Below, piece by piece: positions 1 through 64,000 of a DNA stretch of 64,000 nucleotides. Numbering within the stretch: the first letter of the stretch is position 1; every line of letters begins with the position of its first letter. The DNA comes from Loxodes magnus (taxonomy: Eukaryota; Ciliophora; Karyorelictea; Loxodida; Loxodidae): positions 1 to 64,000 of the forward strand of contig CAMPDV010001788.1 of NCBI GenBank assembly GCA_946699065.1. The letters are read 5' to 3'. The notes below the pieces were generated by a model. The model was not told the DNA's origin, ran no database searches, and worked only from the letters and a program-made list of their open reading frames with translations. Both the position numbers and the translations under genes were made by a program.

Positions 1-1116
1 GTAATACTTCCTAGGTAAAAAAATCTAAGACTCATAAAGTTTTTAATATCTAAAAGGCTAATTCCTATAACCATTTTTATTTTATGCTTTCCTTTCATTA
101 AACAATTTTGCATGCTCATTTCTATCTTTAAGTCATCTTTTTAATTAAAATTAAATTTTATCTCATCTCTCCTTTTCTTTCTTTCTTTCTTTTAACTCCT
201 ATTCTAATCATTAATTAGCATAAAACAAATTAATAAGAAAAAGCATAAAAAATCAATTTACAAAAAGGATTTTTATTATATATCAAAGAATTTAATAAAT
301 TTGTTTGCATATTAAGCAAAGATACATTATGGGATAACGACTAAGGAGTGTTTTACTCGAGTTATTCTCTAAATTAAAAAAAATATCCCATTTTATTTTA
401 TTAAATTCACTCTTTCACAAATGCAAAATAAAATAAAAAGCTTCTTAATTAAGTTATTTAAGAAATCCTTAATGCTTTTTTATATTATTTATACCCTTAT
501 TTTATATATTAAAAATTTAATTTCCTTTAAAAAATTTAAAAGAAATATAGATTTAAGATTAATCCTTAAATTAAAATAATTGTAAATAGAGAATAGATAA
601 ATTAAATCTAAGTAAAATAATAATAATAATCATCTTAAATGAAAGGAGATATAAAATTTATTTAGTAGAGGTATATTATCAATATTTTCAGTTATAAAAT
701 AGACATTTATTTACTAAAATACTTTTAGGACACTTCTTTAGAATTATAAATCAAATTTATATTAATTGTTTATATTAAGCTTAAGCATTTTCCTCTCTCT
801 TTTATTTGTGATTATTATTTTTTTATATTGTCTGATAATTAGAAACTCTAAAAAAATTTAAGTCACTTGCTTAATCTTTAAAAGTTATATCTTTTTTAAA
901 TAAATGACATTCCTTAGAAAGAAAAATTGTATCATAAAATATAAAAAGTTCAGTTTTTTACCCTTATAATTTGCTATATTTTCTATATAATATTTTTTAT
1001 TTTTTTATACTTAAAATTTGATTATTTGCTAACATTTTATTTAAGCGAAATCAGATAGTTAGCTCTATTTTTTATTAATTTGCTATTTAAATTGAAGCGA
1101 TTTAGGTATTATTAAA
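1..1116. other. AT-rich intergenic DNA, no gene recognised
   Basis: No protein motif or RNA was recognised on either strand. The stretch is rich in A/T homopolymers and carries a short CTTT microsatellite near 170-193. It precedes the tRNA-Ala gene. Confidence 0.5.
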
Positions 1117-1189
1117 GGGGATCTAGCTCAAATGGTAGAGCACTCGCTTAGCATGCGAGAGGCATTGGGATCGATACCCAAGTTCTCCA
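1117..1189 (+). tRNA. tRNA-Ala (anticodon AGC)
   Basis: This is a 73-nt cloverleaf. The D arm is GCTC/GAGC, the anticodon stem CTCGC/GCGAG encloses the loop TTAGCAT (anticodon AGC), and the T arm is TTGGG/CCCAA. The acceptor stem pairs well apart from a G-U and one U-U apposition near its base, and the discriminator is A. CCA is not encoded, as is normal for eukaryotes. No intron is seen. Confidence 0.93.
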
Positions 1190-2474
1190 TTTTTATTGCT
1201 TCAAATTTTTTACAAAAATAATAAATCAAGGCAAGATATTCTATAATAATTAGCTAACAAATAAATTAAATGTTTATAAATAAGATATTTTTTAGATAAA
1301 AATAATCAGAAATATATTAAAATTTTTTTTTCGTTTATTTAAACGGATAAATAGATAAAAGATTTATAAAAACTTTTGAAATTTAATTTAAATATTTTTA
1401 TATAGAAAGTTCGTAAAATTTAATATTAAATAGGAAATAAGAAATATTCTTTAATTTTTTTTCTTTAATTAAAAAATTTATTTAGCTGAATTAAAGTTAA
1501 ATTAATAAACTATTGCTTTAAAATCTTTAAAATTATTATTTTTATGAAATTTACTTGGAATTTTTTTAATGTGATTGAGGGAAATTTTCATAAATGATTT
1601 TTATTAAATTTCTTTTGAATTTATTTTAAATTGTATATTATAATTAAAAAAATATATTATACTTATTTCAACTTATAAAAGCATTTTAATTATCTTTAAA
1701 TCAAATATTTAATTATTTAAAGAGAACTTCTTTTATTTTAAAGTTATAAAATATATATAAATTAATAATATTTAAAATTAAAAATTAAACAATTCGAATA
1801 TTTGTAGTAAATAAAAAAGTTATAAGTTTTAATTAAACTTTTAAAATCTTAATTTTAAATAAAAAATAGAAATATACTATTATTTAAATTAATATTATAT
1901 TTTTTATTTTAAGAAATTTAGAGTGAATTTTCATTTAATTTTAATTTTTCTTTGATAATTTAATTAGATTTAATTTTATAAAATAATTTTAAATCTTAAA
2001 TTTTACTAAAAATTTTACATATTTTAGATTAAAAATCTTAAAATATTTTAAAGATTATGAATAAATATATAAAATGAAATGCCTTAACTTATCTTAAGAA
2101 AAATAACAAAACTATTTGAAAATAAAATAATTTAAATATAGTTTATTTTAATAGTTAACTTAAAAAAATTTTAAATATTATGCAAAAAAATCTGTTCAAA
2201 TGTTTTTCAAAGCAATAAAAAGGCAATAAAAGGGTTTATAAGCATAGTCTTAAAAGCATATCTAAAAATATATTTATGAAGTTTGAAAAATATAAACTCT
2301 CTAACTTAATAAACAGAATTAGAAAATAAATTATTTGAATAAATTGATTGAGATAATTTTTGAATGACTATTTAAAAAATACAACAAATATTTTTGTTTA
2401 AAGTATAAAGTTTACAGGATGTAAATAGCAATATAATAGAGTTATTAATATAAATTGTATATGTTAATAATAAG
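1190..2474. other. AT-rich intergenic DNA, no gene recognised
   Basis: The stretch lies between two plus-strand tRNA genes. It is made mostly of A and T runs with very little G or C, and I see no coding signal or structured RNA in it. Confidence 0.5.
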
Positions 2475-2547
2475 GCGGTTTTAGCGCAGTCGGTAGCGCG
2501 TCAGTCTCATAATCTGAAGGTCGTGAGTTCGATCCTCACAAACCGCA
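2475..2547 (+). tRNA. tRNA-Met (anticodon CAT), probably elongator
   Basis: This is a 73-nt cloverleaf. The acceptor GCGGTTT pairs with AAACCGC. The D arm is GCGC/GCGC, the anticodon stem TCAGT is closed by a partly paired ATCTGA side around loop CTCATAA (anticodon CAT), and the T arm is GTGAG/CTCAC with TTCGATC. The T loop begins TTCG and the first acceptor pair is G-C rather than the A-U typical of eukaryotic initiators, so the elongator form is favoured. CCA is not encoded. Confidence 0.9.
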
Positions 2548-3879
2548 TTATAATTTTTTTATTTATTTTAGAAATAATAAGATAAACTTTTTTAATTGAA
2601 AGATGAAAATATAAAATAATTTTTTTATAAGATATTTAAAAAATTATTAATATAAAATCTATATTTTGCTTAAATCTAAAAAGATTTCGTGAATTGCATT
2701 TCTAAATTTCACCATCATATCTTGTTGGCTTCTTTTTATTTTTTATATTAATAATTTCATAAAATTGCTGTAAGATTTATAATTTTTTGTGTTTTTTCAA
2801 TTTTCTTCAATTCATCTTTTTTAATAAATTTGCATGAAAAAATTTTGTTTTCTTTTTACTAGAACTTTTATATTAATTTAAATTATTTTTAAAGTTTATA
2901 AAACTTTAACATATTTTTTTTAAAGAATTTTTCCATTTATTTTTTATTTATTTTCTTGATAATATTTTATTTTTAATTTTATGCTATTTTAATGAAAAAT
3001 TTAATTAATTTATTTCTTTATTATTTTAAAAAATTTTTAATTAATTTATCTTTAATAATAATATATTGCTTCTGATTTTAATTTTTTTATAATTAATATT
3101 TTTATTTATTAATATCAATCTTTAATGCTATTTAAGATTAAAAACTTTTTATTATTTTGTTAGATTTCATAATATTACTAATATAAGCTTAAATTTATAT
3201 CATATTATTTAAAAATGTTTATCTTTTATTTTATGATGATTTGTCTTTTAAGATGTATAAAATTAGAAACTTTAATTTTAAATATATTTAATTTTTTAAA
3301 AGCAAATCTTCATTGCCTGACAGAATTTTAGGCTATATAAATCAATAAACTAAGTTTACGCTAACAAGCCTCATCTAATTACAATACTATTTTTAATTTT
3401 AATTTAATAAGCCAAATTTAATAATTTTTAGCTTGAGATAATTAGTCAAATAGTCAAGCATGCAACATATCTAAAGACTTAAGTTTATCCACTATAGTAA
3501 TTCAAACAAACTGCTATATAGATACTTTTATTTTTGGTTATAAATTTCTATAAAATTACTTTCTTCATTAATAATATCTTTATAAACAATTATTTATTTA
3601 CTTTAGCCCTTTTTATTAATTATCTCATAGGAATTTGATGAACATAAACATGAAATTTTAAATTTAAAGAATAGAGATTAAATAAATACTTAGATATTTA
3701 AAATTTTTAAAATAATCTATAATAACTTAACTATCTTAATTATTAAATTTAAGTAGTTATTTTTAAGAATTTTATTAAAAAATTAAAATTTAATTATAAT
3801 CCTATTTAATAATAAAATATCTATATTTAAATAAATCTATTTTTATTTTTAATTGTTATAAATCTTTTTATTTATCAAT
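2548..3879. other. AT-rich intergenic DNA, no gene recognised
   Basis: This is homopolymer-rich A/T DNA between tRNA-Met and the 3' end of the minus-strand kinase gene. The kinase frame stays nominally open past its proposed stop at 3880, but protein-like composition is lost there. Confidence 0.45.
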
Positions 3880-5159
3880 TCAAAAAGCTGGAGTACTTGA
3901 TAATAAGCTTTAGCCTCCCGAATTTTACTCTCCAGGCATCTAAATATTCGAGGATTGATTATTTGATAATTAAAGTTAACTGCAATTATAATTAAATTAT
4001 TGCTCTTCTTAACCTTTAATTTCAATTTATTATTAGATTCCCTCTTATAACTTATCAATAATTTCCTCAATACTTATTCTCCAATTTGGCTATTATAACC
4101 AACATCTAGAAATAATATCAGAAAATTATTATGGACAATCCTAAGGAATTTATTCTCTTTCTCCTTATAAAATTTATTTTATTATTTAATTATCTGATTT
4201 TTAATTCCAAGGAACTTTTCTAGAAGCTATCTCTCAGAATATCGTTCCTAGTGAGAATATATCTGACTATTTGCTATATCTTGGCTTTTTCTCAAATATC
4301 TCAGGAGCCATTCAATTTAATGTTCCTACTTATCTTTTATCACTTAAAGATTTAGATTCTCTCTTAACACGTGATAGACCAAAGTCGCAAATCATAGCTC
4401 TGTTTCATTTGTTCATAATAATATTTTAGCTCTTTAAATCTCTATGGAGGATATTTTTACTATGAATATATTAAATACCTAAAGCAATATCATAAGAAAT
4501 TTAATATCTTGCTTCTCAAGTAATCTATTCGTTACTTTGTAAAAAGTCATATAGAGAACATTATCCCAGCTTAATTATCAATGAGAAAGGAGTAAGGCAA
4601 ATCCCATAAAGCTTTACTACATTTTTATGATTTAATTCATACATTATTTGCATTTCTTATAGAAATTCTTCTTTTGCTTCTTAACTTAAATTTATCCTGT
4701 CAATTATTTTATTGCTACCTCTTTTTGATTCCATTCTCCTTTGAATACAGTTCCAAATGCTCCAGATCCTAATTTCTCTTTTTAAGTAAAACTTTGACAA
4801 TCTAATATTTTAACGTTTTTAGGATTAGATTTTATTTGATATGAGCTGCTTTATTAATTTTAAGCAATTGGTTAAGGGAAAGACATGAACTATTAATGGC
4901 TTATTTAATTTTATCTCTACTCATAATTTTATTTACAATTTGCACAGCAATAAAAGCGTCATTTGTCTTTAATGACTTCACAGTTTCCTTCCCAATTTTG
5001 TGGCTAAGATTCGTTATATTCTCTACATTTATAAAACCCTTTTGTGGGCATACCACAAAATATTCCTATATTTGATTTGAATTACTGTACTTCTTTTTCT
5101 AAAGGAACTAAGGACTTAAAGATCTTTATTAATTAACTAGTATATTTTATTTTATAATA
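3880..5159 (-). CDS. TKL/RAF-like protein kinase
   Basis: A complete serine/threonine-type kinase domain of the tyrosine-kinase-like class is readable with TAA/TAG=Gln and TGA=Trp. In order it shows the glycine loop GSGAFG, the VAIK lysine, ELNHKNVVKLYG, the catalytic HRDLKSQN, DFGLSR, WMAPE, SDIFSLGTIFWEIAS and a C-lobe ending in RCWLQQ.NWRIS. A cysteine-rich stretch of about 60 residues (FCGMP, KCREY, YCCANCKQ) lies before the kinase domain, and a Gln/Asn-rich tail ends at TGA 3880-3882. One frame break falls in an A4 run in the N-lobe (CAAAAGAAG); one more A restores it. No in-frame ATG was found upstream of 5033, so the 5' end is uncertain. A decayed relative lies at 17.2 kb. The substrate is unknown. 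Confidence 0.85.
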
Positions 5160-8100
5160 TAAGTAATTTTCTCTTATATAATAAAAGTTTTCTCATAGCT
5201 TTTGATTTAATTATTTATTTTATAATTTTAATAGCCTCTTCTATATTATTAAATAATAATAATTTTACATTATAATAGATAAAATAGTAATTATTAAGTA
5301 AATTTTATCTTTTTTTATTTAAATATTAATCAAATATATTTTTAATATTGATACCTAGTTTAATTTTTCTTCTTTAAGAAATAATTAATATCCATGAGCT
5401 ATTCATAAGTTTATTTTTGTATTAGTTAGATAAAAAATATTTTCTAAAACACTCTTTAGAAATAAAAATAATTGCCCTTTTATTTTAGCTTACATTTTAG
5501 AATATATTAATTTCTATATAATAATTTATATGAGTAATTTAAACTTTTATATTTCATAATTAGTATTATAATTAAGTGTATTTAATAATTATTTAAAGTT
5601 AAATTATAAGAAAATTATATCAATTTATCCTAATAGATAAAATAATAGTAAATTAGGCATAAATCAATATATATCATCCACTCTCCAACCTGCTTTATTA
5701 AAATTATATTCTAATTATAATTTAATAAAAATAAAGTTAAAATTTATTTATTTATAACTTTACATTTATATTATAAATTATTCTATATTAAAAATTAAAA
5801 ATAACCCTTAAAATAAGTCTCTGATGATTTTTAATATGATTTAAAGTATTTAATTAATAGTAATTCGATTTACAATATAATTTTTCTTCTGTATGTTTCA
5901 CAATAAAGATGTATTATATATTTAAAATTATATGTTTCCTTTTCCTTCGCAATCAAATAATCATCAAGAGTTTTACTAATTTCCCTTGCAAGGTAGTTGA
6001 TTACTATTAATAATATTTAATTTACTTTTTTCAATAATCACTTATGATTTTCTGAATCATAAAAGAAAGATTCTTTTGTGGTGGATTGATGTTAAGTTTA
6101 TTATATAATTAGTTAATATTAGCTATGATGATATTAGTATTTTATAATTTGTTGATTATATTTGACAGAAATATTTACAACTCTATTGTTTAGCTACTTA
6201 TTAAAATACTTTTAATATAAAATCTTTTAGTTTACTAAGAGTTTATAAAGGAATTTTATTTAAATTCTCATATTTACTCTTATTTACCCTGTAGAAGTTT
6301 ATCTTACTATTTTACTAAATAATAGACTATTAAAAACGATTGTAAGCTACACTATTTAAATAAGCTACTAAACTTATAAGCAGTATTTCTATTTATACCT
6401 ATAATTAAATAAATACTAGAAGAAAAATAATAAAAAACTAATAACTAACAATTTAATTTGTAGTAATCTTAATTAAAACTAGCTTAAATAAACTTATATA
6501 TTATTTATAATAAAATTATATAATCCCATTATTAATTACATCAAAAAGGGAATTTCTTAAATATAGAATAAATATACGATTTAGTATATCTATATTTATA
6601 TAATTATCATATAATATAATAAATTATATTACACTTTATCTTTATTTATTCTAAAGATTTAGTGAAGTCTCTTATCTTAAATATTTGAAAAATTTAATAT
6701 TACTAAACAAAAAGCTAAAATAAAATATTTTAAGTTTGATATAAAAAGCGAAGCCTTACTCGCTTTATAATAAGAATATATTGTACTAAATACTTTTAGA
6801 ATTTTTAGATTGATTATTTAAGTAAAAGTTTATTTATTCCCTAATTATTTGCAAACATTTGTAAATATTTCTTAAAAAATTGTGCTACTATTTTATATAA
6901 TAACTTTCTTTCATAGAGACCTTTGCTGAATATAAAGGTAAAATTAATATTTTACAAATACTAAATATATTTAAAATCTAAAGTTATTAATAAATTTATT
7001 AGCTATATTTAAATTAATATTTTCCATTTATTTGTATTCTCTACTTATATACCTTTATTGGTTTCTTCCTATATTTGTTGATTTATAATGAATGCTTAAT
7101 ATAAGCATAAGAAATATTTTCTTCAGTGTATATAATTACAACTATTGCATTAATTTCTTCATAAACATACTAAACTTTATTATTGATCTCTCTCTTTTAT
7201 TGAAATATATATCTAAGCTATTAAAAATTTAGTATATTAAGAATAAAATTTAGATATTTGGCTTTTAGTGAATTTAGCTAAAATAGTAATATAGATCTTT
7301 TTTATATACAATTATTAACCAAACAAAAAGTATAAAGCGCAGAGTTTAATTTAAATCCTTTTAATTAAATAATAGTTTACCCTTTAAAAATTCAATGTAA
7401 GGATCTGTTTCATGGCAAATAATTAAAAACTAATTTAATATGTAAATTGTTTAAAGCATAGGATTTATCTAAAATGTTAAGTACATAAATAAATATTAAA
7501 ATATAAAGATAAACTATAAGAGTTTATATCTATAAGCAAATTAAAATACTCTCTAGTTTGATAACTTATATTAATTCTGCACTTAATTACCAAATTATAT
7601 CAAATAAAATAACTAATTAGAAATAAATTATTGACTAGACAAAAGTATAAATCAAAGATACTACAGCTCACTCATTGTTAATAGAAACTTAAGAGCAAGA
7701 AAATGAAATGAAGTGTATATTAATAATTTGAAACAAATAGGATGAATAAAAATAGTAGAACTCAACATAAATGATTTATTAAAGAAGATATATTAATAAA
7801 ATTATTTTGATATAGTCTATCTATTTAGAAAAGGTTATATTAATACCTTTTTTATCTAAAATTTAAATCTTCATAATACTTTTAAACAAATATCTTAATC
7901 ACTTAAGTGTCTTAACTAAAATAATAACTTTTATAAAATTTTAAATATCTTTCCTAAATAGTCTATTTGATTTAAATAATTTCTAAGAGATATAAATAAA
8001 GTTATAAACAATTACTAATAATTTGCTGCTAGATAGACATAATTTAGCTTTAAGAAGAATAATAATAGTTAGTTGCTTAAAGAATAGAAATAAATTGTTA

Positions 8101-11100
8101 TAATTGGAAATTATTTTAAGTGTGCATATATAAAACTAATTAAAATAATTAAAAGCTAATAAAACTTTTATCTACTTGCTTCTCTTTATTTATCATATTA
8201 AATATCCCTTTTCTTTTAAAAGTTTTAATAACATTTTGCTATTATTAGTATATCTAAAATCACATTCATAATTAAGGCTAAGTAATAATACTACTAATAG
8301 AAATAATTTTGTATTAGATTAAAAATAAATTATGCAATATATTTGTTTATAATTATAATGAAAGTCTCAATTTAAATACTAAACTAAATTAGCTATACCA
8401 TATAAATTAATTTAACTTTAGCTAGTTAAATATTTTTATAAAAGACTAAATAGAAATAATAAGCATTCTAGTAAAAATACCCATTTAATTATAAAGAATT
8501 GCATGATTAAATACTACTAAAACAATTATTAGCCCTTATCTTTTGATTTATTCTATTACTTCATAAATATAAAAATTATTTATTTTTAAAAAGGGTAACT
8601 AAGCTTATATATTTAAGAAGCTTGTTTTCATTGCAAAGGCCTTATGAAAATATTTCTTAATATTATCAGGTTATTTAGTTTATTTGAAACTAGGTAAAAT
8701 AATAGATGGTAGTATTAATTTGATTCTATATAATAAACTAATGATAGTTTAAAGTTTATATTTATTGTATTTTTTCTTCTTTAATATATATAGTAGCAAT
8801 TTAATTGATCTAGTAATAAGGAACAATAAGTTATGATATGGCTATTTAAGTTGATAAGTATATAATGAAAAGTAGATAAATAATCTTATAATATTGGTTT
8901 ATATGGTAATTTTATAGTTAAAGTTTGATTATATTTAGCATGTATAAATAAATTTAGTTTATCTCATATTTAGATAGATATTCTAGGTTTTAGAATTTAA
9001 ATAGGTTTGGTTTAAATATAGTAAGGTTTTAATTTAAGTTAAGAAAGCATTTTAGTAAATAAAGGTAGAATATATAATTAACTAAGAGGTTATTATTTGA
9101 TAAGGTTTATTACTATTAATATATTAAAGCAAACAGCTTCTACTATCTATTTATTAATAAATACTTTATAAATAAGCAGATGATATAGCTAATTCAATTA
9201 TTTGTTATAAGTACCACAGCTATAGATATAATAAAAGCTATTGCCTTTCTTTTTTACAATAAATAAACAAGCTACAGCTACTTGATTTTAGCTTATAGAT
9301 GATTATGAAAGCCTATTAAAAAAATAATAATTTGAAGGCTTAAAAAGAGTGAATTAGTTTAAAGTTTATTGATTATAATAAGTATAGCTGGTATTTTAAA
9401 AGATACTATTACTTTTGTTTACTAGTTTGCTTCATTTAAACCAACTATTATATTCTTTATTTTATACTATTGATAGAGAAATAATCATTAGTTTAAATTA
9501 AAATTTGGGGCAATCCTTTAAGTTTTAAATAGATAAAGGAACCCTAAAAAGAATCTAGATTCAAACAAGTTGAATTAAATTAGATATTGCAAAGGATTTT
9601 TAAGTTCTAACACTTAGATTGGTTGTATTATAAGAACATGATTAGTAGTAACTAATAAAAAGAACTAAGAAATATAATAAAGTTAAAGATAAAATAATAG
9701 TTCTATAATAAATGTAAATGCATATATATAAATAATTAGTTAAACATCTAATTCTATTAACTTACTATATTTCATATTATATTTCTATTATTATTCAAAT
9801 ATTCCTACCATTGTAATCATCAAGATAAATATGTATCAAACTATATTATAATTAAAATATATCAATAGTTCATAAGTAAATTTACCTATTATTCAAATTA
9901 CCTTAGAGATCAACTATTAATATCAGACAAATAGTATAACCTTATATTAGATAAACCATACTAACTTATTCAAGGTAAACAGATGCTAAATCAGATTATT
10001 TATAAACTGAACGTAATTATTAATATAGTAAAGCTTTGTTTTATCTTTAGTATATTACTAATAATAGGCTAAAAGAACCTTTAATATTAGGGATATATTT
10101 AATTTAATTCTTTATATTTTAGTAAATTGCTTATATAAATTTAGAAGTTCCTTTATTAATTATTGCTCTTAATGATTATTAGTTAATTTTATTATTTCAT
10201 TTATTAATTAGAATAGATAATAGAACATATTAATTATTTAGAAATCTCTAATAATATCTGTTGAAGTATAAAATATTTATTGTTCCTTATTTATTTTTAT
10301 TGTTCTACCAAATTTATAAAATAATAAATTAATACCAGAGTATTTATACTAGGATATTAGTAATATTATGCAGTTTTTAGCATCTTAATTATTAAGCCTT
10401 AATTAACTTTAACTAGCTTTTATAAATTTATAATTGAGAAAAATTTAATTAGAAAGCAACTAGAATAGTACACAGTTTATATATCATTATTGATGTATTC
10501 TTTATCTCTTTAATAATAATATTTTTATTTATAGTTTCATTGCTTTTTTATTTATATCTAAGAAACTAACACTTAAAAATAAAAATTTAAATGTATTTAT
10601 AATTTAAAGCTAGCAACTAAAACGATTCACTAAGAAGTAAAGATACTAGCTTTACAATACTTTCTCTCACTCTTTTCTTCTTTCATTAAATAAAAATGTA
10701 TTAAGAATGTCCCTACAATAAGTATGATAGCATAGTCTTCCTAAAATTGCTTTATTATCATTTCTTCTTCTACATTTAGTATATTCATCTGTTCTAATTA
10801 TTTTTATAAATACAGATTTAAAGGTTAAAATTAATTATCTTAAGTTAATTTACTAAAATTTTAGCTAAAAGGAATAAATTTATAGAGGATATAAGCAAAA
10901 AGTATTAATAAGAACAAAAGTTAATTAAAGAAAAAGATTTAGTAAGGAAATAAAATATATTGGTTACAATTGATCAGTAGTAAAAGATAATCTAAAGCTA
11001 TTATTTAATTAAGCTGTAAACATTTAATTATTTATCTTTATAAGTAAAATTTTCTAATTACTTAGATATATTTAAATTAGCAGCAATAGTGTTTAGTATA

Positions 11101-12129
11101 TTGAAGATATAAGAAACTAAAATAATTTTTAATTTTAAGCAAAATAAAAGTTTATCATTGATATTAATAAAGCAAACTAGCATATAACTAACTCATTGGA
11201 ACTTTATCCCTTATATCTAGTTTATTTATATAGCTTTAGAATATAAGCTTATTTAACTAATTAGAATAATTATTATACTCTTCTTAGATTTGTATGTTTA
11301 AGTTGAATCTCTCTTATGATTTAACTAAATTATAGATATAATTTTATATTAATTAGCTTTATTTTAGATATTAAAAAGCAGGATTTCTAACTTTTCAGGC
11401 TTTAGAAAATCCTAATAAATCTTTAAAAATATTGAAAGCTATAAGGTAATCAATTTACCTTAAGAATAGGTTATTTCATGCTAAATTGATTAAGATAATT
11501 AAAATACTTAATTGAGTATACTGAATTAAATTGGTTATTATTAGAATATATCTCAAATAATAAAGATAGTGCTTACACTATTTTTAAATAAAATATTAGC
11601 TATCTAAATATTTCTTAGTTATATTAAAGGATTTTAAGAACTTAAAAGAAACTATTAAGATTTATGAATCTTAGATATTAATTAAATAGCTAAGCACTTT
11701 GATAGCTAATCAAATAAAGTCTATTACAATTTTTATTTTACAGCTATAAAATCTTTATTTGTCTGATTTATAAGAATATTCTTCAAAAATATTTTAGTTA
11801 AATAAATCAATGTTCTTAGTTAATTTCATGTTGAAATAACTTAATAATTTAATTAAATTGAAGTAGCTTAAGAAAATCAAGTGATATAAATATAAATTTG
11901 CTTTAATTATTAATAAATCATTTCAGCTAAAAGCTGACTAGAATGTATTCATAAGCATAATTGTATAAGCATTAAGTATTTTCTTATTAATTATTATGCT
12001 TGTATAGTTCTCATTTATAGCTATTTAATTTATAAAATTATGCTTTATTTTAAATTATATCTTCAGCTTTAGCTTTAAGAAGTTATCGTTAACTATAATT
12101 AAATTATTTATTTTTTTAAGCAGCCAAAA
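5160..12129. other. 7-kb region without a recognised gene
   Basis: No domain, RNA or repeat was recognised on either strand. Composition differs from the flanking intergenic DNA: long A/T runs are rarer, while TA steps and the words TAG, CTA and AGCT are frequent. Similar blocks recur elsewhere in the window. A G/T-leaning stretch near 8.7-9.1 kb is followed by a C/A-leaning stretch near 9.7-10.0 kb. Frames are open under this code, but openness is uninformative. Confidence 0.4.
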
Positions 12130-15100
12130 ATGCATATCCTTATTATTTGTCTCTTGCTTTCACTTGCTTTCACTTTCTTAAGCTTAATGAAGATAATTCC
12201 CAGAGAGTTCTACTCCTCCGACAAAACGCTATTTATTTTACGGAGTATATAATTAGAAGCAAAACTTCGCTTTAATTTCTATGGGAAAGGGAGATAAAGA
12301 CGTAATTTTCAATGATGTTTGATGGCTTGATTTAGCATAAAATTATTGATATTTAATACCAGTATCAAGTTAAGTAAATCCTGAAGCTAGATTCTCAGGC
12401 ACTTCTTAATGAGTAGAAAATTAAGAAATTATGATTATATTTGGAGGATAATCAGCATATGGCATTCATAACGATTTATGATACTTCTCTATTCAAAATT
12501 ATGAATGAAAAAAAATTATTACTTAAGGTAAAAAGCCACTTCCAAGAACAGGACATACTTTAGATCTAGTATAGCAGGAAGATGGAAGCTACCTTCTATA
12601 TATCTTTGGAGGAAGCATATATGATGGATAAGCAAATGACGTTTGAGTTTATAATTCTTAACTTAATAAGTGAACAGAATTGAATACAACAGAAGATTCT
12701 CCTCCTGAATAAAATAAAGCTCAAATTTTTTACGATGATAACGAACTGATTGTCGTAGGCTCGGGAGCAGTAAAAGATGAAAACATGTATATCTTAAATT
12801 TAGCAAGCTTAGTTTGAAGAAAAATGGATTAAAATAATTCATCTTAATCATAATACTTTGCTTCGAGTTGCTTAGATAAAAAGAATAAAAGGATATACAG
12901 AGTTTCAGAATTATCTGATAATTTATTAGATAATGTTGGAGAATTGTTAGAACTTGACTACTCAAATCACGACAATTTTATCTGAAAGCTATTAGATGTT
13001 TAAAATTGAGATTATTTCAAAAGAGATTCCTTTTACACAGCATGTAGTGATGAAAAAATTTGGATGATAGGAGGCAGATCTTAGACGGGTATTAAAAATG
13101 ATGTGATTTGTTTAGACTTGTAAAAACCAAAATTAGAGTGAGAAATAATCTAGGATAGTATCGATTTTCCCGAACCTGTGCACTATCACACAATGAATGT
13201 AATCTCTGGAAGTGTATATGTCTTTGGAGGTATAAACTCAGAATAATAGTTACTTAACAGTATTTGGAAGCTAGACTTAGAAAATTGGATGTGGTAGTAA
13301 GTTCAGGTATTTGGATCCTTGCCGCAGGAAAGATTCGGGCATATTGCTGCTCAGAATGGAAATTTTTTGACAATATGGGGGGTTAAGGAAATTCAGAAAT
13401 GTTAAATGATATGTACAAGTTCAATACAATTAGTAGAACGTGAAAATAAGTCTCTCAAAAAAGTCCTCCAACTCCAAGAAAATTTGCCTGTGGTACAATG
13501 GTTGGAAAACATTTCTACATGTTTGGTGGATAAACCAACTAACTATGATAGTTAGACTTAGGATCCAGTGTATGACTACTTCTCAACAAAGATAAATATT
13601 ATCCTAGAAAACTTATACACTGTAACCTTTATGAATATGAAAACGTTCTATACATTTCACTAGGCACAAATTTACAGGATTCCGATAATCCATATATTTA
13701 TTCTTACGATCTTTAAACATTTCAATTTCGAGAAGATTGAGTAGTATTAGAGAATCGAGGAATAACTGCATTTAGTGCAGTTGATAATTTTATGGCCATT
13801 TACGGAGGACTGAGCTGAGGATTATTTCCCTATAATGATATGATACTAATAGATTTAGAATAAAAAAAGGATACTAAAGCTATCGAAGCTAGTGATTAAA
13901 TGAATTAAGTATGGGGTCATACCATGATTTATTATAAGAGAATGCTAATGTACTTTGGTGGAGTTTTTATCTAAGGAGGTTTCAGTGTAACCAAAAAGTC
14001 CATAAACTAATTTTGAATTTACGATATTCCTCGACACTGCAGTCCTAACTTAACTTTATGTGGATGGCCTTGTAGCTATGGAACTTATGAAGATGAAAAC
14101 GGAGAATGTTAACTTTGTCCTCGTGGTACTTATACGAAATAAAGTAATAAATGCAACAAATGTCCTAAAGGTATGGAGTAGCCTATTCTAGGAGCTTCTT
14201 CTGAAAGATAGTGCTTACCTTGTGCAAAGGGATTCTATAATGATAAAGAAGGAGCTGATCTTTGTTTGGAATGTCCAAACTATTTAGAATGTCCTGTTGG
14301 ATCCACTCTTCCTATAAGATAATAGAAATAAAAAGAGGAATAGTCAAAATAGCCTTAAAATTTTTAAGACAATGCTGAGGAAGTTTAGCATTACAGTTAG
14401 TATATTATAGTAGGACTTTTCCTAATAATTGGCTTTCTTATTCTTTTATTTTTAATCAAGAAAGAGTCTCGAAAAAAAATAAAAGTGCTAGACATGTATG
14501 ATAAAAGTCACAACTATGTTCTTGGGTAGTTTATGAAACTAAAAAAAACTTCTATAGGCGGACTCTTTTCATCTATCTTTGGTGTGTTAACAATTGCATT
14601 TGTATTAAATAACTTAATAAGTTTTACCCTTGATAATATTGTAGAAAGTAAAGCTCTCATTCCCTATCTTATTTTAAAAGAAAGTTACCCTACTATTAAG
14701 CCAAATCTATAATTTATAGTAAAATTCGAATCTTATAGCGGATAATGCTAAATTAAAAAACTATAAGAATACTCAGAATGCCATAAAGACATCAGTTTCG
14801 AGTGAAGTGGAATAACATCAGTGATGATATGGAAGGGACTTAGTTTCAATGCTAAATGGTGAATGGAAACTGCTATGTAAAAAAAACATGCAAGAAGTGT
14901 AAAATAAATGGACCTTCTTACATCTTATTCAGCCTAAAGGAAGATAAATCTTTTGCTTCATCTATTTAGTTTAATGTTACTACAACTTCCTCTATTCCTG
15001 GAGAAGTTTCAAGCATAAATATTACGATTAATCCTGATAAAGAAATGGTATTCAGAGGACCAAAACCAACCATACTTTAAGTTCTAACAATATCTTCTGC

Positions 15101-15851
15101 TTATGAAACAAACAATCAGGACGATTTAAATTATAATGGAGAAACAGGATATCATGTAATGAGTACAGGATACATAAGTAAATGAACTTAGTATTCAAGT
15201 TCTGAAATGTAGTTTACTTCCGACATATATGCAAGAATAAACTTTAAGCCAAGTGAAAGCTCATTAATGACTCGATAAATTCTAAAAACTTTTTGAGTTA
15301 ACTTGGTTGCAACTATCTTAGGATCAATTTTTGGGTTAATTAATTTTTTAGGAAAATCGATGAGCTTCATAGAGAAGTTGAAAGGTAGAATAAAGAATGC
15401 TTTAAAAAGGAAATAAAAATAAGGTGAATTAAATACCTTAGTAAAAAATTTAAATAAATGAAAAGAGAGATATTAGTTTATTCCTATATAAAAGACTTAA
15501 ACTAGAAAAGTATTTTCAATATAAAAAGCTAGGAAAAAACTCAAGTAAAGAATAAAAATTTCATAGATCGTTTAATCATTTTCTCTCGAGGAATTATATG
15601 ATGATTATCCAGAAAGAATTTATCCACTTTCGTCAAACCTAAACCTCTTAAAGCTGTAAAATAAAGAATAAACGTTAAAGAATCAGAGTAACTATATTAG
15701 CCTATTAAAATTTTAGAAAGAGTCTTTAGTTGTTCCTTCAGCTATTGATGAGAGTATTTAAAATGAAAGACAAACAAGAGAAATTCAAGTTTATGCTCAA
15801 GAGCATGAGGGTTCGTCTGAAGGCTAGTTTGGAGTAGATCAAAAATGCTGA
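12130..15851 (+). CDS. Kelch-repeat / GCC2-GCC3 cysteine-rich membrane protein
   Basis: The predicted ~1240-residue protein starts at an ATG followed by a textbook signal peptide (HILIICLLLSLAFTFLSL). About 600 residues of kelch repeats follow, with many blades of the type IIFGGQ, YIFGGS, VYVFGG, YMFGG. Next comes a cysteine-rich stretch near 14,035-14,310 with CPRGTYT, CNKCPKGM and CAKGFYND, like the GCC2/GCC3 (ephrin-receptor-like) repeats common in ciliate surface proteins. Membrane segments follow near 14,400-14,455, 14,560-14,625 and 15,290-15,360, then a Lys-rich and Gln/Glu-rich tail ending at TGA 15849. Many in-frame TAA/TAG and TGA codons sit at plausible Gln and Trp sites. Three frame breaks are needed, near 12.2 kb, 13,377 (G6; seven Gs restore frame) and 14.8 kb. 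Kelch propellers bind partners; the ligand is unknown. Confidence 0.85.
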
Positions 15852-17181
15852 ATTAAATTATAGAGAATAGTATATTTAATCATAATTAGTTTAAGCTTAT
15901 CAATATTTTTAGTAAAATATAGTAGATCAATACCTGTTTTATCTATGTAATAAACTCCTTTTTATTAAGTTAAAAATAAGCTTCTAAATAAATTATTAGC
16001 ATTGAAATACAATAGCTTTTATATATTCTTAGTCAATATAACTAAAGCTATTAAATAACTAATATTCTAGAGGTTAATAAATATAAGTTAAAGTTAATAG
16101 TTCTAAGCTTTAATGTTTATAGTATATTTAATTAATAATATCTCTTAATAATCATAGGACTATAATTAAATTATAACTACATAATATCATATTTAGCATT
16201 AGCATCTAAGTCATAATTATTAATTATTCATTTCAAATACTTTTAATTCCTTAAGCTTAAACTATTTGTCATAAATATCTTAAATACATTTTATCTAAAA
16301 ATAATAATCATTTCTTATTTTCATAAATAAGAATAAAGCTTCACCAACTTTTATTTTAAAATTAAAGTATTTAGTTTTAATAGCTTCTGTTAATAGTTCA
16401 AACTGAAGTTTGTTTTAATAAAATAACTTTAAATAATAGTAAATGTAATAATCCATAATACCTTAGTAGCTTAGCATGTGTATATCTATAAATAACTTCA
16501 ATTATAATACATATCTATACTAATGCTATTTTATTTTTATTGCTTTATTTATAAATAACTTGCTAAATTTATAAAAAACAGAAATAAATTATTTGCATAA
16601 CCCTCAATTTTGTTAAAATTACTTAGACACTAATTTTAGACTAAGACAGATAAAATGTATAAATAATATAGATGTAGTAAATGGAATATAAATATACCTA
16701 TTAATTAAGATATTCGTTAAAAATAAAAATAAAATAGCTTATAAGATAATTATAAAAATTAGAGTTTATAAGCATGGAGTAAGAGGATAAGAGACTAACT
16801 TATGAAAAGTATTATAAAATATATCTATGATGAGTATAAATATAGCGAATCATATCAATAAAATTACTAAACATTAATTATATTTTCTCTTAAGAAAGCT
16901 AAAAAATACTCTAATCATCATTTTAGGATTTTATTTTATTATTATTAGATTTTTTCGTTTGGTTAAATAAAGAGAAAAAATTAAAATCTATAGAAAGATA
17001 TTGCTATAAGCTTTTAAATTCATACTACAACACATTAAATTAAATAACTTAATTAAAAAGTTAATTTTATTTAAGAAACTATAAATAAAGCATGCAAAAA
17101 TAGAGGATGCTATATCATTATAATTATTAATAAACATAATAACACAATTGAAAGTATATTTCGTTAAATAAAAAAGAATAA
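15852..17181. other. Intergenic DNA, no gene recognised
   Basis: This is TA-step-rich DNA of the same type as 5.2-12.1 kb. The upstream kelch gene's frame continues open past its proposed TGA into a hydrophobic-looking stretch, so a longer product cannot be fully excluded. No motif supports it. Confidence 0.35.
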
Positions 17182-17943
17182 AAATTTTGGCAGATAAATC
17201 ATGAAAATATAATAAAAATTTATGCGTTCTGCCTTAATTCATATAGTCTACTACTTGAGCTTGCAAAATGTTCTTTATTTGACTTTTTATAAAGTAACAA
17301 AAACATTTCTTGATATAAAAATTCTAAATTGCCTGGGATACATATAAAGGTGTTTAATATCTTAATAGTAAAAGCATTTAGCATAGAGACTTAATGAGCA
17401 AGAACATAATTTTGAATAATTAAATAGAGCTATGATTTCAGATTTTGGTCTTTCACGAGTTAAGGAAGAATCTGAATCTCAAGTAGTTCAAATCAAGTAG
17501 GAACTTTAAGTTAAATGGCCCCAGAGAAATTAAATAAAAACCTAGGTTTAACAATAAATCGGATATTTATACATCGGGAATAATATTCTGAGAAACAGCT
17601 TCAGAAAATATTCCTTGAGAAGATTCTGTGTATGCATTTATAATGACAAGTGTTTTGAAGGAAGATAGAGAAGAAATTCCCAAGGATTGTCTTTAAAAAT
17701 TTTCTGAATTAATTTCTAATTGTTGAAAGCAAGATCTGAACGAAAGAATAAGTATAGAGGAAATTTTAAAAGAATCAAAATACTTAAAAGAGAGTATATA
17801 GGATATAGGCTTAAATGAACTATCTTTAAATGTAGATTGAATAGCAAAAGGGTATTTAAAATTCAAAGTAAGTATCGGAAAGATATTAATCTTTTATAAT
17901 TTCTCAAAACTAATATCGCATGAAATTCGGAAAAATCATTAAT
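17182..17943 (+). pseudogene. Decayed TKL kinase, paralogue of the 3.9-kb kinase
   Basis: Pieces of a kinase domain appear in the right order but in shifting frames: NHENIIKIY, CSLFDFLQSNKNISW, GVQYLNSKSIQHRDLMSKN, MISDFGLSRV, VGTLSQMAPEKL, KSDIYTSGIIFWETASE and SNCWKQDLNERISIEEIL. These closely match the intact kinase at 3.9 kb (CSLYDFLQSNEQITW, RCWLQQ). About four frame changes fall within 600 bp. The catalytic-loop lysine of HRDLKSQN is Met here, and no glycine loop is recognisable upstream. I infer a non-functional duplicate. Assembly error could explain some breaks but not the lost lysine. Confidence 0.75.
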
Positions 17944-18904
17944 AATTTAGGTTAAAATATACTAACCTAGTATATGTAGATTTTACGAAATATAAATATA
18001 TTTAATTTTTATTAGCTTCAATTATTTTCTAAGATTATTTTTAAAAATTATTCTTTAAAATCTCATTACCAAATTATTATAACTTTTTATTAATAAAATA
18101 AAAAATTATTTTTATTTTTCACTTATAAATAATTTTAAATTCATTATGTTTAGTTTTATTATATATAATCGCAATTAGAATAAAATTTATAAAATAAATA
18201 TCTAGATAAATAAATCACTTTGATTTATTAATTTTTTTAATATTAATTTTTATTTAAAAGTATTATAAAATATTTTTAAGATATATATGCAAAATTTAAA
18301 AAAATTTAATTATTTTAGAATTAATAATAAATTACTATATTTAGTTAACTTTTTTACCAATTATTAAATTATTTTTTACTATAAAATTTTAGATATTTAT
18401 GAGCTAATTAAATTAAATTTTTTTACAAAAATTTAATTTGGAATATTTTCTAATTTTTAATATTTTATCGAATAAATATGTTTTTTATATTAATATAAAT
18501 CTTATATAAAATATATTCGTTAAATATGCTAAATAATTTAACTAAATTTATTTGTATTTTTAATGATGTTTTTATTATTTGTATTTTAAAATTAATTATT
18601 TATATTATAAATGCTTTATTATTTATAATTATAGATTTTTTGTATACAAATAGAGCATTTTTATAGAAGTTAAATAATCTTAAATTTTAAATAATTTCCT
18701 AATCTTTATAACTTATTTTAATTTTATTATTTTCTCTAAATAAAAGTAAACAATAAGAGTTATTATATTTATTAAATTTAATTTTTATAAATGTTTTGCT
18801 CTAAGTAAGTAACTAATAATTAAATTGAGAAATTAAATAAAAAGCTATATTTATTTATATAAATTATTAATTAAAAATAAAAATAGACTTTTACTATTAA
18901 ATAA
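17944..18904. other. AT-rich intergenic DNA
   Basis: This is very A/T-rich, homopolymer-laden sequence following the kinase remnant. Nothing was recognised in it. Confidence 0.5.
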
Positions 18905-19172
18905 GGGGTTATTTAAACTTCATAATATAAACTTGGTCATTCTAAGCCTTTCAAATTCTATTAAAATTTATCAATTCATCCTGCTTTAAATCTTTTTTAT
19001 TTCCTTTTACTTCTTTGGACTACATAGCTCCTTTATTACCAAGCAATTTAAATTTACATCTCTTTGTAAGAAATATTCAATCAAATACTTATTAAGCTAT
19101 TTTAGAAGTCCAAACTTGTTACTTTCGAAGATATATCTTGCTTAGTGATAGTTAAATAATCTTTTTCGACAT
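18905..19172 (-). CDS. Possible small protein or gene remnant, function unknown
   Basis: A minus-strand reading from an ATG at 19172 (MSKKII) gives a Lys-rich stretch with fair amino-acid diversity, containing KEVKGNKKDLKQDELINF and ending near WKAQNDQVYIMKF. G+C is higher than in the flanks. The first half looks more protein-like in a neighbouring frame (TITKQDISSKVTSLDF), so a frame break may lie inside. No family is recognised and the stop is not defined. Confidence 0.25.
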
Positions 19173-20341
19173 ATGAAGTTTAGGCACTTTAAAAAAACTT
19201 TGAAAATAAAAATTTTGAAAAATAAACTAAAATTTGAAACTTTAAAGAAATTTTTGTGATTAATTTAGAATGATTTTATAGATGAAATAAATTAAGAAAA
19301 GATAAAGCATTTGAGTTTATAATTTAAGTAAGATATTTTGAAGAAATACAAAATAAATGTAAGCATACTTTATGTATATTGTCTTTGAAGAAATACTAAT
19401 TATTTATATATCAGTTTATAAAAGTGAAAAGAGATGTATTTTATTAAATAGCTATAAATATGGATTAAAAGAAAAGTTTTGATCATGAATCTTGAACTTG
19501 AAATTGAAGTTCCTTTCGCTTTTAGAGTGAATTCTTTTGAAATTATTTACTATAAAATTTTAAATTATAATTTTATTTAAAAATAATAAAAAATTCTTAA
19601 TTTAGTGCATAACTTTCAAAAATAAAAAATATAAAAAATAAAAATTTTTATTATTTATCTTAGTTATAAAAATCGAAAAGTTTTTTATCTACTGTCAGAG
19701 ATAAAAAATTCCAAGAAATAAAGATGATAAATATTTTTTAAGAATAAGAAGTTAACTAATAAAAAAAGAAAAATTAATAATTTTTTTAATTCTTAAAATT
19801 AAATAAAATTATATATTATAAAATATTTTAATTTAGGAATTAAAAAAGGAATAAGTAAAACTTAAAAAAGAAAATATAATTAACGAGGAGTTCAAGAAGA
19901 TATTTAAAAAATTAAAAAAACAATTATCTATGTCTATAATTGAAGGAAAAAATTCTTGCAATTAAAGATGTAAAAAAATTTAGTTTAAATTAATTATTAA
20001 TAAATTTTCATCGTAAATTGAAGAATATAGAAAATAAATAAGAATTTTAAATTTTATAATTATTTTTATTTAAATCATTATATTTTATTTATTTTATTAA
20101 ATAAAAATAATTATTTTGAATATATTTTACATCTAAGTCAATAGCAAACCTATTTTAATTAAAAAATCTTAAAATTAAAGAAATATTAAAAATTAGCTAA
20201 TTTTTAAAGCGAATCTACAAAAAATTAAATTTGCTGATTTTAAACTTCATTGTTCATCTCAGTATTCTTCAGTATTCTTGTACAATAGTACTTATTTATA
20301 CTTTTATATTTTTTAATTTTATAAATATTAATTATATAAAA
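19173..20341. other. AT-rich intergenic DNA
   Basis: Long A and T runs dominate. No gene, repeat or structured RNA was recognised before the tRNA-Leu gene. Confidence 0.45.
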
Positions 20342-20425
20342 TGGCAGCTGTGGGATTCGAACCCACGCGCACTAGTGTGCAACAGATCTTAAGTCTGTCT
20401 CCTTAACCGACTCGGACAAATTGCC
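20342..20425 (-). tRNA. tRNA-Leu (anticodon TAA)
   Basis: This is an 84-nt class II tRNA with a long variable arm. On the minus strand the anticodon stem ACAGA/TCTGT encloses loop CTTAAGA (anticodon TAA), the variable arm TGCACACTAGTGCG is self-pairing, and the T arm is GTGGG/CCCAC with TTCGAAT. The acceptor GGCAATT pairs with AGCTGCC with one A-C mismatch. It decodes UUA leucine, not a UAA stop. The discriminator is A and no CCA is encoded. Confidence 0.9.
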
Positions 20426-22663
20426 TCATATTTATTATTATTGACTCTTTATAAACTAGAATATTTTTTAAATTATTAAAAATAAATAACTTTAGTAGTT
20501 AAAATTTGCTATCTCTAAGTTTAATTTTGCATTATAGGGAGATATAATAAACTTAAAAATTAACTAAGTTAATGTATTTTTTATTATTAAATGAAATAAA
20601 TACAAAATTAATCTTTATATTTGCTTATTTTTAGTTAAGTTCTAGAAGAAATCTAAGTTTATTATTATTTATTTTATTTTTAATAAAAGCAATCATCCTT
20701 TTTAGCTTTAGACTGATTAATATATACTAAAAACAAAATAACTTGCTATTTATTATTTATTTTAGGTTTTTAACAATTTAATAAAATGACTTCTAAAATA
20801 TTTAGATAATAAAGATATACTTAAATTAAATATTAGAAAATCTAAAGAATATTAGACTAGATTATGAATAATATTTAAAAATATATTTAAATAAAATATA
20901 GCATAATAAATAACTTGTATGAAGTTGCTGTAATTTAGTATTTAAATTACTGAGTATTAAAATCTAATAATTACTATATTTAGATATTATTTTTAACTAT
21001 CTATTATTGAGATGCTACTTTTATTTATCTTGCTATTCAATAAAGATGTTTTTTTCTAAGTTTTTTGAATTTAAAATTTAATAATTACATCTATAATTAT
21101 AAAATTATACTATTTTAAATAGGATAGTTTAGTAATTTATTACTAGTAAGTTTATAGTTAATTTTTTTGTTTAATAATAGCTATTCTATCAAGATTAGCT
21201 TCTTCCTTGATAGATAGAATTCTTATAAGCTTTAAGTTTAATATATAAGCTTTTGATTTACTTCACTGAATAAATATAAATTGTACACTTATCCTTTAAA
21301 ATTGCATATTAGTTGAATATTTGTTTAAATTTGAAATTGTAAAGCAATATTATTTAAATAATTTCTAATATTTAGAATTATATTAAAATATTAAATCCAA
21401 AGCAAAACATAAATCTTTATCATAATCTAAACTAAAAATTAAAGAATTAAAATATCATACTAGCAATCCTTTTATAAAATATTAACTATATATTAATCGA
21501 TAGAAGTTATAACACTAATAACTAATAAATCTTATTTTCAGCTTTTTAGGTTAGCAATATTGCTCTTAATATCTTAAATTAATTTATTTAAAAAGAAAAT
21601 GCTTTTCTCTATTATAAAATAGTTTTAACAATTATTTTAAAGAAAATCTTTAACTTAAATCAAAGTAAAATGTATTAGATTATATATTCTTGTATCTCAT
21701 ACCTGTATACTTTCATTTAGCTATATATAATATATAAGAAAAAATAGACTAAGCAGTTGTATAAACTAAAGTATTTTCCAGTCTTGAATCTTAATTAATA
21801 TTTAATAAAATAGAATACTGTAAATAAGTAGAATAAATATAGAATAGTTAGGTTGTAAGGATATGGTTATGACACTATTATTAAGGTTATTTGTACTGTT
21901 ATTTGATGCTTTTAAAATAATAGTATAGCTATGGAATTAGAGCTAATTTAGTTGCATTGATGTGTAGATTTGAAAGGTATTTTGTATGTTAATAAAGTAA
22001 TCAATTATAATTAATAAGGATATTTATATACTTTAAATGAGATTCTTTAGTCATTTATAAAACAACCATTAATCAATTTTATTAGATATATAATCAAATG
22101 TAAATGGCTATGAGGCATGTCAAAAAGGATTATGCTTATTAATTAGTAGATATATAGTAGTAAACTAAATTAAAACTAATATATCAAATATATTCATTTC
22201 TAACTAACACAATATAGTTCCATCAAAACCAATCAGACACTACAGATCAAAATATACTTATCTAATACCAATCAATACTTAATACGCTATCTATTTGCTT
22301 CTTTACAACATTTCCCTTTATTATTACTTTCATTATCTAATTTAGTTAGTTTAATTCAAGTAAACAAGTAACTATAAAAAACTAAAATAACAAAGATAAA
22401 AGTGAAAGAGAGAAAAGAGAAAAAAAGATATAGTAAATAAAATTGCAACGTCTCATTGTACAAAGCATTTAACTTCACTTATTCATTTAACTTATAAAGG
22501 CTTTGATCTTATTTCATTGTTTTATTTGTTAATTTTTGTATTCTGGATAATCCTTCCCATCATTTTTAAGCGTCTAAGCTTAATTTATTTTATTTAGCTT
22601 CCTTGAAATTCTTAAAACTATTTTTTCTTACTCTATTTCTTTCTTCAGAGCTTTTATTTCATT
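20426..22663. other. Intergenic DNA with a G/T to C/A strand switch
   Basis: No gene was recognised. The plus strand is G/T-rich around 21,840-22,080 and then C/A-rich around 22,190-22,400. Comparable switches occur near other candidate genes in the window. Confidence 0.4.
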
Positions 22664-23881
22664 ATGAATTAAAATATTTTGAGTACATTGGATATTAGTT
22701 TAAACGTTTTTTTGTAAAATTTGGTTCATTAATTCTGCCGATAAATTTGAAGTTCATCTTAGATGACATTAGCTCTTGGAATGTCTCTAACTAATGATAT
22801 GTTATAGTAATATCCTTCAATATCTGTGATTCTTCAGCAATATTTGTAAAAAAGTTGCTTCAAATTATTGTGTGAACATGCTTAAATTTATAAAGCATAT
22901 TGCTTTTCATGGTAAGAACTGATCCAAGGTGGAGAATTTTGCTCTAGTTGAGAAAATTATATTAAACCTTCTCGATAAAGAAAATTTTATCCTTCAAAAT
23001 TCGTAAATAAAGCAAGGTATCTCAGAACTTCCTAAAAATTTCTACCTACTAAACTATGTAGACTCAATCTTAGGATAATTTGCCGAGATCGAAAATATCT
23101 ATACAATCGATGAATTACCACAGTACTTGAAAGATTTAAAGGAGATCTTTACTCTCTAGTAGAGCTCTTCAGAACTTTTAATTTAATTCAAGGATTATTC
23201 ATAATATTTAGCTGGTTCAATTAACCTTCATGTGCTATTAAGTAATATATTACACTACTTTTAGACAACTTAAAATTTTAATTATGTAAATTCTACTCTC
23301 TTGCATATTTTTCTAAGTTAAAATCGAACATCACAGAAGAAAGTATTAATTTGAATGATACCTAGAAGACTAAATTTAAAAGGGAATTTTTATCTACTAA
23401 GTATAAGGAAGCTAGTATTTAATAATCCGATGAGAACGTTTCTAAAGATAAATAAATTAACTATATTCTACCTTTATTAGGTTCAGCACGATTAATTAAA
23501 AACCAAAATTTTATTGTTAAAATAGTTTAGAAACATTTCTGGCTTCGTTTAATCTCTTTGTCACTTTTTTCTCAGTTTTTAAATAAAAATTTATTACCTT
23601 TACTCTCAAAATTATTGTATTTCTTTCCGAAGGCTAAAGTTAAAAGGGAATAGAATAAAATCCAATTATTGTGCCAAATTTCACAATCGAATTTATCTTT
23701 CTACTTAAAGATATAATTTGTCTCAGTCATGTCATCAGGTTTTTCCAATTCCTAACCAGATAAACGACATAGAGGAGGATTACTCTGAGACTTGGACTTC
23801 AGCACCTTAGTTATATTCTGGTATCGATCGAGAGAATTCTCAAATAAGTAAGGCTTATCACACAAGTGTACTTTCTTATTT
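22664..23881 (+). CDS. Unknown protein, left-hand gene of duplicated segment (copy A)
   Basis: The clearest coding stretch is around 22,950-23,250 (ELPKNFYLLNYVDSIL, ENIYTIDELPQYLKDLKEIF). It continues to about 23.8 kb after one or two frame breaks (NITEESINLNDTQKTKFKR, IQQSDENVSKDKQI). Coding is supported by comparison with copy B at 51.3 kb: several differences fall at third codon positions (GAA/GAG, GCT/GCA, TCC/TCT, TTA/CTA). The start is unresolved; 22664 is an ATG but lies in another frame. The region 22.7-22.9 kb is ambiguous between frames. No domain is recognised. Confidence 0.45.
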
Positions 23882-23884
23882 ATT

Positions 23885-24486
23885 ATTATTTATTTATTAT
23901 GATTGAACTTTTATCAAAAGTATAGGGGTTATAATGGCCTGATTTGATATATGTGTATAGGAAAGTTTAGTAGTTGGTAGTATGTATTTTAGAGTGTATG
24001 ATAGTAATAATGACTTGTATTTAGATATAGGTTAATGATAATTTGATTATAGTTTTGATTAGATAAATAGTAATCTGTACTTGTATAATTTAAATATAAG
24101 GATATATTAAAGATAGTTTTTTGACATTGTTGAATATGTTTTGGTATGTTATAAGCTGTATGTTAGTATCTGAATAATGATAATATTTGAATAATAGATT
24201 TTTAAAGATGTTTAGATAAAATTTGATTCTTTATTTATTTCAGCTTTAAAAAGAGCTAGTAAGGAAAATAATCTTTATTGTCAACTATATAGCTATAACT
24301 ACATTACCATATCAACATCATATATACACTTAAACATACAAAAAAACTTATAAAAATACAACATTAATAAGTATAGATTAACCATATTAATAAGTAGTAA
24401 CATATTTACTATAGATATTTAAACTACTTACATATAAAACTATATTTATTATCAATAATATTAATCATATCAATATTATTATTATC
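23885..24486. other. Strand-asymmetric intergenic DNA
   Basis: The plus strand is G/T-rich at about 23,920-24,240 and C/A-rich at about 24,285-24,480. Both halves match copy B at 52,040-52,640 without a visible difference. It probably holds the 3' ends of the plus-strand unknown gene and the minus-strand RING-kelch gene. Confidence 0.4.
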
Positions 24487-25932
24487 TCAGTTATCCCCTT
24501 TAACACTTCTATAACTCAACTTTTCTAAATCAATCCTCATTATTGAAATTCTTTTCTATTCATAAGCAAAAACATATCCATAGACACCTCTTATTTTTAT
24601 CTCTGTTAAAGCTGCAACATCTTTAAAAATTTAACTTTATTGCCATTATTCTTTGTTTCTTTTATATATTCTTCTTGAAAATTCTACTGTAGAAAAAAAT
24701 TTTATACCTCCAAATACGACAAAAGGTTCTAAAGAAACTATAAGACGAGCAACAGCTTCAGGAAGATTCAAATTTTACTTACTCCATCTATCATTCTATA
24801 TGTTATACTTTCATATATCTTTTAAAGTTTATCCTTTCTAATTTAAACCTCCAATTGAATAAATGTTTTATTCATCTTTATCTACTACCAAAGTTTAGTA
24901 TGCTATTAAGAATGGAAATTAAGAGTATTTTTATCATTTACTTTAGTTTCCTATCTTTAACTTTTCTACTGATTATAGCATTTGATTTATACCAGTACCT
25001 CCTCCAACCACATAAAGATAATTTTAAGCTGCTGCTAATCCAAAATCATATCTTCCCTCATTTAGATCACTAAGTTTTGTATTATTACCTTCGAAATCGA
25101 ACTATCAAGTTTCTTTTATTCCTTTATTTTAATTTTAGTTATTTCCTCCAATTAAATATAACTTATTTTAATATTCTATACTTTTACTAAGTACTGGAAT
25201 TATAATTTAAACTTAGACTTATTGTAATTTCTCAGTTTAAATGTTAAATAAGCTTAATTTTTAAATTCCTCAATTAAAAAAGTGAATATAGTTAGATTGA
25301 ATAAAATGTTGCTACTAGGTTAGTTTATGTTAATTAGTCTGTTTAGTGTTTAACTGTTGTTACTTTGTATTGTATTATAGTTAGTTTCTTATTTGTGTGA
25401 TATAATTTGAAGTTAATTTAGGGTTTAGTACTAAAGGTGGTTATATAGTGGAATATAGTTAGACTGTTATAGTTTGGATTTGAGTTGGTTTTAGATATTA
25501 GTAAATAGGGAATTAGGATGATTGTATAATATTTTAGTGTTATTAGTTGTAGTTAATGGTAGTGTATTGGATGATATTAGTATATGGTATAATGAGAGTA
25601 TTAGTAATGTTAGATAATTTGGTTGTAATGGTTTTAGATTTTTGCATAATTTACTTCCTTATCTCTTTTAATTTCTATCTAGCATCTTAAATCTTTTATA
25701 TGTATTATTAGTTTTAAAATATCATTCTTATTAAATCACTTTCTTAAGGTAAGTCTTCAAATCTAAAATGGAATCCTTTTTAACAAATAGGACATTACAT
25801 TATGCCTTATAATCAGAACTGAGTATTCAAACACAAACCACAGTAAATATGTCCACAAGGTAAGACAGTTGGAAGAGCATTAGTTAAGTTGTAATCTTCT
25901 TAGCAGATTAAGCATTTTGGTAACGCTTACAT
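24487..25932 (-). CDS. RING-finger / kelch protein, probable E3 ubiquitin ligase (copy A)
   Basis: The ATG at 25932 opens a 482-codon frame to TGA 24487-24489 without any frame break. Residues ~7-55 form a C3HC4 RING finger: CLICQEDYN, PCGHIYCGLC, then CPICQKGF. RING fingers recruit E2 enzymes. A short Lys/Gln-rich helix (DARQKLKEIRKQIMQ) leads into a ~100-residue Asn/Gln/Thr/Ile linker that is C/A-rich on this strand. Kelch blades follow from ~220 to 480 (LYLIGGN, LYVVGGG, IYSIGGL, FVVFGGI, each with downstream aromatic and Trp positions). The architecture suggests that the propeller selects the substrate and the RING ubiquitylates it; that is inference. Copy B has exactly the same length. 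The linker could be an intron, but it keeps frame in both copies. Confidence 0.85.
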
Positions 25933-26399
25933 TTTTATTATTATTTAGATTAAAAAAGCTTATAAAGGTAATTTATAACAGTTACCATCAAAAATTATAA
26001 TTAACCATTATAAATTCAAATATCTATCATTACATACATACTACAATATTAACCTCTTATATCAAGTACCTATCTACAATCCGCACCAATACATTTTGCT
26101 AAATTTAAAAAACCAACCAGCTTTACAACTTAATCACATTTTTTATTCTATAAATAACAAAAACATCTCTATCCTAAAATCTTTAAAAACTACTAGGAGC
26201 AATGCACTAAAAAAGGGACACAATCTTTAACTAATCTTAATATCAAAAAAAGTAGCTAAGTTAGAACATTTACTAAGACTAAAGCTCTTTGAAAATCTTT
26301 AGAATGTAGGAAGAAAAGAATGAGAAAAAAATAGACGAGAATACGAAGCTCGGAACTGTTAAAAGAGAAAAAGTTAACGATTTAAAATTTTTTAGAAGA
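25933..26399. other. 5' flank of RING-kelch gene A
   Basis: The upstream region is C/A-rich on the plus strand at 25,975-26,130, hence G/T-rich on the gene's own strand just before its ATG. It matches copy B until about 26,335. No promoter motif can be named. Confidence 0.35.
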
Positions 26400-28130
26400 T
26401 AAGAACTACAATCAAAGACTCATTCTAGCAGAAATGCAAACAAATTAAATTATTTTGCATTTCTCAGAAATCTTAAGTAAGAATATGGTAAAAGAAATGA
26501 GAGTGAGGAAATCATTAGAAAAGGCAGAATTGAGTTTTTATTCAAAGTCCTACTCACAATCTTCTAGGGACTTCAGCTTTATCATAATGAGACTCCTTTT
26601 GAGAACTAGACCAAAGCTCTCAAGTAGAAACTATTTTTGACTCAATGTTCAACCTTAAAATCTTCCGCTTTTAAAATTTATTACTAATAATTTAAGAATT
26701 TGATATAAATATGAAACAGAATGGAGTTTTTAGTCAAAGTTCTTCTTTCAATTTTTAAGTTTTTCAAACTATATCCTGACAAAAATTTTTAAAACTAAGC
26801 ACTAGCTCTCAAGTGAAATGGAGTCTATAAAATAAATTGTACTTTCATTCTTTAAGTACTTAAGCTAATTCGTAACTCAGACGTATTTTGAGAAAAAGAA
26901 CAGAGCAATCCAGAAAATGGATTGCAAACTTAAATTCTTCTTAACGTATTGAAGTTACTTAAGCTTATCATCTATCCAGAACTTTTGAGAACTTGATAAG
27001 AGCTCGCAAGGATAACGGATTCAAAACTTAAATTTCATCTTACAGTTTTTTAGATTTCAGCACTTTCGATAATCAGATTATGCTTTAGAAAACAATCGAG
27101 CTCTAAAAGATACGGATTCCATACTTGAAGTTCTTCTTAAAGTCTTACAGTTCATAAACTTTAACTCTACCAGACTTTTTTTGAGATTTTGATTAGAGCT
27201 CTGAAGGATAATGGATTCCGTACTTAAAATTCTTCTTACAGTCTTTTAGTACTTAGCATTTTCTATTCTCAGTTCAAATTTGGAGAATTTGATCAGAGTT
27301 TTCAAGGATTAACCGATTTCAAACTTAAAGTTCATCTTACAGTCATTTTGTATTTTCCGCGCTTTCAAAATTAAGATATAACTTTAGAAAGAGATCCGAT
27401 GTCTCTTTTTGGAAAACTTGATTAGAGCTATAGACGATTAACGGATTCCAAATTTAAATTTCTCTTACAGATTTTTAATATTTAAGCACTCTCGATTCTC
27501 AGTTCAATGGCATGATTTAAAAAAATCTAAAGGATAACGGATTCCTAACTTAATTTCATCTTAAAGTATTTTTGTATGTCCGTGTTTTCGATGTTCAGAT
27601 ATAACTATAGAAATGGATAAGAGCTTTCAAGGATAATGGCCTCCAAACTTAAAGATTTTCTTACAGTCTTACAGTTCTATAGTTTAATCTCTACCCAGAC
27701 TTTTTTGAGAGCAGAATCAGAGTTCATAAGGATTAACGGATTCCAAACTTAAAATTCTTCTTTAATCTTTTATTTTTTCATCATTTTCGATATTCAGATT
27801 AATTATTATTTTTATCAGAGCTCTCAATGGAAACGGATTCGAATCTTATATTTTTTCTTACAGTCTTTTAGTTCTTCAGCTTTAACTTTTCCCAGATTTT
27901 TTGGAATAACTTGATCAGTACTCTCAAGGAAAACCGATTCCAAACTTAAAGTTCATCTTATAGTCTTTTAGTATTTCACCACTTTCGATATTCAGATTAA
28001 ATTTGAATAAAAGATCATAGCTCCTATGTATGACGAATTCTTTACTTAAAGTTTGTTAACAGTTTTTTTAAGTTTATCAGCATTATGTTTGTCAGATTTT
28101 TTAGATTTAATGCCGAACGCACGTTTATCT
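26400..28130 (+). repeat. ~100-bp tandem repeat array (A)
   Basis: About a dozen degenerate units of roughly 95-105 bp follow one another. Each carries a core like CAAGGATAACGGATTCC, then AACTTAAAGTTC, CTTACAGTCTTTTAG, and CACTTTCGATATTCAG, and ends near TTGATCAGAGCTCT. Unit length is not constant, so reading frames drift and no single frame covers the array convincingly, although short leucine-rich readings occur. The first ~480 bp hold more diverged units. A related array ends copy B. It could be a minisatellite or a decayed repeat protein gene. Confidence 0.75.
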
Positions 28131-30427
28131 GAGTCTTAACTAAAATATTTATTTCAGTACTTTATCTTCATTAGCTTTTTCGAACTCCAAAAAGCAAAAA
28201 TAACTAAAAGGGAATAGAAGTGGAAAAAGGAAGAATTTAGGAACAAGTTATAGATATGAAATAATGTTATAAATCTTCAAGTGAACTTGATTTATCTAAT
28301 ACCTTTAACATTCATTAAATTATTTAGAATAAGAACATTAGCTTGTTTGGTTATCTTTTAATAATATTTAAATTTTACTCTTTTAGTTATAAAGCATTAG
28401 AGCAAATCACAGTATCATCTTATTTAAAAAAAGGGATTTATTAAAATAATAATAATAAGACTCAAATTTAGATAAAGAGAGTAAATATAATTTTAAGAAT
28501 AAGGAAAATAATAATAGTAGAAGTCTTCTTAACTAAAAGTATTCCTATTAATACATTAATTGTATACCTTTAATTTAATATAAATCTTAATTGGATTAAA
28601 GAAAGTTTCCTATTTCAATTAAATTTAAAAATTACAGGAATAAGCTGAGAATAATAAAAATTTGAATACCTTCTAAACTTCACTTAAATCTTATCTTCAT
28701 CTAAACTAACTGAGAAACTATTCCAAAATTTGAACTTGTGACTTAGAATAATAAATAAGAATAATTATGATAATTTTCAAATAAAAAGCTTAAGTCATAA
28801 AATAATCAGAAGACACTAAATATTACAAAATAAAATCATAAGACTTAAGGATTTAATGAAGTTATTGAAAATTATTTTTATTTAAAAGTGAAAAAGGAAT
28901 TATTTAGCAGAATATGTGTAAAATACTTTAAAATACCCGCTAAAATTAAAATCTAAGAAGTATAAAATAACCAAATAGGAAATATTATAATCAGACTGAA
29001 TTTCGAATTTGAGGATTCAGAAAAATCTTCGTAAAGATAAGAAATACCTCATTAAATAATTACAAAAGTGACAAAAAATAGATGAAATATGATTATTTAA
29101 GATCATAGAATGAGCTACAGCCTTCAGTTCAATAAATGGGAAGTGAAAAATAGAATTTAAAGAAAGATCTATAGTGTAAAGAATAAGAAAAAAGGAAATA
29201 AGACTCAAATAAAAGCATCTAAAAATAAATCTAGAAAGCCTACTTTTTAAGTCTAGTTAAATTTCTTTTACATACACTGAAAGAAAGGGATTGAAGAATT
29301 TTTAACAATGATTTCACAAAATTATTTAAGATATCTCAAGCTAAATTAGGAGATTATAAAACTAGCCTTTGAATCTTGCAAAAAGGTGAAGAAATTAATA
29401 AAAGATAAATGCCAGAATATAAATCTTTTAGTTAACTATATTTAAATTATTATTCTTAGCATTCTTTAAAATATAAACTTTATAAATAATAGATAAAAGA
29501 AGCACTAACTAATCTATAACTATTAAATGCATTTAATTATAAGGAAATGTCTATAGCTAAAATAATAAATTATTATAAACTAAATAAAGAAAACTAATAA
29601 TAAAATTAAATTTACAAATAATAGCATTAGTAAGTTAATATAAGTAATTTAGCTAAGGCTAAATAACTAATATTAAGAAGCTTAGTATTTTAAAAGTAAC
29701 TAATAAATTAAATATTCCTTTCTTAAGTTTATCTTAATCAATAGATATCTTATACTACTATTATTACTATATATTTTATTACCATTTATTTATTTTACTT
29801 ATAAAGCAATATTTCCCTTAAAAGAATTGAATGAGCTACATTAGCTGAAAATTATCTTAAAATATTAGAAAGATACAAAATATTTTAAAATTAAATATAT
29901 GAACTACTGAGCTTGAGAACAAATAGAATAAATTAATAAATGAATATAGATATAATCACTAATATAGCAAACTATGGTAAATTTACTTACCTCAAGTATT
30001 TAAATAGCGTCTTTATTTTGGATATAAGATTGAATAATAGAATCTACAAGTTTAAACTTAATTATTTATGTAGTTCACATAAATAATAATTTTTATACAA
30101 TTAAGCAAGACTTATAAACTTAGAATAGAAAAAAAAACTTAGAACATTAAACTAGAGTGGTGGTTATTATTTATAAAGAAATAAAGTTTTCCTTTAATTT
30201 AAGACTCTTGTTTCAAATTAAGTATAGTAATATAACTAAATCACTTTAACTTTAATATTACTTTTTTAATTCACTTAAGATGTAAGCTATCTTAATAACT
30301 TTTTTAATTTTAGTTAATTTTAAAATTTTAAAGCCAAATAAAATGAATAATATTTAACTACAACTAAAGAAACAGTAATCTATAGCAAAAATTAAAGACT
30401 AGTAAATATTTAGAAAATAAAGAAGAG
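28131..30427. other. Mostly non-coding; weak coding candidate at 28.99-29.46 kb
   Basis: Between about 28,990 and 29,460 two plus-strand frames both give Lys/Gln-rich, moderately protein-like readings (for example NRWNMIIQDHRMSYSL and AKLGDYKTSLWILQKGEE). I cannot choose between them. The rest is TA-rich DNA with no motif. Confidence 0.25.
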
Positions 30428-30449
30428 ATGAAAGTTGAGTCTTTCTATT

Positions 30450-31250
30450 TAAAATAACTAAATTGATAGAAGATTCTTATTATATAGCATATCAGATACT
30501 TCTACTATTAAAAAATAATAGGAAGGATTAATCTAAGTTAAAGAGCAATAGCTTATATAATTTTAGAAAATCAAGAGATATTTTCAGCGTATCCACTTCT
30601 GATTAATCAAAGATGAAATTATTTTTATCTTAAAAAAAGAATCTCCTAAAAGGTGTTATATTTATAGCATTAAAGATTTGTGAAAAGAAACGAATTCTGG
30701 AACTATCCTTCAATCAAAAAAATAAGTAAAAGTAAAAGGTGAAAAGGCCTGAAAATTTTAATCAGAGTAGAAAGATCAGTGACTTAAAGATGGATCAATC
30801 TTAGCAAATATTGAAATGTGCCTAAAATTTTATCGAACTTGGTTACGTTTTTAGAAAAATCTAAATTTTCCACAACAATCAAAATTTCTAAAAATATAAG
30901 ACTTATTGCAAATACTAAATTAAACTGAGTCATGTTTTTCTTAAAAAAGTAGAGTTTTCGCCTATCTTATAATTAAAATAAAGAATACAGTAAGTATTAT
31001 AGATACTAGAAAACTATCTATTTATTCTAGAACTTTTCAAACTTGTAGAACTTTAAAGTTCAAAAGGTTTAAATCAGTGGCAAGACGAAAAATAGCAGGT
31101 ATTAAATTAAAAAAACAATTAAGAACTTAAAAGCTGATTCTAAGAGATAATTTATAACTTAGCAGCAAAATTTTAAGTATCTTTAAAGAGAAATTAGAAA
31201 AGAAGATCTTTTCCCTTAGCAAGCTCGACTTCAAGTGTTTTTAATTCCTC
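30450..31250 (+). CDS. Possible protein with PH-like N-terminal stretch
   Basis: A plus-strand frame from about 30.49 kb reads FQRIHFWLIKDEIIFILKK, then KDLWKETNSGTIL and EKAWKFQSEQKDQWLKD. The spacing of strands and the closing Trp faintly resemble a PH domain, followed by Lys-rich sequence. The opposite strand is also open here, so coding strand is not settled. No start codon in frame was found. Confidence 0.22.
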
Positions 31251-32832
31251 ATAAGTAGTTTTGGAATTTTTAAGATAATATATTAAGAACAATTCTAATT
31301 AATAAAATAGAGAAAGCATGATAAAGTAATAGATATAGAGATAGTAATGCTTGATTGGAAAAAGGATAAGTTTAAGCAAAACTTGTAAGCTTCTTTGGAA
31401 ATTCTGAAGAATTTAAAGAAAAGCAGATTCATGGGATTTGAGTGATAGGGAGAGGATTGATAGGTTGAAATAGTTAGCATGATTATATTAGATTATTTGC
31501 CGACTGGAAATAATCACTAACAAATATGAAGAAAAAACCCTTTATTTTCTTAGTAAGCTTTAGAAACATCTGGATTGTTTATTTAGCATAAAAAAGAGAT
31601 TTCCCTTTAATAAATATTGAATAGTCAGTAGCTTTATTAACACTCAAAGATTAAAGCAAACAAAATTTGAATCTTTAACATTCAAGTTTAAACTTACGTT
31701 AAGATTATGTACGTTAGCTATAAGAAGTTTTAATCGCTGATCCTTGAGAAACAAAATTTAAAAAATATTGCTAACTATAACAGATTAGACTCCAAATAAT
31801 TTTATCGGGCTTGGGAGTTTATCTATTAAAAGATCTGAAGCTTTACTCGATAAAAACATAAATGACTAAAAAATGTAACTAAGAGAGAAATGTATGTTTC
31901 CTATTATATTGCTAGAAAATATAAACAGGTGCTCAGCTAACTATAAAAATATTCAGGCAAGGTGGAAACATGTCAATTAATACAAATTTAGAAAAGACTG
32001 CAAAAAATCTAAGAGATTCTTAAGTTACAATATTTTGATCTAAATCAATTACACAAAAGGTTCATTTCAATTTATTTTAAGATTTAACAATAATTGGAGC
32101 AGTTTTTTTCCTACTTAGAACAAATTTTAAAGATCCCTTAGTCCGCTTAATTCAGAAATAAAATTAAAATCTTTCTTTAAAGAGGCTTGAATCATCTATC
32201 TAAAGTAGAGAAAAAATTGCCTGAAGGGGGTTTAAACAGTACAAAAAAGAGAACTATAATATATCTTTAATAGTGTTGCTTATTAAAAATCATATTAATA
32301 GTTCAGGTAATCATTTTAAAATAGTATATGAAAAATCTGCTGTGCACTATCATGACTATATCTTTTAATTCTCTACAATTTCAAGTGTACTAGTTCTTTT
32401 GAGCAAATGAACTGGCTTTTCCTGTACGAAAATTTAACATTCCTTCTTTCGAGATTTTATTTATATCTGCAAAATTTATGAGCATTCATTAATACAGCTC
32501 AAAGTAAAAGCTTATCGTAAAGTAGAGCTCTAGTTCAAGTGGAAGAAATTAAAGTCAATATTTCCTACAATTCCAACAAATCTTTCTTCTTTTAATAGAG
32601 GGATTTTTATTGGCTGAATATCTGGTCCACATCCATAAAATCATTCAATGTAATATTTTTAAGAAATAGGCTTACAGTCAACTGAGCTCACTAGTTGAAT
32701 TTGATTTCTATCTGTTTAATTCTGAAATTAGCTAATTGTGGATTTTCGTTTTTTAGTACTAAGGTGCTTGAAATAAGATGCTAGATTTTTCCTTAAGCTC
32801 CTATACTTGATGTTAAGGCTTGGCGTTTCCAT
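31250..32832 (-). CDS. Unknown protein, N-terminus best defined
   Basis: The ATG at 32832 starts a reading whose first ~200 residues are diverse and protein-like: METPSLNIKYRSLRKNL, IEWFYGCGPDIQPIKIPL, KEERFVGIVGNIDFNFFHL, INECSQIL and RTSTLEIVENQKI. Codon phase was checked at seven points down to about 32.2 kb without a slip. After that the reading is rich in Phe/Leu/Ile/Lys and less convincing, and no stop is established. No family is recognised. It would converge with the weak plus-strand candidate. Confidence 0.4.
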
Positions 32833-33379
32833 TTTACATATTTTGAATTTATTAGTGCATGACTTATTGCTTGGTACTTAAGAGAGATTTATAATTTGTC
32901 TGTGATTATTTTTAGAGAATTTTTCTTTTTTAATATTTTTTATGATATAAATCAAAAAATTTATTTATTTAATTAATTCAAAAAATTGTAAATTTTGCTA
33001 TAAATTATAAATTTAAAAGAAAAAATAATTAATTATTTATAGATAGCTTGCTAATTTTATCTGCAAATCATTTTAGTTTCCTCATTAATATATTAGATAA
33101 ATTTAATTAATCCAATTTTAGTTATTTTTCTTGTTTTCAAATGTAGAACTTTTTTTAATTAAAGTCAACATTATCATTATAAATTCATGAGGTTAATTTA
33201 TATGCAATAATTATATTATTAGAGGTTTCTAGATTTTTCTAATTTTTTTAATTTAGTAATTTTGCTTAAAACTATTTTAAATTATTTATTATAGTATTTA
33301 ATTTATTTTCTTTATTTAAAAATAATAATAAATTAATATAAATTAACGTTTAATATTTTTTATAGAATCGCTATGATTA
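32833..33379. other. AT-rich intergenic DNA
   Basis: This is homopolymer-rich sequence upstream of the minus-strand candidate. Nothing was recognised in it. Confidence 0.45.
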
Positions 33380-33399
33380 AAAAATATTTTTTCTTTTCT

Positions 33400-33792
33400 C
33401 CGTCTTTAAAATCAGAAATTTGATTTCCTTATTATTCTTGAAATTGTTTCTGAAGCTGTAAGATAAGGAAATAGAGGAATTCTATCTCTTTTGATAAATA
33501 ACACATCTGAATAAAGTTATTTTAATAAATACTATTAATTTGTCGCATTCATATCATTTTGTACTCATCAACTACTGCCAAATTAATGACATAAGAAGAT
33601 AGGAAAATTTTGAGGTTAGGATTTCAGTTTCCAAGCAATAATATTGAGTTATTGGAAGTTTTCGTACCGCTAGAGAGAACCTTCTATAATTTAGACATAT
33701 CTTCCAAAAGGTCAAAAAAACCTTATTCTTGGTAGCATCTATTACGTAATACAGCATATACTGTACCAGATTATCTACTAGACTGCCATTGA
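33400..33792 (+). CDS. Possible small protein, function unknown
   Basis: From the ATG at 33586 a 68-codon frame ends at TGA 33790 and reads well: QEDRKILRLGFQFP, NNIELLEVFVPLERTFYNL, YSWQHLLRNTAYTVPDYL. Upstream, about 33,400-33,560, a neighbouring frame is also protein-like (FLIILEIVSEAVRQGN), suggesting a frame break or a short intron. G+C is higher than in the flanks. No family is recognised. Confidence 0.35.
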
Positions 33793-34429
33793 TTAATTGT
33801 CTATAGCAAATATTAAAAATACTAGTTTATATATGCTTAAAATAAATTTGCTATATAAAATGAATAAAAACTATTTTAATATAAATAATAAATTTAATTA
33901 TAATATTAATTAAAACAATTTAAATTTATCTCTACTAATATCATCTATCTAATTCTAAATTTTATACTATTTTGCTATTTGTCTAAATCCAATAATAGTC
34001 TAAGTAAACTCAAATGTTATTTTTGATTTATTATTTATTTATTAAAAATGGTATAATAATGTATTAAAATGTTTATAGATATAAATTGCTAAATTAATTA
34101 AATTTGATATGACTATGTCTTTTTTTGTTTTATTGATATTTATAATTTTAATAAAAAAAATATTTTATTTATTTTGATTAATTTATGTTTTTTAATAATT
34201 TATTTAATAACATTTTATTTAAAAAATTTAATTTAGTATAAATATTTCTGATTCTATAAAATAATATTTGTTTAAAGATTTATTTAATAAATATATGCTA
34301 TAAAAATTACTATTATGTTTTATTTGGTTTTCTTATAATTATTTAAATGTCATTTAAATACTTTCGACAATTTTTATTTAGTTTAATTAGTAAAATTAAT
34401 TTTAAACTTTTATTAATTATATTTTTTAA
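33793..34429. other. AT-rich intergenic DNA
   Basis: This is nearly pure A/T sequence preceding the GC-richer RNA-like locus. Nothing was recognised in it. Confidence 0.5.
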
Positions 34430-34433
34430 AACT

Positions 34434-34730
34434 GCCATAGTTGTTCGAAGGTGAACAATAAGGTCATCTTCATCAGAGGTTGGGGAAGTTAAGTACCCAT
34501 AATCGACTTTATGTCTTCCTCTGCTTTGGTTTGGCCTCGAGACATAAGGTTCTTAGACCTTCGACACTGGCTTGGCTTAGTTTATTTTTAATTCTGGACG
34601 AAAATGAAATAATATTGCGAGCTTCATCAGAGGTGGGGAATTTAAGTACCCATAATTGACACATGTCGTCCTCTGCTTTGGTGATGCAATGAGACACAAT
34701 CCTGTCATGTCCTTGGACCTCCAACAAGTA
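34434..34730. ncRNA. Two related structured-RNA-like units, unknown class
   Basis: This is an island of clearly higher G+C in almost pure A/T. Two units, about 34,465-34,565 and 34,623-34,722, share the order TTCATCAGAGG, TTAAGTACCCATAAT, TCCTCTGCTTTGG, GAGACA and a GGACCT/AGACCT end. In both, CAGAGG can pair with CCTCTG. The first unit is framed by CGAAGGT at 34,446 and ACCTTCG at 34,557, about 118 nt apart, enough for a closing stem. Differences between the units include changes within possible helices. GGAAGTTAAG is reminiscent of 5S rRNA but the rest does not fit. Strand is not determined. Confidence 0.5.
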
Positions 34731-34754
34731 TTAAAGATTACGAGTATTCTAAAA

Positions 34755-34880
34755 TTATATCAGTATTGAACAAGGTTTATCAGTATCTGATAATTTTATC
34801 AGTAAGAAACATTCTTGTCAGTATGAAACATTTTTTTTAAAAGAGCTGCGCACCAACGAGAGTGCTACGCGCTCTATAAT
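34755..34880. repeat. CAGTA-spaced repeats and terminal hairpin
   Basis: Four copies of a (T)ATCAGTAT-like word occur at roughly 23-28-bp intervals from about 34,757 to 34,825. A T8 run and a GC-rich inverted repeat follow, AGAGC(T)GCG near 34,843 pairing with CGCGCTCT near 34,868 around a ~14-nt loop. The placement directly after the RNA-like units suggests 3' processing, a terminator, or a further small RNA. Confidence 0.4.
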
Positions 34881-35161
34881 AAAATTTATTTATTTAATTG
34901 TTTTTAAATTTTATTTATTTATAAATATTTATTATTTATTTAAGTAAAGAAATTTATAATTATTTTAGTTTATAATTAAATAATAACTATATAGTTTATT
35001 TAATTTAGTCATTTATTCTTTGGGATGTTTTAGCTTATTTTAAAATTACAAGATCCTAAAAAGTTTAAATTTAGATTTTTTTATTATTTATATAAATTTA
35101 TATTATAAGCTAAAAATGTTAATCATTTAAAATTCGGCTTCCATATCCTGTATTCTTAAAA

Positions 35162-36343
35162 ATGCATACTCTTGAAATAAAGAACGACAAAGAATTTCAT
35201 TTTTCTGACATCCTAATTTATAAATTGGATTTTATATCAGAATCTGCTTTATCTTAAAATTATGTTTAAAACTGCTTAATTTCTAATTATAAAATTTGTC
35301 TTATATATTAAGCCTGGTTAAGTTGGTTATATTAATATAGATCTATTATTATATATTTTCTTATTCTTTCTGTATATTTAGGTTCTTCACCATTTTCTGT
35401 TTTAATTATTTTGTTTTTATTATATATCAACATAATTTTCTTCTTAAGTCTTATTAAAAATTGTTTTGGTTATTTATACATATATACTCATCCTTATTAT
35501 CCATAGATACTTCAAATAATTACTAATATAATGTCTGTTTTTCCTATAGTTCTTCTATTTAGCATTAAAATGTCGAAAGCTGGAATTAAATATTTTAGGA
35601 TAAATTTTTAATAAATCTCTATTAGTTTTTATCTCTTTTGAGATTAAATCTTTCTAATAGTATCGTCTATAGACAGAAATTGAAGGTTTAACTTTCGCCT
35701 AATTTATCTAGTATCTGTTTGTATTTTTCAATTTATAATCTTTGTTATTTCGATTATTATTGCATATTTGATATTCTTTAATGCGCTGATTGGCAAACGA
35801 CCCTCAAAATTAAAATTATTCTTATTATATAAAATGGTACCTTAGAAATAATTGATTTCTCCAGCAAAACCTAGTAACTCTTAACAGGAAGTGGCCAACG
35901 ATCTTTTTCTCCTTTAGATGTAGAATTAAGAATTAGCAAAAGCTATCAGAGTACTTTATTATCGAACTATGAATTATAAAATATATGGAAATTCTAAAAT
36001 CGGAAAACTCTTATAAACGATAGGGACTAGATCTGAACATGTCTCTGTAGTAAATTTAAGGGAAAATTTCATAAACAGAATAGATAGTAAAGGAAATTTA
36101 AAATTCCAGAAACTCATAAGTCAGAACAACCAAGACAAACCTTATAACTTAAAGCAATCAATATAGAATAAATACTCCAACTTTAGCGATAACTATCGAT
36201 AAACATTGATACGAACAATTCTTAAATAATGCACTTATATAGGCATTATGATTGTTGAGGCATATGAGAAAGTAAATAATTGTATCCTTAAAGCAAATAA
36301 AAGATTTTTATTTATAGAACAATAGCAAAAGTAATACATCTGA
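35162..36343 (+). CDS. Polytopic membrane protein, 7TM-like, unknown family
   Basis: The ATG at 35162 gives a 393-codon frame to TGA 36341 with no frame break. A polar N-terminus of ~45 residues is followed by about six or seven hydrophobic segments between ~50 and 235 (IIIYFLILSVYLG, LIILFLLYINIIFFLSL, IMSVFPIVLLFSI, FIIFVISIIIAYLIFF). A charged cytoplasmic-type tail of ~150 residues follows (FNALIGKRPSK, TIGTRSEHVSVVNLREN, EAYEKVNN). Helix count and a long charged tail suggest a receptor or transporter-like protein. No diagnostic motif was seen. TGA codons read as Trp occur at about 35,640 and 35,685 but not in the last ~210 codons. Confidence 0.62.
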
Positions 36344-36929
36344 TATAATAAGCTTAATTTATATTTATAAGTAAAAGACTAAAAACCAAATATAAAGCTA
36401 AAGATCTTAAATAAGTTTATCTTAACTTAAAATCTAGAAATTAGTTGATTTATTAAAATATTTAAGCTTCAGAAGATGATAAAATAAAGTTCTATTAATA
36501 ATCTTTAAATAATTTTTCTTTTTATTACTTGGATAAAAATAAATGCTAGATAAAAAAGAACCTATATTGAGTAACTTATAGAAAGAATTAAAGGAAATAA
36601 AAATAAATAAGATTAAAATAGCTTAATATAAAATAGCTTTATAGAGATAAAATAAAATAAGTAAGAATTCTTTATTTGTTTTTAAAGACAAAAGAATAAA
36701 AAATTTATTTCATAAATGATAAAGTAATCAAGGTAAAAATAGTGGCTTAACCTTATTTTGATGAAATTAAATTAGCAAAAGTATGAGAATTAAAAATTAT
36801 AAGATAGATGTATAAGTCAAAGATAAATAATGAGAATAAAGTTTATTGACTTTTTCTAATCCTTTTTTAATTTAAATCCAAATATTAAAATATAAAAAGT
36901 AAAATTTTAGATAAATGTTCCTTCTTCAC
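36344..36929. other. Intergenic DNA
   Basis: This is TA-rich DNA between the membrane-protein gene and the 3' end of the minus-strand kelch gene. No motif was seen. Confidence 0.45.
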
Positions 36930-37863
36930 TAAATCAAATTCCTCTTTTCAGCGCGCAAATCGTAGCTATGCAGCCTATTTTCAAAATTGAATTAAAAAAA
37001 AATTAGTGCTTAGAACTGGTTGATTATAATCACATTAGATATTCTAATTACATGGATATACTTCACCTTCTTTTAAAATGGATTTTAAATCAAAGATTAG
37101 GGTATCTAATTATTTATTGTTCGCATATATGAGAAAACCCTTTATTTGAGGAACAAAAATTGCGGAGTACAATCCTCCTTCAAATAACTCAAACTGGCAA
37201 AATTTTAATTCATTCTTTATTATATCGTATTTCTAAATATCCTTACGATCATATAATTATTAATTGTACCCACCAAATACATATATCTATTTATTATGCT
37301 AGTCACAACCAAAAAAATTAACTGGAATTTAAGTAGATTGGATTCCTGTAAAACTATTTTTGCTCATATTAAATACCTCACATTCTGCTATATGTTCTCA
37401 TTCTCCTTAATCAATAGAAACAGACCCTGAAGTGATATAAATTAGTTTCCTTTTATTAAAATTTGTTTTATGAGTGCTTCTTGCAAATTTCATATTATAA
37501 TTTTCCGTTTTTTCTAGTGTATGTATAGTAAATCTTACACTCTGAAATCCTTCAGATATAACAATTGTCTCATTTTATATCTATTCTATGAAAGTTTCAT
37601 TTAATTAATCTTTTTCAATATTAGTTACTTTCTATCAAACTATTTAGTCTACATTGAATAAGTCTTCTTAATATTTGAAGGTTGCAAAATAGTTTGTATT
37701 AACTTAAAATATTTTACTGTAGCTAAATTAGGAATAACTTCATACTTAGTTTCATCTATTCCAAACTTAGCGAAAAATTATTCTCTTTGATTCTATTTTT
37801 AGTTTCTTAATAACTTCCTTAAGAATAAAATCTTAATTATACTTTTTTAATTTTCAGTTTCCA
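36930..37863 (-). CDS. Kelch-repeat protein (paralogue of the 39.7-kb gene)
   Basis: The ATG at 37863 starts METENQKSIIKILFLRKLLRN, matching the plus-strand paralogue's KSANKDSIVKVLFLRKLLRN. The kelch core follows: THKTNFNKRKLIYITSGS, PVNFFGCDQHNKQIYVFGGY, IQKYDIIKNELKF and ENRLHSYDLRAEKRNL. Two single-base breaks are needed, near 37,640 (a T3 run) and in the A9 run at about 36,995; alignment to the paralogue shows where frame resumes. The stop is not resolved. It is probably a cytosolic scaffold or adaptor, since no signal peptide or other domain is seen. It could be a recent pseudogene if the breaks are real. Confidence 0.7.
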
Positions 37864-38219
37864 TTTTATAATAAACTATTAACTAGAAAGCTTTTCTTTA
37901 TATATTATTATAGCATTATTAAAAAAATAAAGGATTTATTATTTCTTTATATAGCCTATTAAGTTTTTATATAACTACTATTTTTATGTCTGAAAGTTTT
38001 AATATTTAATGTATAAAAAACTTTATTTATAAGCATATTTAATATTTTAGTAGTTAAGGTTCTTTAATAGTATTAAGATAGTTAAATTTAATTATGAAGC
38101 AAAGTTATTTAATTCTTCATCAAATACTTATATGATTTATGTTAATCTAAGGAAATTAAACTAATTAGTGATTATTATAGTTTTATAGCTTAAATAGTTT
38201 GTATGATTTATTATATATA

Positions 38220-38292
38220 GCCGAAATAGCTCAGTTGGGAGAGCGTTAGACTGAAGATCTAAAGGTCCCCGGTTCAATCCCGGGTTTCGGCA
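38220..38292 (+). tRNA. tRNA-Phe (anticodon GAA)
   Basis: This is a perfect 73-nt cloverleaf. The acceptor GCCGAAA pairs with TTTCGGC, the D arm is GCTC/GAGC, the anticodon stem TTAGA/TCTAA encloses CTGAAGA, and the T arm CCCGG/CCGGG has loop TTCAATC. The discriminator is A and no CCA is encoded. A copy differing by one base lies at 43,357. Confidence 0.96.
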
Positions 38293-38579
38293 TTTTAATT
38301 ATTTTTCCTTTTAAGTATTAAAATATAAATTTAAACAATAATTAGACTTTTAAACTATCCATTAAATTCCTCTCAGAAGAAACAGATATTAAAAGCTTAT
38401 TTTAAATGTATCTAGGAATAACTAAAATAGAACCTACTATATATATCCTAATAAATGGAATTCTATAAAATAATTTAAAAGTGATACTAATATCTAGAAT
38501 GGCATCTGTAATTTTATAAGCAAATCAAAATAAAATAAATTTTACCTGGATAATTTAGTTACTAAAATTGAGATTTAGT

Positions 38580-39560
38580 AATTATCTTTTCAAATCCTTT
38601 TAATAAATTTCAGTTTCTTGAGTTTGAAATCCATGTTTCTTATCTAATTATTAGATTTTAGATTATTAAAATAGTTCTAAACCTCATCAACTAAATTCTC
38701 TTACATTTGTCCAAGAAAATATTTCTATTTATTATTATTTAAATCAGTTTGGTATCTTTATCCACTTACTAAGATTTAATTATATTTTAGTTAAGTAGTA
38801 TCACTTTCTCTAAAACATCTCTTTTTTATATTCTTCATGTCTATTGTAAGATATGAATATTAGTCTTTAATTGAAAATATTAAGGATATCTGATTACTTT
38901 ATAATTTAGAAAATATAAACCTTTTAGCTTTTCTTCTTTATTCTCACAGTTTATATCAAATCTTAGAAACCCATTTCATACTTTTATCACTTAAGAATGT
39001 TTCATTTATAACCTTGCTTTATCTATTTTTTCTAAATTTATTTGCTGAAGATTATTTTGGTTTTTTAGTTCTCTTTTAAAAAGCAAAAATAAATAAAAAC
39101 TAATTTTTAAGAAATATCATAGTGCTAAAGCTATATTATCATTATAAATTATAATGTTCAAACCTAATTTTATTTTCTTTGGTATTAATAGCTAGTTAGA
39201 CTATATTAAAATGACTTTTTATTCTTTTTATTGAGAAATATAAATTTAATTTATATCAAACTAAGGTAATTCCTAGAGCCAAGTTAAAATTAATGCTTTC
39301 TTTTTTAAAACTTATGAATATATATCAAGTATAAATTAAATAATCTGATTTTTTATTATAAGAGAGTTGTTATTTCTTTTAATTAATCTTCATCTTTATT
39401 AAATTCTTTTTCACTAAAATGCAAAATTGCTGTGCTATCTATTAATTTTTCGACTCATTTTAAGAAATTTTTTATAGTAAGTTTGATATTCTAAAACATA
39501 ATCAAATTTTTACTTTTTATAACTTATTATAGCAGAGGTATGTATCGTAGCTCTTATTCT
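38580..39560 (-). CDS. Possible Lys/Gln-rich protein, function unknown
   Basis: Minus-strand readings are protein-like along ~1 kb: KNFLKWVEKLIDSTAI and EFNKDEDQLKEITTLL in the upstream part, QVIKVWNGFLRFDINCE in the middle, and LVDEVQNYFNNLK with RNMDFKLKKLKFIKRIW near the 3' end. At least two frame changes are needed. No start, stop or family is identified. It sits between tRNA-Phe and the plus-strand kelch gene. Confidence 0.33.
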
Positions 39561-39652
39561 AAAATATCTATCTATATAACTATTATAAAATACTCAGTAA
39601 TTTATATCTAAAGTTAATTCTAAGCTTCAAAGGTAATTTTTAAATAAATAAA

Positions 39653-40804
39653 ATGAAGAGTGCTAACAAAGATAGTATAGTTAAAGTTTTATTTCTAAGA
39701 AAGTTATTAAGGAACTAGAAATAACTGATTGGAAAATTTGGTATAGGAGTCACTAAATATGAAATAATTCCTAATCTAGTTACGATTAAATATTTCAAAC
39801 AAATTTCTACTATTTTAAAATCTTCGAGTACTAAGATGACTTATTCGTTGCAACTGAAGTAGTTCTAAAAATAAGAAATCAATATTGAGAAAACTAAGGA
39901 AAGTCATACTTAAATAGAATAGTTAAAGGATGATGAATTGTTGATTTCAGGTGGTGATTTTACTAAAAGATTTACTTTCTTTTCATCGGAATAAACTTTA
40001 GATTATTAAATGGCGATTCCAAGATGCGCACATAAAACAAATTTTAACAAAAAAAATTTAATTTACATCATTTCAGGCTGTGAGATGGAAGATTTTTAAT
40101 GAAAACATGTGATAGAATGCGAAGTTTTCGATAAAATAAGAAAAAAATTTATTAAAATAGAATCAATAGAAACTCCTGTCAACTTCTTTGGATGCGATTA
40201 ATATAAAAAGTAGGTTTTTGTTTTTGGAGGATATAATAAAGTAAATTATAATCAGAGCAAAATTTAAAAATATGAAATTATTAGAAATGAATGATTGATT
40301 TGCTAAGAAAATTTAATTATAGGAGGGTTAATTTCAGCTATTTATGTTCCTAAAACGAAATACTTTCTCATTTGAGGAAATAATCAAAATTTACCCACTT
40401 AAATTTATGATTTAAAAACTATTCAAAAGCAAGGCAATAAATATCCTTCTCATCATCTTTATTGCGATTTTACTCAACCAATATTAGGTAAAAATTGTGT
40501 TTTTTAGTTTAATATAAAAAATGTTTTATATTAGTACGATTTAAGTAGTACAACATGGAAAAAAATAAAAGGAGATGCTGGTAACTTTCTTTAATAATAA
40601 GATATTTTTTTGCTTCTTTTCCATCAAATTGATTAATAAAGTTAAAAATAAAATAACTACCCTCTATTTTTAATTTGCTTGCCATTTAAAAAGGTAGGCT
40701 TTTCAATTTAATATTAACAATGTTTATTAATAAAAATTGTTAATATAATTCTTAATTTTTTATTTATCTTTATAGGGTAATTATTGTTTATTTCTTAATT
40801 ATGA
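39653..40804 (+). CDS. Kelch-repeat protein
   Basis: The ATG at 39653 opens 383 codons to TGA 40802 without a frame break. The protein starts KSANKDSIVKVLFLRK and has a basic/Gln-rich N-terminal region. Kelch blades follow: ELLISGGDF, LIYIISGCEM, VNFFGCDQYKKQVFVFGGY with KIQKYEIIRNEWLI, IYVPKTKYFLIWGNN and VLYQYDLSSTTWKKIKG. The last ~45 residues are Gln- and Phe/Leu-rich and less convincing, so the true end may be earlier. No signal peptide is seen. The minus-strand paralogue at 36.9-37.9 kb is similar along its length, and the two are divergently oriented about a tRNA-Phe. Confidence 0.78.
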
Positions 40805-41867
40805 TTAAATAACTTAAATATAAATATTTAGTTAGTTCATTATATTTATCGCTTTTAGTTAGCTGAAAATAAGTATTTTATAAGCATATTTATTAATAAT
40901 AAAGGCTATGTTTATTTAATGGTTTTGCATGTATTATATACCATCTAAGAAAACAAATAAATTTCTCTCTATTTGTTAGTTATTTTCTATATTTGAAAAT
41001 TTTTACAATTGAATGTGTTTTGCTATATTTTAATATGATATTAGTGTCATATAATTAAATATATCCTCAATCTAATTCAATTTTCCTTTCTGTTTTTATA
41101 CTCTAATATACATAAAAAAGACACTTCTTTTACTCTATTTGTATATCAAAAGCTTTAAATATTTTATCTTCATTGCTATTTCTCTCTTAAGTAAATTTAT
41201 AAATGTTTTAATTAAAAAATATATTAAGTAATTAATTATAAAACTAAGGTTTTTAATAATTTATCTATAATATCAAAAGACTCTTATTTAATTAAGTTAA
41301 GCTTTACTATATTATTATATCTATAGGCACTAAAAGTTAATAGAAAACGTAATATAAAAACAAAAGTAGTTAAATAGATATGAGAGATATAATAATCTTA
41401 ACTTTTATAAAAATAACTAAAACAAATAGCATTCATTATGCAATCTTCTTAGTCTATTATTTTAGATATGATAAAATCTTTTTTCTCTTTTTATTTCCCA
41501 TTTTAATTAACTTATTAAGTCTTTATGAGTCAATATTTAAAAAATCCATTCATGTTGATAATAATTGAGATTTAAGATGGTTAATTTTATTAGGTATCTT
41601 TAAAATATGAATATAAGAAGTTTGCTTTAGTTTAATTATTTAAAGTTGAATTGAAGATATAAGATAGATGTAAAGCTTGAAAATTGTATTTACCTCTATA
41701 TTATTAAAGTTATATACAAAGTAAGTTTAACTAAAAAGTAAATGTAGACAGAAAGTAGTTAAATGTAGTTAATATATAATAGATAAATAGGATCTGCTTA
41801 CTTAAGAAATGATATAGTAAAGGAAACTAAATTTATTTACTCTTTTTAATTTTGAAATAATTAATTT
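40805..41867. other. AT-rich intergenic DNA
   Basis: No gene or RNA was recognised. Short open stretches here look like chance readings. Confidence 0.4.
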
Positions 41868-42579
41868 TAACAATTTTTTCCTTAGCATTGTTTAGATCTC
41901 TTTAAACTGGTTTATTAAGAATTTTCATGATCAATAAATTGTCTCTAAGTTAATATGTAATTAGTATTAGATCTATGAAGAAAGTATTGATGAATTGATA
42001 TATATTCATGTTTCATTTATGCTAAGAAAAATATAGAAAGATAAATAGCTCATTAATTATCCATCTCCAAAACTATTAGAAATAGCTGGAAAATTAACCT
42101 TAATTGATAGTAATGCTTTATAAATTATATTAATAATCTCAAGCAATATATGAAAAACTAAATATCCACAAACTAAAAGTATTAAAGAATTCTAATAATA
42201 AATTTATGCAAAGGAATTTGGAATAAAATAGACAAATTTAGAATTTTAAAATTTTAGAATTTTATGTTTTAAAATAAATTTAAACTAAATTTAAGGTTAT
42301 AAGTGGTGAGTTAGAAAAGAGTGCTAGATTCAAAAACTAAAATTTAGAAATTAAATTTTATTAACCATTAAATAAAAAGATAAAGCTTTTTAATATTCAT
42401 ATAACATCCTCATTCTCAAATTTATTCCTACCAGTCTTAAATTTTATAATTTGATTTTTTTTTATTTGCTCTATTAAAATTAACTTTTAATGGAACAGAA
42501 AAGTGAATTCTAGCTTATGAATTTGAGAAAATTCTAACTTATAGCTGTGAAGTAGCAGTGTTTACACTTCTAAATCTGA
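41868..42579 (+). CDS. Possible protein, function unknown
   Basis: One plus-strand frame reads convincingly over ~130 codons: YEESIDELIYIHVSFMLRK, INYPSPKLLEIAGKLTLI, SKQ-type spacing, then EFQQQIYAKEFGI. It stays open to TGA 42577. No in-frame ATG was found upstream, and the text just before it (CCTTAG) could be a splice acceptor. No family is recognised. Confidence 0.33.
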
Positions 42580-43356
42580 AAGAAAAATTATTTAAAATTT
42601 TGTGTAGTTATGAAAAATAGTTGGATAGAAATGAATCGATATTATACAAGCTATATTTTCTCATATTTTTACTCATTATATCCTATTAATAAATAGCTTT
42701 ATCATTTAATAGTAAAAAGCATAATTAAGAGTTTTTAATTTATTAGTGTTTCTTAAATAAAGAAATTAAATTTTATAAATTAAGAGAGCAAACAAAAGAT
42801 TCTAAATATCGTAGTTATCAAAATTGTTAAGATAGAAAGAGAGAAAAGCTTTAAGATCACAGCTTGATATTTCAGCTAATTTACTTTATATGCATCAAGA
42901 AAAGTTTCCATAATATTCAATTTTTTAAAATCATTTATTTTAATATTACAAAGAGTAAATATAAGTAAGGAAATAGATTTTTAATTAATAAGCATGTTAC
43001 CAGTTTAATAGACTAAGTAGAATAAGGAATATTACTATCAAATTGATAGCAACTTTAAAGATAAAAAAATAAGGTTATTATGAATGAATTTGTTTAAACA
43101 ATTTAAAGGTATAACTAAAGCTTAAAATATTCCAATGATAAATAAAGAATGATTTAAAGAATTTAATTATAAGAAATTAAATTAACTGTACATATTGATC
43201 AAATATTAGTTACAGAGTTTTTAAATTAATATAAGTAAAGTTATTATTTTTTATTATTATTAATTTAGCTTTCTTAGATTATTAAGGAAACAACAGAATG
43301 GAATATAATAGCTAGGATTATAATAATATTAATAAATCATATCAAATAAAATGAAG
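42580..43356. other. AT-rich intergenic DNA
   Basis: Nothing was recognised between the candidate gene and the second tRNA-Phe. Confidence 0.45.
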
Positions 43357-43429
43357 GCCGAAATAGCTCAGTTGGGAGAGCGTTAGACTGAAGATCTAAA
43401 GGTCCCCGGTTCAATCCCGGGTTTTGGCA
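43357..43429 (+). tRNA. tRNA-Phe (anticodon GAA), second copy
   Basis: This matches the tRNA-Phe at 38,220 except for one C-to-T change on the 3' side of the acceptor stem (TTTTGGC), which turns a G-C pair into G-U. Some downstream flank is shared as well (AAATTTAAACAATAAT), suggesting duplication of a segment slightly larger than the gene. Confidence 0.95.
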
Positions 43430-44144
43430 TTTTTTTGATACATATTTTTAATATTAAATGCATAAATTTAAACAATAATAAACAGATAATCTAGCCATTA
43501 ATCACTCTAAGAAGACGAAAAACGAGTTAATTTTCAGCAGTAGCAAAAATATAAAGCTAAGAATAGTTGTAATTTTTCTGTGAAACGTAAGCACGGAAAA
43601 ACATTTTTGGCTGGTCTTAAATCTTGATAGTACTCCAAGTAGAATATAAAGACATTCTCTCGTTTATATTAGTGTAGTAGAATCAAAAAAAATACAAAGC
43701 TATTATGAAAATGTTCTTGGTAGGAAAAACATCTAAAAGCCGTCCTTTAACCCTACTTAGGTATATGAATTCTAAAAGCTACTCTCTTAAGCAGCAACAC
43801 TAGAAGAGACTTGGATTATTAAAGCATTTAGATTTATACTAATTTTAATTGATTCTATAGTTAAACGATGTGGTCTATTTAAACCTATCCTTAACTTCTT
43901 AATATTAAATCTTATAGATAACTTAAATTAAATATAGATTATCAGAGTAAGTACTTAATTACTTAAACTGTGTATCTTAATAATTAATTTGTACTACTAT
44001 CTTCTTATTTAAGTTTGACTTGAAACTTCAATTTATTAATTTAAGCTATATTTGACTACTTAATTATACTTAGAATTAAAGAGACTAATTAGTAGACTTT
44101 AATATGCTAGCACCAATTTTAAAAATGCTACGTCTTAATTTCAT
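43430..44144. other. Intergenic DNA with weak coding candidate
   Basis: Around 43,560-43,830 the plus strand is less A/T-rich and gives a Lys-rich reading (KAIMKMFLVGKTSKSRPL). A second frame is equally plausible, so no gene is called. The rest is TA-rich. Confidence 0.25.
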
Positions 44145-45451
44145 TCAAGACGTGTAAATAATAAATTAACATAACTTGTTAAAAATATCAGCACATGGAT
44201 CCTTTATATTCGAATATTTTTGTATACTCTAGCATTCTTACTGCATAGCCGTAAATGTTCTTCTAGATTTGTCCACTACCTCGTAAGCTCTTTGTAAATA
44301 CAACATAAGATCTTATTCATACTGTGTTACTATCAAAATTTTTTGTTGATTGATCATATACAAATGCTTCTGATAATAGACTAGAAGCTTCGTGTTTTTG
44401 TCGTTTATCTTGTGAGAATTCTCATAAATAAAGTGACTGTTGTATTTCATAAAATCTATCTGTTAATCTGAAAATTCTACGTTGCAGAGGAATTTGTTGA
44501 TTAGCTCACTTCTATCCATAATGATCTTTTTCTTTTGAGTTCTAAAAGAAGATTGAATATCTTATGTCTGTTTCTTTATTTTCATGTAAATTAGAAATCC
44601 ATTTGTGTTAAATAAGCCTTGGGTATTTATTTTAATCGTACAAGGTTTTTCACTGATTGAAACTTATAACTCATCTTTTTCAAAACTTCATCTTAACTAT
44701 TTTTTTCTTCGATGAATTACAATTAATTCTAGCCTTGAGCTTAAATACTTACATTATTTTCATTTTCTTCAGATTTTTCCCTATCTTCATTATTTTCTAT
44801 TTCTTCGTTCTTTTCCTGCCTTAATTATTTTAAATGCCTTTGCTTTTTTCTCTGTCTTTATTATTTTCCAGTTCTTCTGTTCTTACTTATTTTCGATATT
44901 TTCAGTATTTTCAATATTTTCAGTTCTTTCCCTGTCTGAATTATTTTAAATATCTTCGTTATTTTCCCTGCCTGTATTATTTTCAATTACTTCAGTTCTT
45001 TGCTTACCTTAGATATTTTCAGTATTTTTAGTATCTTCAGTTTATTTCTATTTTCATTAATTTCAATAATTTCGGTTCTTTCCCTTCGATATTTTCAAAA
45101 TCTTCAGATTTCTCTCTTTCCTCATTTTTTTCAGAAGCTTCTTTGCTTTTATATTCTGGATTTTTTTCTCTTCTTCAGCTTGCTCTAAGTATTATAACCC
45201 TTCTGCTAGCGTTAATTTGCTCTTTTTTTAAGTTTCTATTTTCCTAATTCATATTCTAAAGTACATTTTATTCCTTATATGCTAGCTACAACCTTTCTAA
45301 GACTAACTGCTTAAAATTAGTTTGATATTACACCACTCTCAGAATACTAACTTTGCAACTTTTAAATTATATACTCACCTCTTTTTATCTCCTCAAATAC
45401 ATATGGAGATAGAAAGTTTTCATATTGAATGCATTTATCTTCTCTTATCAT
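44145..45451 (-). CDS. Unknown protein with charged repeat region
   Basis: The ATG at 45451 begins MIREDKCIQYENFLSPYVFEE. The middle carries Glu/Asn/Arg-rich repeats (NEEREKSEDFEN, NNSDRERTENIEN). The C-terminal ~180 residues are non-repetitive and clearly protein-like: KPCTIKINTQGLF, DRSELINKFLCNVEFSDQ, SHFIYENSHKINDKNTKLL, YLQRAYEVVDKSRRTF, DPCADIFNKLC. It ends at TGA 44145-44147. Several single-base frame changes fall in A runs within the repeat region. No family is recognised. The repeat may be disordered or coiled coil. Confidence 0.6.
44760..45190 (-). repeat. Minisatellite coding Glu/Asn/Arg-rich repeats
   Basis: Degenerate ~30-36-bp units read, on the minus strand, like GACAGGGAAAGAACTGAAAA followed by ATATTGAAAATAAT. 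They fall inside the gene at 44,145-45,451 and encode DRERTENIENN-type blocks. Frame drifts at A runs. Confidence 0.6.
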
Positions 45452-46823
45452 GCTAATGAACTAGAAAGTTTTCTTTTAATCTTAGCATTCCCAAATTTAA
45501 ATTTCTAGCTTTTAATTAAGTTTTCTTCTACTTAATTATTTGCTCTAACCTTCCTAGCACTGTAAAATACTACCGTATCCTCTGCCTTAAAATGATTGGT
45601 AAATGATTTTAATTAGTCAAGCTTCAGATCTATGAAACGTTACTTTGTTTTGAAAAGTTTTTACTTTTAATTGGCTTGGCTATTGTTGATTTGCCTTGTT
45701 GGAAATTTGTGTTGGTGCTTTTGACCATAAAGTAGTTTTGGTTTGAACTAGAGTGGTTTAAGGTGTTTATTGTTGTTTAAATATATTATCCTTTATAAAG
45801 CAATTTAGTTAGTTAGATAAGGATTTAACTTCTTTTTAAGACTATTGTGTTCTTATTTATCTACAATTCTTTAAGATTGAAATTAATCCTGGTCGTTTAA
45901 GAACTGATTAGATAGTAGCTTCTTTGAGTTATTTGTTATTATTGAGGAAGAGACTTTAGAGTTTAGTTGGTAAATCTTTTGTATAGTAATTTACTCTATC
46001 ACAGCTATTCTCCTCGCTTAGAATGATCTGACTTGCAGTTATAAAGAGGATCTGAGTAGGTTTGATTTAGTATCTAGCATTAAGTTTGTTAGTGGAAGTT
46101 AAAGGAAATGTTTGAAAAGTATGGTTGAAATAGTGTTGATTCTAGGAGTTTATAAAGGTATTATACTTGTTACATTTAAAAGCTAGATGCCTTTGCTGAA
46201 TAATTTGTATCTGAATTAATTGTTTACACTAGTTAATTTGATACTCCTAATTACCTATAAATTTAGCAGTTGTTGATTAAATTAGTAAAATAAAAGGAAA
46301 GTATCTAGAGTTAATGATTGATATTAAACTATTAAATTAAATAAAAAATATTATATCCTAAAAGCATAATAACCATATAGTCTATAAGCATTAAATCAAA
46401 CTTAAATTATTTCAATTATATTAGGTAAATCTCTACCTTTATAAGTATAAGACTTAATAAAGGCTCATTATACCAAACTTTCTTTTTAACCTCAAGAAAC
46501 TATCACTACTATCATTGATAGTTATATATAACAGATAAGGCTTTTCTTATGAAAGATAACTTTTCCAAAATAAATCACTTATTTATAAAAGTTTAACCAA
46601 AAATATAGATATAAAAGCTATAGATAGCTTATCTAAGCAGATCATTTGGAACCTATATATGCTTAGGATATTATCAAACAAAATAACCATTCTACAACTT
46701 TCTTAATTTGCCCTTTTTCAGGCCATTTTTCTCAAGAGTACAAGTAAAGAAGCATATTCTTATTTTAAGTTCCTAGAGTCTCCTCTCTTAAATTTAAAAG
46801 AAACTTCCTTCTGAAAGAAAGAT
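45452..46823. other. Intergenic DNA with G/T to C/A switch
   Basis: The plus strand is G/T-rich from about 45,655 to 46,150 and C/A-rich from about 46,360 to 46,760. No gene was recognised. Confidence 0.4.
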
Positions 46824-47951
46824 ATGGGTGTTCAGTCCTTCATTGTTTCTAATAAGCGGAAAAAGCGATAAAGCTGGAATAGCTTAACTATATCACGATC
46901 AATTTGACTAGTTAGTAGTTCTTAGAAATTAGAAAATGGAAATAATAGCAAAATTATGGTAGTTAATGTTTTTATCATTCCTAACGAGACAAACTTAGAT
47001 CCAAATAGTGTGATTTTCTTGATATGTAACAAAGCTACACTACTAAGGCTTACTTAGTGATATTTAAGAAGATAAAAATTAAAATAAGAATAAGACTAAA
47101 TAAAAGCAATATGATAAGAACTTAATTTTACTTATTAGGATATAAAAGGAATGGAATAAACTATATTACTTATTGATGGAACCTATCTTTCAGATTAATC
47201 AACAAAACCTTTTTCTAAATAACAAGTAACTCACTTTAAACCAGTTTAAGTACAACCACAACTTTAATACAATGCTTTATTATCAATCATTACAATTACA
47301 ATAGTTCAAAATACAGACCAACATTCATTTTAGAACATTATAAATATTATTTAAGTACTGAGTATTAAACTAGTATCATCATATAGAGACTATGGTTAAA
47401 TAGAAAGACTAATTAAGGATAAAAAGAAATTACTAATTTCTTTCTTCCCTACTAAATACAACTCAGTAGCATTCAACTCTTTCATACCAGTACAAAGATA
47501 AAAAAATGCTGAGCAATATTCATTTAAAGACGTGTACGCTATATTCTATTGCTTAGACAGATATAAATTTTATTTCCAAGATCAAGAACAAACTTTCTAC
47601 TAATCAAAGAAAATTCTCCATTAAAATACTGAGCTCAAAATACAGATTGCAGAACACCGATCTTGAACAAAAATGCAAGAAAAGTTTCACGCTTGAAACC
47701 CTTGAGATAGCCTAAATAACCTCATTAGATTAAAACTCACGTTCATTCTACCTAGAACTATCTCTTTAGTTTATTTTCTTTTAGTAATCTCTAATTCGTT
47801 TATTCAGCATTATATATCTGAAGCTATTCATAATTGTTCAATAACTATTTGCTGCTCTACCTGTTTTTAATTTTCTTATTAAATCTATTATCTTATAGCA
47901 AAACTTATTTAGACATTGTTTAATATAGAATCCGTTACCTTACTTAAATGA
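46824..47951 (+). CDS. Unknown protein
   Basis: The ATG at 46824 opens a 375-codon frame to TGA 47949 with no frame break: MGVQSFIVSNKRKKRQSW, NSKIMVVNVFIIPNETNLD, PNSVIFLICNKATLLRL, GMEQTILLIDGTYLSD, FPTKYNSVAFNSF, YSFKDVYAIFYCLDRYKFY. Higher G+C than the flanks and a diverse composition support coding. About six TGA codons are read as Trp, none in the last ~80 codons. The C-terminal ~60 residues are hydrophobic and less certain. No family is recognised. Confidence 0.52.
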
Positions 47952-49569
47952 AATTTAATTTGCCTTTATTTATTCGGTCTTCATTGATATGCCTTTGTTA
48001 AGCCTTCAATCTCTGCTAATTTGTTAGAGTTTATTTTACATCTTTCAATTAGTTGGTTTTTTGTGATTATATCTAATTTTGTACTCAGAAACTACTATTA
48101 TTTTGTAAGTCTTAAATTTTTGGTAAATTATAGTTGATAACTAGGTTTTATTCCTACTTCTTAAAAATGTAAAGTACTTAAATGTTTTCTGTTTCTTATG
48201 TTTTGAAAGTTAAGTTTGTTTAATAAAGCTTTATACTAGTATTACCTATCTGTTATAGATAAAGACTTATTTCTTTTATTAAGCTTATTGTTTTATTCTC
48301 TTTTATATTGCTTTAATTAGAACTTCTTAAAAATAAAGATTAAAAGCTATTAAATTAATGTTGTAGCTGCTATAAATTTAGCTTCTTTTAAGTGTCTTTA
48401 AGCAAACTTATCATTTTTAGCCTAATAAGATAAATAATTTATCTATCCTTTTTCTGCTTAAATTTAAATCTGGTTTAACTAACTTTTTTATTACCTTATT
48501 ATTTCACTAAAGAGGCTTTTTCCTCCTCATCAACTTCTAACTTTATTTTACAGATTGAATATCATAAGAACAGATTGCAGTACTATTCAAAGTATTAAAC
48601 TACGATTCTCTTTACTCTACTTATTCAATCTTGTTTGAAGCATCTATCTGTTATGATTTGCTAAGAGCTTTTCTTTAAGGTCTATTAACATCTAAAGAAG
48701 TGTTCTCAGAAAATGTATTAGCATTACTTGATTAAATAAAGCTATCTTAACTCTTAATCTCTTAGTTTTATTTCTACTAAGCTACTAAGAGACCTATCAG
48801 TAATGAGCTGTAGCCTAATATTAGTTGGCTAATTAATTAGTTTCTGTTGTTTAAGAAGAGACTAAGCTTTCTAATGGTTAGTCTTAGTTGTATGCTAGTT
48901 CTTAAAAATTAGTTTTGAGTTAGTTGGTGTGTGTATGCTATAGATTTGGTTATGATGTAAGATAGTTTTAGAGTAATTAATTGGAGGCAGTTAAACTGTA
49001 TGGTATGATATTGGTGTAGTGATTTGAATTGATAATGAATGGTGTTGTAAAGTGGTTTTATCCTTATAGTGTATTGGTTGAGACTAATTAAGAAGTTTAG
49101 ATTAATTTTAATTAATCTTAAATACTTAAGAGAGGTTAATTAAGCAAGATAACTTCTAATTTAATCTTAAGTTCAAAGAATCAACTTATTAATACTATAT
49201 CAAATCAGTCCACACCTACAATCCTCATCAAAGTTATTCCAAAATACAATTCCATATAATACAGAGCTAACCTTATCTATTCCTTTTCATGTAGATAGGG
49301 AGCAATAGTATCTAAGCCTAATTTATAAACATGTAAAACATATCATTCATTAATATGTCTTACTAACCAACTTTCTATTCATATAACAGATTAACATTAT
49401 CTACCACATTTAACTCCTATTAAACTACAATCTATATCACACCATTTATATTTATTCTAGATTATATCTACTATTTATTAGTTTCAGAAAGCACCAGTAA
49501 AAGATAATATTTATCCCTTTAGTATCTCTAATACCTTATCATCCTATTTATTATCTTTATGGCAAAACA
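47952..49569. other. Intergenic DNA with G/T to C/A switch
   Basis: This is TA-rich DNA. The plus strand is G/T-rich at about 48,860-49,080 and C/A-rich at about 49,190-49,460. No gene was recognised. Confidence 0.4.
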
Positions 49570-50130
49570 TCTTTATCTCCTCTTAGCCAAAATAGCTATT
49601 GCCATTATAAATATGAAAAGCATCGTTTGCATTCGTTTTAGATAGCTAGTTTCTAAGCTCTTTCTCAAATTTTTATTTAGCGTCTCGTATAAAATTTTGG
49701 CTTTATTGACTCTTAGCTGAAACTTAATAACTTTCAACAAACAAAATTAGGAAAATTATTTTTGCTTCTTAAATCCATGAGTTTGCTTAAGCTGTTTAAA
49801 GGTAACCAAATAATGTAAGCAAATATTTAAAATTTAGACTAAGGAGTCTTTAAATTTAGATTTACAGTTATGCCTTTAAATATCAAAGATAGACTTTTTT
49901 GCAATTTGGTGGAGAAAATGCTTTTTCGTAAGATTCTACTACAGTCAAACAAAAGCAAAGGAGAGTTTAAAAGCATGATATTAAAATAAGGCAGCAGATT
50001 TTTATTTAAAGGTAAAAACTATGCTAGATAAATTTGCTTCGTAAGTTGAACTTAATACTGAAACAGAAGAAAGACTTAAAAAGTTAAATAATACTAAAAT
50101 AAAAGTTAAATACTGAAGTGTAATTAGTCT
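49570..50130 (+). CDS. Weak coding candidate
   Basis: A plus-strand frame reads QTKLGKLFLLLKSMSLLKLF, then FKFRFTVMPLNIKDRLFCN and VEKMLFRKILLQSNKSKGEF. A neighbouring frame is also open and plausible (LQFGGENAFSQDSTT). Local G+C is raised. No start, stop or family is identified. Confidence 0.2.
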
Positions 50131-50299
50131 AAGGAATAAATAGAATAAGCCAGGCAATTATATCAATAAGATTTTAAGATATCTTTAACTTTTATAAGAT
50201 ATAAGCTTAATTTAGAAAGCTTAAGAATTATTACATTCAATGAAACTAAACTGATTATTTTCTTTATACGATAATATATAAAAGCTATATATTTAATTA

Positions 50300-51299
50300 A
50301 TTATCTATCATTTCAATAATTAATATAAGTTATATCTATCTAATTTTTGAATCCAAACTTGTTAAACTTTATTTTTTGCCTAATTTATTTAGATTTTATT
50401 AAATTCAATTTTAAAAGCCAATCTTTATTTTTATACCCCTTAAACAATAATTTACCTACTTTTAATTAATATATTTAAATCCTTAATAACTTATGTTCAA
50501 AATAAGAAGCTTATGTTATAAAATTGTTATTACTCTATCTTAAATACCAAGTAGCCATTCTTATTTCAAATCTAAATACTAAAAATTAACTGTAAACCTT
50601 CATTTTTGTTCCAAGTAGGATAAATCTATAACCTTCCTTTCGGATAATAAGGATTAATTTCTGCTCCCCTACACGCCTGATACAGTAATGTTTTTGGAAC
50701 CGTCTAAATTATTTCTTTCACTGAACATACAGCTTAGTATGAGAACATTTTGTGTTGTCTTAATGAATATTTCAGAAAAACTTTGCAATTTGTAATTTTA
50801 TTGACTGATACCCAGAATCTAGATAATAAGGTAGCATCTTCCATATTCAAAGCATTTATCACTGTTAATTATTGGAACTTTAAATTATCCTATATACATT
50901 TTATATAGGATAGGTATACTTTAATTAAGAACCTGCCAAATCAATTATCCTGAGAAATTCTTTATTTTCTTCATAAGAATTAGGATTTTAATTTTCACCC
51001 TAGATTGATGGAGGAAACTTTCCATATCATCACTTCTCAACAAGATGTTTTTAATTCAAAAGATAAATATGAACTTTCAGACTTATTTTAAGATCATAGA
51101 GCACTGTTGAAAAATCTAATTTTAAACAAAAGGACAAATCTATAACGCTTTTACTCCATAATTTATGAATTCAAAAGGATTATCTCCAGTGACCACTCCT
51201 CTTCTTACAAAAATATCAATATCAGGAATACATTTTACTACATCAGAGCCTTTTCGTAATACTAAAGGTCTCAATATTTTTCCTGATACACTGCCATTA
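50300..51299 (-). pseudogene. Unknown gene, apparently cut at the duplication edge
   Basis: The minus strand starting right at the copy B junction reads NGSVSGKILRPLVLRKGSD, then CIPDIDIFVRRGVVTGDNP. In other frames it continues VEKWWYGKFPPSIQGENQNP, EFLRIIDLAGSQ and VPKTLLYQACRGAEINP. DLAGS resembles the kinesin motor motif and QACRG the caspase active-site motif. No other motif of either family was found and frames change several times, so I do not assign a function. No start codon precedes the junction, so I infer a 5'-truncated gene. Confidence 0.35.
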
Positions 51300-52030
51300 G
51301 GAGATCTTTACTCTCTAGTAGGGCTCTTCAGAACTTTTAATTTAATTCAAGGATTATTCATAATATTTAGCTGGTTCAATTAACCTTCATGTGCTACTAA
51401 GTATATATTACACTACTTTTAGACAACTTAAAATTTGAATTATGTAAATTCTACTCTCTTGCATCTTTTCTAAGTTAAAATCGAATATCACAGAAGTAAG
51501 TATTAATTTGAATGATACCTAGAAGACTAAATTTAAAAGGGAAGTTTTATCTGCTAAGTATAAGGAGGCAAGGATTTAATAATCTGATGAGAACGTTTCT
51601 AAAGATAAATAAATTAACGTGATTCTACCTTTATTAGGTTCACCACAATTAATAAAAAAACCAAATTTTGTTGTTAAAATAGTCTAGAAATATTTCTGGC
51701 TTCGTCTAATCTCTTTGGTCACTTTTTTCTCAGTTTTTTAAATAAAAATGTATTACCTTTACTCTCAAAATTCTTTTATTTCCTTCTGAAGGCTAAAGTT
51801 AAAAGGGATCAGAATAAAATCCAATTCTTGTGCCAGATTTCACAATCGAATTTATCTTTCTACTTAAAGATATAATTTGTCTCAGTCATGTCTTCAGGTT
51901 TTTCCAATTCCTAACCAGATTAACGACATAGAGGCAGGATTATTCTGAGACCTTAACTTCAGCACCCTAGTTAGATTCTGGTACCGATTGAGAACCCTCA
52001 AATAAGTAAGGCTTATCACACAAGTGTATG
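51300..52030 (+). pseudogene. 5'-truncated copy B of the unknown left-hand gene
   Basis: It matches 23,141-23,880 with scattered substitutions and several 1-nt indels (for example GAGGCAGGATT against GAGGAGGATT). Everything upstream of EIFTL in copy A is missing, so no normal start exists. The interior reading NITEVSINLNDTQKTKFKR is intact, and many differences from copy A are at third codon positions, so both copies were probably under selection before truncation or recombination. Confidence 0.6.
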
Positions 52031-52034
52031 TTGT

Positions 52035-52644
52035 TATTTATTATTATTTATTTATTATGATTGAACTTTTATCAAAAGTATAGGGGTTATAATGGCCTGA
52101 TTTGATATATGTGTATAGGAAAGTTTAGTAGTTGGTAGTATGTATTTTAGAGTGTATGATAGTAATAATGACTTGTATTTAGATATAGGTTAATGATAAT
52201 TTGATTATAGTTTTGATTAGATAAATAGTAATCTGTACTTGTATAATTTAAATATAAGGATATATTAAAGATAGTTTTTTGACATTGTTGAATATGTTTT
52301 GGTATGTTATAAGCTGTATGTTAGTATCTGAATAATGATAATATTTGAATAATAGATTTTTAAAGATGTTTAGATAAAATTTGATTCTTTATTTATTTCA
52401 GCTTTAAAAAGAGCTAGTAAGGAAAATAATCTTTATTGTCAACTATATAGCTATAACTACATTACCATATCAACATCATATATACACTTAAACATACAAA
52501 AAAACTTATAAAAATACAACATTAATAAGTATAGATTAACCATATTAATAAGTAGTAACATATTTACTATAGATATTTAAACTACTTACATATAAAACTA
52601 TATTTATTATCAATAATATTAATCATATCAATATTATTATTATC
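52035..52644. other. Strand-asymmetric intergenic DNA (copy B)
   Basis: This repeats 23,885-24,486 without a visible difference: G/T-rich at about 52,080-52,400, then C/A-rich at about 52,440-52,640. Confidence 0.4.
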
Positions 52645-54090
52645 TCAGTTATCCCCTTTAACACTTCTATAACTCAACTTTTCTAAATCAATCCTCATTA
52701 TTGAAACTCTTTCCTATTCATAAGCAAAAGCATATCCATAGACACCTCTTATTTTCATCTCTGTTAAAGCTGCAACATCTTTAAAAATTTAACTTTATTG
52801 CCATTATTATTTGTTTCTTTTATATATTCTTCTTGAAAATTCTTTCGTAAATTGATTTTTTAAACCTCCAAATATGACAAAAGGTTCTAAAGAAACTATA
52901 GGATAAGCAACAGCTTCAGGAAGATTCAAATTTTACTTACTCCATCTATCATTCTATATGTTATACTTTCATATATCTTTTAAAGTTCATCCTTTCTAAT
53001 TTACACCTCCAATTGAATAAATGTTTTATTCATCTTTATCTACAATTAAAGTTTACCAACCTATTTAAAATGGAAATTAAGAGCATTTTTATCATTTACT
53101 TTAGTTTCCTATCTTTAACTTTTCTACTGATTTTAAACCTTGATTTATACTAATAAGTCCTCCAACCACATAAAGATAATTTTAAGCTGCTGCTAATCCA
53201 AATTAATATCTTCCCTCATTTAGATCACTAAGTTTTGTATTATTACCTTCGAAATCGAACTATCAAGTTTCTTTTATTCCTTTCTTTTAATTTTAGTTTT
53301 ATCCTCCAATTAAATATAACTTATTTTAATATTCTATACTTTAATTGCCTTCATAAATTATAATTTAAACTTAGATTTATCGTAATTACTCAGTTTAAAT
53401 ATTAAATAAACTTAATTTTTAAATTCCTCAATTAAAAAAGTGAATATAGTTAGATTGAATAAAATGTTGCTACTAGGTTAGTTTATGTTAATTAGTCTGT
53501 TTAGTGTTTAACTGTTGTTACTTTGTATTGTATTATAGTTAGTTTCTTATTTGTGTGATATAATTTGAAGTTAATTTAGGGTTTAGTACTAAAGGTGGTT
53601 ATATAGTGGAATATAGTTAGACTGTTATAGTTTGGATTTGAGTTGGTTTTAGATATTAGTAAATAGGGAATTAGGATGATTGTATAATATTTTAGTGTTA
53701 TTAGTTGTAGTTAATGGTAGTGTATTGGATGATATTAGTATATGGTATAATGAGAGTATTAGTAATGTTAGATAATTTGGTTGTAATGGTTTTAGATTTT
53801 TGCATAATTTACTTCCTTATCTCTTTTAATTTCTATCTAGCATCTTAAATCTTTTATATGTATTATTAGTTTTAAAATATCATTCTTATTAAATCACTTT
53901 CTTAAGGTAAGTCTTCAAATCTAAAATGGAATCCTTTTTAACAAATAGGACATTACATTATGCCTTATAATCAGAACTGAGTATTCAAACACAAACCACA
54001 GTAAATATGTCCACAAGGTAAGACAGTTGGAAGAGCATTAGTTAAGTTGTAATCTTCTTAGCAGATTAAGCATTTTGGTAACGCTTACAT
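52645..54090 (-). CDS. RING-finger / kelch protein, probable E3 ubiquitin ligase (copy B)
   Basis: The ATG at 54090 opens 482 codons to TGA 52645-52647, the same length as copy A and unbroken. The RING finger (CLICQEDYN, PCGHIYCGLC, CPICQKGF) and the Asn/Gln/Thr linker are identical to copy A at nucleotide level by eye. The kelch half, from about residue 227, differs by about 60 substitutions, many in short patches beside the Gly-Gly motifs: GGLISINQGL for GGGTGINQML, GGLKNQFTKEF for GGIKFFSTVEF, VAYPIVS for VARLIVS, IIIYEGNQSIEY for IIIPVLSKSIEY. Several kelch positions look more canonical here (the GGVNQKGW blade). The likely role is the same E3 scaffold with different substrate choice, by inference. 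Confidence 0.85.
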
Positions 54091-54559
54091 TTTTATTATT
54101 ATTTAGATTAAAAAAGCTTATAAAGGTAATTTATAACAGTTACCATCAAAAATTATAATTAACCATTATAAATTCAAATATCTATCATTACATACATACT
54201 ACAATATTAACCTCTTATATCAAGTACCTATCTACAATCCGCACCAATACATTTTGCTAAATTTAAAAAACCAACCAGCTTTACAACTTAATCACATTTT
54301 TTATTCTATAAATAACAAAAACATCTCTATCCTAAAATCTTTAAAAACTACTAGGAGCAATGCACTAAAAAAGGGACACAATCTTTAACTAATCTTAATA
54401 TCAAAAAAAGTAGCTAAGTTAGAACATTTACTAAGACTAAAGCTCTTTGAAAATCTTTAGAATGTAGGAAGAAAAGAATGAGAAAAAATAGACGAGAATA
54501 CGAAGCTCGGAATTGCTAAAAGAGAAAAATTTAACGATTTCAAAAATTTTTAGAAGAAA
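54091..54559. other. 5' flank of RING-kelch gene B
   Basis: It matches the copy A flank up to about 54,494, including the C/A-rich stretch. No promoter motif can be named. Confidence 0.35.
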
Positions 54560-55985
54560 AGAACTACAGTCAAAGACACTTTCAAGAAGAAATGCAAATA
54601 AATAAAATTACTTTGCATTTCTCAGAAATCTTAAGTAAGAATCTGGTAAAAGGAATGAGAATGAGGAAATCCTTAGACAGGGCAGAATGGAGTTTTTATT
54701 CAAAGTCTTACTTAAAATCTTCTAGGAACTTCAGCTTTATCATAATGAGACTCATTTTGAGAACTAGATCCAAGCTCTCAAGCAGCAACAGTTTTAAACT
54801 TAATGTTCAAACATATAATCTTCAGCTTTTAAAATTTATTAATAATAATTTTTAGAACTGGATATAAATATGAAACAGAATGGAGTTTTTAGTAAAAGTT
54901 CATCTTTCAATTTTTAAGTTTTTCAACTATATCCCGACAAAAAATTTTAGAACTAAACACTAGCTCTCAATTGAAATGGAATCTATAAAATAAGTTGTAC
55001 TTTCATTCTTTAAGTACTTACGCTAATTCGTAACTCAGACGTATTTTGAGAAAAAGAACAAAGCAATCTAGAAAATGGATTCCAAACTTAAATTCTTCAT
55101 AACGTATTGAAGTTCTTAAGCTTATCATCTATCCAGACATTTTTTGAAAACTTGATCAGAGCTCACAAGGATAACGGATTCAAAACTTAAAGTTCATCTT
55201 ACAGTTTTTTAGATTTCAGCACTTTCGATATTGAGATTATGCTTTAGATAACAATCGAGCTCTAAAGGATAACGAATTCGCTACATAAAGTTCTTTTTAA
55301 AGTCTTAAAGTTCATAAGCATTAAATCTATACAGACTTTTTTGGAGAGGTTGATCAGTACTCTCAAGGAAAACGGATTCCTAATTTAAATTTCTTCTTAC
55401 AGTCTTTTAGTACTTAGCATTTTCGATTCTCAGTTCAAATTTGGAGAATTTGATCAGAGCTTTCAAGGATTAACGATCTCCAAACTTAAAGTTTCTCTTA
55501 TAGATTTTTAGTATTTCAGCACTTTGCATATTGAGATTAAATTTAAGGAAAAGATCCGAGCTCGCAAGGATAACGGATTGCAATCTTAAAGTTCTTCTTA
55601 AAGTCTTACAGTTCTATAGCTTAATCTCTACCCAGACTTTTTCGAGAGCAGTATCAGAGTTCTTAAGGATTAACGGATTCCAAACTTAAGTTTCTCTTAC
55701 AGATTTTTAATATTTAAGCACTCTCGATTCTCAGTTCAATGGCAGGATTTGAACAGAGCTCTTAAGGAAAACGGATTCCAAACTTTAAGTTCATCTTACG
55801 GTCTTTTAGTGTTTCAGCACTTTCGAAATTCAGATATAACTATAGAAAGAGATCCGAGCACGCAACGGAAACGGATTGCCACTTAAAGTTCTTCTTACAA
55901 TTTTATAGTAGTTAAGCTTTTTATCAGCAAATTTTTTGGTGAAATTGAAAAGAGCTTTTAACTATTAACAGATTCATAACTTAAA
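54560..55985 (+). repeat. ~100-bp tandem repeat array (B)
   Basis: This is the same unit as the array at 26.4-28.1 kb (CAAGGATAACGGATTCC core), with about nine recognisable units. It is shorter than array A and diverged from it, with units gained, lost or rearranged. In this copy one frame stays leucine-rich over several units (NLKFLLQIF, NLKVLLKVLQFY), but the phase is not kept across the array. Confidence 0.72.
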
Positions 55986-55989
55986 ATTT

Positions 55990-58520
55990 CTCTTACAGAT
56001 CTAAGAAGTTATTATGATTCAATTAAATGTCTAACTACGGAAATTCTTTTATCTATCAAATAAGGTAAGTTTGACTTAGATATACTAAACTAAACTGAAG
56101 ATAAATTTATATTATTAAGATTCCTAAATAAGTCATTGTTTCAACAACTCCTATCATATACTTATATTCATCAAAATTTTGATTATCTAATCTATATTTT
56201 CCACATAATAAAAATTAATATTCTAGCAATATAACTTAAATCAACTATCATATGTTCTTTTAGGAGTTAGAAAATAGAAGTTTTCTACATGAAGATAAAA
56301 GGAATAAATTAATCCTTTAAGATCATATAAAATAGAATCTTATTATATACTCTTTAGTTGTTTCTAGTATCTATACAATAATCAACGATAAAGATTTAAA
56401 CTAATATACTCATCAACAATCTTATAACCTTAATTTTAAGCTTGCTTATTAAACTTTAAGAACAATAATAAATGAAGATTCTAAATTAGAGCAAAATATT
56501 TGAAATGTATGTACCATATGGACTTAAAATTTGACTTATAATGTGAGTATAGCTTTAATTTAATAAGCCTTAAATATTTACTAAATAATTTATAGAAAAA
56601 ACATTAAAAATAAGATAAAAATGCTTAACTCTTTAGAATTCCCTTAATATAGTTGCTGATTGACTCCTTTTCAACTATAGACTAATTGTATTATTTTATT
56701 TTGAAATGTTTTCTATTTTAAGATTTTAAATCTATCTAATAGATTGAAATAGCTTCTTCTTTATTAGATGATAGAAGTATAAAATAAAAAAGTGTAATAA
56801 ACAAGGAACATGATATCCTTTAAAGCATATACTAATTTATAATAGTATTTAAATTTAGCTATTTTACCTTTAATATTTGTTTATAAACCTTCATCACTTA
56901 TAATTAAATCCATCACTAAATAACTAATTTTCATTTTGTAAATAAGATAAGTGTCATTTTATTCGCTTAATCTCCTTTTCTATTTATTATGTCAAAGAGT
57001 AACTTAATTATATACCTTATTTATTTAGTATATCATTAACACTCAAAAAGAGATTGATAGATATATTCAGTCTTATTTACAAACTAATGATCTGATTTTT
57101 TGTTTATTTAAATAGCTGTGAACTAAAGTTTTATGGCTATTTGACTGAATTATTATAAATTTCTTAGTATTAAAATTTTATATTTGCCTCTCTTTACTAT
57201 ATACCGTTTACTATCTTATATACCATTTTGGTTTTCATTATTAATTTAGCAAAATTTAAAAGCTTTAAAGTATTAATTACTCTGAAATGAATTTCTCTTA
57301 AAAAGATAAAATAAGAAAAGCTTAAGCTTCAAATATAAAGTGTAGAGTATTATATATCTATATTTAATTAAATTAGAAATTTACATCTTAAAGGATTACA
57401 AGATCTCCTAACCTTCCTATTAAGTATATTTTTCCCTAACTATATGCATGTCTGATAGATTTTAATATCTCCTATTTTTTAATTTCTCTTTTGATTTAAG
57501 TTAATAGAGTGATTATCTTTAGACCTCATAATGGATGACAAAACTTTGTAGGTATGATTTAGCTTAGCAATTTGATAAATAAGCCTTGCTTATTTATAAT
57601 TATTATGGTTTGTATTAGTTTTGCTTATAAACAAATAGCATATTATATACATACTCTATCTAAAGTATTAATATTCTTAACTGATTTATTCTTATCCTAG
57701 CACTATGTAATATTCTAATTCACTTGGGATATTAATAATTAAAATTACAGGATTAGTCGATCTATAAAGGTAGAAAATAGAATTTTAAAGTATAAGTAAT
57801 ATCTAAAATTAAGAGTTATATAAGCAATTAGCAGTATACATTTAATTAGTATACCTTAACTACTAGTATATTATGATTTATTCCTACTAATACTTTAGTA
57901 TTATAAAAGAAATACTTGCTAAGCATAGACTATTTACTTTAGTTAAGAGTTTATTTACAGTTATTCATATCTTAACAATAGTAGGATTAGATTTCTATAT
58001 AGACTAAAAACTTAAAAAATGCTTCTTTCTTATTTAATCACTTTTATATTATTAATGAATCACTATGCTCTCTATCTATATCACTCAATATACCAATAAT
58101 CATATTTTAATACAACACTGCTAGCTTATAGATATATAGGCTTTCTATTTAAAGTACTACGATTGTAAGCAATACTTAATTAACTATAGCAGTTTAATTT
58201 CAGGCCTGTTAATACTTCTATAGTTATCAGCATAAATCTTTTATAAAATAGAAGGTTATAGAGTAAGGGAGTCTAATGTAAAGTTATATAGATGTTCATT
58301 TTGTATTCTAATATCAGTTAAAACATACCTTTTATATATTAATCAGCATGATTGAAGCTTATGCTTTATTGGAGTTTACCAATTTAATTATTTAACTTTA
58401 GAGCGTCACAATTAAAATTGCTTAGTTATAGATAAAAAGGAATCCATTAAAGAATTAGGTAATTAAGTATATTCCTTAGTTTGCTTGCTTAATTATCTAA
58501 TTTAAATAGATACAATAATT
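55990..58520. other. 2.5 kb without a recognised gene
   Basis: This is TA-step-rich DNA like 5.2-12.1 kb. No domain, RNA or repeat was recognised on either strand. Confidence 0.4.
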
Positions 58521-61500
58521 ATGGGATTACTTTTAGTCTTTTTATTCCCCTTATATCTAAAGCTAACAAACAGCTTGCAAATTATAATCATGATTGAACC
58601 AACTAAGAGTTGGCTCAACTTATAAGAACGGATATATAAAGCTAATTTTCCTTTATTACTAGCTTTAAGGAGTTAAAACTAAGCAGTCAGTATTAGGTAC
58701 ATTTTGAGTTTAGTAGCAAGATTGAAGAAGAAGTATGAGTTGCTATTGATATAGCTAAATAAAGAGCTTTTACTTAATAAATCTAATTAGCCTGCTAAAA
58801 ATAGCAAATCATCCATTTAATATCAGATACTTAAAGAATATATTATCAAGATCATTTAGGCTAACCAATATTTACCAGTACCAGTGTATAGGAAGAAGCA
58901 GAGGCTCTCATGACTCTACTTGGCTATTATAATTGAACAAATATTGGATTACTACAAGATAGAATGCTATAGCCTACCTTTGATTACTTGAATAGCCAAA
59001 ATTTAAATGTAAGAATAAGGGTTTTACTTTCAGAAAAAGACTAAATAAAAGATTAGTTTGGATTTTCATCTGGAATGTTTAAAAGCTTAGGCATAAATAT
59101 TTTTATGTTCCAGTCTATCTCCAATTTAACTACATAAATTCAATAAAAAGCAATACAGTTGTAACTTAATATGAAGGGATATTAATGGATATTCGGGACT
59201 AAATCTTCTTTTGAGATATTTAGAAACTCAAAAGTTTAAAGTTAGCTAGATGGAATGCTTTTAATAGCTCCTTAGCTTTTTAGCTCCCAAGCTTAGATGA
59301 AATGATTTTTCTTAACGCAATATTTATAAGAATTAGAAAATGTAATTTAGATTCATTTTTAATTCCAAAGTGTATACCAAACTTTCCTTAAACATGCATA
59401 AAAAATTAAGTTCGAATATAGAATTTTCAACTTGCAAAGCTAAAGATTACTAGAAGTAGGGGTAGTTTAGAATAAGAGCATTAAATGACTTTAATAGCCT
59501 TTATTTTTAGGTAACACTAACTAAATTCCTAATGATGAAAATGCTTTTATATAAATTTCTTATTCAGCATGAGATAGGAATCCTGATGGAAGTATTGATC
59601 CCTAACTCTACTCTATTATTCAAGGAATACATTTAGCTATTAACTAAATAAACGAAAGGAATGATATTTTGCAATACTATCGTATTCATCCAAATGGCTA
59701 CTATATATCATGTAACTAAAGCTATGATTTCAATAAGAAGTAAGGGATGGAAGTAATATAAGAAATGCAAAATTAAATGAATGTAGCTATGCTTACCACT
59801 TATTCATCAGGATTGACTAAGGATTGGATGGAACTTCTATATGAATAAAATTAATAGAGGCTTGCAGTGGGAGCTACATGCACCAATGAAGTATTTTCAG
59901 ACAAAAGTTTATATCCTAACTTTGTAAGAGTAATTAATTCAGATGCTTATATTGCAATTTTGCAGATAAGAATTATTCGTCTTTATAAGTGAAGTTAAAT
60001 AGCTCTTCTTTGTGATGAAGACATATGAGCCTTTTCATTATGTAGAGATATAGAAATAGAAGCAAAAAATGACTCTTAGTGGAAACCTTAAGTCAAAGCT
60101 TTTTAAAATAGTGGAGCTAGAATTGGAATATGCGTTTGCTATCAATTTGAAGCTTTAAATTTTATATTTCCTTATTTGTATGACCTTGGAGCAAGAAGTG
60201 GAGATTGAATTTGACTTGCTAATGAATGAGTCTCAAACAATATCTTATAATTAATGACTGAAAATGAAATTCACCTAAAAACCTTGGAAATCATAAAGGG
60301 TGCTTTATAATACAATCCTTCAGCTTATAGCACTGAATATGGAAAGTAAATATATGAAGAGCATTAAAAAGTTTATGGAGTTGATCCAGACTGACTCGCT
60401 TCATACAGTTTTGACGCAGTTCTTTTAGTAGGTGCTGCTCTTAATTATACCATATCTTAAGGGTAAGATTATGGTAACTGAGAAATTGTAAATAAAGCTC
60501 TTAGAAAAGTAAGAATTATAGGAATAAGTGGACCATTGGAAATTGACATTAAGTCTAATGATCCCACTAATAAAAGATATGATATTATAAATATAAGAAT
60601 TATTGAAAAAGATAATTGATAAGCTGATAAAATAGGCTTATTTTGTGTCAGTTGCTCAATAGTTTTATAATTTGAGAAGGATATTATGTGAGGAGATGGA
60701 ATTTATAACATTCCTAAGGATTTCATTTAAGACATTGATTGTCCTTTTCTTAGTAGAGTTATCTAGAATTTCAGTAATGGAGAGATATTATTTGCAGCAA
60801 TATTATTATTTATGCTATTAATAATAATTTTAATGGGACTATGAACATATAGATGCTGAAAAAATTAGAGATTAAAGATCTTGAATAAGAGGAAGAGATG
60901 ACTACGGAAGATGGGATTTGAGTTTATCTTTTAATATTAGAGTAATGCTAGTATATTTCATTAGGACCAAATTTATCTAATATTCATTCGAAAGTGTCCT
61001 AGATATTTAATTTATTCAAGCTAGATTTTTATGGATTTGTAGTGGACGGAAATTTTGCCTTTAATCTTTTATTCGTTATTTCTATCATTATAATATTATT
61101 CTGAATATTAATGATTTTCTTCCTCTGTTTAAGACTAGAAGAAAAATATCCTTAAAATTGGTTAGTAACTTTTCTCAATTATTCTTCCTTTTATCTTTTA
61201 CCAATCATTGGGTAAATTAGCTTCGTTCTAGTTTTATTTATTACGACAGATGCTTTTCAATGTATAGAAGCTACTGATTTGAATAGATATGGGAATTTAA
61301 GTTGAGAAGAGAGTTATTTTTGCTAAGATTGCTACATTTTTTGCTGAAGAGATAGGCACTTAACATACGTTACTATTTCATCCCTACTTTTGACTTTTTA
61401 CATACCTTCTATTAAATTTTTACGTCCCTTGATTCAATAATTGCAAACAGAGACACATATTAAGCAATCAGTTTAATTCATAATTCTCAAAACTTTCATT

Positions 61501-62609
61501 CAATTCTTTCTATTTTAATGCAGAAAACACTTTATAGGAAGAGTTAAGAATGCTAAGGAATTACATTTTTGAGCATCTTCATTATTTTTACCTATCTTAC
61601 TTATAGAATGCATTCTTATAACTATCTTCGAATTCTCCGCTTTTAGATATTAAGCTAATTAGCTATTATTTGAATTTCAACTCTTTCTAGTATTAGCATG
61701 TATGCTAATACTTAGGAGGATGGAGTGTGAGTGATTCTTTTATTATTGGGATGGTTTATTATTTTCTTCGCAGGATCCTTCTGAGTAAAAAAATCTCCTT
61801 AGCTTCTTTATAGAAAAGAACAAGATAACACTATGCTATTTCGATTTGCTTTTAAGCCATTTGCTAGTGCTTTATTACTTAATAAGCATATTTCTCTTTA
61901 TAAGAAGCATTTAGTTTCCTTATCTCCTCTACAAAGCAATAGATTAGCATATTTTAGTCCAAATATTCAGAGTTAGAATACCACTAATATTGAGAGCCAA
62001 TTAAATGAGAAAAGAAAAGAACAAAACCAGCAGATTAGTAAACTCTAGCCTAAGTAATTCATAAGGTAAAAAGATAAAATCTCAGAAATTAGGAATACTA
62101 CCTTCGATATCGACAGCTAAAGATTACAAACTGCTAATCATTTAAATCCATTAGAAAACAAAGCCATGTAAGTTTTTATAGTTAGAGATGGAAGGTTTGA
62201 TATGACTACGACCTAGTTGAATGAAAATATAAATCATCCAGATAACCAAGAATATATTTAATAAGCTTAAACACTAAGTTTAATAAATAATCCTCTTGAT
62301 ATATTTAAATTCCTATTTAAGTCTAATAATCCTAATTGTCCCTTCTAAAGCAATTAGATAAATCCTGGCTCTTTAGAGAGTTTAAAAGTAAATCTAAGGT
62401 TAGCTCATATTAAATAAATAAAGACTTAAAGTTAAATGTTGATCTTAAAATAGATATAGTAAGATAATAAGAAACTGGATCACTATTAATAAATTTCTTT
62501 ATAGATTACTCTAAATATAGCTATCATTTTAAAATTATAAAGGTTTAAATTATCAACTTTAATAAATTATTTGACTGTATTTAGAATCTAAATAGATGTA
62601 AAGGTATGA
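58521..62609 (+). CDS. Class C GPCR-like receptor with ANF-type ligand-binding region
   Basis: The ATG at 58521 is followed by a hydrophobic leader (GLLLVFLFPLYLKLTNS). A ~690-residue extracellular part has two stretches like periplasmic-binding/ANF receptor folds. The first holds HLISDTQ, FTSTSVQEEAEALMTLLGY and NWTNIGLLQD. The second holds GIHLAINQINERND, MEVIQEMQ, GATCTNEVFSD, PNFVRVINSDAY, WSQIALLCDEDIW, WLASYSFDAVLLVGAALNY. A membrane segment lies at about 60,787-60,850, with about six more to 61,785, including the loop WEESYFCQDCYIFCWRD. A polar Gln/Asn-rich tail follows to TGA 62607. Frame breaks are needed after the leader, at 60,860 (A6; seven As restore frame) and near 61.67 kb. It is probably a plasma-membrane sensor; ligand and G-protein coupling are unknown. 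Confidence 0.72.
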
Positions 62610-64000
62610 TTAGATATAATTGCCTAGTTTATAAGCACACTTCCAAAGCTTGTCTTCTAGGATATTTAAAATATTTAGTGAAGAAAGCAATGAATGGTAT
62701 AAAATATCCTAGCTAACTTTAAAGCTTAATTAAATCTTTCTAAAAATGAAAGCTTTGTTGTTTAAATTTAAAGTCTCTAGTTACTATTTTAATAAGTTAA
62801 ACTACTAAATATATTTGTAAAAAGACTTTATTCAAAATTACTACCCCTTTGATAAGCTTAGAATGACAATTAATGTTTACAATACAATAAATCCTTAGTG
62901 CTAAAAGTAAGGAGCAATTATTAGAGTTAAAGTATCATAATAATAATTTGATGACTATCTAATTTATATTTAGCTTGCTTTATTTGATGGTTATTAGTTA
63001 AATTTACTTATAAAAGTATAGAGGGCATTAATAAGACATGCTATCAATTTAAAATAAATAAAATATCTATATAGCAACTAAGTGGTGACTATCTAGTTAG
63101 ACTTTAAGTATCTCAATTAAATTATATAGTTAGGCATTAAATCAAATGTTAGATACTTTAATTAGTTCAGAATGAAGGTAAGTATCAGTTCTCATTATAT
63201 AAGCTAAAGTTCTGAAAACAACAACTGTCTACAAACATAAAGCACTTAAGATTCTCTAGGCTTAATAAAAAAGACAGACAAATAACTCCAAAATTTAAAT
63301 TTTATTTACTAAATATTTACGTTTATTAATCATCAGAATAACCAATACTAAGAACTTTCAAGTTAGACAATACACTTAATAGTTAAACAAACAAGTAAGA
63401 AGCAGTTATAGAGATAAGCCTTATAAAAGGCTTATTTGCTCAAATTGCCTTATATAATTGATTGGTATATCTAATGATTGGTTTATATAGCCTTTAATCT
63501 TATAGCTTAAAGTTATATTATAATCTTAAATTTAATTATTAGTAAACTCATTTAGCTAAATAGAAGAAGAGTCACTTAAAACGCTTTAGTTAGTAATATT
63601 TAGAATGTAGTTAATTAGAAATTAAAAGCTTATTTCCTTTATATAAATCTAGGATATAGTGATATTTCTATTTAGTTCAAACAGTAAAAACAGAAGCAAC
63701 GAATAAAATTAACTAAACCTAGATGGATAATCACTTAACATACTGCTAAGGCTTCTGCTTTAGATTTAGAAGAGTTTCGAAGCTAAATAATAGTTCTAGT
63801 TAAGCTTCTAAATTGAATGCAAATACCTAGATCGTTTGCTAATTAAAGCTTTATTAATACATAGCTCTTCAATATTAAAGAGTGATGGCATGCACATAAC
63901 ACTGTTTTAGAGATCTTAAGAAGTAATCTGATATATTAAATCTAAAGAGAACTAAGGCTCATAAAAACCTGGAATGCTTAACAATTAATGAATGCTTTAT
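62610..64000. other. Intergenic DNA to window end
   Basis: This is TA-step-rich DNA with no recognised gene. Composition becomes intergenic-like already from about 62,490, so the receptor's end may lie slightly earlier than the first in-frame TGA. Confidence 0.4.

What the first reader, a model, noticed from the sequence alone, without database searches (positions are those of the whole stretch)
24487..25932. RING-kelch twins: substitutions confined to the kelch propeller
Aligned by eye, copies A and B show no difference over at least 600 bp on the 3' side, over the RING and linker, or over 400 bp upstream. Between 24,549 and 25,252 there are about 60 substitutions with no indels. About 37 of them lie in four tight patches of 9-10 changes within 20-35 bp, mostly non-synonymous and beside the Gly-Gly blade motifs. 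Normal divergence would not spare synonymous and non-coding sites on both sides. It looks like patch-wise replacement of binding loops (gene conversion from a donor family, or targeted mutagenesis) in a presumed substrate-recognition domain.
Basis: seen in the sequence. Interest (0 to 1): 0.87.

Follow-up and report, generated by a model that had tools for sequence, protein, structure and literature searches.

The report
Thousand-copy hypervariable RING-kelch gene family
The two "twin" genes belong to a family of roughly a thousand assembled copies, probably in the ciliate Loxodes magnus, that share one nearly unchanging ubiquitin-ligase-like half and differ at about twenty positions on the presumed binding face of the other half, which looks like a large recognition repertoire in a single-celled organism.

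Summary
Copies A and B are identical over 673 bp and 1,072 bp on either side of 59 substitutions (no indels), 37 of them in four tight patches. But this identity is bounded by 7-9% divergence, and A and B are two of hundreds. The host is probably the ciliate Loxodes magnus.
One RING 36-mer occurs exactly 1,059 times in the genome. About 340 copies are type 1, the window's type; of 15 others read, 14 form a second type.
In both types codons 1-144 show no synonymous variation, whereas kelch silent sites differ by about 4% or 11%. About 21 codons on the presumed ligand face carry 3-10 residues each. With near-duplicates dropped, all 36 type-1 and 13 type-2 copies have different combinations, and the types share 16 of their top 21 positions.
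Kelch linkage falls near background within about 16 bp. The spectrum shows no adenine bias.
Best reading: a recognition-type RING-kelch repertoire shaped by ectopic gene conversion plus diversifying selection. Ligase activity, expression and ligands are inferred. Nearest in kind: Podospora HNWD genes and fish finTRIMs.

The parts
24487..25932 (-). Copy A: RING-kelch gene, 481 codons plus presumed TGA stop (TAA/TAG=Q, TGA=W)
   Evidence: zf-RING_UBOX 37.1 bits (cut-off 25.2) at residues 7-48; Kelch_1 50.6 bits (cut-off 20.1)
52645..54090 (-). Copy B: RING-kelch gene, 481 codons plus presumed TGA stop
24484..25499 (-). Variable region V of copy A: kelch domain and second half of the linker, codon 145 to 3 nt past the stop
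   Evidence: 204 variable columns of 1,016, no gap column, in 26 copies
52642..53657 (-). Variable region V of copy B (A coordinates + 28,158)
25500..26050 (-). Constant block C5 of copy A: 118 bp upstream, start codon, RING and linker to codon 144
   Evidence: 1 variable column of 551 in 26 copies
53658..54208 (-). Constant block C5 of copy B
23930..24483 (-). Constant block C3 of copy A: presumed non-coding, directly downstream of the stop
   Evidence: 1 variable column of 554 in 26 copies; 79-mer 23,992-24,070 has 349 exact copies
52088..52641 (-). Constant block C3 of copy B
23300..23875 (.). Outer 3' flank of copy A, diverged between copies (mean pairwise 5.8%)
26301..27000 (.). Outer 5' flank of copy A, diverged between copies (mean pairwise 9.8%)
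26804..28016 (.). Degenerate ~100-bp repeat array 5' of copy A
   Evidence: such an array lies 5' of the gene in 30 of 30 type-1 loci searched
55067..55998 (.). Degenerate ~100-bp repeat array 5' of copy B

Best explanation
A and B are members of a very large family of RING-kelch genes, about 1,060 assembled copies, in a ciliate genome that is probably Loxodes magnus. The protein is predicted to be a one-chain ubiquitin ligase. A near-invariant RING and linker would act on ubiquitin, and a kelch propeller would pick the target. About 21 propeller positions, mainly the residue just after each Gly-Gly, others shortly after it, and the loop leading into each blade, are hypervariable and give nearly every distinct copy its own binding face, while the scaffold is under purifying selection. 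Shown: the copy number in the assembly, the near-invariance of the RING half, the place and extent of the variability, the fine-scale reassortment of variants between copies, and the near-independence of kelch from flanks. Inferred: that ectopic gene conversion does the shuffling and homogenising, that diversifying selection keeps kelch alleles diverse against it, that the proteins are E3 ligases, and that they recognise varied, probably non-self, protein ligands.
For: Copy number: a C5 71-mer has 334 exact matches, 0 in the control; its last 36 bases have 1,059; a C3 79-mer has 349. Of the 100 C5 places listed, 94 pair with a listed C3; 74 have exactly the window spacing, 6 are off by a multiple of 3, 14 are not. 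Constancy: C3+C5 have 2 variable columns of 1,105 against 541 of 1,296 in the outer flanks, P 8e-170 (26 copies). Mean pairwise difference is 0.0001 in C3 and in C5, 0.058 in kelch, 0.058 and 0.098 in the flanks (30 loci). In 10 gap-free extra copies all differences from A in 24,400-25,600 lie in V. Genome heterozygosity is about 0.6% (PMC11441545, passage), so these paralogues are more alike in C3/C5 than typical alleles. Type 2 replicates the coding part: codons 1-144 pS 0.0000, kelch scaffold pS 0.109 (13 copies). Diversification: 21 codons pN 0.455, pN/pS 2.17; scaffold pN/pS 0.11. The first residue after Gly-Gly averages 1.87 bits over four blades, P 1e-4. Types 1 and 2 share 16 of their top 21 sites, P 2.5e-17. 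Recombination: mean r2 is 0.49 at 1-5 bp, 0.13 at 6-15 bp and 0.03-0.04 beyond 16 bp (1/36 = 0.028), where 91-95% of pairs show four gametes. Common synonymous-only sites are also nearly unlinked: 20 of 21 pairs have four gametes, highest r2 0.18 (12 bp) and 0.15 (333 bp). The 3' flank correlates with the farther 5' flank (26,651-27,000; r 0.40, 0 of 300 shuffles), while kelch segments correlate weakly or not with any flank.
Against: Intact donor patches for A and B are mostly absent among 35 other copies, and three patches exist in 25-27 versions of 20-25 bp among 36 copies, extreme for conversion alone. The sharp borders, at codon 145-146 and 3 nt past the stop, and the invariance of C3 in type 1 but not in type 2 (5 copies) are not explained. 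A linkage scale of about 16 bp is shorter than usual conversion tracts (recalled). Overall kelch pN/pS is about 1 in type 1; the signal for selection comes from sites picked because they vary, although the type-2 overlap is independent. The flank test is partial: the 3' flank does not correlate with the nearer 5' segments (26,301-26,650, r 0.01; 26,051-26,300, r -0.20), and some kelch segments do correlate, b with d (0.39), c with a (0.17), e with the 3' flank (0.19) and c with 26,301-26,650 (0.17). Spacing in 14 of 94 pairs suggests frameshifts or other indels, and 2 of 12 extra copies had them.
Confidence: 0.66

Rival explanations
1. Targeted mutagenesis: a dedicated process introduces untemplated changes only into the region V, while C3 and C5 stay untouched; selection then keeps useful changes at the ligand face.
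For: Sharp V borders; 25-27 distinct haplotypes in each of three patches of 20-25 bp among 36 copies. In the near-identical 17-kb pair C508/C4433, 5 of 15 substitutions fall in the 1,016-bp V where about 0.9 are expected; two of the five are unique to one copy among 28.
Against: Mutation spectrum broadly like that of the flanks, no adenine bias. Linkage decays with distance, and codons 145/146 occur only as two linked states, 24:12, as recombination of existing alleles gives. Scaffold pN/pS is 0.11.
Confidence: 0.16
2. No homogenisation: C3 and C5 are held constant by nucleotide-level purifying selection (regulatory or structural RNA), and kelch simply diverged like the flanks.
For: Kelch and flank divergence are of the same order; scaffold is under purifying selection.
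Against: Zero synonymous change in 144 codons within each of two types, yet 3 fixed synonymous differences between them in codons 1-115, so silent sites can change. No unusual RNA fold in C3 (z 0.18 and -0.70) and no Rfam match in 23,300-27,300. Diversity below genome heterozygosity.
Confidence: 0.07
3. Selfish or mobile cassette: the RING-kelch unit spread recently as a mobile element and its copies are by-products.
For: Hundreds of dispersed copies; repeats beside each type-1 copy searched.
Against: Flanks outside the cassette are homologous and diverged by 6-10%; the listed copies lie mostly in same-strand arrays; no Pfam domain above cut-off in 4.9 kb on both sides of A and on the 3' side of B; frame kept in most copies read and scaffold purifying selection.
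Confidence: 0.06
4. Assembly artefact: collapse, chimerism or polishing made the blocks identical or the kelch mosaic.
For: Repeats of this kind are hard to assemble; the authors suspect misassembly of low-complexity repeats (PMC11441545, passage).
Against: PacBio HiFi assembly, Racon polishing with mapping quality 20 or more (section 25). Same coding pattern in two types on many contigs, with variants at the same motif positions.
Confidence: 0.03

Closest known systems
Podospora anserina HNWD / het-d, het-e WD40 non-self recognition genes (PMC1805685, abstract and section headings)
   Same: Beta-propeller recognition domain; four surface residues per repeat under diversifying selection; repeats exchanged between family members.
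   Different: 10 family members there, about 1,060 assembled copies here; WD40 rather than kelch; NLR-type effector (recalled) rather than RING; there repeats are also exchanged within a gene and vary in number, whereas here V has no indel in 37 of 38 distinct type-1 copies.
finTRIM genes of teleost fish (PMC2657112, abstract)
   [quoted passage not shown] gene clusters.
   Different: 84 genes in zebrafish; B30.2 domain and B-box; the abstract reports no constant non-coding block.
Nematode and plant F-box / MATH-BTB adaptor expansions (recalled; only a search listing seen)
   Same: Large lineage-specific families of ubiquitin-ligase substrate receptors with fast-evolving binding domains.
   Different: Adaptors of cullin ligases, not one-chain RING-kelch; no genome-wide zero-diversity block known to me.
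Trypanosome VSG archives and yeast mating-type cassettes (recalled)
   Same: Variable part between constant arms; repeats upstream; cassette conversion.
   Different: No expression site or switching shown here; the protein is a predicted RING protein, not a surface coat.
Diversity-generating retroelements (recalled)
   Same: Variation confined to defined sites of a binding domain.
   Different: No adenine-specific spectrum.

Membership tests
RING-type E3 ubiquitin ligase | C3HC4 zinc ligands | tested here: met
   C7, C10, C26, H28, C31, C34, C47, C50 in P0001; zf-RING_UBOX and zf-RING_5 above cut-off
RING-type E3 ubiquitin ligase | Ubiquitin transfer with an E2 | not testable with these tools
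   needs biochemistry
Kelch beta-propeller protein | Kelch repeats with Gly-Gly doublets | tested here: met
   Kelch_1 50.6 bits, cut-off 20.1; GG at 262, 310, 361, 408; solved kelch proteins match, best E 7e-9
Kelch beta-propeller protein | Closed propeller fold | not tested
   structure prediction switched off
HNWD-like non-self recognition genes | Diversifying selection at propeller-surface residues | tested here: inconclusive
   pN/pS 2.17 at 21 codons, scaffold 0.11 and offset pattern fit; but the sites were chosen by variability and the surface position is by motif, not structure
HNWD-like non-self recognition genes | Repeat units exchanged within a gene, variable repeat number | tested here: not met
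   no indel in V in 26 type-1 copies; blades of one gene differ from each other
HNWD-like non-self recognition genes | STAND/NLR effector architecture (recalled) | tested here: not met
   RING at the N-terminus, no NLR domain by Pfam
finTRIM | RING, B-box and, in long forms, B30.2 | tested here: not met
   RING present; no B-box or B30.2 by Pfam
Diversity-generating retroelement target | Adenine-specific substitutions (recalled) | tested here: not met
   kelch singletons per majority base A .084, C .382, G .165, T .107
Diversity-generating retroelement target | Invariant template repeat and reverse transcriptase nearby (recalled) | tested here: inconclusive
   no RT domain in the three 4.9-kb stretches scanned; genome not scanned for a template
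Cassette-switching system | One active expression site fed by silent copies (recalled) | not testable with these tools
   no expression data

The most novel reading that the evidence does not exclude
A programmed diversification system in a unicellular eukaryote: constant blocks C3 and C5 act as homology arms, and a dedicated process (short-patch conversion, template switching or mutagenesis) rewrites the bounded region V of hundreds of RING-kelch genes, giving each cell lineage a changing repertoire of ubiquitin-ligase specificities, an innate or acquired-like recognition system.
Probability: 0.2. Interest if true: 0.93.

Novelty: new variant of a known kind. Interest (0 to 1): 0.77.

Why it matters
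Large recognition repertoires in protists are, to my knowledge, little described. Here a predicted ubiquitin ligase family of about 1,060 assembled copies has, in the copies read, an effector half more uniform between paralogues than alleles usually are in this genome, beside a recognition half in which 36 of 36 compared copies (near-duplicates dropped) are distinct. It offers a clear natural system for asking how a genome homogenises one part of a gene while diversifying the next, and what a free-living ciliate needs so many target-specific ligases for. [quoted passage not shown]

Tried and rejected
ORFs under the standard code: none of 120 aa or more; the ciliate code is needed. The first multi-copy alignment was wrong because minus-strand loci were not flipped; redone with orientation. 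C3 as a structured RNA: folds no better than shuffles, no Rfam match in 23,300-27,300; the window-wide Rfam scan gave 5 tRNAs only. C3 as a protein-coding gene: one plus-strand frame read, nothing I recognised, no domain search made. DGR: rejected on spectrum. Neighbouring mobile-element genes: no hit above cut-off in three 4.9-kb stretches, one below it (TFIIF_beta). Viral relatives: 3 pattern stretches in viral contigs, none confirmed. Structure prediction: switched off. Literature: no title or abstract start on this family in the listings of nine searches of open PMC papers; the L. magnus genome paper has 0 occurrences of 'kelch' in its main text, supplements not seen. Rows dropped before counts: L024 and L037 (identical to L023 and L036) for 28 copies; also L031 and L038 for 26 copies; L048 and L054 (indels) from the 12 extra type-1 copies, leaving 36; L056 (protein identical to L055) and L065 (outlying type) from the 15 other copies, leaving 13. 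In the spacing count only the first 100 of 334 and of 349 places were visible. On re-checking, the flank correlation proved weaker than first written, so I lowered the main confidence from 0.68 to 0.66 and raised mutagenesis from 0.15 to 0.16.

Full report
What was checked. With the right offset (28,158) the alignment gives 673 identical bases (23,876-24,548), 59 substitutions without indels (24,549-25,252), then 1,072 identical bases (25,253-26,324). The four patches hold 10, 9, 9 and 9 changes. The pair therefore shows two identical blocks set into an older, diverged duplication, with the kelch between them also diverged.

What the gene is. It lies on the minus strand, 24,487-25,932 (A) and 52,645-54,090 (B), and reads as 481 residues when TAA and TAG are glutamine and TGA tryptophan. 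The genome has 705,730,643 bases. The published macronuclear assembly of Loxodes magnus is 706 Mbp (PMC11441545, passage), and karyorelicts use this code, with TGA also as the stop (section 9). The host name is therefore an inference from size and code. Residues 7-50 carry a C3HC4 RING, and from about 250 on there are kelch repeats (Pfam above cut-off), with four Gly-Gly doublets. In the last 20 codons before the presumed stop there is no TAA or TGA, as described for true stops in this species (section 9), and variability ends 3 nt beyond it.

How many there are. A DNA search with 4 kb around copy A scored 32 of 2,842 first-look candidates; 30 became loci L009-L038. A 71-mer in the RING has 334 exact matches in the genome, none for the reversed control. 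Its first 35 bases have 343, its last 36 have 1,059, and with up to three mismatches the 71-mer has 1,082. A 79-mer in the block downstream has 349. So there are about 340 copies of the window's type 1 and about 720 more. Of those I read 15, from 11 contigs: 14 form one type 2 and one (L065) is another type. The listed type-1 copies lie mostly on one strand per contig with a median spacing of 30.6 kb (77 intervals among the first 100 places). Some listed neighbours on contig C132 are 6.9 kb apart. The assembly is not phased and some copies are tandem duplicates or haplotypes (L055 and L056 have identical proteins), so the number of distinct genes is lower than 1,059 by an unknown amount.

Constant blocks. 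In 26 type-1 copies, C3 (23,930-24,483, presumed non-coding, beginning 4 bp after the stop) has 1 variable column of 554, and C5 (25,500-26,050: 118 bp upstream, RING and linker to codon 144) has 1 of 551. The outer flanks have 541 of 1,296, and V (24,484-25,499) has 204 of 1,016 with no gap column. Over the 30 loci the mean pairwise difference is 0.0001 in C3 and in C5, 0.058 in kelch, 0.033 in the second half of the linker, 0.058 and 0.098 in the flanks. Genome-wide heterozygosity is about 0.6% (PMC11441545, passage), so in C3 and C5 these paralogues are more alike than ordinary alleles. Codons 1-144 have no synonymous difference at all.

Variable face. Twenty-one kelch codons carry pN 0.455 and pN/pS 2.17, while the 198 least variable kelch codons have pN/pS 0.11. 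Over the whole kelch the ratio is about 1, so the case for selection rests on sites picked because they vary. They are not spread evenly. The first residue after Gly-Gly averages 1.87 bits over the four blades (P 1e-4), with further peaks at the fourth and seventh residue after the doublet and in the loop about 14 residues before it; most other positions are nearly invariant. From memory, these offsets are where KEAP1-type kelch domains touch their ligands; no structure could be predicted here. With near-duplicates dropped, all 36 type-1 copies compared have different combinations of the 21 residues, differing at 15.4 of 21 on average. Ten of the 36 come from 12 extra regions picked at intervals down the first 100 listed places rather than for similarity to A. 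In those ten, every difference from A lay in V. Of the other two, L048 (near a contig end) had four single-base insertions in V and L054 a 5-base deletion in C5.

Independent replicate. Thirteen type-2 copies were compared. Codons 1-144 have pS 0.0000 and pN 0.0051, while the kelch scaffold has pS 0.109 and the most variable codons pN 0.53. Of the 21 most variable positions, 16 are the same as in type 1 (P 2.5e-17), and all 13 combinations are distinct. Between the types, codons 1-115 show 3 fixed synonymous differences in 68 synonymous sites. So the RING letters can change, but within each type read here they are silent-site uniform. In type 2 the downstream region is not constant (5 copies), so a constant C3 was seen in type 1 only.

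Mosaic structure. Mean r2 between common variants in V is 0.49 within 5 bp, 0.13 at 6-15 bp and 0.03-0.04 beyond 16 bp, where more than nine in ten pairs show all four combinations. Of 21 pairs of common synonymous-only sites, 20 show four combinations; the highest r2 are 0.18 at 12 bp and 0.15 at 333 bp. Distances computed from five kelch segments are mostly uncorrelated with each other and with the flanks; exceptions are segments b and d (r 0.39), a and c (0.17), e with the 3' flank (0.19) and c with 26,301-26,650 (0.17). The 3' flank correlates with the farther 5' flank, 26,651-27,000, across the cassette (r 0.40, 0 of 300 shuffles), but not with the nearer 5' segments (r 0.01 and -0.20). 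So there is partial evidence that outer flanks keep a memory of locus ancestry that the cassette has lost, as exchange without flank exchange, that is gene conversion, predicts.

Mechanism. The best-supported model is ectopic gene conversion among hundreds of loci, which makes C5 and C3 uniform and shuffles V in short patches, combined with diversifying selection at the ligand face that protects V from becoming uniform. At 47 of the 59 A/B sites both alleles are present in other copies. Against a purely templated origin, whole patches of A and B are mostly private among 36 copies, and three patches of 20-25 bp exist in 25-27 versions. In one near-identical 17-kb pair (contigs C508 and C4433), 5 of 15 substitutions fall in V where about 0.9 are expected. 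Three of the five use codon states seen in other copies (codons 145, 146 and 187) and two are unique among 28 (codons 166 and 421). Targeted mutagenesis therefore stays open. The spectrum shows no adenine preference, which speaks against a DGR-like mutator. The sharp borders of V and the constancy of C3 are the least explained facts.

Function. A RING on a near-invariant half and a variable kelch face suggest a set of ubiquitin ligases with many targets. Because variability sits at the presumed contact residues and is shared by two types, recognition of diverse or changing proteins (pathogens, symbionts, food organisms or other individuals) is the likeliest role. Ligase activity, expression and ligands are all untested.

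Comparison. The closest published pattern is the Podospora HNWD family, where WD40 propeller residues on the interaction surface are under diversifying selection while repeats are exchanged within and between members (PMC1805685, abstract). Fish finTRIMs share the near-identical RING with a diversified recognition domain (PMC2657112, abstract). The present family fails the defining architecture of both, so it is a new variant of a known kind. It differs in scale, in the RING-kelch architecture, in zero silent variation in one half of the gene in the copies read, and in linkage that nearly vanishes within about 16 bp. The listings of nine searches of the open PMC library showed no description of it.

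Noticed in passing
genome G000, e.g. contigs C2006, C234, C562: A different kelch-bearing repeat: 21 matches with the same score (30.9 bits) and a 52-residue open frame on many contigs, apparently another multi-copy kelch family.
   Followed up: no
26804-28016 and 55067-55998: A degenerate array of about 100-bp repeats lies upstream of the gene in 30 of 30 type-1 loci searched, reminiscent of repeats upstream of variable antigen genes.
   Followed up: partly
about 23141 (left border of copy A): Copy A shares its outer left flank with only L010 and L016; the other 22 of 25 loci examined, including copy B, share a different one, so the cassette sits in at least two larger contexts.
   Followed up: partly
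L065 (G000:C110:662422-663972): A copy with a distinct linker and intermediate RING sequence, probably a third type of the family.
   Followed up: no
L036 and L037 (contig C944), L055 and L056 (contig C132): Copies on one contig with identical coding sequence (L036/L037) or identical protein (L055/L056), recent duplications or assembly repeats.
   Followed up: no
1117, 2475, 20342, 38220, 43357: Five tRNA genes in 64 kb.
   Followed up: no
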